From Gemmatimonas aurantiaca T-27 (GTDB lineage: Bacteria > Gemmatimonadota > Gemmatimonadetes > Gemmatimonadales > Gemmatimonadaceae): a stretch of DNA of 64,000 bases. Positions 1 to 64,000 of this stretch are shown here, piece by piece. The translations under genes and the position numbers were made by a program. Positions within the stretch are counted from its first letter, which is position 1; each line of letters starts with the position of its first letter. Under the pieces are notes generated by a model. It was not told the origin of the DNA. It worked only from the letters and a program-made list of their open reading frames with translations, and made no database searches. Where the stretch lies: positions 124,001 through 188,000 of the forward strand of contig NC_012489.1 in the NCBI RefSeq assembly GCF_000010305.1. Reading direction: 5' to 3'.

Positions 1-921
1 GCCGCGCAACGCGGCCAGTGCACCCCGGGTATGCGGCGTCGTGAGAGCCAGTCCATCCGACGCGTCGGGGCCAGCGATGGCGTCGAGCATCAACGCGGCA
101 TCGGCCACCGAGCGTGCCAATGGTCCATGCGTATCGAGCACGGGCCACGTGGGAATCACGCCAGTGCGTGGCACCAGTCCGAAGGTCGGCTTCACACCCA
201 CCACGCCGCTGAACTGCGCGGGAATACGATTCGAGCCGCCGTCATCGGTGCCCAGCGCGGCAAACGCAGCACCGCAGGCGACCACCACGGCCGAACCCGC
301 ACTCGAGCCACCCGGCGTGCGCAACCCAGCCTGATCGTGCGGATTGCGCACCTGCCCACTCAACGAGCTGGTCCCATTGCCACGATACGCAAAGTCATCA
401 GCGACCGTCTTGCCCAGCAATACCGCGCCGGCCGCGCGCAGCCGCTGCACTTCGAGCGCGTCACGTTGCACCACCTGCGGAAAGAGTTGTGCCCACGCGG
501 CACTCGATGCCGTGGTAGGCAATCCTTTCATATCATAGATCGACTTGGCAAACAGCGGCACACCATCGAGTGGGCCGCGTAACGCCCGTTGCCGAAGTCG
601 GGCGTCCGACGCCCGCGCTTCTTCGAGTGCGGAGTCGGCCAGCAGATCGATCGCGTGCAATGTGGTGCTCAGGCTCCGGCACCGGTCGAGCGCCCGCGTG
701 GTGATCTCCACCGCCGTGTAACTCCCTCGCGCACGCCCCGCCTGATACGCCACGATGCTACCGCGCAGTGGGTCATCCTGCGCCACGGGATCGACGTTCA
801 GCAGATCCATCAGATGGTCCGCCAGGCGTTCCGCCGTGTGTGGGCCGCGTGATGACGTCGGCAACCACGAGAGGCCGAAGAGGGCGCCCAAATGGGCAAG
901 AGTATCACGACGGGAAGCCAT
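1..921 (-). CDS. Amidase signature family protein (partial, C-terminus off the left edge)
   Basis: The minus strand from the ATG at 919-921 is open for 307 codons to the window edge. The translation carries the amidase-signature Ser-Ser-Lys triad: a Lys in PLFAKSIYDMKG, the cis-Ser in TPGGSSAGSA and the nucleophile Ser in GTDDGGSNRIPA, followed by GVKPTFGLVPRTG. Family members hydrolyse C-N amide bonds; the substrate cannot be told from sequence. The N-terminus (MASRRDTLAHLGALFGLSW) has a twin-arginine followed by a hydrophobic stretch, so Tat-type export is possible but not certain. It is divergent from the PLP aminotransferase at 1091, with about 170 bp between them. The C-terminal part, including the family's variable substrate-binding region, is missing. 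Confidence 0.9.
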   Translation of the reverse strand, partial: MASRRDTLAHLGALFGLSWLPTSSRGPHTAERLADHLMDLLNVDPVAQDDPLRGSIVAYQAGRARGSYTAVEITTRALDRCRSLSTTLHAIDLLADSALEEARASDARLRQRALRGPLDGVPLFAKSIYDMKGLPTTASSAAWAQLFPQVVQRDALEVQRLRAAGAVLLGKTVADDFAYRGNGTSSLSGQVRNPHDQAGLRTPGGSSAGSAVVVACGAAFAALGTDDGGSNRIPAQFSGVVGVKPTFGLVPRTGVIPTWPVLDTHGPLARSVADAALMLDAIAGPDASDGLALTTPHTRGALAALRG

Positions 922-1090
922 CGCACGTCAGCAGGCAGAATGGGACGGTCCGGACAACACGCCGGGAGCAGCAGGACCTGCATACGAGAACCCGGTGGCG
1001 GCCCTTCGTAAAGGTCTGCATCGGCTCGTCATTGGCCGAGGCACTCGTTTCGACATTGCCCTCCCGCGCACCAATCCCGAAAATTGCAGT

Positions 1091-2437
1091 ATGCCCGACA
1101 ACTCTGGTCCCGACCACGCCCCCTTGGAGCCCAAGGACTCCCTCGGCCGCCGCGATATGCTTGGTGTGCTGGGGGGCGCGGCGCTTTCCCACTGGATGGG
1201 TACGACGCCAGCGGAACACACCACGCCGCTCTTTGTGCGAGACGTGAGCGCCTCTCCGCCGGGCATGCCCAGTCAGCCGCCGGTATTTCCGCGCAAAGCC
1301 GACTTTGCCATCGAAGATGGCGCCACCTATCTCAACGCGGCATACACCCACCCGATCCCGCGCGTTTCCGTGGATGCGGCACGCATCGCGGCCGAGAAGC
1401 GCGGGCTGATGCGCGGAGCGATCCCCGCGCCGAGTGGCACCCCAACGCCACGTGCGTTGTTCGCGCAGCTCATCAACGCCAAACCCACGGAGATCGCGCA
1501 CGTCTCGAGCACCAGCGCCGGCGAAAATCTCGTGGTGCGCGCTCTCGAACTCGATCATCGCCGCGATGGCAATGTGGTGACGGATGGTCTGCATTTCGAA
1601 GGGGCGCTCATGAACCTCAATGAGCTGCGGAAGCGCGGACTCGATGTGCGAATCGCGCGTCCCACGGCGGACGCCCGTATCGACCTGCGTGATCTCGAAC
1701 GGCTCATCGATCGGAACACGAAGCTGGTGGAGATCACGGCGACTGCCATGTACAACGGCTTTCAGCATGATCTCAAGGCCGTGGCCGATATGGCACACGC
1801 CAATGGCGCGCTGGTGTATGTGGACATCGTGCATGCCGCCGGCGCCGAGCCGCTGGATGTGCATGCGAGTGGTATCGACTTCGCGGCGTGTTCGAGCTTC
1901 AAGTGGTTGATGGGCGATTTTGGACTCGGCTTCCTGTACGCACGCGAAGCCATCTGGGATCGCCTCGTGCGGCCGGTGGCGAGCTACTACCAGGCCGCGG
2001 CCATCGACCAGCATGTGCCCCCCTACATGCCGGCCGGCGCCTACGAAGCGGTCACGTACGAATTCGCGCGCAGTGCGGCGGGTTTCTTCGAGATGGGCTC
2101 ACTCACCGGCAGCAGTGAAGTGGGCGTGGCCTTGCTTGCGAGCTCGCTCACCTATGTGCAGGCACTGGGTGTGGCCAACATTCAGGCGCATCGTGCGCCG
2201 CTCATTCGCAAGCTGCAACAGGAGATGCCGCGCCTCGGCTATCGGGCCATGACACCGTTGACGTCCACCGGTGGCATCGTGACATTCGCGAAACAGGGAC
2301 TCATGGAAAGCGAAGTGCCCAAGCGTCTGGCCGCGGCCAAGATCAACGTGCGGTTGGCGCCACACTGGTTGCGCATCTCACCATCGGTGTACAATGACAT
2401 GGCGGACATCGAACGCCTGTTGGGCGCACTCAGTTGA
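1091..2437 (+). CDS. Aminotransferase class V-fold PLP enzyme, Tat-exported
   Basis: A 448-residue fold-type I PLP protein of the class V aminotransferase/cysteine desulfurase group. Residues 1-40 contain GRRDMLGVLGGAALS, a twin-arginine signal. The PLP region shows a DIVHAAGAEP segment (Asp that contacts the pyridine N), then CSSFKWLMGDFGLGF with the presumed Schiff-base Lys. An upstream reading-frame extension to 755 exists but overlaps the divergent amidase; the ATG at 1091 directly precedes the signal peptide, so I chose it. The substrate is unknown: it could be an isopenicillin-N-epimerase-like or kynureninase-like enzyme. DoxX follows 45 bp downstream, probably co-transcribed. Confidence 0.85.
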   Translation: MPDNSGPDHAPLEPKDSLGRRDMLGVLGGAALSHWMGTTPAEHTTPLFVRDVSASPPGMPSQPPVFPRKADFAIEDGATYLNAAYTHPIPRVSVDAARIAAEKRGLMRGAIPAPSGTPTPRALFAQLINAKPTEIAHVSSTSAGENLVVRALELDHRRDGNVVTDGLHFEGALMNLNELRKRGLDVRIARPTADARIDLRDLERLIDRNTKLVEITATAMYNGFQHDLKAVADMAHANGALVYVDIVHAAGAEPLDVHASGIDFAACSSFKWLMGDFGLGFLYAREAIWDRLVRPVASYYQAAAIDQHVPPYMPAGAYEAVTYEFARSAAGFFEMGSLTGSSEVGVALLASSLTYVQALGVANIQAHRAPLIRKLQQEMPRLGYRAMTPLTSTGGIVTFAKQGLMESEVPKRLAAAKINVRLAPHWLRISPSVYNDMADIERLLGALS

Positions 2438-2482
2438 TGCCGCGCCGCCTCGGTATTCATACCTAACCCCAGCGAGAACATC

Positions 2483-2905
2483 ATGTCGCGTGTGCGTTCC
2501 CTGCTCCGTCTCGAAGCGGTTGCCCTGCAGCCCGACCTCGCCCTGTTGCTGTTGCGCGTGTGGTTCGGCCTGTCGCTCTGCGTGCTGCATGGGTGGGGCA
2601 AGATCGGCCGCCTGTCGGCTGATCCGGTGCAGTTTGCCGATCCGTTTGGTCTGGGCATGGGGCCTTCATTGGCACTCGCCGCCGCGGCCGAAGTTGTTGG
2701 TGCCCTGATGGTGGTGATCGGGCTGGCCACGCGCTGGGCCGCATTGGGTGTGATCGTCACCATGGCTACGGCCTTCTTCTTCGCACACGGTGGCAAGCTG
2801 ACCGGCGAAGGCAATGGCGAGATGCCGTTCCTGTTCCTCGGGGCATTCCTGGCCATCTTCCTGGCCGGCCCGGGGCGCTTCAGCGTCGACGACAAGCTGA
2901 AGTAA
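2483..2905 (+). CDS. DoxX family membrane protein
   Basis: 140 residues with four predicted hydrophobic helices (about 20-40, 60-80, 88-106 and 118-135). It has the typical DoxX opening LLLLRVWFGLSLCVLHGWGKI and a second-helix block AAAAEVVGALMVVIGLATR. DoxX-type proteins are inner-membrane subunits linked to thiol or quinone redox chemistry in some bacteria; the partner here is unknown. The gene sits 45 bp behind the exported PLP enzyme on the same strand, suggesting one transcript that ends at the hairpin at 2947-2983. Confidence 0.85.
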   Translation: MSRVRSLLRLEAVALQPDLALLLLRVWFGLSLCVLHGWGKIGRLSADPVQFADPFGLGMGPSLALAAAAEVVGALMVVIGLATRWAALGVIVTMATAFFFAHGGKLTGEGNGEMPFLFLGAFLAIFLAGPGRFSVDDKLK

Positions 2906-2946
2906 CACGCCCCATCGTGGGCTCGGCCACCGCGTTGTGAAACTCT

Positions 2947-2983
2947 GAAACCGGCAGTGCGCCTATCGCGTGCTGCCGGTTTC
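2947..2983. terminator. Hairpin between convergent DoxX and rhodanese genes
   Basis: GAAACCGGCA pairs perfectly with TGCCGGTTTC, and the inner GTGCGC/GCGTGC adds six more pairs (two G-U) around a CTATC loop. It lies just after the DoxX stop and overlaps the last codons and stop of the minus-strand rhodanese gene, so it can serve both convergent units. There is no long T-run. Confidence 0.6.
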
Positions 2984-3832
2984 TACTGGGGTATCGGTCT
3001 GGCTGCCCCACTCGGTCCAACTGCCGTCGTACACGGCCACCTGCTTTGCGCCGGCCACCTCGAGTCCCAGTGCCACTGCGCATGCCGTAATGCCACTGCC
3101 GCAACTGCACACGATGGGCGCATCGAGATTCACACCGGCATCCGCGAAGCGTGCGCGCAACACATCCGGTGACAGCATCTCACCATTGGCGCCCACCAGC
3201 GATGCATAGTGTGCGTTCTTTGCGCCTGGGATATGTCCGCCTCGCACACCGGCACGCGGTTCTGCTTCTTCCGCGGAGAAACGGCCTGGTGAACGCGCAT
3301 CCACGACCTGCTCGGCGTGTGATTCCACGTTGGCGCGCATGCTCGAGATGTCGCGCCACCGCGCCGCGTCCACGTGCGGCACAAAGGTCGCTGGCACCGG
3401 CGTGGGCACAGCATCACTGACCGGTCGGCCTTCAGCGCGCCACTTCACGAAGCCGCCATCGAGCACCGCCACCGCATCATGCCCGAGTGCACGCAGCATG
3501 TACCACAGGCGGGGCGCACTGAAGTGCTGTCCCGATCCGTCGTAGACCACAACTGCGTGTGTATTGCCGATGCCCAATGCCGACAGCTTGCTGGCCAGCG
3601 TCTCGGGTGACGGCAATGTGTGCGGATACGGCGCCGCCTCGTCGCTCAGCCAGTCGATATCGGCATACACTGCGCCGGGAATGTGCGCCGTGCCAAAATC
3701 CACACCGCCTTTGCGACCCGAAGCGGCCATGTACCAGCTCGCGTCCACAATGCGGAGTGCGGGGTGATCGAGATGATCGGCGAGCCATGCGGTGCTCACC
3801 AGCGGTGTCGGAAGCGAGATCGAGGAGGTCAT
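2963..3832 (-). CDS. sseA: Thiosulfate/3-mercaptopyruvate sulfurtransferase (two rhodanese domains)
   Basis: 289 residues with two tandem rhodanese domains. The N-terminal domain (about 10-130) is non-catalytic and contains YDGSGQHFSAPRLWYML. The C-terminal domain holds the active-site loop VCSCGSGITACAVALGLEVAG; a CGSGxTA loop is typical of 3-mercaptopyruvate sulfurtransferases, while rhodaneses usually have CRKGVT. It transfers sulfane sulfur to a thiol or cyanide acceptor in the cytoplasm. The ATG at 3832 has GGAGG about 12 bases upstream; an in-frame TTG four codons earlier sits on top of that SD, so I rejected it. It lies 31 bp behind the PrsW gene on the same strand, probably the same operon. 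Confidence 0.88.
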   Translation of the reverse strand: MTSSISLPTPLVSTAWLADHLDHPALRIVDASWYMAASGRKGGVDFGTAHIPGAVYADIDWLSDEAAPYPHTLPSPETLASKLSALGIGNTHAVVVYDGSGQHFSAPRLWYMLRALGHDAVAVLDGGFVKWRAEGRPVSDAVPTPVPATFVPHVDAARWRDISSMRANVESHAEQVVDARSPGRFSAEEAEPRAGVRGGHIPGAKNAHYASLVGANGEMLSPDVLRARFADAGVNLDAPIVCSCGSGITACAVALGLEVAGAKQVAVYDGSWTEWGSQTDTPVETGSTR

Positions 3833-3863
3833 GTCTGGAAGCAACCTCCGGGACCCGATGACC

Positions 3864-5294
3864 TCAAGCCATGGCCGTCGAGATCGGGATCACCGCCGCT
3901 TCCATCTGTCCTGAGCGCCGCATTGCCTCCTGGGCCTGGGCTTCACGGACCTGTCGGAGTCCACTCTGGATCATGCCCAGCACCAGCAGCCATGTAGCTG
4001 CCCCGAGCACCATGAACTTGCCATAGTAGCCCACAATCGGCAGGGCGACGTTGGCGTTCCAGGTCATATGCAACACCATGCAGACGCCGAGCACGCGCAG
4101 AAATCGGGGATCGGAGAACATCGACCGATCGAACGGCTTGTCTTCACGCACGCGCCAGAGTGCCGCGCCGGTGAGTCCCGTCCACAGCACATGGCCACCC
4201 AGCAACGTGAGCACCCCGCGATGCAGAATGGTGTCGCGCATGGCCACATCACCACCGGGTCCCAGCGCCGCGCGCAACGCGTACCCGGCCGACTCGAAGA
4301 TCGCAAAGCCCGCACCCACCGTGGCGCCCAGCAGCAGGCCGTTGAGTGTCCAGCGAAACCGTTTGTCGCGCACCACCAGCAACAGTGTGAGCACCTTGCC
4401 GGTCTCTTCCACGATGCCCGCGCTCGCTGCGCCCAGCCAGTTGGACAATCCGGCTGTCAGGTCGAAGAGAAACAGCGACACGATGATCGAAACGAGGCCA
4501 CCGGTGAGCAACAAGCGGATGACCTGATACAACGAAACGTTGCGTGGAACATTCACTTCGAAGAAGAACAGCAGCAGCGAGAGGGGCATCGCCACCGAAC
4601 CGATCATGATCAGTCCGGGAATGAGATTCACGTTGTGGAAACGATCCCACGCGAAGAGAAATCCCCAGTACAGCATGAGCGAGAGAATGCACACGCGCAC
4701 GAAGACCCAGGGGCGGGGCCAGCGACTGTCGATTTCCCCGAGCTGCGGTGTGGTGAGTGCTGTGCCGACCGTGAAGTTCGCCTCGATCTCACTGTCTTCG
4801 TGCGCCTTCGTGACATCGGCGAACATCTCCCGCGCGTTCCATTCCCCCGGCTTCTCGATGCCTGCGGCATTCGACAGGTGATCGCCCATGCGACTCACGA
4901 AGTCGAACACCGATACCGGGGTCGTGGTGACGTGCACTTCCCAGAGTGATCGCCCGATACGCACCTGCTGTCGGGCACGGGCTACGACGGTGGATGCCGC
5001 ATGTCCGTCCACATACAGCGGCAGCGTCCCCAGCGCGTCGATGCGTACCTGCTGACCATCGAGCCGGATGCGGGCGAATGCCCCTACGACTTCCGGGTCA
5101 TCGCTCAGCACGGCGCAATCGGCCGAGGTGCCGAGTTGCACCGGTGTGGCGCCGACGAGGATGCGTTTGTGCAGGTCCGGTCCGGCAATACACACGAGCA
5201 GGTGTGTGCCGGTGACCGATCCTGGTGCCGCGGACGCGGCGGGGCGGCCGGAGGGCGTGTGCCCGCCTTCCGGGGCGGTATCGATGGGATCCAT
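3864..5294 (-). CDS. PrsW family intramembrane metalloprotease with N-terminal FHA-like domain
   Basis: 476 residues. Residues about 30-122 read like a forkhead-associated beta-sandwich (start LLVCIAG, end VRIGRSLWEVHV) but the phosphopeptide-binding Arg and Ser/His positions are not conserved. From about residue 198 on come eight or so hydrophobic helices with the PrsW/M82 marks: EETGK near residue 300, GATVGAGFAIFES, then GGHVLWTGLTG and LHMTWN, the last two supplying His residues. PrsW proteases cleave transmembrane anti-sigma factors in Firmicutes; the target here is unknown. The ATG at 5294 was preferred over a 42-codon extension that has no domain content. Confidence 0.82.
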   Translation of the reverse strand: MDPIDTAPEGGHTPSGRPAASAAPGSVTGTHLLVCIAGPDLHKRILVGATPVQLGTSADCAVLSDDPEVVGAFARIRLDGQQVRIDALGTLPLYVDGHAASTVVARARQQVRIGRSLWEVHVTTTPVSVFDFVSRMGDHLSNAAGIEKPGEWNAREMFADVTKAHEDSEIEANFTVGTALTTPQLGEIDSRWPRPWVFVRVCILSLMLYWGFLFAWDRFHNVNLIPGLIMIGSVAMPLSLLLFFFEVNVPRNVSLYQVIRLLLTGGLVSIIVSLFLFDLTAGLSNWLGAASAGIVEETGKVLTLLLVVRDKRFRWTLNGLLLGATVGAGFAIFESAGYALRAALGPGGDVAMRDTILHRGVLTLLGGHVLWTGLTGAALWRVREDKPFDRSMFSDPRFLRVLGVCMVLHMTWNANVALPIVGYYGKFMVLGAATWLLVLGMIQSGLRQVREAQAQEAMRRSGQMEAAVIPISTAMA

Positions 5295-5517
5295 GCTCAC
5301 GATGCTGCAGCCCCTCGGCTGCACCGGCAAGTCAGCGTGGGTCCGCGGGCCCGGTGGGAGGCCTGCAGTTGCCTGCAGGAGCCCGCAGGCCATGCGGTTG
5401 AGGTCGCCAAGAGGCGGCATTCCGGAAACTGTCTGTACCGAAGTGTACGGGAGGCCAACTCCGCATTAATCCCGACTTGAACGCTCGGTGATGCAGTGTT
5501 TAAGTGCAAAGGTATTT

Positions 5518-5536
5518 CTTGAGAATTCGTCTCAAG
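5518..5536. promoter_or_regulatory. Inverted repeat upstream of TonB receptor (possible Fur-type operator)
   Basis: CTTGAGA-ATTCG-TCTCAAG, a perfect 7-bp inverted repeat 27 bp before the probable GTG start of the receptor. Read as a 7-1-7 site (TGAGAAT T CGTCTCA), it matches 10 of 14 fixed positions of the E. coli Fur consensus TGATAATNATTATCA. Metal control of a TonB receptor would make sense, but the assignment is an inference. Confidence 0.4.
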
Positions 5537-5562
5537 TAGCGAAACCGGGAACCCGCCCTCTC

Positions 5563-7755
5563 GTGTCCAACTCTCCACGCACCCGCGTCGCGGCCGCCAT
5601 GGCCGCGACTCTCCTGGTGCCTGCACTGGCCTCCGCCCAGCAGCAGGGCACCACTTCACGTCCCGCCCAATCCCTGTCGCAAGTGGTGGTTTCTGCGTCA
5701 GGAACAGCACAGCAGCGCGTCAGTGCACCAGCATCTATCACGGTTCTATCCCGGGAAGAGATGCTGCGGTAGCGCAACTCGAGCCTCGCCGAAGCGCTGC
5801 GGACCATCGAAGGCGTGGACGTGGGCGACACGCAAGGCAAAACCGGCGGACTCAACATCAGTATCCGCGGTATGCCCAGCGACTACACGCTGATCCTGAT
5901 CGACGGCCGCCGGCAGAACACCGCCGGGTCCATCACGCCAAACGGCTTCGGCGAGACTTCGACCAGCTTCCTGCCGCCGGTCTCGTCCATTGAGCGCATC
6001 GAGATCATCCGCGGTCCGATGGCGACGCTGTACGGCTCCGATGCCATGGGTGGCGTGATCAACATCATCACCCGCAAGGTGGCCCGGCGCTGGGAAGGCT
6101 CGATGAGCTCCGATGCCACTATCCAGGAAACGGCAGGCTTCGGCAACATCTACGGCTCCACCCTGTACGCCACCGGTCCGCTGGTCGCCAACAAGCTGTC
6201 GATGGCCTTGCGCGGCAGCTTCACGGGCCGCGCCGAATCCAAGCTCCAGCCCACCGGAGAAGTGGGAGCCACCACGGCCATCAGCACGCGCGGTCCGAGC
6301 CCAGTCGGCTCCAATGTGCATTCGCTGGGTGGTCGCCTGACCTGGCTGCCGTCGTCCCGCCATGAAGTGGCGCTGGACGTGGACATAGCCCGTCAGAGCT
6401 ACGACAACGACCAGGCGCAGCTTGGCACGCTCGATCGCCCCGACCTCACGCCGCCCACGTTCAATGGCTACGCGTCGTCGATGCATTTCAATCGTGATCA
6501 GTATGCACTCTCGCACAACTGGCGCCTCGGACGCGGCCGGCTCGAGTCGAGCCTGATGCACAACTTCACCGGCACCATCGGTCGCACGTTGCCCAGTGGG
6601 ACGCCGGGTGGTCCGCCGGGCAGCGGCGCGCCCAACAAGCCGGCCGGTGCGCCACGCACGCTCGAGTCCACGAGCAATGTGTTCGACACGCGCTATGTGT
6701 CGGTGCTGGGCAGCCACCTGCTCACCGTGGGCGGACAGTTCTGGGCCGCGAAGATGGTGGACGGTGTGGCGCTCGATCCGTTCGAACAGACGCAGTGGTC
6801 GGTGTTTGCCGAAGACCAGTGGTCGCTGCCGGGCAACGTCGCACTCACGCTCGGTGTGCGTCGCGATGAACACGACGCGTTCGGTCAGCACACCTCACCG
6901 CGTGCCTACGCCGTGTGGCGGGCGTTGCCCAAGCTGAGCATCAAGACAGGTGTCAGCGCAGGCTACAAGACGCCGCGTCTCGAGCAGCTCGTGGACGGTA
7001 TCATCGGCTTCACTGCACAGGGACGTACCGCCACGATCGGCTCACCGGGACTGCGTCCCGAGACGAGCGTGAGCAGTGAGTTCGGGCTGTACTACCAGGG
7101 CGGGAACGGCTTCGACGCCAGTGTGTCGGCGTTCAACAATGAATTCCGCGACAAGATCACCTCGGGCACACCGGTGGCGAACTGCACCTTCGCCGGCGCG
7201 CCGAACCTGCCGGGCTGCGTGAACTACGGCAGCTTCCCCACGCAGGAATCGTTCGGCCAGAGCATCAACGTCGACAAGGCCGTCACGCGGGGTATCGAGA
7301 CGAATGTGCGTGCCCCCCTGATCGCGGGTTGGGCGATCACCACGAACTACACGCATACGAGCAGCGAGCAGCTCAGCGGTCCGAACAACGGCTTCCCCCT
7401 CGGCAACACGCCCAAGCACATGGTGAACGGTCGTGTGTTCGGGGCGATCGGCAGCCGGCTCGACGGCTGGGTGAGCGGTGAGTATCGCAGCGCCCGCACG
7501 CGTCGCATGTCGGCTGGTGCCAACCCCGCCGCCGATGCCCTCGGCGACTTCCGCGCCTACAGCCTGTTCCATCTGGGCGGATCGGTGCGCGTGATGCGTC
7601 AATTGTCCCTGCGTGCGTCGGTGAACAACCTGCTCAATACCGACTTCCTCGAATACGCGGCGTACCGGAGTGGCACGCAGACGTTGTACACCAACCTGTA
7701 CAACAACCATCAGGAAGGTCGTCGTCTGTGGCTGTCCACCACGATCGAGTTCTGA
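5563..7755 (+). pseudogene. TonB-dependent siderophore/colicin-type receptor interrupted by in-frame TAG
   Basis: A GTG at 5563 starts a signal peptide (SNSPRTRVAAAMAATLLVPALASAQ) followed by the plug-domain opening SLSQVVVSASGTAQQRVSAP. The frame hits TAG at 5770-5772 after REEMLR, then continues in the same frame with RNSSLAEALRTIEGVDVGDT and the full plug and barrel to 7755, ending in the C-terminal Phe of an outer-membrane barrel (LSTTIEF). Plug motifs ISIRGMPSDYTLILIDGRR and IEIIRGPMATLYGSDAMGGVINI are typical of Cir/FepA-like receptors. A single CAG-to-TAG change explains the stop. The downstream part alone has no signal peptide, so it should not be functional without readthrough. An alternative ATG lies at 5488, but it would run through the inverted repeat at 5518. 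Confidence 0.88.
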
Positions 7756-7797
7756 TTCCGACGTTGTGTGATGTAGTAGCGAGAGGGTAGCGGAGAC

Positions 7798-9441
7798 TCA
7801 GCTCTGTGGCGACCCAGGCCAGAGGTCGCCATAGAGTTGCGGTCCGCACGTCTGACAAATGCTGTGACTGAATGTCGCGTTGGAGCGTTCCGAGACAAAC
7901 GTTTCCACCGCTTCCCAGTAGCCTCGGTCGTCGCGCACCTTCTTGCAGTTGGCGCAGATCGGGATGAGGCCGGACAACGTGCGCACTTCGGCGAGCGCCG
8001 TGCGCAACTCTTCGTTGAGTGACGCGAGTTCGGCATTGGCGGCGGCCAAGGCGGCCACGCGGGCCCGTTCGCGTCTCTGGTGGTACACCAGCAGGAGCAG
8101 CAGTGCCGATACGAGCGCGAGAATGATGCTGCCCATGATGACGGTGCTGCGCTGGCGCGAGATCACCACCTGCTGTTCCTCGCCACGCGCCTGCAATTGC
8201 ACATTGGCCCGCAGGGCGGCGTCCGTCTCCGAACGGGCTTCACGGGCTGCGATGCGCAGCGCGGCGTCCTGATCGAAGATGGTGTCGCGCAGTACACGAT
8301 AGGCGCGCAGGTATCCCACGGCTGCACGTGCGTTGCCGGAACTGTATTCGAGCTCCGAGAGATGGTCGAGCGCGGCGAGGGCGATGATGCGTTGGCCCAC
8401 GATACGCGAGAGGGCGAGTGATTCGGTGAACTGGGCGCGCGCCTTGGCGGCATTGCCCAGAAGCACACTGGCTTCGCCCAGGTACAGCAGCGCGCGGGCG
8501 CGGGCGCGGTCACTGCGGCGATCCACGGCCGAAGCCAGCACGGAATCGAGGATGGTGTTGGCCTCCGCCGCGCGCCCTTCGCGCAACAACAAGGCGCCGG
8601 TGCTGACGGCGTTGAACTCCCAGCTTTCCACGGAATCGGCGCGCGAGGTGCGTCCCATGGGCAGCTCGTACGCCCCGATGGACTGATCGATGAGTCGTCG
8701 GGCGTCGACCAGGTTGCCGCGGTCGATTTCCAGCATGGCGAGGCTGTTGAGCGCGTAGCCCAGCGCGGCCGCTCCTGCCGGGACACCTTCAGCCACCCGG
8801 GTGGCTTCCTGCAGCGTCACCCGCGCGCGCTCCAGTTGCCCCCAGTCGTGATAGACCTTGCCGATATTGGTGAGCGTGCGGGCGAGGCCCATGCTGTCGC
8901 GGGAGACACGGCGCATGCGCAGCGCCTGCACAAAGGCTTCGAGGGCCGGCTCGTAAATGCCGAGTTGGTAGTACGACGCGCCGAGGCCGTTGTACACGCG
9001 GGCGAGTTCGGTGGGGTCGTCGAGGCGACGGCGTACGACGAGCGCCGAATCGAGGTAGACCAGTGCGCTGTCGTAGAAGTTGCGCGCCCAGAAGGTGATG
9101 CCGATCCGGTAGTGTGCGTTGGCGAGTGTCACGGAATCGTCGCTCTTGCGCGCGAGCGCGACGGCCTCGTGATAGTACCGCATAGCCGGTACGGGCTGGT
9201 CGCGTTCGATCCGCTCACCCAGCCGGAACACCGAATCGGCCTTGGCGGATCGCGGCTTGGCCGGTTGGGTGCTCAAGGGGGCAGCCGCCGCGGTTCCCGC
9301 CGGAGCGGACCCCGCGGGCTGCGCCCGACCCGTCGTCGGCAGGGACAGCAGCCAGAGCAACGACAACAGCGGGGAGACGGCCGGCAGCCGGCGAATGCAG
9401 CGCCATGCGCGTCCACCCCGGAGAGATCCGAGATCTACCAT
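7798..9441 (-). CDS. TPR-repeat membrane protein with C-terminal Cys-rich domain
   Basis: 547 residues. A signal or anchor helix (about 15-40) is followed by a long array of tetratricopeptide repeats (about 70-400, e.g. ARVYNGLGASYYQLGIYEPALEAF), a transmembrane helix (IMGSIILALVSALLLLLVY, about 435-455), a coiled-coil (ANAELASLNEELRTALAEVR) and a final 60 residues with GLIPICANCKKVRDDRGYW and HSICQTCGPQLY. That last module (ICxxCKKxRDDxGYW...CxxC) is known from the tails of sensor kinases and response regulators, where it probably binds metal. Here no kinase or receiver domain is present. The architecture suggests an exported TPR sensor passing a signal to the cytoplasmic coil; this is inference. 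Confidence 0.8.
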   Translation of the reverse strand: MVDLGSLRGGRAWRCIRRLPAVSPLLSLLWLLSLPTTGRAQPAGSAPAGTAAAAPLSTQPAKPRSAKADSVFRLGERIERDQPVPAMRYYHEAVALARKSDDSVTLANAHYRIGITFWARNFYDSALVYLDSALVVRRRLDDPTELARVYNGLGASYYQLGIYEPALEAFVQALRMRRVSRDSMGLARTLTNIGKVYHDWGQLERARVTLQEATRVAEGVPAGAAALGYALNSLAMLEIDRGNLVDARRLIDQSIGAYELPMGRTSRADSVESWEFNAVSTGALLLREGRAAEANTILDSVLASAVDRRSDRARARALLYLGEASVLLGNAAKARAQFTESLALSRIVGQRIIALAALDHLSELEYSSGNARAAVGYLRAYRVLRDTIFDQDAALRIAAREARSETDAALRANVQLQARGEEQQVVISRQRSTVIMGSIILALVSALLLLLVYHQRRERARVAALAAANAELASLNEELRTALAEVRTLSGLIPICANCKKVRDDRGYWEAVETFVSERSNATFSHSICQTCGPQLYGDLWPGSPQS

Positions 9442-9474
9442 GGATCAATGTATGGCGACGTGCAGTCCATTTGG

Positions 9475-9504
9475 CACGGTGCCTCCGTCCGCGGAGGGAC
9501 CGTG
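9475..9504. promoter_or_regulatory. Hairpin in the argG upstream region
   Basis: CACGGT/ACCGTG and CCTCCG/CGGAGG form a 12-bp stem with one G-G mismatch and a TCCG loop, 50 bp before the argG start and between divergent genes. It could be an operator or an RNA structure in the argG leader. It does not resemble the ARG-like palindrome at 63106. Confidence 0.4.
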
Positions 9505-9537
9505 ATACCTTCCAAGGCTGTTCCGCGAGCTCACTGA

Positions 9538-10893
<1,356 letters not shown>

Positions 10894-10928
10894 TCGACGG
10901 CACGCGCGAACCAGTTCGCGTTGTCATG

Positions 10929-10964
10929 AAGCCCGGTGCGTCCGATTGGTGACGCACCGGGCTT
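10929..10964 (+). terminator. argG terminator hairpin
   Basis: AAGCCCGGTGCGTC and GACGCACCGGGCTT form a perfect 14-bp stem around the 8-base loop CGATTGGT, 35 bp after the argG stop. The following bases CGTGTCTTGG are only moderately T-rich. Confidence 0.75.
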
Positions 10965-11002
10965 CGTGTCTTGGTAGATCTGTTGATCCGCAGGCGCAGA
11001 TT

Positions 11003-11054
11003 TACAGCGGGGGGAACACAGAGCACGCAGAAACAGAGCGGAGTGCACAGATAC
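11003..11054 (+). repeat. Palindromic repeat copy A, left arm (split by IS element)
   Basis: Starts TACAGCGGGGGGAACACAGA and ends GTGCACAGATAC. Its complement, the right arm, lies 1.3 kb away at 12368-12419 on the other side of the IS3-type element. Both arms share AGCAC after the ACAG core, a variant not seen in copies C and D, so they once formed one hairpin. Bases 11055-11091 between the arm and the IS (AT-rich, with ATTGTATC) are the remaining loop. Confidence 0.85.
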
Positions 11055-11147
11055 AACAAACAAAAAATAATTGTATCGCGATCGCATGACCTGTCGCGTC
11101 CTGAATAACGTCTACACATCCTCTCACCTGTGGAGATGTGCTAACGT

Positions 11148-11606
11148 ATGGAACGCAGCCGTCGCCAGTTTAGTCCCGAGTTGAAGCAACGGATTGTCGA
11201 AGAGCTCGAAGCCGGGCACCTGTCGGTGCGGGAAGCGGCCCGGACCGTGCAGACCAGCGCGGCGATGGTGCATCACTGGCTGGAGGAGTTCGGGCGGTAT
11301 CGACCGAAACGGGATGTCGTGGAGGTGGTGATGAAGAGTGAACAGGAGCGCATTGCCGCGCTCGAGAAGGCGTTGGCCGAGGCGCATCTGACCCTCCAGG
11401 TCTACGACGAGCTCATCACCCAAGCGAACCGCGTGTACAAGACCGATCTAAAAAAAAGCTTTGGTACAACACCGCGCGGGCCTGTTGCGACGAGCGGGCC
11501 CTCCCCGTCCGGGCCGTCTGCGCGCGCCTCGGACGCACCCGCGACGCGTACTACAAACGTGCGGCCCGCGTCGGGGGCGGGGAGCGCGGGGCGTCGAAAG
11601 CGGTAG
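11148..11606 (+). CDS. IS3-family OrfA (DNA-binding protein)
   Basis: 152 residues if no frameshift occurs. The first 60 residues form a helix-turn-helix (RRQFSPELKQRIVEELEAG, LSVREAARTVQTSAAMVHHWL), followed by a leucine-zipper-like coil (EQERIAALEKALAEAHLTLQ). After the A8 slip site the zero frame is low-complexity and unlike any protein, as expected for a frame that overlaps orfB. OrfA normally acts as a regulator and binds the IS ends. Confidence 0.8.
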   Translation: MERSRRQFSPELKQRIVEELEAGHLSVREAARTVQTSAAMVHHWLEEFGRYRPKRDVVEVVMKSEQERIAALEKALAEAHLTLQVYDELITQANRVYKTDLKKSFGTTPRGPVATSGPSPSGPSARASDAPATRTTNVRPASGAGSAGRRKR

Positions 11607-12319
11607 TGCTCGCGCAGGTGGCCGTGGTGCGCGCGGCACAGCCCCGCGTCGGGACGCGGAAACTGCACACCCATTTGGCCGCCGCCGGCGTGGCCGTCGG
11701 TCGTGATCGGCTCTTCACGTGGCTGCGGGCGGCGGCGGCGCTCGTGCCGCGCAAGCGGCGGCGGACGTTTACCACGTATTCGAAGCACGGGTATGTCGTG
11801 GCGCCGAATCGCTTGAAGGACGCGGAGATCACGGGACCGCGTCAGGCGGTCGTGAGCGACAGTACGTATCTGCGCCTCGCGCCCGATCGCTTCGCGTATT
11901 TGTTTCTCGTCACCGACGTGTATGCCCGCCGCATCGTCGGCTGGCATCTGAGCCAGGATCTCTCGCACCACAGTGCGCTGCAGGCGCTCCACCACGCGAT
12001 CCAGACGATCGGCGCGGCCGATGGCGTGCTGCATCATTCGGACCGCGGGAGTCAGTACTGCTGTCACGCGTATCGCCGGGCTCTCGCCGCCGCGCGCTTG
12101 CTACCCAGCATGACCGATGCGAATCACTGCTATCAGAACGCCATCGCCGAACGCGTCAATGGGATCTTGAAAGACGAATTTGATCTCGACGCGATCTTCC
12201 CGTCTCTCCCAGCGGCTCAGCGGGCCGTCGCCGACGCCATTCACCGCTACAACACCGTCCGCCTCCACGGGAGTCTCCAGCTGCAGACCCCCGCACACGT
12301 ATTCACGCACGCAGCCTGA
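11148..12319 (+). CDS. IS3-family transposase OrfAB (-1 programmed frameshift product)
   Basis: The orfA frame and the orfB frame (-1) are joined at A8 at 11450-11457 followed by G (A-AAA-AAG). In the -1 frame translation continues KKLWYNTARACCDERALPVR without a stop to 12319. OrfB has the RxGxRKLHTHL block, then the DDE catalytic set: D in VVSDSTYLRL, D in LHHSDRGSQY and E in AERVNGILKDEF. This is the retroviral-integrase-like transposase that cuts and joins the IS ends. All key residues are present and the frame is intact, so the element may still be active. Confidence 0.88.
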
Positions 12320-12367
12320 GTCCGACCAAGTCCCTCATCTCGTGTAGACAAATTCTAGGACTAGACA

Positions 12368-12419
12368 GTATCTGTGCTTTCTGTTCCATTTCTGTGTGCT
12401 CTGTGTTCCCCCCGCTGTA
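12368..12419 (+). repeat. Palindromic repeat copy A, right arm
   Basis: GTATCTGTGC at the IS junction through GTGTTCCCCCCGCTGTA, the complement of the left arm at 11003-11054. It ends 23 bp before the ATG of the GxxExxY gene, so it forms that gene's upstream region. Confidence 0.85.
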
Positions 12420-12442
12420 CCCAACACGCGTGGAGGACAACA

Positions 12443-12871
12443 ATGACCCAAGGCCTGTACGCCGATCTCACATACGAAGTGATCGGGGCGTTCTATGACA
12501 CATACAACGCACTCGGTTGGGGATTCGCCGAGCAGGTGTATGCCAATGCGATACCGCTCTATCTTGCCGATCGTGGCATCGCGTTTCAGCGGGAGGTACC
12601 GCTGCAGGTGCGCCTGCGTGATCAACTGCTCGGGGAATTTCGCGCTGACCTGATTGTCGAGGACAAGGTGATCGTCGAGCTCAAATCCTGCGAACGCATT
12701 GTCGCGGCACATGAAGCGCAATTGATCAACTATCTCCGGGCCACCACCTACCAACTCGGCCTGCTGTTCAACTTCGGCCCCAAGCCGGAGCGGCGTCGGC
12801 TCATCTGGACGCCTGCATACAAAGCACTCAAAGACGGCGACGCATCACGCATCGACCGAGTGTGGCGGTAG
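12443..12871 (+). CDS. GxxExxY family protein (PD-(D/E)XK nuclease superfamily)
   Basis: 142 residues. The family signature is G27-F-A-E30-Q-V-Y33 in NALGWGFAEQVYANAI. A restriction-nuclease-like core follows: D69 in FRADLIVEDK, E79-L-K81 in VIVELK, then a QLINYLR helix. This fits the D...ExK catalytic pattern of the PDDEXK_3 group. Its biological role is not established. The ATG has GGAGGA six bases upstream. The gene lies between two copies of the same palindromic repeat: right arm A ends 23 bp upstream, and copy B starts on the base after the stop codon. The layout recalls RAYT/REP pairs but with a nuclease instead of a Y1 transposase; that link is my inference. Confidence 0.85.
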   Translation: MTQGLYADLTYEVIGAFYDTYNALGWGFAEQVYANAIPLYLADRGIAFQREVPLQVRLRDQLLGEFRADLIVEDKVIVELKSCERIVAAHEAQLINYLRATTYQLGLLFNFGPKPERRRLIWTPAYKALKDGDASRIDRVWR

Positions 12872-13004
12872 ACAGCGGGGGAACACAGACAGCACAGAAA
12901 CAGAGCCGACAACACAGATACAAACAAAAAGAGCAGCGGTCGTGCGTGGGTCCATATCTGTGCTCTCTGTATTGTTCCCGCGTGCTCTGTGTTCCCCCCG
13001 CTGT
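12872..13004 (+). repeat. Palindromic repeat copy B
   Basis: 133 bp, starting ACAGCGGGGGAACACAGAC directly after the TAG of the nuclease gene and ending CTCTGTGTTCCCCCCGCTGT. The arms pair through the outer 18 bases and again near the loop (CACAGATA/TATCTGTG); the middle is less well matched than in copies C and D. It lies between convergent stop codons (12871 and 13022). Confidence 0.85.
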
Positions 13005-13021
13005 ACCCCCAATTCTATCCG

Positions 13022-13774
13022 TCAGGCGATGTACGACATGACAGCGCCCTGCGCGTCGCGCACGAGCATGATCTTGCCATACGGGCTGTCGAGGGGACCT
13101 TCCAGGAACGTACCACCATGCTGTTGCCAGACGGCATCGGCACGCGTGAGGCTGTCGACGGAAAAGTAGACCATCCAATGTGGTGGTGTTGCTGACTGCT
13201 GGTCGATCTGCACCACACCCGCCACCGCCGGGTTGCCATCGTGCAGCGTGTAGTACTCCATGCCCGGAGCATCGAGCTTCTCGGCCCGCAAGCCAAAGAG
13301 ATTGGCGTAAAATGCCGCGTTGGCCGACGCGCGCGTGGAGTACGCCTCGCACCACGCCATTGCCCCCGGCTCCCCTTCCACGCCGGCGCCATGAAATTCG
13401 GTGCCTTGCCACAGACCGAACATGGCGCCGTCGGGATCGGTGCAGAGCGCCATGTGTCCCTGTGCTGGTACTTCCATCGACGGTGCGGTCACCGAGCCGC
13501 CCAAGGCCAGCACCCGCTCGATGGTGGAAGCGATGTCGGACACGCCGAAGTAGGCCGTCCAGCCCACGGGCGCATCGGGCATCACGGGCGCCAGAGCGGC
13601 GGCGGCGTGACCATCGGGCGTGAAGGCGATGGTGTAGTGGCCGAGCTCTTCACCCAGATCGAGGTAGCTCCAGCCAAACAGGTCACTGTACAGCGCCTTG
13701 GCCGCCGCGAGATCGCTGGTGGCCAGATCGAACCAGACCGGCCGGTTGATCTGCGGCGACGTGATGTGGGGCAT
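13022..13774 (-). CDS. VOC family protein, two glyoxalase-like domains
   Basis: 250 residues in two related halves of about 120 residues. The first half begins PVWFDLATSDLAAAKALYSDLFGW and ends ALCTDPDGAMFGLWQG; the second begins MAWCEAYSTRASANAAFYANLFGL and ends MLVRDAQGAVMSYIA. This is the paired beta-alpha-beta-beta-beta fold of the glyoxalase/bleomycin-resistance/dioxygenase superfamily. The function is not predictable. The ATG at 13774 has GAGG eight bases upstream; a longer open frame upstream (to 14788) only shadows the next gene. Confidence 0.85.
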   Translation of the reverse strand: MPHITSPQINRPVWFDLATSDLAAAKALYSDLFGWSYLDLGEELGHYTIAFTPDGHAAAALAPVMPDAPVGWTAYFGVSDIASTIERVLALGGSVTAPSMEVPAQGHMALCTDPDGAMFGLWQGTEFHGAGVEGEPGAMAWCEAYSTRASANAAFYANLFGLRAEKLDAPGMEYYTLHDGNPAVAGVVQIDQQSATPPHWMVYFSVDSLTRADAVWQQHGGTFLEGPLDSPYGKIMLVRDAQGAVMSYIA

Positions 13775-13987
13775 GGCGTGAACCTCGTGAAGTGTGTGGG
13801 AGCCGTCACCGATACCTTGCGGATCTATCGCGAAACCGTTCCCGTCGCAAACATTCCAGTCTGTTGGTGTATTCTGTTCCCGCCTGGCGTTCCCATTCCC
13901 CGGCCCGCTGCTGTGCGCGGTCCATCGGACGCCTGCTCGAAGCCGGGCTTGCCCGGTCCCACCAGTTCCACTGATCAGGAGTGACGG

Positions 13988-14698
13988 ATGACGCGTCTCA
14001 CGAAGGGCGCCGGCACGGCCGTCGTAGCGGCCCTTGCACTGGCGATGATCCCCCAGCTCGTCCACGCCCAGGACGACAAGTCGAATGCTGTGAAGGGCGG
14101 CATCCAGGTGAGCGGCTGGAAGGGCAAGGTCGATGACAAGGAAGCCAAGGCCGGCCTGACTGTCGACAGTGCCAAGTTCATCACCATGGGCCCCGGCCTG
14201 CACGCCACCACCGGCCCGGCCACGACCTACTGGAACCCCACCATGGTCGGCAAGGGTGACTACGTCGTGAAGGCGACGTTCACCGAACGCGAGTACATGG
14301 GGCTCAACAGCCATCCGCATCCGTACGGCGTCGTGATTGCCGGCAACGATATGGGCACGGACAACAACAGCTACCTGTACTGTGCGGCGTACGGCAACGG
14401 CAACTTCATCGTACGCGGATTCGGACCTACCCCGTTCCAGATGAACGGCCCGCGTGGTGGTGCCAACGACGCCGTGCACAAGGCGGAAGCGAAGGGCAAG
14501 CCGGTCACGCAGGAAGTCGCGCTGCAGGTGAAGGGTGACAAGGTCTCGTGCATCATCAACGGCACCGAAGTGGCCAGCTACAGCAAGGCGGAGCTCGTGA
14601 CGGCCGGGAAGCTCAAGAGCACCGACGGTGCGGTGGGCTTCCGCATGGCGCACAACACCGACGCGCATATCGCCGGCTTCAGCCTCGGCAAGCCGTGA
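13988..14698 (+). CDS. Secreted protein of unknown function, beta-sandwich-like
   Basis: 236 residues with a clear Sec signal peptide (TRLTKGAGTAVVAALALAMIPQLVHAQ). The mature part is rich in beta-strand and Gly/Asn/Thr (KGDYVVKATFTEREYMGLN, YGVVIAGNDMGTDNNSYLY, VALQVKGDKVSCIINGTEVA), a pattern resembling LamG or DUF1080-type sandwich domains. I do not recognise the family with certainty. AGGAG lies six bases before the ATG. Its TGA overlaps the GTG start of panE by four bases (GTGA), so the two genes are translationally coupled, although no shared role is evident. Confidence 0.75.
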   Translation: MTRLTKGAGTAVVAALALAMIPQLVHAQDDKSNAVKGGIQVSGWKGKVDDKEAKAGLTVDSAKFITMGPGLHATTGPATTYWNPTMVGKGDYVVKATFTEREYMGLNSHPHPYGVVIAGNDMGTDNNSYLYCAAYGNGNFIVRGFGPTPFQMNGPRGGANDAVHKAEAKGKPVTQEVALQVKGDKVSCIINGTEVASYSKAELVTAGKLKSTDGAVGFRMAHNTDAHIAGFSLGKP

Positions 14699-15663
14699 GC
14701 GCATCCGATACGGCCACGCGCACGAAATTGCGCGTGGCCGTGTTCGGCGTCGGCGCAGTAGGCGGGGTGTTCGGCGCACGACTGGCACAGGCCGGACACG
14801 ATGTGTGGTTCATCGCACGAGGCGCCACTCGCGACGCGCTGCGGGCGAACGGTCTCCGTCTCGACAGTGTCGACGGAGATCTGCATCTCGAGCAAGTACA
14901 GGTGACGGATGATCCGTCACAGGTCGGCCCCGTCGATGTCGTGCTTGTCGGCGTGAAGGCCACCCAGGTGACTGGCGTTGCGCCCTCGATGCGCGCGCTA
15001 CTCGGCCCCAACACCGTGGTGATCCCACTGCAGAATGGCGTGGAAGCGAGCGTACGGCTCGCCGACGCATTGGGTGCAGAACACGTGCTCGAGGGACTGT
15101 GCCGTGTGATTGCTGCACAGGCCGGCCCCGGACATATCCGCCATCCCGCGGTGACACCGGTGCTCGAGTTTGGCGCTCGTCAGGGGTCCACGCTTCCCGA
15201 AGCGACGGCGGCCATGATCCCCGTGGTGGCCGACGCGATGCGTGGGGCAGGCATCAACACCCTCGTGCCGGCCGATATGACCACCGCACTGTGGGAGAAA
15301 TTCCTGTTCATCGAGCCCATTGGTGTAGTGGGTGCGGCCTCTCACCAGCCGTACGGCACCGTACGATCTGTGCCGGAAACACGTGCGCTCACCGACCAAG
15401 CCATCGAGGAAGTAATTGCGGTGGGCCGTGCAGTGGGCGTGCAGTGGCCAGCCGACGCCAAAGAGCAGATCTGGAAGCGCTATGACAGTTTGCCGCCAAA
15501 CGAGTTCACCTCGATGGCGCGTGATCTGATTGCCGAGCGGCCGAGTGAGTTTGACGCGCAGACATCGGCCGTGGTGCGACTGGCGCGGCAGCGTGGTGTA
15601 TCAACACCCGTGCATGATGTGCTGCACGCACTGTTGCTTCCCAACGTGGTTGCAACGAACTGA
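14695..15663 (+). CDS. panE: 2-dehydropantoate 2-reductase (ketopantoate reductase)
   Basis: 322 residues. The NADP-binding Rossmann motif is VFGVGAVGGVFGARLAQAG at the N-terminus. It is followed by LVGVKATQ, the LQNGVEA block, and the C-terminal domain with the WEKFLFIEPIG segment and SMARDL near the end, all typical of PanE/ApbA. It reduces ketopantoate to pantoate in pantothenate and CoA synthesis; some paralogues reduce other 2-oxoacids. The start is GTG, overlapping the upstream stop by four bases. Confidence 0.88.
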   Translation: MSASDTATRTKLRVAVFGVGAVGGVFGARLAQAGHDVWFIARGATRDALRANGLRLDSVDGDLHLEQVQVTDDPSQVGPVDVVLVGVKATQVTGVAPSMRALLGPNTVVIPLQNGVEASVRLADALGAEHVLEGLCRVIAAQAGPGHIRHPAVTPVLEFGARQGSTLPEATAAMIPVVADAMRGAGINTLVPADMTTALWEKFLFIEPIGVVGAASHQPYGTVRSVPETRALTDQAIEEVIAVGRAVGVQWPADAKEQIWKRYDSLPPNEFTSMARDLIAERPSEFDAQTSAVVRLARQRGVSTPVHDVLHALLLPNVVATN

Positions 15664-15934
15664 CTCTTGCGGCGTCCTTCGAGGAGCCCGATAGTGGGCG
15701 TTCGCAGGTTTCGCTCGAGTTGTGCACACTTGTTGGTGACGCGGATCCTCGCACATGTCAGCGCTGTGCGGGGGTTCCGCGTACAGATCGTTTACAGATA
15801 GCAACGCACTCCTCCGGCCCCCTTCCCGCCGGAACGAGTGACATCAGCAGATGCGAGCGCATCCGCTGGTGTGCATGCGGCTCGACTCGCGCAGTTCGCA
15901 TGAACTGCGCGCCATCCCGTCTGGAGTGGCCGGC

Positions 15935-18511
15935 ATGAAGGTTTTACTCGCGTGGTCGGGCATTACCGCCACCGTGACTCTGGTGACATCGCTGCTTTCG
16001 CCGGCGACGTCATCATCGGCGCTGCCGTCCGATCGCGACGGCACACCCGTTACGCCTCCCCCCTCGATCGTGCGCACGGCAACCGTGCGAACGCCCACTG
16101 CTCCCGCGACCGCACCGGTCGCCGGGATCCATGGGGTGCTCGCCAGGCCGATGTATCCGACCAAGGCGAAGGCCAAGTATGGCGCGCGCGGCATCGAAAT
16201 GGCCGCGCTCGATTCCACCGTCCAGCGCTACTGCGGCGCGTGTCACAACCCGCAGCGCGCGGCCCGAAGCGGTAATCTCTCGCTTCGTGGCTATTCCCTC
16301 GACTCGGCCGTATCGCAGCTCTCGGTTTCCGAGAAGATGATCCGCAAGCTGCGCACCGAGATGATGCCCCCGCCGGGATCCCGGCGCCCGGGCGGCGACA
16401 CGCTGCAGGCCCTGGTGGAGACGCTGGAGCAGACCATCGACGCGATTCCGGTCAATCCGGGCACACGCGTCTTCCAGCGCCTCAACCGTCCGGAATACCA
16501 GCGCGTGGTGCGCGACCTGCTGGCGCTCGAGATCGACCCGGGTGATTGGCTGCCGCTCGACACCAAGAGCGCCAATTTCGACAACATCTCCGATGCCCAG
16601 GCGATGTCGCCGACCCTGCTCGACGGCTACCTGAATGCGGCCTCGGCCGTGAGCCGCATGGCGGTGGGTGACCGGACGGCGGCGGCGGGACAGTCGAACT
16701 ATCGCATTTCGCCGTTCGTGTCTCAGCATCCCTGGGACTACGTCGAAGGCACGCCCTACGGCACACGCGGCGGTATGGTGGTGACCCATACCTTCCCGGC
16801 TGACGGCCTCTACCAGATCCGCGTGAATGTGGGCGGCGGGGTGGGTCGTCCGGTGGAAGACGTGGATGTCTCCATTGACGGCGAGCGGGTTTCGCTGCTG
16901 CACTACGACCGGGGTGTCGCCCGCAACAGCGAGTCGGCCGACTTGCCGCTGGGCGCCGACTACCTCCTGACCGAGCCCATCCCGGTGAAGGGCGGCCAGC
17001 GGAAGGTTTCGGTGGCGTTCCTTCGCAAGGCCGAGGGGCCGTACGAAGATCTGATCAGGCCGCATGACTGGTCACGGGCGTCGAGCGGCACCGGCGCCGC
17101 CGGTACCACCGAGCCGGCGTTCCTGATGGAGTTCCTGATCATGGGCCCGTCCAAGGTGACTGGCCTGTCGGACTCCCCGAGCCGCAAGGCGATCTTCACC
17201 TGCAATCCGAAGACCGCCGCAGCACAGCGCCCCTGCGCTGAGTCGATCCTGTCGCGTCTGGCCACGCGTGCCTATCGTCGTCCGCTCAACGCGAATGACC
17301 GCAAGGCGCTCATGACCTTCTATGATCGCGGGGCGGCGGCGGGCGGGGACAACGCGTTCGAGGAAGGTGTCCGGTTGGGTCTGCAGGCCCTGCTTGTCAG
17401 CCCGCACTTCATCTTCCGTATCGAGCGTGAGCCCGCCAACACGGTGGCCGGCAAGGACTACCGCATCGATGATATCGAGCTGGCGTCGCGCCTGTCGTTC
17501 TTCCTCTGGAGCACGGTGCCTGACGATCGGCTGCTGACGCTGGCGCGCCAGAAGCAGCTCTCGGTGCCGGCGGTGTACAACGCCGAAGTGAAGCGCATGC
17601 TCGCCGACAAGCGCGCCGAGGCGCTGTCGACCCGCTTCGCCGCGCAGTGGTTGCGCCTGCAGGATCTCGAGAAGGTGCATCCCGATGCCTTCCTGTTCCC
17701 GGACTACGACCAGCAACTGGCCGATGCGATGGAAACGGAAACCGAGATGTTCTTCGAAGATCTCGTGCGCAAGGACCGCAGCGTGCTCACGGCCTTCACG
17801 TCGGATTCGACGTTCGTGAACGAACGTCTGGCCAAGCACTACGGCATTTCGAACGTGGTCGGTACCCACTTCCGGAAGGTGGCCTACGCCGATGACCACC
17901 GTCGTGGTGTGCTCGGTCAGGGCAGCGTGCTGGTGCAGACGTCGCTCGGCAACCGCACATCGCCGGTGTTGCGTGGCAAGTGGGTGATGGAAGTCCTGCT
18001 CGGGACGCCGCCACCGCCGCCGCCGCCGAACGTGCCCGATCTCGAGCAGACGGCTGGTGGCAAGGAAGGCAAGCCGCTCACCACGCGTGAGCGCATGGAG
18101 ATGCACCGTGAGAACCCGTCGTGCATGTCCTGCCACAACTTCATCGATCCGATCGGTCTCGCACTCGACAACTTCGACGTGACCGGCAAGCTGCGCTATC
18201 GCGAAAACGGCGCACTGCTCGACACGCGGGGCAAGCTGTATGACGGCACGCCGCTCACCACGCCGTCCGATCTGACCACGGCGCTGCTCAAGCGTCCGGT
18301 GCCCCTGATGCGCAACTTCACCGAAAACCTCATGGCCTACGCGCTCGGACGCCGCGCGGAGGACTACGACCAGCCGACGATCCGCAGCATCGAGCGTTCG
18401 GCCGCCAAGCAGCAGTACAAGATGTCCGCGTTTGTGATGGGTGTCGTGAACAGCAAGGCCTTCCACTCCAAGCGCGCCGAGCCTGTGTCGGCTGACGCGT
18501 CACACAACTGA
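15935..18511 (+). CDS. DUF1592/DUF1588/DUF1587/DUF1585/DUF1595 protein (cytochrome c-like, exported)
   Basis: 858 residues. A signal or anchor helix at the N-terminus (KVLLAWSGITATVTLVTSLL) precedes a haem-c-type motif CGACH in VQRYCGACHNPQ. Then come the DUF1587 segment (FQRLNRPEYQRVVRDLLAL), a carbohydrate-binding-like sandwich (GLYQIRVNVGGGVGRPVEDV), DUF1595/1592 (RLATRAYRRPLNANDRKAL, ELASRLSFFLWSTVPDD), DUF1588 (HRRGVLGQGSVLVQTSLGNR), then a second CxxCH (CMSCH) and DUF1585. This is the planctomycete-type multidomain protein found in several environmental phyla. The role is unknown; two CxxCH motifs suggest a periplasmic redox function. The ATG at 15935 has GGAG nine bases upstream. Confidence 0.85.
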   Translation: MKVLLAWSGITATVTLVTSLLSPATSSSALPSDRDGTPVTPPPSIVRTATVRTPTAPATAPVAGIHGVLARPMYPTKAKAKYGARGIEMAALDSTVQRYCGACHNPQRAARSGNLSLRGYSLDSAVSQLSVSEKMIRKLRTEMMPPPGSRRPGGDTLQALVETLEQTIDAIPVNPGTRVFQRLNRPEYQRVVRDLLALEIDPGDWLPLDTKSANFDNISDAQAMSPTLLDGYLNAASAVSRMAVGDRTAAAGQSNYRISPFVSQHPWDYVEGTPYGTRGGMVVTHTFPADGLYQIRVNVGGGVGRPVEDVDVSIDGERVSLLHYDRGVARNSESADLPLGADYLLTEPIPVKGGQRKVSVAFLRKAEGPYEDLIRPHDWSRASSGTGAAGTTEPAFLMEFLIMGPSKVTGLSDSPSRKAIFTCNPKTAAAQRPCAESILSRLATRAYRRPLNANDRKALMTFYDRGAAAGGDNAFEEGVRLGLQALLVSPHFIFRIEREPANTVAGKDYRIDDIELASRLSFFLWSTVPDDRLLTLARQKQLSVPAVYNAEVKRMLADKRAEALSTRFAAQWLRLQDLEKVHPDAFLFPDYDQQLADAMETETEMFFEDLVRKDRSVLTAFTSDSTFVNERLAKHYGISNVVGTHFRKVAYADDHRRGVLGQGSVLVQTSLGNRTSPVLRGKWVMEVLLGTPPPPPPPNVPDLEQTAGGKEGKPLTTRERMEMHRENPSCMSCHNFIDPIGLALDNFDVTGKLRYRENGALLDTRGKLYDGTPLTTPSDLTTALLKRPVPLMRNFTENLMAYALGRRAEDYDQPTIRSIERSAAKQQYKMSAFVMGVVNSKAFHSKRAEPVSADASHN

Positions 18512-18538
18512 GCCGACCCATACCGCCAGGAGCATCCA

Positions 18539-19939
18539 ATGCAATTTCTCACTCAGAAGACTCTCGCCCGTCGCTCGTTCCTGCAGGGCATGAGCGCCAC
18601 GATCGCGTTGCCGTATCTCGATGCCATGACACCGGCGGGGCAGTTCCTGTCCAAGGCCGGTGGTGCAGCGGCTACCGGTCACAAGCGTCTGGTGTGCATC
18701 GAGTCCGTGCACGGCGCCGCCGGCAGCAATACGTGGGGCGCGTCCAAGTTCCTGTGGGCGCCGGAAGGGGTGGGCAAGCAGTTCTCGCTCAACCCGGAAG
18801 GCGCGCTCATTCCGCTCGACAAGTGGCGTGACAACCTCACGATCGTGAGCAACACCGACGTGCGCATGGCCGAAGCGTTCGACGCGCCGGAAATCGGCGG
18901 CGATCACTTCCGTTCGAGCGCGGTGTTCCTCACGCAGTCGCACCCGAAGCAGACGCAGGGCTCGGATCTGTTCGTGGGCACGTCGTTCGACCAGATCGTG
19001 GCGCGCAAGATCGGTCAGGACACGCCGCTGCCGTCGATGCAGCTCTGCATCGAAAATCTCGATCAGGCCGGCGGGTGTTTCTACAACTACGCCTGCGCGT
19101 ACACCGACACGATCAGTTGGGCCTCGCCCACTGAGCCGCTGCCGATGATCCGCAATCCGCGCGCGGCGTTCGACATGCTCTTTGGTGCTGGCGCGAACAA
19201 CGCCGATCGTTCGGCGCGTCGCAAGGACAACGGCAGCATCCTCGACTGGGTGGTGGGCGAAATCAACTCGCTCAAGCGCGATCTGGGCGCCGCCGACCGT
19301 CGTCGTGTGGATCAGTACCTCGAGAACGTGCGCGAGCTCGAGCGTCGCATCGAGAAGGTCGAAGCCAAGAACACCAGTGGTGACGAGCGGCAGATTCCGG
19401 AAGCTCCGGCTGGTGTGCCGGACAGCTTCGAGGAGCACATGCGCCTGATGTTCGACATCCAGGTGCTGGCGTTCCAGTCGGACATGACCCGTGTGTTCTC
19501 GTTCAAGACGGGCCGCGATGCGTCGAGCCGCGTGTTCGTCGAGAGCGGTACGAACAAGGGCTTCCACCCGGCGTCGCACCATGGCGGTCGTGAAGCGGCC
19601 ATCATGGAATTCAACCTGATCAACAAGTATCACGTGGCGATGCTGCCGTACTTCCTCGAGCGTCTCAAGGAAACGAAGGACGGCGACAGCAACCTGCTCG
19701 ACAACACCACCATCGTGTACGGCTCGCCGATGGCGGACGGCAACGTCCACAACCACCGTCGTTGCCCGCTCATCCTGCTCAGCGGCGACCAGGCGCAGTT
19801 GCCGCGCAACACGCACCTCAAGGCACCCGACGGCACGCCGATGGCCGACGTGTTCCTGTCGCTGCTGCACAACTACGGCATCGACACGCCGAGCTTCGGC
19901 GACAGCGTCTCGCCGTTTGCACTGTACTCCAACGCCTGA
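18539..19939 (+). CDS. DUF1552 domain-containing protein, Tat-exported
   Basis: 466 residues. The N-terminus LARRSFLQGMSATIALPYLD is a twin-arginine signal. The body matches DUF1552, a sulfatase/phosphatase-superfamily-like group: HGAAGSNTWG, GGDHFRSSAVFLT, HPASHHGGR and a long ELERRIEKVEAKN helix. DUF1552 genes are usually paired with DUF1592 genes, as here (27 bp gap, AGGAG seven bases before the ATG). The biochemical role is not known. Confidence 0.88.
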   Translation: MQFLTQKTLARRSFLQGMSATIALPYLDAMTPAGQFLSKAGGAAATGHKRLVCIESVHGAAGSNTWGASKFLWAPEGVGKQFSLNPEGALIPLDKWRDNLTIVSNTDVRMAEAFDAPEIGGDHFRSSAVFLTQSHPKQTQGSDLFVGTSFDQIVARKIGQDTPLPSMQLCIENLDQAGGCFYNYACAYTDTISWASPTEPLPMIRNPRAAFDMLFGAGANNADRSARRKDNGSILDWVVGEINSLKRDLGAADRRRVDQYLENVRELERRIEKVEAKNTSGDERQIPEAPAGVPDSFEEHMRLMFDIQVLAFQSDMTRVFSFKTGRDASSRVFVESGTNKGFHPASHHGGREAAIMEFNLINKYHVAMLPYFLERLKETKDGDSNLLDNTTIVYGSPMADGNVHNHRRCPLILLSGDQAQLPRNTHLKAPDGTPMADVFLSLLHNYGIDTPSFGDSVSPFALYSNA

Positions 19940-19949
19940 GGATTTTCTG

Positions 19950-22082
19950 ATGGACGTGCGGACTCAGTGGTCGACGCGGCTCGTAGGAGCCGCCGCGTTA
20001 CTGGCGGGGACGGTGTCCCCGCTGGCAGCGCAAGACAGCAAGCCGGTGATGCGGGTATCGTCGTCGCCCAACACGGTGGCCGTGTCGTCGACGGCCATGG
20101 CGCAGGCGGCCATGCGTGGTGATATCGCGGCCGTGCGCGCGCTCATTGCGTCGCGAGCCGATGTGAACGCGGCGCAGGGTGATGGTATGACGGCGCTGCA
20201 TTGGGCGGCTGATCGTGGTGATGCCGCGATGGCGACCGCGCTGATCAAGGCGGGTGCCAAGCTCACGCCGATCACGCGCAATGGCGCGTACACTCCCTTG
20301 CACGTGGCTGCACGTGCGGGCAACGGCGCCGTGGTCCAGGCTTTGCTTGCTGCCGGTGCAGATGCCAAGGCACGCACGGAAACGGGTGCGACCGCATTGC
20401 ACCTTTCGGCGCAGGCCGGTGATGTGGCCAGCGTGAAGTCGCTGGTGGCGGCGAAGGCGGATGTGAACGCGAAGGAACCGACGTGGGGTCAGACGCCGCT
20501 CATGTTTGCGGCAGCGTCGGATCGTGCCGAGGCCGTGAAGGCGCTGATGGCGGCAGGCGCCGATGCGTCGATCCGTACGAGCACGGTCGATCTGACCGAA
20601 GAGTTGTCGCGCCAGCAGGCGGCCGCTCGGAAGCGCAACGAAGTGTTGTTCAGCTTCCTGCCTGAGAAGATGCGCGATTCGGTGATCAAGGCGTTCGAAA
20701 AGCAGGCGGCCGAGCAGGCTGCGCAGCTTCGCTTACGGGCGGGCGGTGCGCCGGCCACGCCGGCTGTCGGTGCCCAGCCAGGTGGTGGGGCGGCGCCCGC
20801 ACGTGCTGCCGCACCCGCTGGCGCTGCACCGGCCACGGCGGCTCCAGCGGTCGCTACCGCAGCCGCTGCAAAGCCCGCCGGTGACAGTGCGGCCAAGCCG
20901 GCATTCAAGGTTGGCGTGCAGGCGCCGCCGGTGAATGATCTGACGCCAGCTCAGGTGCAGGAAGCGATTCTGGCCGGTCGCACGGTGTACGACAGCAAGC
21001 AGAAGGTCGACGGGAAGGTCGAGACGATCATCCCGGCCGATACCACGAACGGCTTCAATGCCGGCTATGAGGCCACCGTTGGCAGCATGGGCGGACTGTC
21101 CGCACTCCACCATGCGGCACGGCAGGGTAACCTGGCCGCCGCCATGGCACTCATCGAGTCGGGTGCGAACATCAACGAAGTCGCGGTCAGCGACAGCGTG
21201 ACTCCGTTGCTCATGGCCACGATCAATGGCCAGTTCGATCTCGCGATGGCGATGGTGAAGAAGGGCGCGAACGTGCGCATCGAGAGCATTCACGGCCTCA
21301 CGCCGCTGTATGCCACGATCAACGTGATGTGGCACCCGCGGTCGCGGTATCCGCAGCCGCAGGCCATTCAGACGCAGAAGACCACGCACATCGAGTTGAT
21401 GGATGCACTGATCAAGGCCGGCGCCGACGTGAACGTGCGTTTGCGCAAGAATCTGTGGTTCTTCGGGTTCAGCAACTGTGGTAACGCCAACTGCGGTCTC
21501 GAAGCGCTCGATGGCACCTCTGCGTTCTGGCGTGCCACGTATGGTGTGGACCTGGAAGCGATGAAGCTGCTGAAGGCGGCCGGCGCCGTTGATACGATTC
21601 CCCAGTACAAGGCGCCCACGACGGCACGTCGTGGTGGTGGTTTTGGACGGGCACCCGCCGTGGCGCTCAACGCCGCGATCGATTCTGCTTCCAAGGCCGT
21701 GCCAGCCGGTATCGGCGTCTATCCCATCCATGCGGCGGCCGGTGTTGGTTATGGCAACGGCTTCGCCGGCAACTCGCATCGTCATGCGCCGGATGGCTGG
21801 ATGCCCGTGATGAAGTATCTCGTCGAAGAGTTGCATCACGACGTCAACAAGCGTGACATCAACGGCTACACCCCGTTGCATCATGCGGCGGCGCGCGGCG
21901 ACAACGAGATGATCAACTATCTCGTGAGCAAGGGCGCCGACCCGAAGGCCGTGGGTCGCGATTTCAAGACGACGATCGACATGGCCAACGGCCCGGTGGA
22001 GCGTCTGCGCCCCTTCCCCGAGACCATCGTGTTGCTCGAGAAGCTCGGCGCGGTGAATAGCCATCGTTGCGTCTCCTGCTGA
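19950..22082 (+). CDS. Secreted ankyrin-repeat protein
   Basis: 710 residues. A signal peptide (STRLVGAAALLAGTVSPLAAQ) is followed by four or five ankyrin repeats (GMTALHWAADRGDAAMATAL; YTPLHVAARAGNGAVVQALL), a Pro/Ala-rich linker (about 275-330), and a second ankyrin set from about residue 385 to the end (GGLSALHHAARQGNLAAAMA; GYTPLHHAAARGDNEMINYL). It follows DUF1552 by 10 bp with GAGGA overlapping the previous stop, so it is the third gene of the DUF1592-DUF1552-ankyrin operon. It is probably a periplasmic scaffold for the other two (inference). The gene ends at a strong hairpin. Confidence 0.85.
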   Translation: MDVRTQWSTRLVGAAALLAGTVSPLAAQDSKPVMRVSSSPNTVAVSSTAMAQAAMRGDIAAVRALIASRADVNAAQGDGMTALHWAADRGDAAMATALIKAGAKLTPITRNGAYTPLHVAARAGNGAVVQALLAAGADAKARTETGATALHLSAQAGDVASVKSLVAAKADVNAKEPTWGQTPLMFAAASDRAEAVKALMAAGADASIRTSTVDLTEELSRQQAAARKRNEVLFSFLPEKMRDSVIKAFEKQAAEQAAQLRLRAGGAPATPAVGAQPGGGAAPARAAAPAGAAPATAAPAVATAAAAKPAGDSAAKPAFKVGVQAPPVNDLTPAQVQEAILAGRTVYDSKQKVDGKVETIIPADTTNGFNAGYEATVGSMGGLSALHHAARQGNLAAAMALIESGANINEVAVSDSVTPLLMATINGQFDLAMAMVKKGANVRIESIHGLTPLYATINVMWHPRSRYPQPQAIQTQKTTHIELMDALIKAGADVNVRLRKNLWFFGFSNCGNANCGLEALDGTSAFWRATYGVDLEAMKLLKAAGAVDTIPQYKAPTTARRGGGFGRAPAVALNAAIDSASKAVPAGIGVYPIHAAAGVGYGNGFAGNSHRHAPDGWMPVMKYLVEELHHDVNKRDINGYTPLHHAAARGDNEMINYLVSKGADPKAVGRDFKTTIDMANGPVERLRPFPETIVLLEKLGAVNSHRCVSC

Positions 22083-22126
22083 TCTGACATCACCGCTGCA
22101 CAACGCTGTACCACGCTGCACAACAA

Positions 22127-22159
22127 CGAAGGGCCCGCGACACGGTCGCGGGCCCTTCG
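22127..22159. terminator. Bidirectional terminator between convergent genes
   Basis: CGAAGGGCCCGCGAC and GTCGCGGGCCCTTCG form a perfect 15-bp stem around ACG, between the ankyrin stop (22082) and the convergent stop at 22193. Confidence 0.85.
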
Positions 22160-22192
22160 TGTGTTTCGGTGTTCCGAGGATGGTGGCGCTGC

Positions 22193-23215
22193 TTACTTCT
22201 TCTCGCCGGCCAACAGCAGCGTGATGTGCTCCTGCGCCTGCTGCAGACCACCTTCGCCGTTGCCCCAGTCGATCCGCCCATCGGCGTTCACGTCCGCACC
22301 GGCGGCAAGCTGTGAGGCCAGAGAGGCCAACTGACCGGTGAGCGTGGCCGCTTCCTTCACATCGCTGGTTTCCTGGATCTTCTTCGCCAGTGCAATCACC
22401 TGATCGACGCGCGTGGCCGTGGACCGCGCCGCCGTGGCGATGTGTGTGGAGTGAATCTTCACATTGGGCGAGGCCGTGGATTCCTTCGACGCCAGCTCGA
22501 TGTGCTGCGCGACACCCAACGCCGCGCGCTTCACGCCGAATCCTTTGCCGGGGCCGGTCGTGACAATGGTGGGATCGACCGCATGCAACACGTGGCCAGC
22601 GTGCAGCTTCATCGCCGCGAGATCGGTCGTGTTCCGTGTGGCGAGTGCCGCATGCTGCGATGCCACCTGCGCCTCGGTGAACGCGATGGGCAGCAGGCCC
22701 GCCTTTTCCGGCGTATCGACGAAGCTCGTGGTGACATGCCCGATGTGCGTGCCCACCATGCCTGGCGGCAGTGCACTTGCGGCCACGAATCCCGGGGCGA
22801 CCGGCGCCGCAATGCGGCCTGGCAACGGAGCCCCGGTGAGCTTGGCCACCACACTGTCGAATTGCGCGCGCAGCCCGAGATCGGTGCTCACCACAAATCG
22901 CTGGCGCTGATAAGCCGTGTCGGAGAGCCCCTTCGACTTGAGGAGCTCGGTGATGAGCTGCCGCTTCTTGGCAGCCAGTTCATGCTGTGCTTCGCCGGTC
23001 TTGTTCTTGGCCTGCGCCTGACGCGCATCAGCCGAATCGTTGACGGCGGTGATCGCCACGTGGATCTCGGCCAGCTTCGAGACATCCACAGATGGAGCGC
23101 GACCGGGCGCTGATTGCGCCTGCAACACGCCATGCGGAAGCAGGAATGCAGCGGAAAGCAGTGCGGTGCTGGACACTGCGCACGACACGGTACGCGCCAG
23201 GGTAGGGCGAGGCAT
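22193..23215 (-). CDS. Secreted protein with DUF4142-like helices and an EF-hand-like loop
   Basis: 340 residues from the ATG at 23215, which gives a good signal peptide (RTVSCAVSSTALLSAAFLLP). A start at 23251 is also possible; neither has a clear SD. The mature protein is mostly helical and rich in Ala, Gln and His. A segment around 150-260 (TEAQVASQHAALATRNTTDLA) recalls DUF4142-type four-helix proteins, but I cannot assign it. Near the C-terminus GADVNADGRIDWGN fits the Ca-binding DxNxDGxID loop, as in EF-hands and dockerins. It is divergent from the creatininase-family gene. Confidence 0.65.
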   Translation of the reverse strand: MPRPTLARTVSCAVSSTALLSAAFLLPHGVLQAQSAPGRAPSVDVSKLAEIHVAITAVNDSADARQAQAKNKTGEAQHELAAKKRQLITELLKSKGLSDTAYQRQRFVVSTDLGLRAQFDSVVAKLTGAPLPGRIAAPVAPGFVAASALPPGMVGTHIGHVTTSFVDTPEKAGLLPIAFTEAQVASQHAALATRNTTDLAAMKLHAGHVLHAVDPTIVTTGPGKGFGVKRAALGVAQHIELASKESTASPNVKIHSTHIATAARSTATRVDQVIALAKKIQETSDVKEAATLTGQLASLASQLAAGADVNADGRIDWGNGEGGLQQAQEHITLLLAGEKK

Positions 23216-23400
23216 GGAGATGCGTCCGACGAAGGGCGGGAGGTGGGACATTGCAGCGCCAGGAAGGAGGGAGCGCAACGGAAAAGCGATCACGAAAACC
23301 CACGCGTGAAACTGGCGCGACCGTGCGGAAAGACGCAACGTCGTGGGGTCGGCGATCATCTGCCGCGTCCCACCTGCTGCCGTTTCCTCTCCCCACCGGT

Positions 23401-24402
23401 ATGACCAGCATGCCTCTCCTCCCTATTACGCGATCCCCGCGTACTTCGCTCACTGCGTCCATTCGGACCGCGCTGGCATCCGCCGCGATCATGGTGACGA
23501 CCGCCACGCTCTTCGCCCCGGCGGCACAGGCGCAGCCCGGCGCGCCGCGCGATCCCCGTTCCATGGGGGGCGGCAATTGCCCGCAGAATCCCTACAACTG
23601 CGCGGATACGCCGAACCCGCTGCCGACGGCCAACACGGTGTGGCTCGAGGAAATGACGTGGATGGATGTGCGTGATGCGCTCAAGGCCGGCAAGACGACG
23701 GTCATCATCACCACGGGCGGTATGGAGCCAAACGGGCCGTGGCTGGTCACGGGCAAGCACAATTACGTGCTGCACGCCAATTGTGAGGCCATTGCCCGCA
23801 AGCTGGGCAACGCGCTGTGTGCGCCCATCGTGAAGTTCGTGCCCGAAGGCAATCTCGAGCCGCCCTCCGGCCACATGACGTCGCCCGGCACGATGACACT
23901 CCGTGAAGGCACGTTCCGCAACCTGCTCACGGACCTGGTGCACAGCCTCAAGGTCCATGGCTTCAAGAACATCATCCTGATCGGCGACAGCGGTGGCAAT
24001 CAGGGTGGCCAGCGTGCGGTGGCGGACTCGCTCACGAAGATCTGGCAGGGCTCCCCGGTGGTGGCGCACGTGCAGGAGTACTACGACTACGCCAGTGTGA
24101 CCGAGTACATGAAGACGCGAGGCCTCGTGGAGGGTACGGCGGACAACCTGCACGACGACGCGATCATCACGCTCAACATGTTCATCGATGATCCAAAGAG
24201 CGTGCGCTACGACGAGCGCGTGAAGGCCGGCAAGGCAACGATCAACGGCGTGTCGGTGGCCGATCGCAAGAAGAACACGGAGCTGGCCCGCCAGATCGTG
24301 GAGTATCGTGCCAAGGTCACCATCGAGGCGATCAACAAGGCGATTGCCAACAAGGGTACGCTGCCGGCGCCGCCGCGTCGTGCGCCTGGTGGGACGTTCT
24401 GA
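23401..24402 (+). CDS. Creatininase family protein with altered metal ligands, exported
   Basis: 333 residues with a signal peptide (TALASAAIMVTTATLFAPAAQAQ). The fold is that of creatinine amidohydrolase: GGMEPNGPWLVTGKHN, then GNLEPPSGHMTSPGTMTL, then LIGDSGGNQGGQRAVAD and a final helical part. In the enzyme family the first motif is usually GSxEQHGxHLPLxTD and the third NGHGGN. Here the His after Glu is Asn, the metal-binding Asp is replaced and the third-motif His is Ser. So the fold assignment is good, but classical two-metal amidohydrolase activity is doubtful. It ends before a strong hairpin. Confidence 0.78.
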   Translation: MTSMPLLPITRSPRTSLTASIRTALASAAIMVTTATLFAPAAQAQPGAPRDPRSMGGGNCPQNPYNCADTPNPLPTANTVWLEEMTWMDVRDALKAGKTTVIITTGGMEPNGPWLVTGKHNYVLHANCEAIARKLGNALCAPIVKFVPEGNLEPPSGHMTSPGTMTLREGTFRNLLTDLVHSLKVHGFKNIILIGDSGGNQGGQRAVADSLTKIWQGSPVVAHVQEYYDYASVTEYMKTRGLVEGTADNLHDDAIITLNMFIDDPKSVRYDERVKAGKATINGVSVADRKKNTELARQIVEYRAKVTIEAINKAIANKGTLPAPPRRAPGGTF

Positions 24403-24421
24403 TCATTCTGACAGGAAAACT

Positions 24422-24463
24422 TTGCCACGGATGACACGGCTATAGCCGCGTCATCCGTGGCAA
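24422..24463. terminator. Bidirectional terminator between convergent genes
   Basis: TTGCCACGGATGAC and GTCATCCGTGGCAA form a perfect 14-bp stem; the loop itself contains CGGCTATAGCCG, so the hairpin can extend. It lies between convergent stops at 24402 and 24491. Confidence 0.85.
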
Positions 24464-24490
24464 GCAGTTTGTATGCACCGACATGGGCCT

Positions 24491-25165
24491 CTAGCTGAGA
24501 GCCGCGCCAACCCGGTTGATGTCCCGGGCCTCGAGCACCTGCTGGTCGGTGCCGTGCAGAGCCACCTGCGTCATCGCCCGACCGATGATGCGGGTCGTGG
24601 AGGTGGAATCAGGTGCCAGGCGACGAATGAGTGGCACGAAGATTCGCAACACACTGTAAAGCACATTGTACACGGCCGTCCGCGAACGGATGCCGTCCAA
24701 CGGCTGAATGAACGCCGGCCGGAATACGTAGGCGTTTTTGCCGAACCGTGCGCGAACCGTGTTCTCGGCACGACCCTTCACACGCGCCCACATCACCGGT
24801 CCCTTTTCGGTGGCATCGGTACTGGCACCGGATACGAACAGGAAGCGCGCATTCGGACTTCCCTGGTAGAGGGCGTCCGCCGCCGCGGCCGTCACGTCGT
24901 AGGTGATCGCGGTGTAGGCGGCTTCCGACATGCCAGCCGACGATACGCCGAGGCAGAAGCAGCAGGCGTCCACGTCGAGGAACGCATCGCCTACACCGGT
25001 GAAATCGGTGAAATCGCGATGCACCACGCTGTGCACCTTGGGTGACGGCGACGACAGCGGTTGCCGTACGATGGCTTCGATGCGCGTGATGCGGGGCTCG
25101 TCGATGAGTGCGCGCAGTACACCCTGCCCGATCATTCCGGTGGCGCCGAACAACACGATCTTCAT
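24491..25165 (-). CDS. NAD(P)H-binding (atypical SDR) protein
   Basis: 224 residues. The N-terminal GATGMIGQGVLRALIDEP is the GxxGxxG dinucleotide loop of NAD(P)-binding epimerase-like proteins (NmrA/HTATIP2-like). CFCLGVSSAGMSEAAYTAITYD and FLFVSGASTDATEKG resemble the HTATIP2 group. The classical YxxxK catalytic pair is not obvious (MWARVKGRAEN carries the Lys). It lies 45 bp behind the MBL-fold gene on the same strand and is probably controlled by the TetR gene upstream. Confidence 0.8.
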   Translation of the reverse strand: MKIVLFGATGMIGQGVLRALIDEPRITRIEAIVRQPLSSPSPKVHSVVHRDFTDFTGVGDAFLDVDACCFCLGVSSAGMSEAAYTAITYDVTAAAADALYQGSPNARFLFVSGASTDATEKGPVMWARVKGRAENTVRARFGKNAYVFRPAFIQPLDGIRSRTAVYNVLYSVLRIFVPLIRRLAPDSTSTTRIIGRAMTQVALHGTDQQVLEARDINRVGAALS

Positions 25166-25210
25166 GGGCGGATCTCCGAGACAGAGCCGAAATGCGAAGG
25201 AACGGACGGA

Positions 25211-26344
25211 TCAGCGATCACGCCACCAGGCGCGTGTGGCTCCTGCACCATCGAGGCCGATCGTTTCGCCGGGACGCGGCGTGAGGAGTGGCAGGTCGCG
25301 CAGGGCACGTGAACCGGTGTGAGCCGCCTGCAGACGTTCGATGGGGTCATCCCACGAGTGGTATGCGAGATTGAACAATCCCCAATGCACGGGCAACATC
25401 GCACGGCCTCGCAGGGCTTCTTGTGCCGTCACCGCTTGCTCCGGCAAGAGATGCACCGTTGGCCAACCCTGACCGTAGGCGCCAATCTGCATCAGTGTGA
25501 GATCGAAAGGTCCGAGGCGCTCACCGATATCATGAAACAGCGAGGTCATGCCACTGTCACCCGAGTAGAAGACCCGGTGCGCAGAGGTGGTGATGGCCCA
25601 GCTTGCCCACAACGTGGCATCGCGATCGAGCAATGAACGGCCCGAGGCATGACGTGCTGGTGCGCAGGTAAAGGTTACGCCGCCGATCTGCTGTGATTCC
25701 CACCAGTCACATTCGGTGATCTGTTCGGGAGCGATGCCCCAGTGTTCGAGATGGGCCCCCACGCCCAGTGGCACGAGAAAGCGCAAGGCACGTGAGCCGC
25801 GCTGCATCGCGCCGTTGGCCGTGCGCTGCTGCGCGTGACGTACGGCGAGCGTCACGATGGTGTGCTGATCGAGATGATCGTAGTGGTCGTGCGAAATCAC
25901 CACGACATCGGGAAGCGGCAGATCGTCGAGAGCCGTAGGTGGCGCATACCACCGACGTGGACCAGCCCAGCTCACCGGCGAAGCGCGTTCTCCCCACACC
26001 GGATCGATCAGTACATCCAGTCCACCGATTTCGAGACGCAGTGACGAGTGACCAAACCACGTCACACGCGGCGCGTGGGCGGGGGCGGTGAGCCGAACAT
26101 CGCTTGGACGCACCACCGGCAGCACATGCGATGGCACCGATTGCCGACTGCGCGTGAACAGTCCCTGCACCATGGCACCGACCTTCATCACCATCGGCTC
26201 AACATTCAGAAAACGCCCGTCGCGCGATTGTGGTGAACTCGCGATACGCGCGGCACGCAACTGTGCGCTGGGGCTCGTGCCGACGCGGGGACCAAGGCGG
26301 TGTGCGCCGATGGCATCACAGGGAGAGAGTGTGGCGGTGCTCAT
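25211..26344 (-). CDS. MBL-fold metallohydrolase (NAPE-PLD/UlaG-like)
   Basis: 377 residues from the ATG at 26344; a longer frame to 26404 overlaps the TetR gene. Metallo-beta-lactamase motifs: WFGHSSLRLEIGGLDVLIDP, ISHDHYDHLD (HxHxDH-type site), APARHASGR, VFYSGDSGM and LPVHWGLF. The order and spacing are those of the NAPE-phospholipase D-like branch that acts on phospholipid-type phosphodiesters, but the substrate is an inference. It is the second gene of the TetR-MBL-SDR unit, 20 bp behind tetR. Confidence 0.85.
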   Translation of the reverse strand: MSTATLSPCDAIGAHRLGPRVGTSPSAQLRAARIASSPQSRDGRFLNVEPMVMKVGAMVQGLFTRSRQSVPSHVLPVVRPSDVRLTAPAHAPRVTWFGHSSLRLEIGGLDVLIDPVWGERASPVSWAGPRRWYAPPTALDDLPLPDVVVISHDHYDHLDQHTIVTLAVRHAQQRTANGAMQRGSRALRFLVPLGVGAHLEHWGIAPEQITECDWWESQQIGGVTFTCAPARHASGRSLLDRDATLWASWAITTSAHRVFYSGDSGMTSLFHDIGERLGPFDLTLMQIGAYGQGWPTVHLLPEQAVTAQEALRGRAMLPVHWGLFNLAYHSWDDPIERLQAAHTGSRALRDLPLLTPRPGETIGLDGAGATRAWWRDR

Positions 26345-26364
26345 GGAGTGGTTTTTCGGATGGC

Positions 26365-26982
26365 TCAGGCCGTACGCGTGTGTTGAAGCAGCAACGGTGC
26401 GCACATCACGCGCACGGCGTCGCCAATGAGAGTGCGGAACTGCTCGCGGGATGTGGCGCTGTGTTTGTGGCCCCGCGCCACGGCATGCAGCATCACCGCG
26501 AGTTGGGCCGGCGTGAGTGCCAGGGGCTCGAGCATCGGCGTCAGCGGTGAAGCCGCGATACGCCGGGCGAGTACCTGGTGAAATCGTGCGTCGTATTCAG
26601 CGGCCATCGGGCCGATCAAGGTCGGACCGATTTCGCGAAGGTCCGAGGCAACTGCCGACCCCAGTCCGATGAAGTCACCCATCCACGCATCGAACGCGCT
26701 CACCAGTCCCTGCTCGAGATCCGGCGTTTCCAGGGCCCGTTGCGCCGCCAGCTCGGCGCGTCGCATGGCGTGCTCCACCACGGCGCGGAAGAGTTGCTCC
26801 TTGGCCGCGAAATGCAGATAGAGCCCCTGTCGCGAGATCTGTGCGGCGTCCGCGATATCCTGCATGGACGTTTTCCGGTATCCGAAACGCATGAAAACGC
26901 CCAGTGCGGCGTCGAGCAGCGCCTCCAGGCGCCCGGAATCGGGCAGCGACGGCATGCCGTCCTGTTCTTGGACTGTACTCAT
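26365..26982 (-). CDS. TetR family transcriptional regulator
   Basis: 205 residues. The N-terminal HTH is ALGVFMRFGYRKTSMQDIADAAQISRQGLYLHFAAKEQLFRAVV, diagnostic of TetR. The C-terminal ligand domain is helical and not assignable. The gene heads the tetR-MBL-SDR cluster, so it likely controls itself and that cluster. A palindrome at 26981-27000 overlaps its start codon. Confidence 0.9.
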   Translation of the reverse strand: MSTVQEQDGMPSLPDSGRLEALLDAALGVFMRFGYRKTSMQDIADAAQISRQGLYLHFAAKEQLFRAVVEHAMRRAELAAQRALETPDLEQGLVSAFDAWMGDFIGLGSAVASDLREIGPTLIGPMAAEYDARFHQVLARRIAASPLTPMLEPLALTPAQLAVMLHAVARGHKHSATSREQFRTLIGDAVRVMCAPLLLQHTRTA

Positions 26983-27000
26983 ATGTCAACACAGACATAT
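26981..27000. promoter_or_regulatory. Likely TetR operator overlapping the tetR start
   Basis: ATATGTC-AACACA-GACATAT, a perfect 7-bp inverted repeat with a 6-base spacer, covers the tetR ATG and the divergent promoter region. Its size fits TetR-type operators; binding is inferred. Confidence 0.6.
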
Positions 27001-27058
27001 TAGATACTTTCTGTCAAGTAAGACTGCGCTCAATACCTGACAGGGCTACTTTTGGGGT

Positions 27059-27595
27059 ATGTCTATCTCGTGGCTCAGAAATCCCCGGCGAGCTGCTGGT
27101 GCCCCCCTCCGACGGCCCCTACCGATGGTCGCGGTGGTCGTGGCGGCCGCATTGTCGGTGGCCGCCTGTGGCGCAGGCGAAACCTCGGCGAGCTCACGCG
27201 GCACAGACACCGCGGCCGGCGCCGGTCTGCTGGGTGCGGCCATGAGTGGCGTACGGCCGGATGGCCGCGACGCGGCCGTCAGCGACTCGGGGCCGAATGT
27301 GCGCGTGGAATTCCGCACCGACTCCGTGCGGTTGGTCATGGATGCTGCGATCGGTGACCAGATCAATGCCCTGCAGCCACCGGTTCTCGAACTGCCGGAC
27401 GGACGGCGTCTCAGCTTCCAGGGTTCGGAGATCACACCGGATAGCGCGTACTTCGTCGGAGACGTGGCCCTGATGCTGCCACGCAGCGGCGCGCCCAGCG
27501 AAGCCACGCTGCATACAAGCTATTGCCGATCCGGCGAGCGGTTGTGCCGCAGTGTGTCGCGCACCGTGCGGATAACAGAACGCGCGGGCGACTGA
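27059..27595 (+). CDS. Putative lipoprotein of unknown function
   Basis: 178 residues. A positively charged N-terminus and hydrophobic helix end in the lipobox LSVAAC (Cys about residue 37), so it is an exported lipoprotein. The rest is strand-rich with no family I recognise; two Cys (YCRSGERLC) near the C-terminus could pair. It is divergent from tetR with only 76 bp between starts, so the TetR operator may affect it too. Confidence 0.7.
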   Translation: MSISWLRNPRRAAGAPLRRPLPMVAVVVAAALSVAACGAGETSASSRGTDTAAGAGLLGAAMSGVRPDGRDAAVSDSGPNVRVEFRTDSVRLVMDAAIGDQINALQPPVLELPDGRRLSFQGSEITPDSAYFVGDVALMLPRSGAPSEATLHTSYCRSGERLCRSVSRTVRITERAGD

Positions 27596-27661
27596 TCGGC
27601 ATCAGCCGATCGGCCACCCACGCGTGTCTGCGCTGCGAAAATCGCTGTTGGCGGCCGCTGA

Positions 27662-29026
27662 CTACTTCTTGTCGATGCGTGCTCGCTCGAGCCGGAACGG
27701 TCCACCGTCGCGTACCGCCATGAATACCACGCCGCCCGGTGCGAAGCCGATGATCGTGCGATTCTCTGGTATCAGCACACGGTCCACCGCTTCACCCTGA
27801 CCATTGATGACATCGTACACCGAGCCCGCCGGCTGCGGCTTGGTGGGGATGGTGCGCACCCAGATGTTGCCATCCGCATCCGGTCGTGTGCTCGTGGCAA
27901 AAAACGGCGGCTGATAGTCCGGCAGCTCGCTCGGCGATACGTAGTTGATCTGCGGTGGCGCCACCTGCGGGGCCTGCACCGGGCCGCCGGGGCCACCACC
28001 CCGCGATTCAAAGCGCATCACGACCTGAGGTGCGGCGCCACCACCGCCACCTCCCATGGCTGCCCCGAACGCCTGCGCCATCTGCTGCCCCTGATTGGGA
28101 TTGGCGGCCGCCTGGCGATCACGAATGGCCTTCACCGAGTCGATGAGTTTCACTTTGTCTTCGTCGGTAAGGCGCTTCCAGTCGAACGGAATCTTGGCTG
28201 AGCTGCGCCATTGTTTGTCGCTGGACATCCAGTCCACGTGATAGTCGCGCCCGCGGATCAGGGCCACGTCGCCTTTCGACGTCACGGCCCACTCGTCGAC
28301 GACCGGTAGGGGATTCACTTCGATGGACACGGTGATTTTGCCGTCGTCCGAGCGAGACATGTTGGTGTTGGTCTTCGGTACTTTCACGAATCCCACCGTA
28401 TCGAGCTGACGCGACTGCAGGTTCACCCGCACGACCGCCATCGTGTCAGGCTGCTGTGGCATCTGCGGAAGACCACCGCCGCCGCCTCCCGGTGGCGCCA
28501 TGCGCATCTGCAGTTGCGGCATGCCGCGGTAGATCAGGTAGCCGTCGTGATAGTACGCGCCGCCCAGACCGGCCGACGCCAGCATCATGGCGTCCTGCGA
28601 ACGTGGTACCGACATGACACGCGCGATCTTGCCCGCTGGATCGATGACCAACATGGACAACGAAGCCGCGTCGACAAACAACGTGGAGTCGCCACGATAG
28701 GCGATCAGGCTTCCCGAGCGTGGGCCGTAGGCATTGGCCGTGCTTGGTGTGGAATCCGCCACGACCGAAAGCACCTTGAACGTGGAATCCACCAGCAGCA
28801 CACGCCGGCTTGCCGCATCGTTGATCAACAAGCGTCCGTCAGACAACGGACGGATGTTGTTGACCTGCCCCAGCGAATCGGCGGACGTGGCCAGTGCGGG
28901 GCCTAGTTGACGGATGGTTGGGCGTTCCTGCGCGTGAAGGACTTGGGACGTGCCCAAGGAAGCACTCAACGCGATCCCGGTGACGGCGACACCGGTCGCA
29001 ACGACGCGTAATGTGAGAGGAGGCAT
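27662..29026 (-). CDS. Secreted beta-propeller-like protein
   Basis: 454 residues with a signal peptide (LRVVATGVAVTGIALSASLG). Repeated blade-like units (NNIRPLSDGRLLINDAASRRVLLVD; GSLIAYRGDSTLFVDAASLSMLVIDPAGK; DADGNIWVRTIP) suggest a six-bladed NHL/SMP-30-like propeller. Two Gly/Met/Gln/Pro-rich low-complexity stretches (about 177-190 and 315-345) interrupt it. It lies 65 bp downstream of the large TonB receptor on the same strand, so it may be a periplasmic partner of that receptor (inference). Confidence 0.72.
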   Translation of the reverse strand: MPPLTLRVVATGVAVTGIALSASLGTSQVLHAQERPTIRQLGPALATSADSLGQVNNIRPLSDGRLLINDAASRRVLLVDSTFKVLSVVADSTPSTANAYGPRSGSLIAYRGDSTLFVDAASLSMLVIDPAGKIARVMSVPRSQDAMMLASAGLGGAYYHDGYLIYRGMPQLQMRMAPPGGGGGGLPQMPQQPDTMAVVRVNLQSRQLDTVGFVKVPKTNTNMSRSDDGKITVSIEVNPLPVVDEWAVTSKGDVALIRGRDYHVDWMSSDKQWRSSAKIPFDWKRLTDEDKVKLIDSVKAIRDRQAAANPNQGQQMAQAFGAAMGGGGGGAAPQVVMRFESRGGGPGGPVQAPQVAPPQINYVSPSELPDYQPPFFATSTRPDADGNIWVRTIPTKPQPAGSVYDVINGQGEAVDRVLIPENRTIIGFAPGGVVFMAVRDGGPFRLERARIDKK

Positions 29027-29091
29027 AGTGAGAGAATGGAGGGAGAAAAGAGACTATCGAGCAGCGGCCGAAGCCGTGGTGTTCCGTCGTG

Positions 29092-32000
29092 TCATCGCAT
29101 GATGATGGTGGTCTGTGCTCCACCACCCATGGCGCCGGCACCCATGAACGTCGCGCCACCGGGCAGCATCATCGGGCCGCCACCACCGGCCGTGCCGGAG
29201 CGAATGCTGCGCAGGTACCGATCGTCGAGCGAGGTGGTGATGAAGGCCGGCAGTCGGCGCTTCTGCGCATCGGTGAGCAGGGCACGCACGGCGGGCGCAT
29301 ATCCACGCAGGATGTCGATGCTGGCTTCACGTGCCTTGACGTATTCCCAGTACACCCGATCACGACTGTACCCACTGGGGAGTTCGGCATAACGCTTGGC
29401 GATCGGGGCCCAGATGGAATCGAGGCGCACCGTATAGCGGCGATTCATCATGGCCAGGCTGTCAGCCTGTGTAGACGACAACTTGAGCGTATCCTGGTCG
29501 CGCAGGATCGTGGCCAACGGATTGGGCACGCCACCGGTGCCAAACTGCGCCTTGATGACCGCTTCCTGTGCCTTGGTGCCCTGCGTGCGACGGCCCCGAT
29601 CGAGTGTTTGCGTAAGCACCTGCCGCTCGCGCGTCGCACCGATGTCATAGCACAGCATGGCGCTCACCGTGACTGGCGCGCGGAACTGCTGGAACTGCGG
29701 ATTGGTGGCACCGAAGCGCTGGTTCACTTCGTACTTGTAGCGCTTGGTGACGGGATCAAACCCACGCACGTACAGCAGCGCCGGGTCCACGAACACCTGT
29801 TGGCCCCAACCCTTCAGGTTATCGGCGCCGTTCATCAGCAGGTCCGCCGCACCGAGCGGGTTGCTCACGTTGAAACTGAGCGTGGCGCGCTGCGGCATGC
29901 GCACCTTGAGCGGATTGAACGAGAAGGAGAGGTTGGCCGTGCTGATCCACGGGCCTTCGCAGCTATTGCGGCCGGCGAGTGTGCCGAGCTGCTTGCTCAG
30001 GCAGCGACGGGCCACGTCGGAGCCTTTGTCGAGCAACGCCTGCATGGCCGCCGCCGTGGTGGCGTCTCCTGATGTCGACGGATCGAAGATGAATGCGCGG
30101 TCATTGCTGAAGCCGTCGCCGTTCACGTCGCCGCCGATGGACGGCGTGAAGGGGGAGCCGGAGCGGAACTGGCCACCCCAGGAGATACGAATGAAATCGA
30201 ACGCGTTCCAGGTCACATTGTACGTGATCTGATGACGCGAGTCGAACGGTGAACGTGACCAGGAAATGGCGTTCGGATCGCCAGCGGTACTGGAGAAACC
30301 ACGAAACTGCTCGCGCACATTGCTGTACGTGTAGCTCGCGTTCCAGCTAATGGTGCTGTTGAACGTCATCGGTGAAAACCGCGCGGTGAACTGCGCACTG
30401 CGCGAGGTCAGATCGCTGCGCTGTTCCGTGACGCGCTGGAAGGTGGAGTCCAGGCGTCCGTCACCTGCCGCAATGCCACCGGTGAGTGGTACGATGCTGG
30501 TCGGGCGCACGTACACGGGTCGCCCGTCTTCATTGTCGATGACAAACCGCTCCACACCGGCAAAGTTGCGATCGACAAAACTCGACTGGCGCTGATTGAT
30601 GGAATAGGTCGCGTCGAACGACCCATTCATGCGATTGCGCAGAACTGCACCCGACCAGCTCAGGTTGGATCGAATGCTCGTGGACGGCGCAAAATTCTTC
30701 GCGAACAAGGTGACATTTGGCGCGCCATTCGCAAACACGGTGCCCGTGGTGCCATCGGCGCAGCGGGTGGGGATGTTGCCGGGATTGGCGTAGGTGCTCC
30801 ACGCCGGCACTGGCGTGGCCGGACCCACGCAAGCCAGTTGCTGAATGGCGTTGGCCAGTCCGGTATTGTCGATGGCCGACCCGATGAGCGTCGCCTGCGG
30901 CATGTTCTGGAACATGCCAATGCCGCCTCGCACCACCGCGCGCGGGCCACGAAAGGCGCCTTCGAATGCGCCAATCTGCGGGCCCGTGCCATACTGCCAG
31001 GAGAAGCCACCGCGCACACTCGGATAGATGCCATTGGGCACCTCTGTGTTGCGCACGCCAAAGCGCTGCTCCACGGCACTGTTGACTGCCGGGGCGTCGA
31101 GAAACTTGTTGGCATCGACACGCACGCCGTACTGAAATTGCAGGCGATTCGTGCGGCGGTATGAATCACCCAGTGAGAGTGCGCCGATGAGCTGACTCGC
31201 GTCCCGTTCACGCGGCGAGAGCGTGCGGGTGAACGACACCGGGATCCCCGCCTGCAGGTCGGCCAGCGAGTTGTAGGTGAACGTGCCCAGACGATTCAGC
31301 GTCTGGTCCTGCGACGACCCATCTCGGCGGAACTCCGACGCCAGCTTGAGACGATGTTTGTTGTTGGCGCTGAACCATGACAGCGAGTTGTTCGCCATCA
31401 CGCTGTTCGACGATTGTGTCGTGGCCAGGGTCTGGTTGCCACCAAAGGCTAGCATCTGCACACCGGTGCTGCCGTCCCCGAAGGCGCTGTTCACCCGCAC
31501 GCGACCGGCTGGCAGATTCACGAACGGTGATCCTTCGTTCTGCGACGCATTCAGTCCCACCGAGGTTTCCGTGAGCAGGTTGATGCCACGCACCGCGAGA
31601 TAGGCACTGTGTCGTCCCTGCAGACCGGCATTGAGCCCGGTGCGCTGCGCGCTGGCGGTGGGCAGCGACGACGTGAGTGGGGTGGCCGGATTCTGTCGGT
31701 TCCACGCGCCGTTGAACGTCAGGTTGTACGCGGTGCCACTGGTGCTCGACGGTGGCGCAAAGTCGATGCTGCCCACCACACTGCCCTGATCGGCGAGGCG
31801 GCTGTTGGGCAGACCATTGGCCGATGTGGGCACGTTCGACGCACCGAGGATGCCCACCAGGCGCTGCACCGAATCGGCGGCGATCCCCGTGGCCTGCAAT
31901 CCCACTGTGGAGGTATTGAGCAGCGTTTGCAGGTCGTTGCTGCGACGGCCCAGTTGAAAGGCCATCATGTAAAACGCCTTGTCGAACACCAGCGGCCCGG

Positions 32001-32898
32001 CAACACTGCCCCCGATGGACCCGTTGCTGTACTGCTGACCGGTGGCCCGTGCGGGAGCGTCCATCCACTGCAGTTGCGGCGCCTCGCCGAGGAAGCTCAG
32101 GCCGCGCGCGCTGAAGTTGGAGCCACTGCGTGTACTGAGGCTGAACTGTCCGCCGCTGAATCCACCACGTGATACGTCATACGGCGACGTGGAGAGCGAG
32201 CTTCCGACCTGGGCATCGCGGGGCAGTCCAGATCCGCCAAAATTCATGCCATTGAGCGTGGTGTTGTTCTGGTCGGCGCCCATGCCCATGACTGAATAGC
32301 CATTGGCGCCGCCGTCCTGGCCTGGCACCAACTGCACACCAGGCAGTGTGGCGGCCATCGCAGCGAGGTCACCCATCTGGTCAGGTGGCAGTGCGGCGTT
32401 GTTCGCCGGAATCACCCGCTCCGTGCCGCTGATATCCTGACTGACATCATTGCGTGAGACCTTCTGCCGGTCGGCTGTCACCTTCATGGCATCGAGCACC
32501 GTACCGACCTTCGACAACTTGGCATCGCCCAGCAGCACATCTTCGTCGGCCACGCGTTTGATCTCGAAACGCTTCTGCGCAAAGCCCACCGCGTTGACGG
32601 TGACCATGTAGTCGCCATCGCCATTGGGGAATGTCACGGTGTATCGACCGCTGCGATCAGTGCGCGCGGTGCGGTTCACATTGCCGGAGATGGTCGTCAC
32701 AATGACGGTGACGTTCTCCAGCGGTTCATTGTCGGCGCCGGTGATGCGTCCGCGGATGACATCCACTTGCTGGGCGCTGGCGGGTGTCGCGAGACACCCA
32801 AGCAGCACCAGCAGCGTGGCGCAGAGTCCGTAAAGTCGACGGTACACGTCGGAGGGGGCGGAGGTGACGAAGTGGAGGTGACCGGCACCATCCTGCAT
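29092..32898 (-). CDS. TonB-dependent receptor with N-terminal carboxypeptidase-regulatory domain and C-terminal helical extension
   Basis: 1268 residues from the ATG at 32898. After a signal peptide (GLCATLLVLLGCLATPASAQ) comes a CarboxypepD_reg-like Ig domain (VIRGRITGADNEPLENVTVIV). Next are a plug (NNAALPPDQMGDLAAMAATLPGV, then YSVMGMGADQNNTTLNGMNF) and a large barrel (about 300-1090). The last 170 or so residues are not barrel: they are helical, contain two LTxxQ-like motifs (LSSTQADSL, LTDAQKRRL) and end in a Gly/Met-rich tail. OmpA/Oar-type receptors of this class import or bind large substrates. It follows murB by 70 bp. Confidence 0.82.
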   Translation of the reverse strand: MQDGAGHLHFVTSAPSDVYRRLYGLCATLLVLLGCLATPASAQQVDVIRGRITGADNEPLENVTVIVTTISGNVNRTARTDRSGRYTVTFPNGDGDYMVTVNAVGFAQKRFEIKRVADEDVLLGDAKLSKVGTVLDAMKVTADRQKVSRNDVSQDISGTERVIPANNAALPPDQMGDLAAMAATLPGVQLVPGQDGGANGYSVMGMGADQNNTTLNGMNFGGSGLPRDAQVGSSLSTSPYDVSRGGFSGGQFSLSTRSGSNFSARGLSFLGEAPQLQWMDAPARATGQQYSNGSIGGSVAGPLVFDKAFYMMAFQLGRRSNDLQTLLNTSTVGLQATGIAADSVQRLVGILGASNVPTSANGLPNSRLADQGSVVGSIDFAPPSSTSGTAYNLTFNGAWNRQNPATPLTSSLPTASAQRTGLNAGLQGRHSAYLAVRGINLLTETSVGLNASQNEGSPFVNLPAGRVRVNSAFGDGSTGVQMLAFGGNQTLATTQSSNSVMANNSLSWFSANNKHRLKLASEFRRDGSSQDQTLNRLGTFTYNSLADLQAGIPVSFTRTLSPRERDASQLIGALSLGDSYRRTNRLQFQYGVRVDANKFLDAPAVNSAVEQRFGVRNTEVPNGIYPSVRGGFSWQYGTGPQIGAFEGAFRGPRAVVRGGIGMFQNMPQATLIGSAIDNTGLANAIQQLACVGPATPVPAWSTYANPGNIPTRCADGTTGTVFANGAPNVTLFAKNFAPSTSIRSNLSWSGAVLRNRMNGSFDATYSINQRQSSFVDRNFAGVERFVIDNEDGRPVYVRPTSIVPLTGGIAAGDGRLDSTFQRVTEQRSDLTSRSAQFTARFSPMTFNSTISWNASYTYSNVREQFRGFSSTAGDPNAISWSRSPFDSRHQITYNVTWNAFDFIRISWGGQFRSGSPFTPSIGGDVNGDGFSNDRAFIFDPSTSGDATTAAAMQALLDKGSDVARRCLSKQLGTLAGRNSCEGPWISTANLSFSFNPLKVRMPQRATLSFNVSNPLGAADLLMNGADNLKGWGQQVFVDPALLYVRGFDPVTKRYKYEVNQRFGATNPQFQQFRAPVTVSAMLCYDIGATRERQVLTQTLDRGRRTQGTKAQEAVIKAQFGTGGVPNPLATILRDQDTLKLSSTQADSLAMMNRRYTVRLDSIWAPIAKRYAELPSGYSRDRVYWEYVKAREASIDILRGYAPAVRALLTDAQKRRLPAFITTSLDDRYLRSIRSGTAGGGGPMMLPGGATFMGAGAMGGGAQTTIIMR

Positions 32899-32968
32899 GC
32901 CGGTTGCTGACTTCGACACAGACCTCGCGGGGAGCGTTTCCTTGCTCCCGCAGATCAATCGGAACCGC

Positions 32969-33949
32969 CTAGAACTCCCCGATGAAGCCCACTTCGGGTT
33001 CGAGTTCGTACCCGAACTTCTCCCGCACCGCGGCTTGTGCATGGGCAATGAGTGCCTGCACATCGGCCGACGTGGCGTGGCCGAGATTCACGAGGATGTT
33101 GGCGTGGATGTGCGAAATCTGCGCATCACCCACACGGAACCCCTTGAGACCGCATTGATCGATGAGGCGACCAGCTCCCACCCCTTCGATCTTCTTGAAG
33201 ATCGAACCGGCGCTCGGGTGCACCTGCAGCCAGGGATGCCGTGAGCCGCGCCACGACAGGTTTTCCTGCAGGATTCGGTGCAACGTGGCCGAATCGCTGG
33301 CCTCGAGGCGGAATGTGGCACTGAGGACCACATCCCGCCGGTGATGGAAGACGGTGTCGTCGTATGCAAATTGTATGTAGTCCGCATCGACCACGCGGCG
33401 GTCGCCTTCCTCGCGCAAGATCTCGCAGGATGCAAAGACCTCACTGATGAACATCGTGCGTTCCCGTTCGGGCGCCGGCGACAGGAAATGGAGGTTCTGC
33501 CAGAGCGCGCCACCGATGGTGCTGGGAATGCCGATGTAGTGCTCGAGACCGGAGAATCCGGCCCGCACCGTCTCCAGCACCAGGTCCTGCACCACGGCGC
33601 CGCTTTCGGTCCAGAGGGTCCCGTCGGCGGAGAGGCGGTGGGCCTTGGCTTGATTGCGGATCACCAGCCCCCGGACGCCACGATCCCCGACCACGATGTT
33701 GGCGCCGAGTCCGAGCACGAACCAGGGAATATTCAGTGCCCTCGCGGTGGTAATGGCGGTGGCGAGGTCGTCTGCCGTGGTGGCATCGTACAGGACGTCC
33801 GCCGGACCTCCAATCCGAAAAGTGGTGTACGGAGCCAGCGGTTCGTTCACGCGCAGCCGCGTGGTGTCGAGGACGCGTCCCAGCGCCTCGGCGAGGGCGG
33901 CCGGCGTGGTCCCTCCGTGTATCGGCGATGTCGAAGCAGGATCAGGCAT
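32969..33949 (-). CDS. murB: UDP-N-acetylenolpyruvoylglucosamine reductase
   Basis: 326 residues. The FAD-binding region is YTTFRIGGPADVL, then WFVLGLGANIVVGDRGVRG; catalytic regions are GFSGLEHYIGIPSTIGGALWQN and the HPSAGSIFKK block with the proton-donating Ser. It reduces the enolpyruvyl group to lactyl in peptidoglycan precursor synthesis. Several starts are possible (34003 and 33949); 33949 avoids a deep overlap with the divergent M16 gene, but still leaves only 29 bp between the two starts. Confidence 0.92.
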   Translation of the reverse strand: MPDPASTSPIHGGTTPAALAEALGRVLDTTRLRVNEPLAPYTTFRIGGPADVLYDATTADDLATAITTARALNIPWFVLGLGANIVVGDRGVRGLVIRNQAKAHRLSADGTLWTESGAVVQDLVLETVRAGFSGLEHYIGIPSTIGGALWQNLHFLSPAPERERTMFISEVFASCEILREEGDRRVVDADYIQFAYDDTVFHHRRDVVLSATFRLEASDSATLHRILQENLSWRGSRHPWLQVHPSAGSIFKKIEGVGAGRLIDQCGLKGFRVGDAQISHIHANILVNLGHATSADVQALIAHAQAAVREKFGYELEPEVGFIGEF

Positions 33950-33978
33950 CGCACAAAGATCCCCATCCCCGTCATCGA

Positions 33979-35427
33979 ATGCCAGCGTCCATTTCACGGA
34001 CATCGGGGCGCCCGCGCCTCCTGCGTTGGGGGCTCTGCGCCCTCCTGCTCGCGGCGCCTGCCTCCGCAGTAATGGTCGCCCCGCTTCAGGCCCAGTCGCG
34101 CGCGGAGCTCGACAAGGTCCTGCGGCGCAAGCTGCTCGCCAATGGTATGGAGGTGATCGTCGTGGAGAATCACGGCGTGCCGATTGCCACGCTCGAAATC
34201 AATGTGCGCAACGGAGCCTTCACGCAGTCGCCGGAGTACGCCGGGCTCGCACACATGTACGAGCACATGTTCTTCAAGGCGAACAAAGACTTGCCCGATG
34301 CCGAAGCGTTCACCGAGCGCGCTGGTGAGCTGGGCGCCGTGTTCAATGGCACGACTCAGGAAGAGCGGGTCAACTACTTCCTGACGCTGCCCGCCGATTC
34401 GGTGGTGGGTGGTCTCAAGTTCCTGGCCAGTGCTCTGATCAATCCGAGTTTCCGCGAAGACGAACTCGCTGCCGAAAAAGAAGTGGTACTTGGCGAGTAC
34501 GATCGGAACGAAGCCCAGCCCGGATTCGACTTTCAGCAGAAGGCCACGGCGTTGTTGTATCCCGGGCAGTTCAGCCGCAAGAACACGATCGGCGATCGCA
34601 AGGTGATTGCCAATGTCACGCCGGCTCAGATGCGCGAGATCCAGCGCAAGTACTATGTGCCCAACAACAGCGCCTTGATCGTGACGGGTGACGTGGACCC
34701 GGAAAAGATCTTCGCGATGGCCGAGCAGATTTTTGGCGGCTGGCCCAAGGGGGCCGATCCCTTTGTGGCCGATCCCATTCCGGCGATCCCTGCGCTCGAG
34801 AGCAACAAGGCGCAGATCAGCGTAGAGCCGATCAATGCCGTGGCTGTGTTGATCCAGTGGCAGGGACCCAGTGTGGGTAAGGACCCAGGCGCCACGTTCG
34901 CCGCCGACGTGTTCAGCGACGTGCTCAACACACCAGGCTCCACCTTCCAGAAGAACCTCGTGGACACGGGGCTCTGGCAGGGCGTCGGCGTGAACTACTA
35001 CACGTTGAATCACACGGGTCCGATTTCCATCAGTGGTCAGACGACGCCCGACAAGTATCGCGCGGCGATGGCGGCACTGGAGCGGGAGATCGCCAAGTTC
35101 ACCGACCCCACCTACATCACACCGCGCGAGATCGAGGCGGTGAAGGCACAGCGCGCGGTGTCGAGTGCTTTCGGCATCGAAAAGGCTTCGGAGATTGCGC
35201 ACACCATCGGATTCTGGTGGAGCGTGGCCAACCTCGACTACTTCATGAGCTATACCGACCAGATGGCGCAGCAGCGCATCACCGACTTGATGCGCTACAC
35301 GCGCACCTACATCGCGGGCAAGCCGCGTGTGACCAATGTGCTGCTGTCAGCCGAGGCCCGGCGTGCGATCGGGCTCACCGAAAGTGAACTGCTCACGCCG
35401 ACCACACGTCCGGTGGTGCGCCCATGA
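33979..35427 (+). CDS. M16 family zinc peptidase, exported
   Basis: 482 residues with a signal peptide (RLLRWGLCALLLAAPASAVM). The zinc-binding HxxEH motif is H92-M-Y-E95-H96, with the distal Glu in the AAEKEVVLGEYDRNE helix (about 172), and the second M16 domain follows (about 270-480). Active M16 peptidases degrade short peptides, usually as a pair with an inactive partner; the partner is the next gene. Upstream in-frame ATG positions would put it inside murB. Confidence 0.9.
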   Translation: MPASISRTSGRPRLLRWGLCALLLAAPASAVMVAPLQAQSRAELDKVLRRKLLANGMEVIVVENHGVPIATLEINVRNGAFTQSPEYAGLAHMYEHMFFKANKDLPDAEAFTERAGELGAVFNGTTQEERVNYFLTLPADSVVGGLKFLASALINPSFREDELAAEKEVVLGEYDRNEAQPGFDFQQKATALLYPGQFSRKNTIGDRKVIANVTPAQMREIQRKYYVPNNSALIVTGDVDPEKIFAMAEQIFGGWPKGADPFVADPIPAIPALESNKAQISVEPINAVAVLIQWQGPSVGKDPGATFAADVFSDVLNTPGSTFQKNLVDTGLWQGVGVNYYTLNHTGPISISGQTTPDKYRAAMAALEREIAKFTDPTYITPREIEAVKAQRAVSSAFGIEKASEIAHTIGFWWSVANLDYFMSYTDQMAQQRITDLMRYTRTYIAGKPRVTNVLLSAEARRAIGLTESELLTPTTRPVVRP

Positions 35428-36875
35428 CCGTGTCACGTGAGGTGCCGACGGGGCTGATGCGTCGCCGTGGACGACTGATGGTTTGTGCATCGGTGGTGTT
35501 TGGTGCGGCGGTATTGGCACCCGTGATGAACGCGGCGCTCGAGGCGCAAGCCACGCGGGCGCCGGTACGACGGCCTGCTGCGCCGCGTCCGGCCACGCGT
35601 CCCGCGGAGCCGGCCCTGTCGCCCGCGATCATGGGAGACGATTCGCTCACCATGAAGTTCGAAGTGAGCGGCATTCCGGTGATTCTGCGGAGGGTCACCG
35701 CCAACAATGTCGTGGCGGCCAATCTGTATCTGCTGGGTGGCGTGCGGCAATTGACGCTGGCTACGCAGGGGATCGAGATGTTGTTGCTGGAGTCGGGTGA
35801 ACGGGGCACGCAGAAATACCCGCGGGATGTGCTGCGCACAAAAATGGCGCGCATGGGGAGCGTGATCGGTGTGAGCCCCGGTGTGGATTGGACAACGGTC
35901 GCATTGCGCGCCACGACCACATCACTCGACAGCACCTGGGCCATCCTGGCAGACCGAATCATGGCGCCGCGACTCGATCCGGCCGAGGTCGAGTTGGTGC
36001 GCGAGCAGTTCGTGACGGCGGTGAGCCAGCGCAAGGACAGCCCGGATGCGTTGCTGGACTTCATGGCGGACAGCATTGCGTTTGCGGGACATCCGTACGC
36101 GCTCGAGCCCACGGGCACCGAAGCGTCGCTCGGTGCCCTCAAGGTGTCCGATCTGCGCGCGTATCAGACGCAGCAGATGGTCACGTCGCGTATGATGCTG
36201 GTGGTGGTGGGGAATGTGTCGCGTGCGCGCGTGGAGAAGCTGGTGCGCGAGTCGATCGGTCGGTTGCCGCGCGGTAGCTATGCCTGGACGTTGCCGGAGC
36301 CGCCGGCGGACTTGCCGAGTGCCTATGTGGTCGCCCAGCGGCAACTACCGACCAACTACCTCCAGGGCTACTTCCACGGTCCGCAGGCATCGAGCAAGGA
36401 CTATGCGTCGCTGCGTCTGGCGTGTGCCGTGCTTTCAGGTCGCCTGTTCGGTGAAGTGCGTCAGCGTCGCAACCTCACGTACTCGGTGAACGCCCCGTTT
36501 GTGGAACGGGCGTTTTCGATGGGTGGTCTGTACGTGACCACCACGCAGCCCGACGAAGTGCTGGCCATCATGCAGCAGCAGATCCGCGCACTGCAGGAAG
36601 GCACGATCACCAACGATGGTCTCGACCGACTGGTGCAGCAGTTCATCGTGACCTACTTCCTCGACAATGAGACCAACGCCGACCAGGCCAACTTGCTGGC
36701 CCGGGCGGAACTGTATCAGAGCGATTTCCGGCGCGCTTCGCGTTTCGTGGACGAGCTCCGGTCGGTAACGCCCGAGGAGATCCAGCGGGCGGCGCGCACC
36801 TATATGACCAAGGTGCGATGGGCGTATGTGGGCGATCCCGCCAAGGTCACGCCGGCCCGATTGCTGCGCTTTTGA
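35424..36875 (+). CDS. M16 family peptidase-like protein, catalytically inactive partner
   Basis: 483 residues with a signal peptide and a Pro/Arg-rich linker. The region that should hold HxxEH reads TQGIEMLLLESG, so the zinc ligands are missing. The C-terminal R/Y pair is present (RRNLTYSVNAPF), which in M16 partner subunits helps to bind the peptide. It overlaps the upstream gene by four bases (ATGA), consistent with a 1:1 complex of active and inactive subunits, as in other bacterial M16B pairs. Confidence 0.87.
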   Translation: MTVSREVPTGLMRRRGRLMVCASVVFGAAVLAPVMNAALEAQATRAPVRRPAAPRPATRPAEPALSPAIMGDDSLTMKFEVSGIPVILRRVTANNVVAANLYLLGGVRQLTLATQGIEMLLLESGERGTQKYPRDVLRTKMARMGSVIGVSPGVDWTTVALRATTTSLDSTWAILADRIMAPRLDPAEVELVREQFVTAVSQRKDSPDALLDFMADSIAFAGHPYALEPTGTEASLGALKVSDLRAYQTQQMVTSRMMLVVVGNVSRARVEKLVRESIGRLPRGSYAWTLPEPPADLPSAYVVAQRQLPTNYLQGYFHGPQASSKDYASLRLACAVLSGRLFGEVRQRRNLTYSVNAPFVERAFSMGGLYVTTTQPDEVLAIMQQQIRALQEGTITNDGLDRLVQQFIVTYFLDNETNADQANLLARAELYQSDFRRASRFVDELRSVTPEEIQRAARTYMTKVRWAYVGDPAKVTPARLLRF

Positions 36876-36980
36876 TGCGATTCTGAGCGGCTCCGGGCGC
36901 TCCGGCGTCGCTCACGCGGATCACGCTCTCGACGGACTGCAGGGGAAGGGCTATATCATCGGGCATCGCGCCCGTCGCAC

Positions 36981-37021
36981 GGGGATGGCGGTTGACCACG
37001 CGTGGTCAGCCCTCCATCCCC
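36981..37021 (+). terminator. Hairpin between the M16 pair and the Gfo/Idh/MocA gene
   Basis: GGGGATGG/CCATCCCC close a structure whose inner part GGTTGACCA/TGGTCAGCC (one G-U) ends in the loop CGCG; the core GACCACGCGTGGTC is a 14-bp palindrome. It sits about 105 bp after the M16 stop. There is no T-run, so an operator for the next gene is also possible. Confidence 0.45.
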
Positions 37022-37053
37022 GAATGCCTTTCCGCCTCCCCTGCGCTTCTTTC

Positions 37054-38565
37054 ATGTCGAGCTCCTACTCCCGCCGCGATTTTGTCGGCGACTCCGCCAA
37101 GTTGGCCCTCGGTGCCATGATCGTTCCTCGCGTGGTGCTGGGAGGGCCGGGGTATGTGGCTCCCAGCGCGAAGCTGAACATCGCGTGTGTGGGGATCGGT
37201 GGTATGGGCATGAGCAACATGTCGCAGATGCTCACCGAGAATATCGTGGCCGTGTGCGATGTGGATTTCAGCTATGTGGAGCGATCGCTGGATGGTCGTC
37301 TCAAGCCGCGCCAGGGTGAGCCCACCCCCGAGAACATCCTGCTGGCCGAGACTTACAAGAAGGCCACCAAGTACGCCGACTTCCGGCAAATGCTCGACAA
37401 GCAGAAGGACATCGACGCGATCATGGTGGCCACGCCCGATCACCTGCATGCGCCGATTGCGCTCGCGGCCATGCAACTGGGCAAGCATGTGTACGTGCAG
37501 AAGCCGCTGGCCTACTCGGTGTACGAAACGCGTCTGCTGGCCAAGGCTGCGGCGGCCAATCCCAAGTTGGCCACGCAAATGGGCAACCAGGGCCATTCCA
37601 TGGAAGGCTCGCGGCGCATCAACGAGATCATTGCGTCCGGTGTGCTCGGCAAGATCCAGGAAGTGCATGTGTGGACCGATCGGCCCGTACGCTACTGGGC
37701 GCAGGGCATCCCGCGGCCGCGGGCAGCCAATGCGCCGGTGCCGGCCAACAACGCACGTCCGCAGTGGAACATGGGCACGGTCGACAATGCGGTGCGTGCG
37801 GCAATGGCGGCGAACGACACGACCCCGCCTCCGGGCATGAACTGGGATCTCTATCTCGGACCGGCGCCCGAGATTCCGTATCACCCGGCCTATCATCCGT
37901 TCGCGTGGCGCGGATGGATTGATTTTGGTGTGGGGGCGATCGGTGACATGGGGGCACACCTCATCGATCAGCCGTACACGGCGTTGGGGCTCACCTATCC
38001 AACCAGCATTGTGGCGTCGTCAAGTCCGTGGGGTGGTGGCGCTCAGACGCCGGCGACCTATCCGATGGCTACCACGGTGCAGTTCGAGTATCCCGCTGTT
38101 GGCAAGCGTGGACCGGTGAAGCTCTTCTGGTACGATGGTGGCCTCATGCCACCGCGGCCGGCCATGTTGCCCGATGATGTGCCGATGACCAACCCCGGCA
38201 GCGACGGCGGTGGTGGTGTGTTCATCGGTACCAAGGGGATCATGTTTTACGAAACCTACGGCAACAAGCCACGCATTTTCCCCGAAGCGATTGCGGTGAA
38301 GGCGGCCAAGGTGCCGGTGTCGCATCCGCGAGTGACGGTGTCGCACGAACAGAACTGGATCCAGGCAGCCAAGGGCGAAGCGGTCATCAGTTCGCCGTTC
38401 TCTCAAGCCGCACCACTTACAGAGACCATGCTGCTGGGTATCGCGGCGTTGCGTGCGGGGCAGGGTCGCAAGGTGCTGTACGATGGCGAGAAGGCACAGT
38501 TCACCAATGCGCCGGACGCCAATCAGTATCTCACGCGTGTGTACCGGAGTGGCTGGCAGCTTTAA
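37054..38565 (+). CDS. Gfo/Idh/MocA family oxidoreductase, Tat-exported
   Basis: 503 residues. SRRDFVGDSAKLALG is a twin-arginine signal. The NAD(P)-binding fold opens LNIACVGIGGMGMSNMSQ, with the family's conserved EKP-type motif here as VQKPLAYSVYETRLL, and DAIMVATPDHLHAPIAL. Such proteins, exported folded with their cofactor, often act on sugars or sugar derivatives; the substrate is unknown. The ATG at 37054 was chosen because it directly precedes the signal; 37024 is possible. The stop codon TAA lies inside the left arm of palindromic repeat copy C. Confidence 0.85.
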   Translation: MSSSYSRRDFVGDSAKLALGAMIVPRVVLGGPGYVAPSAKLNIACVGIGGMGMSNMSQMLTENIVAVCDVDFSYVERSLDGRLKPRQGEPTPENILLAETYKKATKYADFRQMLDKQKDIDAIMVATPDHLHAPIALAAMQLGKHVYVQKPLAYSVYETRLLAKAAAANPKLATQMGNQGHSMEGSRRINEIIASGVLGKIQEVHVWTDRPVRYWAQGIPRPRAANAPVPANNARPQWNMGTVDNAVRAAMAANDTTPPPGMNWDLYLGPAPEIPYHPAYHPFAWRGWIDFGVGAIGDMGAHLIDQPYTALGLTYPTSIVASSSPWGGGAQTPATYPMATTVQFEYPAVGKRGPVKLFWYDGGLMPPRPAMLPDDVPMTNPGSDGGGGVFIGTKGIMFYETYGNKPRIFPEAIAVKAAKVPVSHPRVTVSHEQNWIQAAKGEAVISSPFSQAAPLTETMLLGIAALRAGQGRKVLYDGEKAQFTNAPDANQYLTRVYRSGWQL

Positions 38566-38692
38566 CAGCAAAAGAGCGGGGGGAACACAGAGGGCACGGA
38601 AAGGGGCAGATCAATACAGATACAACATTCAGGATTTGTATCTGTGCCATCTGTCCCTTTTGGTGCCCTCTGTGTTCCCCCCGCTGTTAAAG
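38560..38692 (+). repeat. Palindromic repeat copy C
   Basis: About 133 bp. The outer arms CTTTAACAGC and GCTGTTAAAG pair, followed by GCGGGGGGAACACAGAGGGCAC and its complement, and by ACAGATACAA/TTTGTATCTGTG around the loop. The left arm has a small insertion (AAAAGA) relative to the right. The stop codon of the upstream gene lies in the left arm. Confidence 0.9.
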
Positions 38693-38758
38693 TGGTACAG
38701 GAGCGCGCCATGCGAGTGGCATGACGCGCCGTGGATCGAACACAAAGAGGGTCAGACG

Positions 38759-40252
38759 ATGAAGGTGCTGCGAACACCTCGGTGGAAGATGGTGACGGTC
38801 GCTGCGATGAGTGTGGCGAGCACGCTGAGTGCGCGCGCTGCGATGGCACAGGGGGCGAGCCCTTATGTCGTCAGTACGCCGGCGCCAGCAGGCTTCGATC
38901 GCGCACAGGCGCAAGCCGCCACGCTCGAACACATCAAGGCGCTCATTGGCCGCAATACACAGAATCCGCCAGGCAACGAACTGCTGACGGCGCAGTACTT
39001 CGACAGCGTGTTTGCAAAGATCCCTGGTGTGGAGCGCCATGTGCTGCCAGCGGGTGAAGGACGCGCGAATTTTGTGGCGCGGTTGCGTGCCGCCAATCCC
39101 ACCAAGCGACCCGTGATGATCATGGGTCACATGGACGTGGTGGGCGTAGACACCGCCAAGTGGAAGACACCCCCGTTCACCGCCACCATCGTGAACGAGC
39201 CCGGTGTGCAGTACCTCTACGGGCGCGGAGCCATCGATGACAAGGGCATGTTGTCGGCCGCCACGGCCGCGTTGCAGCAGCTCGCGGCGCGGCGTGATCA
39301 GCTCGATCGGGACATCATCTTTCTGGCCACTGCGGCAGAAGAAGGTGGGCCGGAAGTCGGCATCGATGAGATGGTCGGCAAACACTTCGATCTGATCAAG
39401 GACGCCGAGTTCGCGCTCAATGAAGGCGGACGTGTGCGCGTGGCCGATGGACGCGTGATGTCGGTGAATATCCAGACCACCGAGAAGGTTTCTTACACCG
39501 TCACGGCACTCGCCACGGGGCCGAGCGGACATGGTTCGGTGCCGTTGCCCGACAATGCGCTCGCGGCCCTCTCGCGTGCGGCGCAGCGCGTGCATGTGTG
39601 GAAGGCGCCTGTGCTGCTCAATGAAACAACGCGACTCTACTTTTCGCGGTTGGCGCGCATCGAGAAGGACCCGGCCATGAAGGCCGCCATGCAGCGTGTG
39701 TCGGCGCCGGGTGCTTCCAAGGCGCAGATCGATGCCGCGGCCGCCATTCTGTCCCGTGAGCCGCTGCACAATGCGGTGCTGCGTACGGGGCAGTCGCTCA
39801 CGATCATCAAGGGGGGCATCCGCAGCAACGTCATTCCGTCGGACGGCAGCGCCACGTTCAATGTGCGCGTGCTGCCCAACGACGATGTGCGTGGCATCGT
39901 GACCGCGTTCAATCGGGTGGGCGCCGAAAAGCAGGTGAAGTTCACGCTGGACGGTGAGCCCCGCACGTCACCGCCCGTCTCACCGGTGACCACCGCACTG
40001 TATCAGGCGATGGAAGCGTCGGCGCTGGCGATGGTGCCGACGACCACGGTCATTCCGTTCATGAGCACGGGCGCAACCGATGGTGCCGCGTTGCGTGCCA
40101 AGGGTATTCCCACCTACGGTATTCTGCCGATGCCACTGCCCATGGAGGATGAGCTGCGTATGCACGGAGACAACGAGCGAGTCCCCGTGCCCGCCCTGGG
40201 CTGGGCGGCAGAGTTTCTGTATCGCACGTTGTTGCGTGTGACCGCGCGATAG
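38759..40252 (+). CDS. M20/M25/M40 family metallopeptidase, exported
   Basis: 497 residues with a signal peptide (WKMVTVAAMSVASTLSARAAMAQ). M20 motifs: the first zinc ligand and catalytic Asp in PVMIMGHMDVVGVD, GRGAIDDKGML with the bridging Asp, the catalytic Glu pair in LATAAEEGGPEVG, and the dimerisation domain with GPSGHGSVPLPDNAL. GAGG lies eight bases before the ATG at 38759. It is likely a periplasmic di- or aminopeptidase/carboxypeptidase; exact specificity is unknown. The gene starts 66 bp after repeat copy C. Confidence 0.88.
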   Translation: MKVLRTPRWKMVTVAAMSVASTLSARAAMAQGASPYVVSTPAPAGFDRAQAQAATLEHIKALIGRNTQNPPGNELLTAQYFDSVFAKIPGVERHVLPAGEGRANFVARLRAANPTKRPVMIMGHMDVVGVDTAKWKTPPFTATIVNEPGVQYLYGRGAIDDKGMLSAATAALQQLAARRDQLDRDIIFLATAAEEGGPEVGIDEMVGKHFDLIKDAEFALNEGGRVRVADGRVMSVNIQTTEKVSYTVTALATGPSGHGSVPLPDNALAALSRAAQRVHVWKAPVLLNETTRLYFSRLARIEKDPAMKAAMQRVSAPGASKAQIDAAAAILSREPLHNAVLRTGQSLTIIKGGIRSNVIPSDGSATFNVRVLPNDDVRGIVTAFNRVGAEKQVKFTLDGEPRTSPPVSPVTTALYQAMEASALAMVPTTTVIPFMSTGATDGAALRAKGIPTYGILPMPLPMEDELRMHGDNERVPVPALGWAAEFLYRTLLRVTAR

Positions 40253-40275
40253 TCGCGGTCAACGACACCGCAGGT

Positions 40276-40310
40276 CGAGGTGGTGCGGTTTGCCATGCCG
40301 CACCACCTCG
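40276..40310. terminator. Bidirectional terminator between M20 peptidase and his operon
   Basis: CGAGGTGGTGCGG and CCGCACCACCTCG form a perfect 13-bp stem around TTTGCCATG, between convergent stops at 40252 and 40315; it should end both the peptidase transcript and the his operon. Confidence 0.8.
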
Positions 40311-40314
40311 CTGA

Positions 40315-40938
40315 CTACGGGATCAATCCGGCCCGCTGGGCCAGCACGCCCCGCACCCCGTCGAGCGTGCCACCGGTGGCGCGCAATGCCACCAAGGCGT
40401 GATAGAGCAGGTCCGCGGTTTCTTCGGTCGCACGCTCCACGTCCCCGTCCACGCAAGCGGTCGCCAGCTCCACGGCCTCTTCGCCCAGCTTCTTGAGACG
40501 CAGATTGCGGTCGGTGAGGAGCCGCTGTGTGTAGCTGGGGCGTTCATCATCGCGCAACGATTGCTGACGGGCCGCGATGGTGGTGTCGAGTGCACCGATC
40601 ACATCGGCGGCGAGCGCGGTATCGCGGAAACATGATGTCGTGCCGTCGTGACATGCCGGACCCGCCGAGATCACGCGCGCCAGCACCGCATCGGCATCGC
40701 AGTCTGCGGCAAGCGAAATGACTCGCTGCACATGCCCACTCGTGGCACCCTTGTGCCACAACCCGCGGCTGCGGGAGCGATAATGCATTTCGCCGGTGCG
40801 CAGCGTGTACTCCAGGGCCTCACGATCAGCGTGTGCCACCATCAACACCACACCGCTGCGCGCGTCCTGCGTCACCACCGTGACCAGTCCGTTGCCCTTG
40901 GAAAAATCGAGCGCATCGAGGTCGAGTGTGGAATTCAT
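40315..40938 (-). CDS. hisIE: Bifunctional phosphoribosyl-AMP cyclohydrolase/phosphoribosyl-ATP pyrophosphohydrolase
   Basis: 207 residues. The HisI half (1-115) has MHYRSRSRGLWHKGATSGH, ADCDADAVLARV and GPACHDGTTSCF, the zinc-binding Cys set. The HisE half (about 118-207) has RLLTDRNLRLKKLGEEAVELA and EETADLLYHALVAL. The two activities are steps 2 and 3 of histidine synthesis (PR-ATP to PR-AMP to ProFAR). It is the last gene of the operon, overlapping hisN by four bases. Confidence 0.96.
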   Translation of the reverse strand: MNSTLDLDALDFSKGNGLVTVVTQDARSGVVLMVAHADREALEYTLRTGEMHYRSRSRGLWHKGATSGHVQRVISLAADCDADAVLARVISAGPACHDGTTSCFRDTALAADVIGALDTTIAARQQSLRDDERPSYTQRLLTDRNLRLKKLGEEAVELATACVDGDVERATEETADLLYHALVALRATGGTLDGVRGVLAQRAGLIP

Positions 40939-41726
40939 GACCGCAACTCCGCGTCGACCAGTATCTCCCGGGCCACGTTCGACAGTGCCGCATTGGTGGC
41001 GATGATGTCACCGCCAAACGCGGTGTCGCGACCGCGCCAATCGGTGAAGCGTCCACCCGCTTCGGTGATGAGCGGATACACGGCGGCGGCATCCCACGGA
41101 TTGACGATGTCATCCACCATGATTTCTGCCCGGCCTGTGGCTACCAGCAGATAGCCGTAACAATCCCCCCAGGTGCGCGACACGCCCGCCTGCTGTGCCA
41201 ACCGCCGCCAGCGTTCCCGACGATCGGCCTGCTCGGGAAACCGTTCATCGGTGATCAACGCGGTCGCCTGATCGAGCGACGCCACCGCCGACACCTGGGC
41301 GCGTACGCCATTCCACCAGCAGCCCTCACCGGGTGCCGCCGCGATCAATTCCTGCACCGCAGGAAAACAGGCCGCACCAGCCAGCACTGTGTCACCTTCG
41401 CAGCAGGCCACCAATGTGCCCCACAGCGGCACTCCGCGCACAAACGACTTCGTACCGTCAATGGGATCGAGAATCCATTGACGCCGTGCGCCTTCGCGTT
41501 CGTTGGCGAACTCTTCACCCTGCAGTCCGTCCTCCGGAAAACGCTCCGACAACCACGCACGGGCGGCCCGCTCTGCCTCGCGGTCGGCGATGGTGACCGG
41601 TGATCCATCCCCTTTGGTTTCCACGGCCACGCCATCGCGATACCAACGCATCGCCGTGTTGGCGGCCACCTGCGCCACCTCGGCGGCGGCCTGCATCAGC
41701 GATGCTGGCGAAAGGATCTGACTCAT
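40935..41726 (-). CDS. hisN: Histidinol-phosphatase, inositol-monophosphatase type
   Basis: 263 residues. IMPase-fold motifs: LQGEEFANEREG (metal-binding Glu pair), WILDPIDGTKSF (DPxDGT) and NPWDAAAVYPLITEAGG (WDxAA). Such enzymes hydrolyse many phosphates, but this one sits in the his operon with four-base overlaps on both sides. hisB here encodes only the dehydratase and no PHP-type HisJ is seen, so histidinol-phosphate is the logical substrate. Confidence 0.9.
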   Translation of the reverse strand: MSQILSPASLMQAAAEVAQVAANTAMRWYRDGVAVETKGDGSPVTIADREAERAARAWLSERFPEDGLQGEEFANEREGARRQWILDPIDGTKSFVRGVPLWGTLVACCEGDTVLAGAACFPAVQELIAAAPGEGCWWNGVRAQVSAVASLDQATALITDERFPEQADRRERWRRLAQQAGVSRTWGDCYGYLLVATGRAEIMVDDIVNPWDAAAVYPLITEAGGRFTDWRGRDTAFGGDIIATNAALSNVAREILVDAELRS

Positions 41727-42505
41727 GCGGCCTCCGCGCGGAATCCGGCACTGCGCACCGTGATACCAGCATCATGCATGACCTGCTTGAGCGCACCCAC
41801 GGTGGTCAGCCCGTCATGCAGGATGCCAGCCACCAACACGGCATCGGCATTCGCCCGCATCACTGCGTCCACCAGGTGTTGTGCTTCTCCCGCCCCACCG
41901 GACGCGATCACTGGTACGTTCACGGCCTTCGCCACCGCTCGGGTGATGTCGAGGTCATAGCCCGTACGTGCCCCATCACGGTCAATGCTGGTGAGCAGAA
42001 TTTCGCCGGCGCCGCGTTCCACACACTCCTGCGCCCAGGCCACGGCTTCCAACGGCGTTTCCTGCCGCCCGCCTTTCACCCACACTTTGTACACGCCCTG
42101 CTCGTTGCGCTTGGCATCGATGCTGGCCACCACACACTGCGCGCCAAATCGTTCCGCGGCGAGTGTCAGCACTTCGGGGTGCTGCACCGCCGTGGAGTTG
42201 AGCGACACCTTGTCGGCGCCCGCCCGCAGCGCCTTTGCCACATCGTCCACCGTGCGAATGCCACCGCCAATGGTGAGGGGAATGAACAGACGCTCCGCCG
42301 TACGGCGCGCCACATCGAGCAGCGTCGCGCGTTCCTCTGCGCTGGCCGAGATATCGAGGAACGTGATTTCGTCGGCGCCCTCCCGTTCGTAGCGCTCTGA
42401 GAGTGCCACCGGGTCACCCACGTCGCGCAGACCCACGAAGTTCACGCCCTTCACCACCCGACCCCCACGTACGTCGAGGCACACGATCACCCGTTTGGTG
42501 AGCAT
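41723..42505 (-). CDS. hisF: Imidazole glycerol phosphate synthase, cyclase subunit
   Basis: 260 residues of TIM-barrel. VIVCLDVRGGRVVKGVNFVG carries the first catalytic Asp, VASIDAKRNEQGVYKVWVKGG the second; phosphate-binding loops are LTIGGGIRT and VIASGGAGEAQH. It forms the ring-closing half of the HisHF complex. Its ATG overlaps the hisB stop by one base (TGATG), and it overlaps hisN by four bases. Confidence 0.97.
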   Translation of the reverse strand: MLTKRVIVCLDVRGGRVVKGVNFVGLRDVGDPVALSERYEREGADEITFLDISASAEERATLLDVARRTAERLFIPLTIGGGIRTVDDVAKALRAGADKVSLNSTAVQHPEVLTLAAERFGAQCVVASIDAKRNEQGVYKVWVKGGRQETPLEAVAWAQECVERGAGEILLTSIDRDGARTGYDLDITRAVAKAVNVPVIASGGAGEAQHLVDAVMRANADAVLVAGILHDGLTTVGALKQVMHDAGITVRSAGFRAEAA

Positions 42506-43044
42506 CAGTCGGTGATCTCGAGTTTGACGGACCCCTTGGTGCTGAACACGGCACCGGATTCCACCAGCGCTTCTCGCAACGCGAAGCCGAGTCCCTTGAT
42601 GGCCGCCTCCACGATGTGATGATGGTCGGTACCACGCAGTACCCGCACGTGCAGCGTGGCCTTGGCGTTGTCGGCAAAGGAGCGGAGGAAGTGGTCGTAC
42701 AGCTTCGACGGCAACGGACCGCGGTAGTACGGGCGTCCGCCGATGTCGAGTACGACCTGTACGAGTGCGTCATCCATGGGCACCGTGCGTTCGCCGTAGC
42801 GCGCGCATCCGGCGGGGGCGAAAGCGGCGACCGCCTGACCGAGCGTGATGGCCACATCTTCGATGAGGTGATGTCGCAGGTCGCCTGTGGCCTGCACATC
42901 GAGATCGACGCCGGCATACCGCGCAAAGGCCACCAGCATGTGATCGAGGAAGGGCTCGCCGGTATTCACCGTTGCCCGGCCAGTCCCCTGCACGATGGCG
43001 AGGCGGATCTTCGTTTCGTTCGACTCTCTGACGACCACGGTCAT
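42505..43044 (-). CDS. hisB: Imidazoleglycerol-phosphate dehydratase (monofunctional)
   Basis: 179 residues, the size of the dehydratase alone; the phosphatase domain of the E. coli bifunctional HisB is absent. Metal-binding His motifs are GEPFLDHMLVAFARYAG, DLRHHLIEDVAI and RGTDHHHIVEAAIKGLG. The ATG at 43044 overlaps the hisA stop (ATGA); an upstream open frame only shadows hisA. Confidence 0.96.
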   Translation of the reverse strand: MTVVVRESNETKIRLAIVQGTGRATVNTGEPFLDHMLVAFARYAGVDLDVQATGDLRHHLIEDVAITLGQAVAAFAPAGCARYGERTVPMDDALVQVVLDIGGRPYYRGPLPSKLYDHFLRSFADNAKATLHVRVLRGTDHHHIVEAAIKGLGFALREALVESGAVFSTKGSVKLEITD

Positions 43045-43754
43045 GCTCCGTACTCCTCGGCCAGTCGGCGCGCGTCGAGCACGCCGGTATACAACGCCAT
43101 GCCCAACACTGCGCCGGCCAGGCCGCGGTGTTCGAGCGCTCGCATGTCCTCCAGGCTCGTCACGCCTCCCGACGCATACACCGGCCAGGCACTGGCTTCG
43201 GCCACGTCTTCCATGAGCGGCAGGTCGGTGCCTTGCATGAGGCCTTCGAGGTGCACCGCCGTGACCAACACACCAGCCAGGGGCAGAGTGCGCAGCGATT
43301 CCACAAAATCGATGACATCGAGTCTCGACGTCTCTGCCCAGCCGCGCGTGACCACCCGGCGCTCGCGCACATCGGCCGCGACGATCAACCGGCCGGGAAA
43401 CCGATTGGCCATTTCTTCGCGCCAATCTTCGTCTTCCACGGCGCGTGTACCAACCACCACCCACTCGGCACCGTCGTCGATCAGTCGTTCGATACGGGAT
43501 TCGTCACGCACCCCCCCGCCGACCTGCACGGGCACCATGCTGTCGCGCAGCAGGTCGCGAATGAGTTCGTGGTTCTGCCCACGCCCGGTGGCGGCGTCGA
43601 GATCGACGATGTGCATGCGCGTGAAACCCGTGCGTGACCAATCGCGCGCCACGGACAGTGGATCTGCGAGACGCACCTGTTCCTGTTCGTAGTCACCGCC
43701 GACAAGCTGCACGCATTGACCACCGCGCAGGTCCACGGCCGGGATCGCGATCAT
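43041..43754 (-). CDS. hisA: Phosphoribosylformimino-5-aminoimidazole carboxamide ribotide isomerase
   Basis: 237 residues of TIM-barrel. The Asp pair is in MIAIPAVDLRGGQCVQLVGG and RLIVAADVRERRV, and phosphate loops are VPVQVGGGVRDE and YASGGVTSLED. It catalyses the Amadori rearrangement ProFAR to PRFAR. Four-base overlaps with hisH and hisB. Confidence 0.96.
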   Translation of the reverse strand: MIAIPAVDLRGGQCVQLVGGDYEQEQVRLADPLSVARDWSRTGFTRMHIVDLDAATGRGQNHELIRDLLRDSMVPVQVGGGVRDESRIERLIDDGAEWVVVGTRAVEDEDWREEMANRFPGRLIVAADVRERRVVTRGWAETSRLDVIDFVESLRTLPLAGVLVTAVHLEGLMQGTDLPLMEDVAEASAWPVYASGGVTSLEDMRALEHRGLAGAVLGMALYTGVLDARRLAEEYGA

Positions 43755-44392
43755 GCCATACTCCGAAGTGAAGAAGCCAACGAAAGAAACGCACGAATCA
43801 GGGCGACGCCGCGCGTGCTCGATTTTTCGGGGTGGAACTGCGTGCCGATCACGTTGTCCCGTCGCACGGCGGCAGGGAAGCGATCGGTTTCGTGAGTGCT
43901 CCAGGCCGTCACGTAGCCCAGGCCCGCCGCCGTAGGACGCCCCACATAGCTGTTGGCATAGTATGCGATATCCAACTCCGCCTCGCGCAGCAGCGGATCA
44001 CTGCTGTCGTCGATGTTGTTCCAGCCGATCTGCGGCACCCGGGCCGCATCCAGACGGCGTACCTGGCCCGGCACGATGCCGAGTCCACGGCCAGGCCCCT
44101 CATCACTGCCGTCGAACAGCAGTTGCATGCCCAGGCAGATCCCGAGGGCCGGCAAGCCATCCAGCAGTGCGTCGCGCATCATCTCGCGACCCGGCGCCAG
44201 ACGTGCGGCGGCAGGGGCGAAAGCCCCAACGCCCGGCAGCACCAGCGCATCGGTGTCGTGCACGGCGGCCTCGGGGTCGGTTTCCACGTGCACCAGCGCA
44301 CCCTGTGTCTCGAGTGCCTTGACGAGCGAATGCAGATTGCCCGCGCCATAGTCGAACACCGTGACGCGCACCGGTGAGTGATCAGGTGTCAT
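43751..44392 (-). CDS. hisH: Imidazole glycerol phosphate synthase, glutamine amidotransferase subunit
   Basis: 213 residues of class I glutaminase. The nucleophile is in LGICLGMQLLFDGSDEGPG, the His-Glu pair in IGTQFHPEKSS, and the oxyanion loop is VLPGVGAF. It supplies ammonia to HisF. Four-base overlaps with both neighbours. Confidence 0.96.
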   Translation of the reverse strand: MTPDHSPVRVTVFDYGAGNLHSLVKALETQGALVHVETDPEAAVHDTDALVLPGVGAFAPAAARLAPGREMMRDALLDGLPALGICLGMQLLFDGSDEGPGRGLGIVPGQVRRLDAARVPQIGWNNIDDSSDPLLREAELDIAYYANSYVGRPTAAGLGYVTAWSTHETDRFPAAVRRDNVIGTQFHPEKSSTRGVALIRAFLSLASSLRSMA

Positions 44393-46869
44393 CCGTTCAC
44401 CTCCTGGGTGGCGTCATCAAACGCGGTGAGCAGTTGTTCGAGTAAAGGCCACGGCCCCACACTGATGCGCAACGTGTCGCCCACATGCGGTAGCGCCGGG
44501 AAGGGACGCGCAGCCACTCCACGGGCGCGCATCGCCTGTCCGACGGCCACCGCATTGGACACCGGCACACAGAGATAGTTGGCGTGCGACGGCAGCGGAG
44601 TATATCCGCGCTGCACCAAAGCCTGAGCCAGGCGCTCACGGTTCTGCACGGCCAGTGCGACGTGTTCACGCACCCACGCCATATCATGCTGCAATGCGGC
44701 CAGTGCCGTCTGTTCGGCCATCGCGTTGAGTTTGTACGGGCCGCGGGATTTCTCCACGTCACGCACCAGCGCGGGAGCGCCGATACCATAGCCCACCCGC
44801 AGCCCCGCAAGACCAAAGGCCTTGGACATCGTGCGGATCACCAGCAGGTTGTCCACACGCATGGCCAGGTCCACCGCCGATACGCCCGCAAACTCGGCGT
44901 ACGCTTCATCGAGGAACACGACGCCGGGCGCCTCGCGTACCGCGCGCTCCAGCAATTCCCGGGCAAGCACAGCCCCTGTGGGATTGTTGGGTGAGCACAA
45001 ATACAGAATGCGCGGGTTCGCGGCGAGCAACGCGTCCAGATCCGGTTGCTGATCGGCACGTTCGGCGATGCCTACGTATCGCAAGCCGTTCATGCGGGCG
45101 AAGATCGGAATCATGGCAAACGACGGCTCGCTGCTGGCCACTACCGATCCGGGCTCTCCAAACGCGCGCATGGCGCTGTCGAGGATGTCGTCCGAACCAC
45201 AGCCGGTGACGAGGCGGTCTGGCGATGCGCCGGCAAACGTGGCCAGTGCCTCCTTGAGTTCTGCCGCGTACAGCGACGGATATCGTGTCACGCGCGCCAC
45301 TGGCATGCTGCGCCATGTGTGCTCGGCAACGGGTGGCATGCCCCACAAGTTGGTGTTGTCGGTGAGATCGAGTGACACCGGTGCGCGCTTGGGGTCGTAC
45401 AATGGCACGTCGTCATACAAAGCCCGCGCAAACCGCAGGCGATCGGTCACTGCGTCAGGCATTTGCGCACGGTCCGCCGAGGCGGCGGGCGGTTGTGTGT
45501 TCGCGGGCACCACTGGCGTGGCCGTCTGCCAGGTGCGGGCCGTTGCCGCATGCGCCGGCAGGCCTTCCGCATCCGCAAACCGTCCCACGTCGGCAGACAG
45601 CGACGCGGCGGCCGCTGGCGTGACTTCCTGCCACGTGGTCCAGCGCACGAAATCCAGCGTGGACAATCCGGAGTAACTGCGCGCCGCTCCTGCGGTCGGC
45701 AGCACGTGATTGGCACCGGTCATATAGTCACCGAAGGCCACCGAGCTCGATGCGCCCACGAAGATCGTACCGGCATTGCGCAGCGCGGCGAGCACACGAT
45801 CGCGCTGCGTGTCGTCGACCAGCAGCAGCAGGTGTTCGGCCGCCCAGCGATTGGCGAAGGTGATGGCTTCATCCATCGAAGTCATGTGCACGACGCCGCC
45901 ACGGGCGCCCAGTGCCGCGCGCATGACATCGGCGCGCGGTGCGCTGGCGAGCTGCGTCTGCAGCGCCGTTTCCACGCGTGTCGCCAGCGATGACGTGGCC
46001 GAATGGTCGACAATCACCGCCAGCACGGCCGCATCGGGGTCGTGCTCTGCCTGTGCCAGCATTTCTCGCGCGATGGTATTGGCATCGGCCGATGCGTCGG
46101 CGAGGACCAGCAGCTCGCTGGGGCCGGCCGGTGCATCGATGGCCACCGCCGACACGAGCTGCAGCTTGGCTTCGGCCACGTACGCATTGCCTGGACCCAT
46201 GATGCGATCCACGCGGGGCACCGACGCTGTGCCCAGCGCCATCGCGGCGATTGCTCCAGCGCCGCCCACGGCAAACACCCGATCCACATTGGCCAGCGCC
46301 GCCGCCGCCAGTACCACATCCGCAGGACGTCCGTCGGGACCCGGTGGTGTGCACACGATGATTTCGCCGACGCCGGCCACGCGTGCGGGGACGGCACCCA
46401 TCAACAGCGAGCTGGGATACGCCGCGCGTCCCCCCGGCGCGTAGATGCCCACACGACCGAGCGGATCGGGACGACGCACCACCGTGATGCCGGGCTCCGG
46501 TGTGCTGCGGGTGATGGTGGGCAGGAACGCACGATGCACCGTGGCGATGTTGCGGGCCGCGCGTTCCAGCGATTGCCGCAGTGCCGGATCGAGAGCGGCG
46601 AGCGCACGATCCCATTCGGCCCGTGGCACTTCGAGCGTCTCGAGCGTGGCGCCATCGAAGCGACGGGCCATGTCGATCAGCGCGGCGTCGCCGGTGCGGC
46701 GCACCGCATCGATCACGGCACTCGTGCGCTCGCGAATCGTGGGGTCCACGGTGGAGGCACGATCTTCCAGGGCGCGTCGGGTGGCGTTGTCGAGACGGTC
46801 CCATGATCCACGGGCACGCAACGGCAGGTCGGTGTCCACAGGCGGGCGATCGGTGCGCATGGTGGTCAT
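44389..46869 (-). CDS. hisDC: HisD-HisC fusion: histidinol dehydrogenase plus histidinol-phosphate aminotransferase
   Basis: 826 residues in one frame. Residues 1 to about 430 are HisD: GRVGIYAPGGRAAYPSSLLM, VDRIMGPGNAYVAEAKLQL, the metal-site block AEHDPDAAVLAV and FANRWAAEHLLLLV. After a Pro/Ala linker (about 430-455), residues to 826 are HisC, a fold-type I PLP enzyme with CGSDDILDSAMRAF, CSPNNPTGAVL, FLDEAYAEFAG and the Schiff-base Lys near 683 in TMSKAFGLAG. Both enzymes look complete, so the protein should catalyse the aminotransferase step and the last two oxidations. Fusion of these non-consecutive steps is unusual. Four-base overlaps with hisG and hisH. Confidence 0.95.
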   Translation of the reverse strand: MTTMRTDRPPVDTDLPLRARGSWDRLDNATRRALEDRASTVDPTIRERTSAVIDAVRRTGDAALIDMARRFDGATLETLEVPRAEWDRALAALDPALRQSLERAARNIATVHRAFLPTITRSTPEPGITVVRRPDPLGRVGIYAPGGRAAYPSSLLMGAVPARVAGVGEIIVCTPPGPDGRPADVVLAAAALANVDRVFAVGGAGAIAAMALGTASVPRVDRIMGPGNAYVAEAKLQLVSAVAIDAPAGPSELLVLADASADANTIAREMLAQAEHDPDAAVLAVIVDHSATSSLATRVETALQTQLASAPRADVMRAALGARGGVVHMTSMDEAITFANRWAAEHLLLLVDDTQRDRVLAALRNAGTIFVGASSSVAFGDYMTGANHVLPTAGAARSYSGLSTLDFVRWTTWQEVTPAAAASLSADVGRFADAEGLPAHAATARTWQTATPVVPANTQPPAASADRAQMPDAVTDRLRFARALYDDVPLYDPKRAPVSLDLTDNTNLWGMPPVAEHTWRSMPVARVTRYPSLYAAELKEALATFAGASPDRLVTGCGSDDILDSAMRAFGEPGSVVASSEPSFAMIPIFARMNGLRYVGIAERADQQPDLDALLAANPRILYLCSPNNPTGAVLARELLERAVREAPGVVFLDEAYAEFAGVSAVDLAMRVDNLLVIRTMSKAFGLAGLRVGYGIGAPALVRDVEKSRGPYKLNAMAEQTALAALQHDMAWVREHVALAVQNRERLAQALVQRGYTPLPSHANYLCVPVSNAVAVGQAMRARGVAARPFPALPHVGDTLRISVGPWPLLEQLLTAFDDATQEVNG

Positions 46870-47744
46870 GGAATGAGACGCTCGATGCGCGTCACGAGAA
46901 TGCCCTCACCACCAAGCGCCCGGAGCTGCGAAATGGTGCGATAGATGGTGTCGGCACTGACCACCGCGTGCACGGCGACATAGCGGCTATGATCGGCGAT
47001 ATCGATGACCGTCGGACCATTGAGTCCCGGAAGCACCGCGCGCACCGCATCGAGGACTTCACGTGGCACATTGGCCATGAGGTAGCGTTGTCCGCGTGCA
47101 CGGATCACCGACGCGAGAGCGGTGACGAGATCATCGAACTCCTGCTTTCGCGAGACGTCACCGTTCCGTGGGCCCGCGACGGCCGTGATGAGGTGCGCGC
47201 TCGAGCGCAGCACGGTTTCCACTTCCCGCAGGCCGTTCACTCGCAAGGTGGATCCGGTCGACGTGAGATCGACCACGACATCGGCGATACCGAGGTGCGG
47301 GGCAATTTCTGCGGCACCGGAGACGGGTACGACGGTCACGGGGACACCCGCCATTTCGAAGAATCGGCGCGTGATATTCGGGAAGACCGTGGCGACTCGC
47401 ATCGGCGGGGCCTGACGGGCCAGATCTTCGAGCGACCGGACGCCGGCATCCTCTCGGGCGGCCACAACGAGTCGGCAGCGCCCGAACCCGAGATCGAGGT
47501 GCGAGGTGAGCTCCCGCCCGGATTCGCTGACCAGGTCCCATCCGGTCACGCCCGCGTCGGCCGCCCCGTCGGCGACGAATTCGGGGATATCCTGTGCGCG
47601 CACAAAGATGGCCTCGAACTCCCCACCCAGGGACGCCGTGAGGGCCCGCTCACCGGAGGACCGGACTTCCAGTCCAGCGTCGTTGAACAGCCCGCGGGTG
47701 TCTTCGCTGAGACGTCCTTTGTTTGGTAAAGCGATGCGTAGCAT
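46866..47744 (-). CDS. hisG: ATP phosphoribosyltransferase, long form
   Basis: 292 residues, the long form with a C-terminal regulatory ACT-like domain (about 215-292) that binds histidine; no HisZ is needed. The N-terminal substrate region is LRIALPNKGRLSEDTRGLF, then GVTGWDLV and the PRPP-binding VDLTSTGSTLRVNGL. It is the first and committed step of histidine synthesis and the first gene of the operon. It starts 45 bp after the leader terminator. Confidence 0.96.
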   Translation of the reverse strand: MLRIALPNKGRLSEDTRGLFNDAGLEVRSSGERALTASLGGEFEAIFVRAQDIPEFVADGAADAGVTGWDLVSESGRELTSHLDLGFGRCRLVVAAREDAGVRSLEDLARQAPPMRVATVFPNITRRFFEMAGVPVTVVPVSGAAEIAPHLGIADVVVDLTSTGSTLRVNGLREVETVLRSSAHLITAVAGPRNGDVSRKQEFDDLVTALASVIRARGQRYLMANVPREVLDAVRAVLPGLNGPTVIDIADHSRYVAVHAVVSADTIYRTISQLRALGGEGILVTRIERLIP

Positions 47745-47789
47745 ATAGATGGGTTGTTCCTGTAATCGGAACGCCAGATGAGGATCAAC

Positions 47790-47821
47790 AAAAAAGGCCC
47801 GTCCTTCGAAGAGGACGGGCC
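47790..47821 (-). terminator. Attenuator terminator of the his operon
   Basis: On the minus strand GGCCCGTCC-TCTTCGAA-GGACGGGCC is followed by six T residues: a strong rho-independent terminator 45 bp before hisG and 27 bp after the leader-peptide stop. The 5' arm (GGCCCGTC, 47814-47821) can instead pair with GACGGGTC inside the leader peptide coding region (47887-47894; one G-U), which gives a candidate antiterminator. Confidence 0.85.
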
Positions 47822-47848
47822 CGGGGAGCCTGCGAATGTCTGGGTGCC

Positions 47849-47944
47849 TTAGCGGCCGATCACCTGAGCATGCACATAGTACCCCCGACCCGTCGGGCCG
47901 TGGCCATGATGCGCATGATGGTGGTGCTGGCGGAGCGTTGGCAT
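47849..47944 (-). CDS. hisL: his operon leader peptide
   Basis: A 31-codon frame reading MPTLRQHHHHAHHGHG, then PTGRGYYVHAQVIGR and a TAA stop. Eight of the 31 codons are His, seven of them within codons 7-15. It lies directly before a rho-independent terminator and hisG. Together with the alternative pairing described for the terminator, this is the classical his attenuation layout: stalling at His codons frees the GACGGGTC segment to pair with the terminator's 5' arm. The SD is weak. It was overlooked as a gene because of its size. Confidence 0.85.
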   Translation of the reverse strand: MPTLRQHHHHAHHGHGPTGRGYYVHAQVIGR

Positions 47945-47953
47945 ATCCAAGTG

Positions 47954-47982
47954 AGGGTAGCGGTCGGCTCTGGGGGCGTCAA
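47954..47982 (-). promoter_or_regulatory. Candidate his operon promoter
   Basis: On the minus strand TTGACG and TACCCT are separated by 17 bases. The -35 is good and the -10 is weak (3 of 6). A start about 7 bases downstream would make the leader peptide almost leaderless, consistent with its weak SD. Inference only. Confidence 0.35.
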
Positions 47983-48018
47983 GATGTGCCGCGGGAGGGG
48001 TTGGCGTGCGCGGGGCTT

Positions 48019-48072
48019 GTGAATAACTTCACGAGGTTCACAGGGCCCTGTGAGCACAGGATTTTGTCCTGT
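48019..48072. promoter_or_regulatory. Array of inverted half-sites between his leader and cupredoxin gene
   Basis: Three adjacent inverted repeats: GTGAA-TAAC-TTCAC (48019-48032), TCACAGGGCCCTGTGA (48038-48053) and ACAGGA-TTTTG-TCCTGT (48056-48072). The half-site CACAGG/CCTGTG occurs in alternating orientation, with CCTGTG-AG-CACAGG forming a further pair. This looks like a multi-site operator for a dimeric regulator; the regulator is unknown. Confidence 0.5.
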
Positions 48073-48114
48073 AGAACTGAAAATATCTCGATCAGGCTCT
48101 GGAGGCCTCTCGAC

Positions 48115-48612
48115 ATGCGGTTTCTCGGCTTTGCGGTGGTGACCGGCGCGGCGATCCTGCTTGGCGCGTGCGGTGGTGGTGACACGGCGACGGCGGATTC
48201 GGCGGCGGCCGGCGCGTCGGCGGCAGCAGCAGCTCCGGCAGCAGCAGCTCCGGCGGCGGCAGCGGCCCCGATCACGGGTACGACGCACGAAATCAACATG
48301 GTCGGCGATGAGAAGGGTTACCGCTTCGAACCCGCTGAGATCACGATCAAGGCCGGCGACGGCATCAAGTTCAACATGGTCAGCGGCGGCCCGCACAACG
48401 TCGCGTTTGATCCGGCCACGCTGCCGGCCGCGGCCAAGTCGGCGCTGCTCGCGAACATGACGGAGCAGGCTGGTGAGCTTTCGGGCAAGATGATGCTGAA
48501 CGCGGGTGAGAGCTACACGATCTCGTTCGCTGGTGTCCCGGCTGGCACGTACGAATTCAACTGCACGCCGCACCTCGCGATGAACATGAAGGGCAAGGTC
48601 ACGATCCAGTAA
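48115..48612 (+). CDS. Plastocyanin/azurin-like cupredoxin lipoprotein
   Basis: 165 residues. The lipobox LLGAC (Cys19) makes it a lipoprotein; an Ala/Pro-rich linker (30-52) follows. The cupredoxin domain (55-165) carries the type 1 copper ligands H94 (GGPHNVAF), C150, H153 and M158 (NCTPHLAMNM). It should carry single electrons in the periplasm; the partner is unknown. GGAGG is nine bases upstream. The gene is divergent from the his leader and lies behind the half-site array at 48019. Confidence 0.9.
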   Translation: MRFLGFAVVTGAAILLGACGGGDTATADSAAAGASAAAAAPAAAAPAAAAAPITGTTHEINMVGDEKGYRFEPAEITIKAGDGIKFNMVSGGPHNVAFDPATLPAAAKSALLANMTEQAGELSGKMMLNAGESYTISFAGVPAGTYEFNCTPHLAMNMKGKVTIQ

Positions 48613-48636
48613 TCGGATCGCGTTCTGCAGGACGGC

Positions 48637-48663
48637 GGGGGCTGGCGCAATGCGCTGGCCCCC
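48637..48663 (+). terminator. Hairpin after the cupredoxin gene
   Basis: GGGGGCTGGCGC-AAT-GCGCTGGCCCCC, a 12-bp stem with two wobble pairs, 24 bp after the stop. Only a weak T-rich tail (GTGTTCG). Confidence 0.6.
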
Positions 48664-48721
48664 GTGTTCGTTCCGGGAGTGTGTCTAGCGCATCCCCACT
48701 TGGTACCTCTCGCCGTCTCGT

Positions 48722-50431
48722 GTGTCTCCTGATCGCCTGACTCGCGCCCGTTGGCTGGCGGCGCGCACCCGCAACGCGGCGCGACACGGACTGCTCATCG
48801 CCGCCGTCAGTTGTCTGACGACGCTGGTGGCGATCCTCACATTCGTCCTGGTGCCTCGCCAGGTCGACCGGGCACTCGCACTGGCGCTCGGGGCATTGCC
48901 CGCGCCGCGTGACACCCAGGCGCTGCTATTGGCACGGGACACGGTCACCGTGCGCCAGCGGATGCTCGAGTTGCGCGCCGACAGTCTGCGGCGCCAGAGC
49001 GCCATCAGCAGCCCGTCGGTCACAGGCGGCGATTCGGCTGCCGCAGTCATCACGGCGTCACCGTCAGGGATGCCGGCGGTGTCGGACGGTGACCTGGCCG
49101 TTCTGCAGCAAGCCATTGCCCGCGCCCGCCAAGCACCATTGGTGGAGAGCTATCGGACGCTGGTGACGGAGACGGTCCTCCAGCAGGACACCCGCGCGCG
49201 CGCGACCCTCGATTCCATCGAGCAGGTCCACCGTGAGCGAGAGGCCTATGCCGCGCTCGGTGGGCCCGATGCGCGCTATGCGGCGCTCACTGCACAACTC
49301 ACCCGGCTTGGTGAACGGTTGCTGACGATCGGCAACGGACGACTCCGCGTGGCGAGCGGGTCGCCCGGCGTGGGCGACAGCACGACGGACACTCAAGGCG
49401 TCAACACGGAACGCCGTACCGCCGTCATCGACAGTGCGCTCGATGCCGATATCCGACGCACCATCGAGATGGGTCGCCAGGCTGATTCCGCACTGAATGC
49501 CGCCCGGCTTTTCAATCGTGACGTGGCATCCGCACGCGATGTGGTGCGCAATCGGGAGAAACTCACCATCCCGCCAGTCGCCGCACTGCTGGCGTCACTG
49601 GTCCTTGGTATCAGCGTCGGGTTTTCCACCGCACTCGCCCGGGAAGTGCGTCGACCCAAGGTCGGAGACGCCCAGGAGCTCGAACGGCTCACCGGTGCGC
49701 GGGTGATCGTGCATCAGGAGCAGGCGCGGACCCCCATTGCCACGGGCATGGTTCCGGGGGTGTCGGAGCAGATGCGGACTCGTGGTGGGCAGGATCGCAC
49801 GGGCAGCGATGCCTGGCCGCTGTTGCATCTCACACTCACCAACATCGGTGACGTGTCCCGCGAGGTGGAAGTGTTGAGCGATCAGCCGATCGTTGCGGCG
49901 GCGGTGGCCATCCACCTCGCGGCGATCGCGGCCAGTGAATCCCGAGAAACGGTGTTGGTCGATCTCGCAGAACGAGGAAGTGCGCTGCGCGCGTTGCTGC
50001 CGGCGTTGGCACTGCAACGCGCCGACGCGACGGCGGCCATGCATTGGGATACGACCCGCGCGCTCTCTCTGGGAGGCGAAACCGCCGTTGATCTCGTGCG
50101 TGCCCGCTCGGCGCCCCCCGTACATCGTCAACGGGAAATCACCGCGCGCGCTTCGGCGCAGGCCGGTGCTGCCGGCGACGTGTCGGTCGATGCCACACTG
50201 GATGCACGCGGAGAGCTCGTGTCCATCCTGGCCCGCTATGATTTTGCCGTTCTCGTGGCGGATCGCCAACGTCGCTCCCCGGCGCCTGACGTGACCGATG
50301 TCGTGCTCGTGGCGCGACTCGGTGCGACACCGCTGGCCTGGATTGGCCAGGCACAACGCCATGTGGTCGAGCAGGGACGGCGCGTGCGCGCGGTCATCAT
50401 GTGGACTGGCGCGCTGCCGCTGGTCGGCTGA
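48722..50431 (+). CDS. Wzz/BY-kinase-like membrane protein with degenerate ATPase domain
   Basis: 569 residues, GTG start. Two membrane helices (about 22-44 and 285-303) flank a periplasmic coiled-coil region, the topology of polysaccharide co-polymerases. The cytoplasmic part resembles a BY-kinase/ParA fold: RETVLVDLAERGSALRALLPAL corresponds to the Walker A' strand and YDFAVLVADRQRR plus VTDVVLVARLGATPLAWIG to the later strands. The Walker A P-loop itself and a Tyr-rich tail are missing. It is likely an envelope polysaccharide regulator or a remnant kinase, but I see no polysaccharide genes nearby. Confidence 0.6.
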   Translation: MSPDRLTRARWLAARTRNAARHGLLIAAVSCLTTLVAILTFVLVPRQVDRALALALGALPAPRDTQALLLARDTVTVRQRMLELRADSLRRQSAISSPSVTGGDSAAAVITASPSGMPAVSDGDLAVLQQAIARARQAPLVESYRTLVTETVLQQDTRARATLDSIEQVHREREAYAALGGPDARYAALTAQLTRLGERLLTIGNGRLRVASGSPGVGDSTTDTQGVNTERRTAVIDSALDADIRRTIEMGRQADSALNAARLFNRDVASARDVVRNREKLTIPPVAALLASLVLGISVGFSTALAREVRRPKVGDAQELERLTGARVIVHQEQARTPIATGMVPGVSEQMRTRGGQDRTGSDAWPLLHLTLTNIGDVSREVEVLSDQPIVAAAVAIHLAAIAASESRETVLVDLAERGSALRALLPALALQRADATAAMHWDTTRALSLGGETAVDLVRARSAPPVHRQREITARASAQAGAAGDVSVDATLDARGELVSILARYDFAVLVADRQRRSPAPDVTDVVLVARLGATPLAWIGQAQRHVVEQGRRVRAVIMWTGALPLVG

Positions 50432-50455
50432 CGATCTTCCGGCTAGTCTCCGAGC

Positions 50456-50890
50456 ATGTGGGCAGATACGCTGTTGGCGTTGGAACGGATGCACCTGCAG
50501 CGACTGCTGGTGTGGGGCGCCATCTCGATTGTCACGGGCTCGGCGCTCTTCGCCTGGCTCGTCTGGCGCCGTACGGCGGCGCCCATGCTGCGGCATTTTG
50601 CCGTCCAGACCGCAGCATGGGGCGTCATCAACGTGCTGTTGGCGCTTCGTAGCTGGCGCTCCGTGGCACTGCGGGATTTTGCCGGCACGCAGGAGCTGCT
50701 CAACATCCTTTGGCTGAACACCGGTCTCGACGTGGGGTACGCCGCGGTCGGTGCCACACTGCTGCTCACCGGCTGGCGTCTGGGACCGCGCTTCGGGCTC
50801 ATGGGCGCCGGCATTGGCGTGATCGTGCAAGGCATCGCGCTGGCCGTGCTCGACCTGCGACTCATCGATGCCATCGGTCCGTTGCGGTAG
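50456..50890 (+). CDS. Four-helix membrane protein of unknown function
   Basis: 144 residues with four hydrophobic helices (about 18-38, 48-64, 85-107 and 113-133). Charged ends are LRSWRS between helices 2 and 3 and DLRLIDAIG at the C-terminus. I do not recognise the family. It starts 24 bp behind the Wzz-like gene on the same strand. Confidence 0.7.
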   Translation: MWADTLLALERMHLQRLLVWGAISIVTGSALFAWLVWRRTAAPMLRHFAVQTAAWGVINVLLALRSWRSVALRDFAGTQELLNILWLNTGLDVGYAAVGATLLLTGWRLGPRFGLMGAGIGVIVQGIALAVLDLRLIDAIGPLR

Positions 50891-50948
50891 TGTCGATGCG
50901 TTCGCGCTGGTTTTTCCGCACTCGTCTTCTTCTCGCGCCCTCGATCTG

Positions 50949-51458
50949 ATGGAACCCGTCATCCCCGACTTGCGATCCGTCCCGCGTGAGGACGCGTACG
51001 CCCAGTTGCTCACCATCCAGCAACTCGTGCTCGAGGACAGTCACGACATCATTGCGGGCATGGCCACGACGAGTGCGCTGTTGCACCATGCATTCGGGCA
51101 TCTCTGGACCGGCTTCTATCGTGTCGTCGAGGCGGGGCAGCTCTTGCGGGTGGGGCCGTATCAGGGATCACTGGGCTGTCAGGATATCCGCTTCGGTCGC
51201 GGCGTCTGTGGCACGGCGGCCGCGGAAGGCCGAACGGTCGTGGTGCCTGATGTTCATGATTTCCCCGGGCATATCGCGTGTGATGCCCGTTCGCGCAGCG
51301 AGATTGTTGTTCCGGTGTTCGATTCCACGGGTGCCCTGCTGGCGGTGCTCGACATCGATTCCGCACAGCCCGATGCTTTTGGTGAAGCCGATCAGCGTGG
51401 CCTCGAACAGTTGGTGGCCTGGTTCGGTCGTACGACGTATGTTCCCACCCCCGCCTGA
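50949..51458 (+). CDS. msrC: Free methionine-(R)-sulfoxide reductase (GAF domain)
   Basis: 169 residues, a single GAF domain. The three Cys of the fRMsr family are present: C77 (SLGCQDI), C87 (FGRGVCGTAA) and C111 (PGHIACDARSRSEIVVPV), in the expected spacing. It reduces free methionine-R-sulfoxide in the cytoplasm using thioredoxin. The ATG at 50949 gives the usual family length; the longer frame to 50868 overlaps the upstream gene. Confidence 0.92.
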   Translation: MEPVIPDLRSVPREDAYAQLLTIQQLVLEDSHDIIAGMATTSALLHHAFGHLWTGFYRVVEAGQLLRVGPYQGSLGCQDIRFGRGVCGTAAAEGRTVVVPDVHDFPGHIACDARSRSEIVVPVFDSTGALLAVLDIDSAQPDAFGEADQRGLEQLVAWFGRTTYVPTPA

Positions 51459-51496
51459 ACCCGCGATCTCCCATCGCCTCTGCCAATGATCAGGTC

Positions 51497-52093
51497 ATGA
51501 CCGGGTACTCCGATCGCATCAATCACGCGTTTGCCTTCGCTGCGAAGCATCACGACCAGCAGGTGCGCAAAGGCACACGTCTCCCCTATCTCACACATCC
51601 GGCCAATGTGGCGATCATCCTGACGCGCTATGGTCGTCCGGAAGAAACCGTGGTCGCCGGCATCCTGCACGATGTCATCGAAGACGGCGTGCGTGATGGT
51701 CTTTCGCGCGAAGTGCTCGAAGAGCGCATTGGTCGCAAGTTCGGCAGCTCGGTGCTCGACGCCGTCATGGCGGTCACGGCGCGGCGCAGCGATGACGATG
51801 GCGTCGACTTCTCGTGGGACGAGCGGAAGGAGGACTACCTCCTTCGCCTCGGCCAGGCCAACGAAGACGCGCTGTGGGTGTGTGCCGCCGACAAGGTGCA
51901 CAACGCCAACTCGATTCTCTCCGATCTGCGCCGCACCGCATTTCCGGAAACCGTGTGGGGGCGTTTCTCGGCCGGCCGTGAAGGTACGGTGCGCTGGTAT
52001 CGTCGTGTGGCCGACCGTCTGCGGGAAGTCGGATTTGATGCGCCGATCGTGGACGAGCTCGAGGGTGCCGCGCAGGGCCTCGAGCAGGCCTGA
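51497..52093 (+). CDS. HD-domain phosphohydrolase, SpoT/MESH1-like hydrolase
   Basis: 198 residues. HD motifs as in the RelA/SpoT hydrolase domain: KGTRLPYLTHPANVA, VVAGILHDVIEDG and CAADKVHNANSILSDLRR. No synthetase, TGS or ACT domain, so it would be a stand-alone alarmone hydrolase, though another nucleotide substrate is possible. It follows msrC by 38 bp. Confidence 0.82.
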   Translation: MTGYSDRINHAFAFAAKHHDQQVRKGTRLPYLTHPANVAIILTRYGRPEETVVAGILHDVIEDGVRDGLSREVLEERIGRKFGSSVLDAVMAVTARRSDDDGVDFSWDERKEDYLLRLGQANEDALWVCAADKVHNANSILSDLRRTAFPETVWGRFSAGREGTVRWYRRVADRLREVGFDAPIVDELEGAAQGLEQA

Positions 52094-52182
52094 TCTGCGT
52101 GGCTCTATCACGCGTTCCACTCGACACACACACTCGTCTGACGTTCGATCAACGCTCCACCGCCTGAACGCGAGGAAGTGAG

Positions 52183-54201
52183 ATGACCCCAATGCTCGTC
52201 GTGGCCGCCCTGTTGCAGTCGGTGCAGCCGGCATCGGCACAACCGGCACCAGTGCAGGGTGCCCGTCTTATCATCACACCGGCCGAGCCGATGGTGGTGG
52301 CCGAGGATACACTGCGACTGCAGGCGCGGGTGGTGGACGCGTCCGGTCAGCCGGTGCCCACGGCGCAGATCCGTTTTGTGGCGGCGGGCGGTGTGTTCGA
52401 AGGTCGTGTGGATCCCGATGGGCTGGTGCGCTCTGGTTCCACCGGTACGCTGCCGGTGACCATCGTGGCCCAGATCCCGGGAGCGTCCACGCTCACACAG
52501 CGTGTGGAAGTGCGCATGGTGGCCGGTCCTGCGGCGACGATCACCGTGGACGCTCCGACCCGTCTGGTGGCCGGACAACGGTTGGTGCTGGCACCGGTGG
52601 TGAAGAGCGCGGCTGGTGATGTGCGCCGCGATCGTGTGGTGTGGACCAGCAGCAATCCGGCGGCGGTGAGTGTGAATGCCGATGGGCTGGTGGAAGCGAA
52701 AGCGATGGGACGGGCCACGCTCACCGGCCGTGTCGATCGCGCCACCACGACGGTGGCGGTGGATGTCGTGGCATCGCGGGTGGCGTCGATCAGTCTGTCG
52801 CCGTCTTCGCGTGAAGCGCGCACGGGTGATGTGGTGCGGTTTGCCGTGACGGCCAAGGACGCCGCGGGCAAGACCATCACCGGTGTCACGCCGAGCTACA
52901 GCTTCAGTCCCGGGCAGGGCATCATCGATCGTGATGGAGCGTTCACCGGCTACGAAGGGGGCACCTACGTGGTGACCGCCACGCTGGGCACACAGAGTGC
53001 GCAGGCCGTGGTGCGTCTCACGCCGCGTGACGTGCGCCGGCCGGCTACGGTGGTGGGTCGTTTGCCGCGCATGAAGTTCACCACCGAAGAAGTGTGGCTG
53101 CACCCGACGCGCGAAATCGCGTATCTGGGCACCGGCTCCGGTGGCGATCGCATGTACACCATCGACATCACCGACAAGACCAAGCCGGTGGTGACCGATT
53201 CGCTCGTCGAAAACACGCGTCGGGTGAACGACATCATGACGACGCCCGACGGCAAGCACATGGTGTTCACACGCGAAGGGGCGAGTGATCGCAAGAATGG
53301 CATCGTGATTGCCTCGCTCGAAGATCCGCTGCACCCGAAGAAGTGCGCCGATTTCACGGACGGACTCACCGGTGGTGTGCACTCCACGTATGTGTATCGC
53401 CAGGAGAAGTTCGGCACCCATGTGTATCTCACCAACGATGGCACGGGTGCGTTTCACATCATCGATATCAGCGACCCGTGCGCGCCCAAGACGGCGTCGG
53501 TGTGGAAGACGCCGCGGCCCGATGCGGGTCGCTCATTGCATGACGTGGATGTGCAGGATGGCCTCGCGTATCTGAGCTATTGGAATGACGGTCTCGTCAT
53601 TCTCGATATCGGCAATGGCGTGAAGGGTGGGTCGCCGGCCAATCCGCAACTGGTGTCGCAGTACAAGTACGACCTGAACGACATGTACCGGCAGGTGGAA
53701 GCGTCGGGTGGTCCTGGTTTCATTCGTGGCACTCACACGGCGTGGCGGCACAACAACTACGTGTTCATTGCCGACGAAGTGTTTCCGGCGTCGCCGGTGA
53801 AGGGAGCGAAGGATGCGTCGGCTGGTCGTGCGTACGGACGCCTGCAGGTCATCGATGTGTCCGACATCGCCAAGCCGAAGAGTGTGGCATTCTACGAGCC
53901 CGAGTTCGGCGGTGTGCACAACGTGTGGGTGGCCGGTGACACGCTGTACATGGGCGCCTACAACGCTGGCTTCCGCGCTTTCGACATCTCCGGTGAACTG
54001 CGCGGCGACCTACGTGCCCAGCAGCGCGAGATGGTGCATGTGCACACGGCCGATCAGGACGGTTTCGTGAAGAACGCCGCGATGACGTGGGGTGTGGTGG
54101 TCCGCAACGGGCTGGCGTATGTGAACGACATGTACAACGGCCTCTGGATCGTGCGCATGGAGCCCAAGCCCGATCCCAAGAAGAGCGCCATCGTACCATG
54201 A
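52183..54201 (+). CDS. Secreted Ig-like (Big_2) plus LVIVD-repeat protein
   Basis: 672 residues. After a signal peptide (TPMLVVAALLQSVQPASA) come three Ig-like domains (about 25-120, 121-205 and 206-290; the second ends VTAKAMGRATL-like, typical of Big_2). A beta-propeller of LVIVD-type units follows: AFHIIDISDPCAPKTASVW, LAYLSYWNDGLVILDI and RLQVIDVSDIAKPKSVAFYEPE. LVIVD proteins are surface or periplasmic and of unknown activity. AGGAAG precedes the ATG. It is followed after seven bases by a YVTN propeller gene, probably co-transcribed. Confidence 0.83.
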   Translation: MTPMLVVAALLQSVQPASAQPAPVQGARLIITPAEPMVVAEDTLRLQARVVDASGQPVPTAQIRFVAAGGVFEGRVDPDGLVRSGSTGTLPVTIVAQIPGASTLTQRVEVRMVAGPAATITVDAPTRLVAGQRLVLAPVVKSAAGDVRRDRVVWTSSNPAAVSVNADGLVEAKAMGRATLTGRVDRATTTVAVDVVASRVASISLSPSSREARTGDVVRFAVTAKDAAGKTITGVTPSYSFSPGQGIIDRDGAFTGYEGGTYVVTATLGTQSAQAVVRLTPRDVRRPATVVGRLPRMKFTTEEVWLHPTREIAYLGTGSGGDRMYTIDITDKTKPVVTDSLVENTRRVNDIMTTPDGKHMVFTREGASDRKNGIVIASLEDPLHPKKCADFTDGLTGGVHSTYVYRQEKFGTHVYLTNDGTGAFHIIDISDPCAPKTASVWKTPRPDAGRSLHDVDVQDGLAYLSYWNDGLVILDIGNGVKGGSPANPQLVSQYKYDLNDMYRQVEASGGPGFIRGTHTAWRHNNYVFIADEVFPASPVKGAKDASAGRAYGRLQVIDVSDIAKPKSVAFYEPEFGGVHNVWVAGDTLYMGAYNAGFRAFDISGELRGDLRAQQREMVHVHTADQDGFVKNAAMTWGVVVRNGLAYVNDMYNGLWIVRMEPKPDPKKSAIVP

Positions 54202-54208
54202 GGATGTG

Positions 54209-55420
54209 ATGCGTCGTTTGACTGATCGACAGATCCGCCGGTTTGCCACGCTGGCTACGGCGGTGGTGACCGCCGCCGTGAACGGTGTGAACGACGCGGG
54301 TGCCCAGCAGGCACCCGCGTCGTTGTCTGCGGGAGTGCCAGCGCCGACACGCACCTATCGCGCGCTGGTGGCTTCGGAGTCGGTGGACCGCGTGGCGGTC
54401 ATCGAGTTCGGACCGCAGGGTGCCAAGGTGGTGGGTGAACATGAAGTGGGTGTCATGCTCGCCGACCCCGATGGGCCACATGGACTCGCGGTGACACCGG
54501 ATGGGGCGAACTACTATGTGACCACGGCGCACGGCACGCCGTATGGCGTGTTGTGGAAGTTCGATACTCGCACCAACAGCTATCAGGGGCAGGTGATGCT
54601 GGGAAATTTCCCCGCGACGCTGCAGGTGAGCCCCGATGGCCGGCTCATTGTGGTGGTGAATTTCAATCTGCACGGTGACATGGTGCCGTCGGATGTATCT
54701 GTGGTGCGCGCCGATAGTCTGCAGGAAATCGCCCGTATTCCCACCTGTGCGATGCCACATGGCTCGCGCATGAACAGCACAGGCACACGTCACTATTCGG
54801 TGTGCATGATGGACGAGCAGCTCGTGGAGATCGATCTGGACGGGTTGCAGGTGTCGCGACATTTCCTGCTCACCAAGGGCGCTGAGCAAGGCATGAACGG
54901 TGCGCCTGCTACGCGGGCGGCGAATGCGGCGGGACACGGAGGCCACGACATGAGCGGCCATGGTCTCGCGCAGCCCGCAGCGGGAAGCACCACCTGTTCG
55001 CCAACCTGGGCACAGCCTTCACCCGACGACCGTACGGTGTGGGTGGCGTGCAACGGCACGAGCGATCTGGTGGAAATCGACGTGGCGTCCTGGCGTATGC
55101 GTCGTCGCATTCCGGCAGGGAACGGCGTGTACAATCTGGCCGTGACGCGCGATGGCACGAAGCTCGTGGCCACCAACAAGCGTGGGCAAAGTGTCTCGGT
55201 GATCGATACCAGGACGGGCGCCATGCTGGCCACGCTCCCCACGCAGCGCCGTGTGGTGCATGGCGTGGTCATCACGCCTGACGATCGTTATGCCTTCGTG
55301 AGCGTGGAAGGCGTGGGCAGCGAGCCGGGTACCGTGGAGATCATCGATCTGGTCGCGCTCAAGACCGTGGCGCGGGTCGATGTCGGTCAGCAGGCTGGTG
55401 GTATCGATATCGTGCCTTGA
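54209..55420 (+). CDS. Secreted YVTN/YncE-type beta-propeller protein with His-rich loop
   Basis: 403 residues with a signal peptide (RRFATLATAVVTAAVNGVNDAGAQ). Repeated propeller units: GPHGLAVTPDGANYYVTTAHG, PATLQVSPDGRLIVVVNFN, NGVYNLAVTRDGTKLVATNK and RVVHGVVITPDDRYAFVSVE. A loop about residue 240 reads GHGGHDMSGHG, a possible metal-binding insertion. The ATG at 54209 is used; a GTG one codon earlier is possible. The stop codon is immediately followed by palindromic repeat copy D. Confidence 0.83.
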   Translation: MRRLTDRQIRRFATLATAVVTAAVNGVNDAGAQQAPASLSAGVPAPTRTYRALVASESVDRVAVIEFGPQGAKVVGEHEVGVMLADPDGPHGLAVTPDGANYYVTTAHGTPYGVLWKFDTRTNSYQGQVMLGNFPATLQVSPDGRLIVVVNFNLHGDMVPSDVSVVRADSLQEIARIPTCAMPHGSRMNSTGTRHYSVCMMDEQLVEIDLDGLQVSRHFLLTKGAEQGMNGAPATRAANAAGHGGHDMSGHGLAQPAAGSTTCSPTWAQPSPDDRTVWVACNGTSDLVEIDVASWRMRRRIPAGNGVYNLAVTRDGTKLVATNKRGQSVSVIDTRTGAMLATLPTQRRVVHGVVITPDDRYAFVSVEGVGSEPGTVEIIDLVALKTVARVDVGQQAGGIDIVP

Positions 55421-55584
55421 ACAGCGGGGGGAACACAGACGGCACGGAAACCAAGCAGATTGCACAGATACAGCTAAACAACATTTCTTGAATGAATTGA
55501 TGAGCAGCGGCTCAGTTCAATCAATTTGTTGTTGTATCGGTGTTATCTGCCCGTTTTCCGTGCCGTCTGTGTTCCCCCCGCTGT
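55421..55584 (+). repeat. Palindromic repeat copy D
   Basis: 164 bp starting ACAGCGGGGGGAACACAGAC directly after the TGA of the propeller gene and ending GTCTGTGTTCCCCCCGCTGT. Both arms carry the variant GACGGCACGGAAA (copy C has GAGGGCAC in both arms). The loop is longer than in the other copies. It lies between convergent stops at 55420 and 55594. Confidence 0.9.
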
Positions 55585-55593
55585 TTCTACCTG

Positions 55594-56832
55594 TCAGACG
55601 GCCGACAACTGTCCGTACGTGCGCTCCACGTACTCATTGAGAATGACGAGGAACTCGGCCACGATGTGATCACCCCTGAGGGTGGTGAACAGCTTGCCAT
55701 CCACGTACACGGGCGCTTTGGGCTCTTCGAAGGTGCCCGGCAGTGAAATGCCGATATTGGCGTGCTTCGATTCGCCGGGGCCGTTCACGACGCAGCCCAT
55801 CACGGCCACTTTCATTTCCACCACACCCGGTCGCGATGCGCGCCACACCGGCATCTGTTCGCGCAGGTATCCCTGAATGTCTTCCGCCATATGCTGGAAG
55901 AACGAACTCGTAGTGCGGCCGCAGCCAGGGCATGCGGTGACCTGAGGCGCGAAAGAGCGGAGCCCCAGGGACTGCAGGATCTGCTGCGCGACAAACACCT
56001 CTTCGCGACGATCACCACCCGGCTTGGGCGTGAGTGATACACGGATGGTGTCACCGATGCCTTCGGAGAGCAGGATGGCCAATGCGGCGGATGACGCAAT
56101 CACGCCCTTGTTGCCCATGCCCGCCTCGGTCAGCCCGAGGTGCAGCGGGTAGTCGCAGCGCGCGGCGAGGCGACGATAACACTCCACGAGATCGGGTACC
56201 ACGGAGATCTTGGCGCTGACAATGATCTTGTCGTGCGCCAATCCCACGTCTTCCGCGAGCGCTGCTGAACGCAGAGCGCTCTCCAGCATCGCGTCCATGT
56301 ACACGTCTTTGGCATCACGCGGCGTGGTGGACGACGCGTTGGCATCCATCATCTGCGTGAGCAAATCCTGATCGAGCGAACCCCAATTCACACCGATGCG
56401 CACCGGCTTGTTGTGCTCGATGGCCGCTTGCACGATGGTGGTGAAGTTCGCGTCACGGCGCTTCGAACCGACATTGCCCGGATTGATGCGGTATTTGTCG
56501 AGCGCGGCAGCGGCAGCGGGGTACTTCGTGAGCAGCAGGTGTCCGTTGTAGTGGAAGTCGCCGATGAGTGGCACGTCGAGACCACGATCATCGAGACGCT
56601 GGCGGATCTCCGGAACCGCCTGAGCCGCCTCATCGTTGTTGACCGTGATGCGGACCTTCTGCGATCCTGCTTCGAACAGAGCGGCCACCTGGTCGGCGGT
56701 GCCGGCAGCATCGGCCGTGTCCGTGTTGGTCATCGACTGCACGACGACGGGCGACCCTGAACCCACGGGGACACCGCGTACGCGCACCGTGACAGAGGGG
56801 CGACGTCGGCCGAATTCGGTGACGGAGGACAC
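55594..56832 (-). CDS. ispG: 4-hydroxy-3-methylbut-2-en-1-yl diphosphate synthase
   Basis: 412 residues of GcpE/IspG without the plant-type insert. The N-terminal TIM barrel ([40 protein letters not shown]) is joined to the 4Fe-4S domain with three Cys: [12 protein letters not shown] and [17 protein letters not shown]. It makes HMBPP in the MEP isoprenoid pathway. Divergent from the gene at 56904. Confidence 0.96.
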
Positions 56833-56903
56833 GATACTGAAACCCTGGTGAGAGTGAATTCCGTAAGCTAGCGCGTGCTCATGGGCTCCCCCAAGTTCCA
56901 GTC

Positions 56904-57383
56904 ATGACAGACCCTTCCCAACCGTCACCGTCGGGTGACGCACCAGTCGACACGCCTGCGGGCGCTTCGTCCGCTTCTCCTGCGGCTGCGGGCAAACCCC
57001 GCCGCTCGTTCTTTCTGCGGCACTGGCTGTTCACCACGCTGGTGGTCCTGATCGGACTCCCGATCGCCGTGATCGTAGTCTGGTCGGCCGCAGCCCTGTC
57101 GTGGAGCTATTCCGACGGACAGCGTGCGGGCTACGTCCAAAAGATCGCCCGAAAGGGATATGTCTGTAAAACGTGGGAGGGGACACTCTATACGGACATC
57201 GCCCGGGGCTTCCGGTCGGACAGCTTCACCTTCACCGTGCGCAGCGACTCGCTGGCTCGTGCCATCGAAGCGCTCAGCGGAGATCGGGTGACCGTCCAGT
57301 ACGAGCAGCATGTCGGAATCCCGACTTCCTGTCTCGGAGAAACCGAGTACTTCGTCACGGGTGTGGAGAGGATCCCGGAGTGA
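56904..57383 (+). CDS. Single-pass membrane protein of unknown function
   Basis: 159 residues: a disordered Pro/Ser/Ala N-terminus (1-35), one transmembrane helix (LFTTLVVLIGLPIAVIVVW, about 43-65) and an exported domain with YSDGQRAGYVQKIARKGYVCKTWEGTLY. Two Cys (GYVC, PTSC) could pair. I do not recognise the family. Confidence 0.72.
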   Translation: MTDPSQPSPSGDAPVDTPAGASSASPAAAGKPRRSFFLRHWLFTTLVVLIGLPIAVIVVWSAAALSWSYSDGQRAGYVQKIARKGYVCKTWEGTLYTDIARGFRSDSFTFTVRSDSLARAIEALSGDRVTVQYEQHVGIPTSCLGETEYFVTGVERIPE

Positions 57384-57436
57384 ATTTCGGGGTTAGTAGG
57401 GCTGCATCACATCAATTCAACACTTTGGAGGAAAGC

Positions 57437-57994
57437 ATGAAGCGTGCACTGCGTATGCTCGGACTGGCTGCGGCCATCGCTGCTCCGGCGGCGCTCTCGG
57501 CGCAGGCCAGCACCGACAAGCCGGTGTCGTTTGGGCTCAGCGGTGGTTTGTCGCTGCCTATGGGCGATCTTGGAGATGCCACTGAGTCGGGATTCACCGG
57601 CGCGGGCCACATCTTCCTGAAACCAGCGTCCATGAAATCTCTGGGCTTTCGCGGTGACGTGAGCTTCGACCGCTGGTCGGCAAAGGCCACCGATGACGTG
57701 AACCTGCAGAGCATCGGTTTTGTGGCGAATGCGCTTTACAGCGTGAATTCGGCCAGCATGGTCAAGCCGTACCTCCTCGGCGGCGTCGGGATGTACAACT
57801 CCAAGGCCACGATCGATCTGGGCTCCACCGGCGGTAGCACGCCAAGCTCTACGGATTTGGGCATTCAGGTCGGCGGTGGCCTGCGTTTCCAGCTCTCGGG
57901 TTTCTCCACGTTCCTCGAGGCGAAGTACGTCAACGTCTTCACTGATGGCAGCAGCACAAACTGGCTGCCGATCACATTCGGCGTGCGTTTCTGA
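57437..57994 (+). CDS. Outer-membrane beta-barrel protein (small)
   Basis: 185 residues with a signal peptide (RALRMLGLAAAIAAPAALSAQ). The mature part has alternating strands (FGLSGGLSLPMGDL, GFRGDVSFDRW, YLLGGVGMYNS, FSTFLEAKYVNVF) and ends in the barrel C-terminal Phe (FGVRF), typical of the eight-stranded OmpX/PF13505-like group. GGAGG lies six bases before the ATG. A terminator follows at 58012. Confidence 0.8.
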   Translation: MKRALRMLGLAAAIAAPAALSAQASTDKPVSFGLSGGLSLPMGDLGDATESGFTGAGHIFLKPASMKSLGFRGDVSFDRWSAKATDDVNLQSIGFVANALYSVNSASMVKPYLLGGVGMYNSKATIDLGSTGGSTPSSTDLGIQVGGGLRFQLSGFSTFLEAKYVNVFTDGSSTNWLPITFGVRF

Positions 57995-58011
57995 TTCACG
58001 GATGGGCGGGC

Positions 58012-58044
58012 AATGCCCTGCGCGCCTCGTGCGCGCAGGGCATT
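58012..58044 (+). terminator. Rho-independent terminator
   Basis: AATGCCCTGCGCGC and GCGCGCAGGGCATT form a perfect 14-bp stem around CTCGT, followed by TTTGTCTTGT. Confidence 0.85.
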
Positions 58045-58082
58045 TGTCTTGTCCATCCCTTTGATGGACCAGCGAGGTTTCC

Positions 58083-58694
58083 ATGTGGTATCCAACATCT
58101 CGCGCACGGCACCGCATGATGCGACGTGCCGCGCGTGCCATGAGTGTCGCCATGCTTGCGAGCGTGGCATTCGTTCCCCGTGAACCGCTTGCCGCCCAGG
58201 GATCACTCCGCGATCAGACGCGCGAGACGGGCGGCCCGAATCACATCATCGCGATCAATCCGTTCTTGCCGCTGCTCGGTTATTTCCAGGGCGAGTACGA
58301 ACATCGCCTCCGCGCCAACGTGTCTTTTGCACTCGCGGGGTCGTACATGCGATTCGACGACTACTACACGAACATCGACGCAAAAATTCGACTCTATCCA
58401 CAGGAACGCGCGCTGCACGGTCTGGGGATGGCCGCGGGACTCGGCTATGGTGCGGTGCGCCGCAAGAACAGCCTGTGCGATATGGTGGGGGCGAATTGCC
58501 AGGAGAACCACACTACCGAGTCGGCACCGACGTTTTCGGTCGAGGGGCAGTACCAATGGTTGCTCGGCAGCAGCCAATCAACGGCCGTGACCATTGGTGG
58601 TGGTGTGAAGCGCTATTTCATTTCCGACGACCGCAGTGACGGTATTCAACGTGTGCTGCCCACGATGCGGCTGACCATCGGATACGCGTTCTGA
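58083..58694 (+). CDS. Probable outer-membrane protein
   Basis: 203 residues with a signal-like helix (AARAMSVAMLASVAFVPREP). Strand-rich, with GYFQGEYEHRLRANVSFALAGSY and TVLPTMRLTIGYAF-like ends; the terminal Phe fits a barrel. Two Cys (LCDMVGANC) lie in a loop. Starts at 58083 and 58116 are both possible. It ends before the hairpin at 58757. Confidence 0.7.
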   Translation: MWYPTSRARHRMMRRAARAMSVAMLASVAFVPREPLAAQGSLRDQTRETGGPNHIIAINPFLPLLGYFQGEYEHRLRANVSFALAGSYMRFDDYYTNIDAKIRLYPQERALHGLGMAAGLGYGAVRRKNSLCDMVGANCQENHTTESAPTFSVEGQYQWLLGSSQSTAVTIGGGVKRYFISDDRSDGIQRVLPTMRLTIGYAF

Positions 58695-58756
58695 TCGGAG
58701 ACTGTGCGCTGCTCGCAGTGCACCGCGTGCGCCACGGACGGCGATGCGGACATGAC

Positions 58757-58790
58757 AAAGGGGGCGCGTGCATCTGCACGCGCCCCCTTT
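58757..58790. terminator. Bidirectional terminator between convergent barrel genes
   Basis: AAAGGGGGCGCGTGC and GCACGCGCCCCCTTT, a perfect 15-bp stem around ATCT, with A/T tails on both sides; between convergent stops at 58694 and 58806. Confidence 0.9.
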
Positions 58791-58805
58791 CATGAATCGG
58801 TACGA

Positions 58806-59339
58806 TCAGAACTTGAACGACAGGCCAGCGTGGATGAGCGGGATGTCGCCAAAGCCGATCTGGCCGTTGATGCCGAGCTTCGAGCCGACCCAGTAACGAG
58901 CGCCGCCCTGGATGCCAAAGCCGGAATCCGTGTTGCTGTCGTCGATCCCGAAGCTGGACGGGACGTTCGTGTCCCACGACGCGCGGATGAAGCCAACGCT
59001 GGCGCCGGCATACACATCGAGCTTCGGCTGCGAAGCGATCGGGAAGTGGATGTTGCCCACAGCCATCACCGGGATCGCCGACATCTTGTACTCGGCACTT
59101 CCGAACGTCTGCTTGTCGCTCACATAGCCAACGAAGGCGCCGACGCCGAGCGTCGCTTTGCCGATCGGCAGAAGGCCCCACTCAGCCTGACCGCCAAAAC
59201 CGGCACCGTCGTAGTCACCACCGGTCATGAAATTCACGGTCGCAATACGGTCACCCTTTGCGAACTGGGCCGACGCGGTAAGGGGCAGCGCGGCCACGAG
59301 GGCGGCGGCGGCAGCGAAACGGGCAAAACGAGCGATCAT
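58806..59339 (-). CDS. Outer-membrane beta-barrel protein
   Basis: 177 residues with a signal peptide (RFARFAAAAALVAALPLTASAQ). Barrel-like strands (IATVNFMTGG, ATLGVGAFVGYVS, DVYAGASVGFIRASW) end in LSFKF with the C-terminal Phe. It resembles the PF13505-type eight-stranded group. The upstream intergenic region (59340-59755) holds its promoter. Confidence 0.8.
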   Translation of the reverse strand: MIARFARFAAAAALVAALPLTASAQFAKGDRIATVNFMTGGDYDGAGFGGQAEWGLLPIGKATLGVGAFVGYVSDKQTFGSAEYKMSAIPVMAVGNIHFPIASQPKLDVYAGASVGFIRASWDTNVPSSFGIDDSNTDSGFGIQGGARYWVGSKLGINGQIGFGDIPLIHAGLSFKF

Positions 59340-59755
59340 GCACTACTCCTGAAACGGTGAGAAATCTGTTCTGTGCTGTCGATGTTGACAAAAGACGGGG
59401 CTTCAGCGCCCGCCTCAATCAATGGGGGTGAAGGCGCGTCTCGGCAAGGGGCGCTTCTTCACATGAAACCAATACGCCCCTCGTGTGACGACGGCACCTC
59501 GGCCACGAGTGACATACGTCCGATCGATCCGGTTTGGTTTCAGTGTACGGAACGCCCCGTGCGTCTCACATACCTGAGAATGGAAATACCACGCCGCCCG
59601 TGCGAGCAGCGCGGTCAGCGGCTTACCTGGGGCGCGCCAATATTGTCACGACAAAAAGCAAACGGGGAGCGGGCACCCAAAGGTCCGCGCCCCCCGATGA
59701 CTCATGCCGCAGGCTGCAAGGCAACCGAGCGCTGCCATAACAACGTGTGAAGAAC
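59340..59755. other. 416-bp intergenic region without a gene
   Basis: No convincing frame. The part near 59340 is the upstream region of the barrel gene; the part near 59660 contains the terminator of the DUF3332 gene. The middle, around 59400-59520, is rich in short GC hairpins (e.g. GGGGCGC, GGCGCCC-like) but no known RNA motif was recognised. Confidence 0.5.
59653..59696 (-). terminator. Terminator after the DUF3332 gene
   Basis: On the minus strand a GC-rich imperfect hairpin (CGGGG...GGACC-TTTG-GGTGCC...CCCCG, three mismatches) is followed by GTTTGCTTTTTG, about 60 bp after the DUF3332 stop. Confidence 0.6.
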
Positions 59756-60349
59756 TCAGTACGCGCTGAGTGTCGACAGGCGTGCCGTGAGGGCTTCCAC
59801 TTCGGCCGGCGTGAGCGTGCGCGGCAACTGCTTCGAACCCGTCACCGTGAACTTGCCGGCTTCGTTGACCGAGAGCGTGCGGGTCTCGGTGCGGCCATCG
59901 GCGTACGTGATGTTGGCCGTGACCACCGACGCATCAGCCGCCTGCGACAGCACGGTGCGGCTGTGGAACTGACCCTTCACTTCTTCTTCGAGGATCATCG
60001 TACGGCCTTCCGTCGAACGCGTCATGGTCTGCGTGAGCTTGACGTCACCCTTCGCGACGACCTTGACCTTCGTCTCCGGTGCTGATGCCGACGCGAGTGC
60101 CGGCTTGCCGGTCCAGAATTCCATGGAGTTGAACACGACCATGTCGAGCAATCCGGCCACGCCGTACACCGGTAGAATCACACCCGTCGCCAGGAAGAAC
60201 AGTTCCTGCGCCCACTTGCCGCCCAGGTTCTTGTTGTAGTTGTACAGCTTGCGGGTGAGCGGGAAGCTCGCAAAGCATGCCGTGTTCGACACCAGGGTGA
60301 CACCCATCAGTCAAGCAAGCACAAAGTTACGGGGATTCAGGCGACGCAT
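59756..60349 (-). pseudogene. DUF3332 family lipoprotein interrupted by an in-frame TGA in the signal peptide
   Basis: The conserved part (CFASFPLTRKLYNYNKNLGGKW, LPVYGVAGLLDMVVFNSMEFW) is DUF3332, 183 residues from an ATG at 60307. That ATG lies inside the signal peptide. An ATG at 60349 with AGGAG eight bases upstream starts MRRLNPRNFVLA, then TGA (60311-60313), then LMGVTLVSNTAC in the same frame. So the proper start and lipoprotein signal (ending in TAC) are separated by one nonsense codon at codon 13. DUF3332 proteins are usually lipoproteins of this kind. From the second ATG an eleven-residue shortened signal (GVTLVSNTAC) might still give some export. Confidence 0.75.
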
Positions 60350-60457
60350 CGGGTAGGCTCCTTGACCATTCAGGTCATGACACAGGGATGGGCGGAACAA
60401 CAGCGCGCCAAACTTCGTGAATCGCGGCAACGGCGTCAATGGACTGATGTTGCGATC

Positions 60458-61159
60458 CTATCGGGCGAGTCCAAGCCACGGAGCGACCTCATCGAGGTGC
60501 TCAACCGTGATCCGTGCGCCTGCCGCGCGCAATCGCGCCGGCGCCACGAGCTCTGCGTAGCCGATCACCGTCATACCGGCTGCGGCGGCGGCCTGCACAC
60601 CAAGCGGGCTGTCTTCCACGGCGACGGTGCGCGCGGGGGTCGCGCCCAGTGCCTGTACGGCGTGCAGATACACGTCGGGTGCCGGCTTGGGGCGGCCGAC
60701 GTCGAGGCTCGAGAACCGACGGCCCACGAAGCGTGATGCCAGACCGGTAGCTCCCAGTGTGGTCTGCATCTTTGCCTGCTCACCATTGGATGCCACGGCG
60801 TAGGGCACACCAGCGGCATCGAGCGCGTCCAATAGCGCGACAATGCCCGGCACGGCCGTCACCTCGTTCCGAAGCGCCACCGCCACGGCAGCGTGAAACC
60901 GTGGCAGCAGTTCGTCCGGCGCAGGCCGGCCAAACTGCTCACCGACGATCTCGAGACACCGTGCCATCGAGTTGCCGAGGTAGGTCGCGAGGGATTGTTC
61001 GGTGGTGGTGGGCATTCCCAGCTCGGTCAGCAGTTCTGCCCACACCCGATTGGTGATGCGCTCGCTGTCCACCAACACACCGTCGCAGTCGAAGACCACC
61101 CCTTCGAGTGGCGATACCAACGGCGTGTCGGTGGCGATCAGGTCACCAGATGCGTTCAT
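60458..61159 (-). CDS. HAD-superfamily hydrolase (beta-phosphoglucomutase/phosphatase type)
   Basis: 233 residues. HAD motifs: FDCDGVLVDSERITNRVW (DxD nucleophile), VASNGEQ (motif II Ser), RPKPAPDVYLHAV (motif III Lys) and VAVEDSPLGVQAAAAAGM (motif IV). The alpha-helical cap lies between, as in the YieH/PGMB group. The substrate is a small sugar or organic phosphate. It overlaps the argH stop by four bases, so it is co-transcribed with argH though no role in arginine synthesis is known. Confidence 0.88.
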   Translation of the reverse strand: MNASGDLIATDTPLVSPLEGVVFDCDGVLVDSERITNRVWAELLTELGMPTTTEQSLATYLGNSMARCLEIVGEQFGRPAPDELLPRFHAAVAVALRNEVTAVPGIVALLDALDAAGVPYAVASNGEQAKMQTTLGATGLASRFVGRRFSSLDVGRPKPAPDVYLHAVQALGATPARTVAVEDSPLGVQAAAAAGMTVIGYAELVAPARLRAAGARITVEHLDEVAPWLGLAR

Positions 61160-62574
61160 GCCGAGCGGGTGAGGCTGGCGCGGGCCTGCTCGAGCTGGCG
61201 TGCCACCGCATTCGGTCCGGTACCCCCATCGATATCGCGTGCGGCCAACGAGGCTTCGGCGCCCAGGGCGTCGCGCGCATCGTCGCCAAACAGCGCGTGT
61301 GCCTTGCTGAACGCCTCGAGCGGAATGTCGGTCATTTCGATGCCGGCTTCTTCTGCCTGACGCACGAGCGAACCCACCGCACCATGTGCCTCGCGGAATG
61401 TCGCGCCCTTCTTCACGAGATAGTCCGCGAGATCGGTGGCCATCATGGCACTCGACACCGCGTTGCGCATGCGATCCCGATTGAACCGCAATTCGCTGAT
61501 CGCGCCCGCCATGGCCGGCAACACCAGGAACAGCAGGTCGACGGCGTTGAACAGCGCGCGCTTGTCGTCCTGCAAATCCTTGCTGTAACCACTGGGCAGA
61601 CCCTTGATGGTGCCCAGCAGTGAGACCAAGTCGCCCAGCACACGGGCGCCCGAGCCACGGGCAAGCTCGAAGACATCCGGGTTGCGCTTCTGCGGCATCA
61701 TGCTGCTGCCGGTGGAGAAGCCATCCCCGAATTTCACAAAGCCGAACTCACTGGAGCCGTAGATGATGAGATCTTCGGCAATACGTGAGCAGTGCACGGC
61801 GGTCATGGTGCACGCAAACAGTGTTTCGGCCACGAAGTCACGGTCGCCCGTGGCGTCGATGGAGTTGGGCGAGATGGCGGCAAAGCCCAGCGTGTCCTTG
61901 ATCAGCGTGCGCGGAATCGGGAACGCCGAACCGGCGATGGCACCGGAGCCGAGTGGCAAGGTGGCCGTGCCGCGTGCGGCGTTGGCCAGACGGGTGCGAT
62001 CACGATCGAGTGGCCAGAAGTGCGAGAGCAGCCAATGGGTACCGCTCACCGGCTGTGCGCGCTGCAGGTGCGTGTACGCCGGCAGGATGGCGTCGGTGAG
62101 CGTTTCCGCCTGCGTGAGCAGGGCCTGCTGCAGTTCCCGAATGGCGGCATCGAGCTTCTGGCAGGCATCCATGGTCCACAGGCGCGACGCCGTGGCCACC
62201 TGATCATTGCGTGAGCGACCGGTGTGCAGCTTGGACGCCACCGTGCCGGCTTCTTCGTGCAGCAACCGGTCGATCATGGTGTGGATGTCTTCATCCGTCG
62301 CGACGGGCTGTGCGCCATCGGCGATGCGCTGTGCGACACGGTCGAGTCCCTGCTGCAACGCGAGGCTTTCGTCCTGGGTGAGCACGCCGGCGTGACCGAG
62401 TCCGGCGGCCCAGGCCTGCGACAGGCGCACATCGTGCGGCCAGAGACGGAAGTCGGTGCCGATGGAGCGATTGATGGCGTCGAGCAGCGGCGACGGGCCG
62501 CCGGCAAATCGGCCGCCCCACAACTTGTGGGTGCCAGCAGCGGAGCCGGATTCGGATGAAGAGGAGGCAGTCAT
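61156..62574 (-). CDS. argH: Argininosuccinate lyase
   Basis: 472 residues of the fumarase/aspartase superfamily. KLWGGRFAGGPSPLL at the N-terminus, LHTGRSRNDQVATASRLW, THLQRAQPVSGTHWLLSHFW with the catalytic His, and the signature GSSMMPQKRNPDVFE with the catalytic Ser. It releases arginine and fumarate. It lies 11 bp behind argR and is followed by the HAD gene. Confidence 0.96.
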   Translation of the reverse strand: MTASSSSESGSAAGTHKLWGGRFAGGPSPLLDAINRSIGTDFRLWPHDVRLSQAWAAGLGHAGVLTQDESLALQQGLDRVAQRIADGAQPVATDEDIHTMIDRLLHEEAGTVASKLHTGRSRNDQVATASRLWTMDACQKLDAAIRELQQALLTQAETLTDAILPAYTHLQRAQPVSGTHWLLSHFWPLDRDRTRLANAARGTATLPLGSGAIAGSAFPIPRTLIKDTLGFAAISPNSIDATGDRDFVAETLFACTMTAVHCSRIAEDLIIYGSSEFGFVKFGDGFSTGSSMMPQKRNPDVFELARGSGARVLGDLVSLLGTIKGLPSGYSKDLQDDKRALFNAVDLLFLVLPAMAGAISELRFNRDRMRNAVSSAMMATDLADYLVKKGATFREAHGAVGSLVRQAEEAGIEMTDIPLEAFSKAHALFGDDARDALGAEASLAARDIDGGTGPNAVARQLEQARASLTRSA

Positions 62575-62585
62575 GGCGCGGAAAT

Positions 62586-63047
62586 CTAGCGGTCGATGTA
62601 GGTGCGGAGTTTGCGGAGCACACGCTCACGCCCTTCCGTGCTGCGGCAGATGATGAGGACCGTGTCGTCACCAGCGATGGTGCCTGCGACGTCCGGCCAT
62701 TCGAGTTGATCGAGCGCTTCGGCCACTGGCTGCGCGCCGGATTTCATCGTGCGGGCGACGACCAGCACCTGCACCCCCTCCACGGCGACCAGCAATTCCG
62801 GGAGCATGCGCTCCAGTCGGGCGAGCTCGTAGTCACCGTTGGTTTGATCCGAAAATGCATATCGGGCGCGTCCCTGGCCGTCGGGAATGCGGGCCAGACG
62901 CAACTCCCGCAAATCCCGGGAGAGGGTGGACTGCGTGACGTCCCAGCCTCGACCCGCGAGCTGTCGTCGCAGCTCCTCCTGGCTCGCCACGGCATGCGCC
63001 GCGACGATCTCGCGAATGGTCTGCTGGCGCTCGCGTTTGTCTGACAA
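62586..63047 (-). CDS. argR: Arginine repressor ArgR
   Basis: 153 residues if started at the TTG 63047 (GGAG five bases upstream), the usual ArgR length. The N-terminal winged helix is RQQTIREIVAAHAVASQEELRRQLAGRGWDVTQSTLSRDLRELRL. The C-terminal hexamerisation and arginine-binding domain has GTIAGDDTVLIICRSTEG. An ATG at 63113 would add 22 residues and overlap the palindrome. It is the first gene of argR-argH-HAD and is divergent from argC. Confidence 0.92.
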   Translation of the reverse strand: MSDKRERQQTIREIVAAHAVASQEELRRQLAGRGWDVTQSTLSRDLRELRLARIPDGQGRARYAFSDQTNGDYELARLERMLPELLVAVEGVQVLVVARTMKSGAQPVAEALDQLEWPDVAGTIAGDDTVLIICRSTEGRERVLRKLRTYIDR

Positions 63048-63105
63048 CGGGACTCCGGAATGAGGCTGAGGGCGTCCGGGCGATTGACAGCACCCTTCTG
63101 CAAAA

Positions 63106-63126
63106 TTATGCATTAATTGTGCATAA
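63106..63126. promoter_or_regulatory. ARG-box-like palindrome between argR and argC
   Basis: TTATGCA-TTAATTG-TGCATAA, a perfect 7-bp inverted repeat with an AT spacer, ending one base before the argC ATG. The symmetry and AT-rich centre fit an ArgR operator; the divergent argR and argC genes make this plausible. The half-site differs from the E. coli TGAAT form. Confidence 0.6.
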
Positions 63127-63127
63127 C

Positions 63128-64000
63128 ATGCCGGTCCTGATGCAACCGTCTTCCGCTCCATTGAACGTGCCCGACTCGTCTTCGTTGCCAACCTATCGTG
63201 TGGGGGTGTTGGGTGCCTCCGGCTACTCCGGGCGTGAGCTGTGCGCGCTGGTGACCGGTCATCCGCAGCTCTCGCTCGCCTTTGCCACGGCCCACACTCA
63301 GCGCGGCACGACGCTCCGCGTGCGTGCCAGCGGTGCGGTGCATGACATCCCGTTGATCGGCCCGGAAGAGGCGGACCTGGCGGGGGTGGACCTGGTGTTT
63401 GCGGCGCTGCCACACGGCGCGTCGGCCGAGTGGGTGGGCAAGGTGATCGCGGCCGGCGCGCGGGTGGTGGACCTGTCGAGCGACCTGCGGCCCGGGCATG
63501 GGGGCACCACGCATGCGTTGCCGGATGGTGTGCCGGCCGATGCGCCGTACGGACTGCCCGAGCTGTTCCGCGCACCGCTGCATGGCGCGCGCGTGGTGGC
63601 GAACCCGGGGTGTTATGCCACCAGCGTATTGGTCGCGCTGGCGCCGTTGGCCAAGGCGGGATTGATCGCGCCGGGAGCCACCGTGAACATCGCGGCGGCA
63701 AGCGGCATCAGTGGTGCGGGCGCATCGCCCAAGCTCGAGTACCTGTTTGCGGAAGTCACCGAGAACTACCGCGCCTATGGTGTGGGCAACGCCCACCGGC
63801 ACCTGTTCGAGATGCGGGACACGCTGTCGCACCTCGGGGCCGACTGCGATCTGCTGTTCACGCCGCACCTGCTGCCGGTGGACCGCGGTATTCTGTCCAC
63901 GATCACGGTGCCGCTGACCCGTCCGCTCGCCGACCCATTGGAGCCGTTCCGCACAGCGTTCGCCAACGAACCGTTCGTCGAACTGACGACCGGGTTGCCC
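63128..64000 (+). CDS. argC: N-acetyl-gamma-glutamyl-phosphate reductase (partial, C-terminus off the right edge)
   Basis: 291 codons to the edge without a stop. The NADP-binding VGVLGASGYSGRELCALV and the active-site Cys in VVANPGCYATSVLVALAPL are typical of ArgC, as are VNIAAASGISGAGASPK and FTPHLLPVDRGILSTI. It makes N-acetylglutamate semialdehyde, the third step of arginine synthesis. The ATG at 63128 follows the palindrome by one base; an ATG at 63140 or a later start is also possible. Confidence 0.93.
   Translation, partial: MPVLMQPSSAPLNVPDSSSLPTYRVGVLGASGYSGRELCALVTGHPQLSLAFATAHTQRGTTLRVRASGAVHDIPLIGPEEADLAGVDLVFAALPHGASAEWVGKVIAAGARVVDLSSDLRPGHGGTTHALPDGVPADAPYGLPELFRAPLHGARVVANPGCYATSVLVALAPLAKAGLIAPGATVNIAAASGISGAGASPKLEYLFAEVTENYRAYGVGNAHRHLFEMRDTLSHLGADCDLLFTPHLLPVDRGILSTITVPLTRPLADPLEPFRTAFANEPFVELTTGLP

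Follow-up and report, generated by a model that had tools for sequence, protein, structure and literature searches.

Upstream of hisG in Gemmatimonas aurantiaca T-27 lies a short, His-rich reading frame followed by a GC-rich hairpin, which raises the question of whether histidine biosynthesis in this bacterium is governed by a leader peptide and attenuator, as the original prediction proposed from the DNA alone. The element resides on the minus strand, a point unstated in that prediction, within the 64,000-nucleotide stretch analysed here (the window); the genome is a single contig of 4,636,964 bases. From 5′ to 3′, it is composed of TTGACG, 17 nt, TACCCT, 9 nt, an ATG at 47944, the ORF, a terminator, and hisG, which begins at 47744 (Table 1). 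The peptide read from this ATG to the stop codon at 47849 is MPTLRQHHHHAHHGHGPTGRGYYVHAQVIGR, and its 31 codons include eight for His, seven of them in codons 7-15, exactly as had been claimed. Seven His in 10 codons are reached in none of 5000 dinucleotide shuffles of the region. The ORF between the promoter and hisG carries the run of His codons that characterizes ribosome-mediated attenuators of his operons. The genes from hisG through hisIE form one run of touching or overlapping genes and, because hisD-hisC, hisH, hisA, hisB, hisF, a hisN-like gene and hisIE all follow hisG, the leader heads an apparently complete his pathway.

Table 1. Features of the his leader region, the operon behind it, and related loci (coordinates refer to the window unless a contig is named).
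Feature	Position or loci	Strand	Basis and remarks
-35 element TTGACG	47977..47982	-	TTGACN ends 28-34 nt before leader ATG in 101/118 relatives
-10 element TACCCT	47954..47959	-	17-nt spacer; ends 9 nt before ATG
Leader peptide ORF	47849..47944	-	31 codons + stop, 8 His codons; class-wide conservation
His run HHHHAHHGH, codons 7-15 (putative sensing codons)	47900..47926	-	His columns kept, CAC/CAT switch
Region 1, CGGCCC	47895..47900	-	Pairs with GGGTCG, hiding region 2 when no ribosome is there; MFE fold of leader
Region 2, GACGGGTC (putative antiterminator 5′ strand)	47887..47894	-	Extended by GGGG 47882-47885; position exact
Region 3, GGGCCCGTCCT (terminator 5′ arm)	47812..47822	-	47814-47821 doubles as putative antiterminator 3′ strand; CCCC 47823-47826 upstream
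Region 4, AGGACGGGCCT (terminator 3′ arm + T run)	47790..47805	-	T-tailed terminator in 109/118 relatives
hisG, long form (292 aa)	46866..47744	-	Pfam HisG, HisG_C
hisD-hisC fused ORF (826 aa)	44389..46869	-	Pfam Histidinol_dh + Aminotran_1_2 in one ORF
hisH	43751..44392	-	GATase + position
hisA	43041..43754	-	His_biosynth + position
hisB (IGPD part)	42505..43464 as listed	-	IGPD; true start probably further downstream, near 43040
hisF	41723..42505	-	His_biosynth + position
hisN-like phosphatase	40935..41726	-	Inositol_P
hisIE	40315..40938	-	PRA-CH + PRA-PH
Six hisG exceptions (of 129)	L034; L073; L119; L057, L126, L128		L034 leader visible, N-interrupted; L073 contig end, terminator visible; L119 degenerate, two His; L057, L126, L128 no leader
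Myxococcaceae loci with Gemmatimonadaceae-like hisG + leader	L174, L177, L181, L182, L188, L193, L242-L279, L282-L285		
Second leaderless leader candidate, Tyr/Phe/Trp-rich	G000:C1:4526343-4526381	-	Also loci L308-L324, L327, L328

An intrinsic terminator is located between the leader ORF and the first structural gene. It reads GGGCCCGTCCT-CTTCGA-AGGACGGGCCT (47822-47795), with 11 bp and six T at 47795-47790, and its calculated stability of -22.1 kcal/mol is equaled by none of 200 shuffles; both the terminator and the hisG behind it, which has the Pfam domains of that family, had been foreseen. The proposed antiterminator is also matched precisely, in that GACGGGTC (47894-47887) is complementary to GGCCCGTC in the terminator 5′ arm (47821-47814) with a single G-U pair, and the RNA spanning codon 14 through this arm, when folded, reproduces the GACGGGTC:GGCCCGTC helix together with a GGGG:CCCC extension. 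When no ribosome is present, the CGGCCC segment just upstream is predicted to sequester region 2 within a longer hairpin built from the His codons plus later ones. The fold of the whole leader has a z-score of only -2.1 and the stability of the antiterminator by itself is not beyond that of shuffles, so the case for an attenuator rests on conservation.

The original prediction had proposed looking in related genomes for the same leader, with constant His codons in changing surroundings, and this is what is found. The nearest named relatives belong to Gemmatimonas, in agreement with the phylum that had been guessed (Gemmatimonadota), and all genus relatives with a readable upstream region keep the His run, the terminator and the complementary segment, as do almost all class loci sampled that have this type of HisG, while the surrounding sequence changes. 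The peptides of the genus share a core, HHH-A/T-HH-G-H-GPTGRG, whose His columns show little or no variation, and the codons before the run and the sequence past the stop change freely. Across the class, ORFs with at least four His in 10 codons precede 123 of 129 sampled hisG genes versus 59 of 1090 other long ORFs, in a count for which the ORF had to stop before the gene and in which some of the 59 control positives may be mis-started hisG. Every conserved His column shows both CAC and CAT, and the N-terminal residues drift. Remoter families are represented by peptides such as MTTKRLHRHHHHHHGVPTGTVEMGVCAR (L097) and MDTYTTHRHHHHHHAAPTGGATEVCA (L122), and a His leader also stands ahead of more distant HisG types (L142, L155, L157-L159, L290-L292). 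The terminator, which lies 20-53 nt past the leader stop, is T-tailed (5-8 T of 8) in 109 of 118 parsed leaders, and its stem pairs vary in type at every position. Counting against attenuation are the few relatives that have hisG and no leader (L057, L126, L128) or only a degenerate one (L119). No His leader was seen upstream of hisZ in the Gemmatimonadota families with hisZ-hisG (f2, f6), where a hisZ-like gene is immediately upstream of hisG and overlaps its start (L132-L141, L286-L289), no leader was found in f11, which belongs to another class, and the plasmid search gave no match.

The same conservation bears on the possibility that the product of the ORF is a functional protein in its own right, small, His-rich and perhaps metal-binding, whose gene merely precedes hisG and has an ordinary terminator. 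HHHHAHHGH could plausibly bind a metal and the peptide's GPTGRG portion is conserved too, but only the number and place of the His residues are kept while the N- and C-terminal parts drift freely, and the constancy of GPTGRG is accounted for by the RNA segment GACGGGTC that it encodes. Moreover, the ORF stays tied to hisG, in Myxococcaceae as well as before distant HisG types (L281, L291, L292), and a complement to the terminator 5′ arm would be needless for a protein gene with its own terminator. Such a protein is exceedingly improbable.

Additional evidence for an attenuator comes from the pairing between regions 2 and 3. Its core, CGGG/CCCG, is retained in 100-105 of 107 loci, and the variable flanking positions pair more often than permuted partners, although modestly (185 versus 174 ± 3.6 over the 107 loci). 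Changes on both strands occur in L098 (GACAGGTC with GGCCTGTC) and L039 (CGGCGGGCC with GGCCCGCCG). Covariation is modest because much of the pairing is near-invariant; as stand-alone proof of the helix it was set aside, the changes being too few. In a simple model applied to 109 loci, arm 3 is paired upstream with a mean probability of 0.73-0.80 when a ribosome occupies the His run versus 0.41 when it is at the stop codon, so that an antiterminator freed by stalling on the His codons is predicted. The window's own sequence gives a small contrast in this model (0.67 stalled versus 0.60 at the stop), since alternative partners are available to the distal leader and to arm 3, and the mechanism in G. 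aurantiaca is therefore deduced mainly from its relatives.

Taken together, sequence comparison establishes the ORF, its codon-level conservation, the terminator, the possible pairing of regions 2 and 3, and the promoter spacing, and the attenuation reading is well supported by it: the element is very probably a ribosome-mediated transcription attenuator of the his operon. We infer where transcription actually starts, that the leader is translated, that ribosomes stall and that read-through depends on histidine; these steps would operate as follows. Translation of the leader peptide would begin right at the mRNA 5′ end, with no ribosome-binding site involved. Under a shortage of charged tRNA-His, the ribosome would stall at codons 7-15 and cover region 1, leaving region 2 free to pair with the emerging region 3; the 3:4 terminator would be blocked, and polymerase would enter hisG and the rest of the operon. 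With ample histidine, the ribosome would pass through region 2 toward the stop and the terminator would form, as it also would if there were no translation and region 1 paired with region 2. A ribosome resting at the stop codon would be too far downstream to cover region 2, so termination must depend on timing.

Leader peptides could also act through translation, Rho, or reinitiation at hisG rather than through an intrinsic terminator, and variants of this kind have been described for amino-acid leaders (PMC1262725, PMC4833913). Here, 109 of 118 loci have a strong T-tailed terminator, placed 12-132 nt (median 45) ahead of hisG, which argues for the intrinsic route, and the leader stop, 61-186 nt upstream of hisG, is too far away for reinitiation, which usually peaks at 10-16 bp (PMC4833913). 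A control of this type is thus highly improbable at these loci.

The promoter is positioned very close to the leader. A gap of 5-10 nt separates the end of TANNNT from the leader ATG in 96 of 118 relatives, and a looser -35/-10 pair with a spacer of 16-18 nt is present at 108 of 118 loci, the spacer being exactly 17 nt in 91. A Shine-Dalgarno-like motif precedes the ATG in only 7 of 118 relatives, and GTG replaces ATG at the same place in some leaders (L053, L060 and several Myxococcaceae). By the usual promoter geometry, transcription is predicted to start at, or within a few nucleotides of, the leader ATG, and TAnnnT about 12 nt upstream of a start codon is a published sign of leaderless genes (PMC3160421). 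Because the TTGAC-N17-TAnnnT promoter is so close to the ATG, the leader mRNA is probably leaderless. Leaderless initiation would bring in the first ribosome just as transcription begins and could thereby tighten the coupling that attenuation needs, an idea testable in a cultured organism and in Myxococcus xanthus, for which genetics is available. None of the 52 long ORFs of the window has this arrangement of promoter and start. Leaderless starts were also considered as a genome-wide trait, and the strict promoter-to-RTG pattern occurred 14 times versus 20 in a reversed control; on both counts, the general claim is withheld. Some of the strict matches resemble real genes (L299, L303, L304).

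A leaderless small mRNA ending at a terminator, as predicted here, has the anatomy of rnTrpL of Sinorhizobium meliloti, whose trpL is a leaderless leader ORF (PMC7298713). As in trpL, the terminated mRNA would begin directly with the leader ORF, but trpL concerns tryptophan in an alphaproteobacterium, not a his operon, and its start is mapped whereas that in Gemmatimonas is predicted. By analogy with the action in trans reported for the trpL RNA and peptide, the terminated leader RNA or peptide might have an additional role in trans; this seems unlikely, and would be compatible with attenuation rather than opposed to it.

Upstream of the leader promoter is a conserved palindrome, TGTGAA-N4-TTCACA (48018-48033), that is CRP/FNR-like and has a DnaA-box-like right half. 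Of 118 loci, 45 have the motif, which lies 69-215 nt ahead of the leader ATG and might act on the divergent cupredoxin-like gene at 48115. Were a DNA-binding regulator at this palindrome the main control of hisG, the leader would be a minor trim. The presence of the palindrome at those 45 loci would suit such a regulator, but most other families that keep the leader have no palindrome and the site may belong to the cupredoxin-like gene, which makes it quite unlikely that attenuation is secondary.

How, then, does this element relate to known his leaders? An Rfam scan of the window gave nothing above threshold, only unrelated sub-threshold matches to the terminator, and RF00514 (His_leader) has no match in the window or in L004, L182, L097 and L281, versus 131.6 bits for the E. 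coli control. Neither a gathering-score match to RF00514 nor a Shine-Dalgarno-led leader is seen in the sequence. With enteric hisL, the Gemmatimonas element shares a leader ORF with a His run, alternative terminator and antiterminator structures, and hisG downstream. Enteric leaders are translated from a ribosome-binding site within a 5′ UTR, whereas the Gemmatimonas leader is probably leaderless; its His codons are interrupted and then followed by the conserved GPTGRG-coding segment, which would double as an antiterminator strand, and it has a simpler, four-segment anatomy in place of the enteric A-F hairpins. The Gemmatimonas element thus appears to work like a his attenuator while standing outside the enteric Rfam family and differing in how translation starts. 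The original prediction described such attenuation as well known in enteric bacteria, which is correct for enterics but incomplete, as His leader peptides are known from gammaproteobacteria, the Bacillus cereus group, some Eubacteriales and Erysipelotrichales (PMC9413887, PMC2965389). The leaders of the last three groups likewise have a His run, a terminator and an antiterminator before his genes, but they belong to another phylum and in part precede another first gene (hisZ, hisS); the comparison with them is one of anatomy, not of sequence. A comparative study of Actinobacteria reported no conserved his leader structure (PMC1262725), and C. glutamicum is without a His leader ORF (PMC3896937). 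In the open literature searched, outside which one comparative study of 2010 lies, no paper was found that ties Gemmatimonadota to amino-acid leader peptides. Classical attenuation would thereby be placed in a phylum for which no report was found, in a form that seemingly dispenses with the ribosome-binding site.

The leader is also present outside the phylum. HisG proteins from Myxococcus, Corallococcus, Pyxidicoccus and an Archangium MAG share 66-70% identity with the Gemmatimonas protein, and all 41 examined Myxococcia loci with a Gemmatimonas-type HisG have the leader, that of M. xanthus reading MLFASLHHHHAHHRLGPDGTVRHAHAWVRR. Many other members of Myxococcia have only a distant, partial HisG match, and one myxobacterium (L281) has a His leader, MFGTLQHHRHHHP, before a HisG sharing only 34% identity with its M. 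xanthus counterpart. A quick maximum-likelihood tree built from 66 HisG sequences unites those of Myxococcaceae in one clade (SH-aLRT 99) within a set of 39 rows (99) made up of Gemmatimonadaceae and close relatives, the exact attachment being insecure (support 85-90). This nesting, together with the shared leader and hisG, indicates horizontal transfer, and the simplest reading is that hisG and its leader moved from Gemmatimonadaceae-like donors to Myxococcaceae. The Myxococcus case would thus resemble a gene crossing phyla with its RNA sensor attached.

Four of these points, namely the probable leaderless start, the lack of an RF00514 match, the likely transfer to Myxococcaceae and a leader in front of a DAHP-synthase gene, go beyond the original prediction. 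The last of these emerged from the genome-wide promoter pattern, which yielded MTRHASAITYACRFYYPPTRMGPGEFGMRS, followed by a terminator and by a gene that, from its protein sequence, reads as DAHP synthase. This leader is kept in Gemmatimonas (MTRHRSARYWYYTPTRMGPG..., MPRQTFANSYYYTPSRMGPG...) and occurs in other genera (MNRDPRSYAYYYRTARSTGR..., MSARRYSWYWYGPAGPVE...), in each case in the same leaderless setting. By eye, GCATGGGCC within it could base-pair with GGCCCGTGC, the terminator arm seen in relatives such as L319. The recurrence of this design in another amino-acid pathway supports the reading of the his leader as an attenuator. No Trp leader was seen ahead of two chorismate-binding (trpE-like) genes. 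As to leucine and isoleucine leaders, the LeuA (PF00682) and IlvB (PF02776) families have no match in the genome, which is 99.97% complete, and branched-chain amino acid auxotrophy is therefore possible. Overall, it is likely that leaderless leader-peptide attenuation is general for amino-acid sensing in Gemmatimonadota, covering at least the his and aromatic pathways, and that hisG travelled between phyla with its attenuator as a self-regulating cassette. In family f7, the hisG leaders of L160 and L161 contain mixed His, Tyr and Phe codons (MTNTHAFFGHYYYHRQSGGR, MTNTHPYFGHHYYHRVRGGR) and perhaps sense more than one amino acid.
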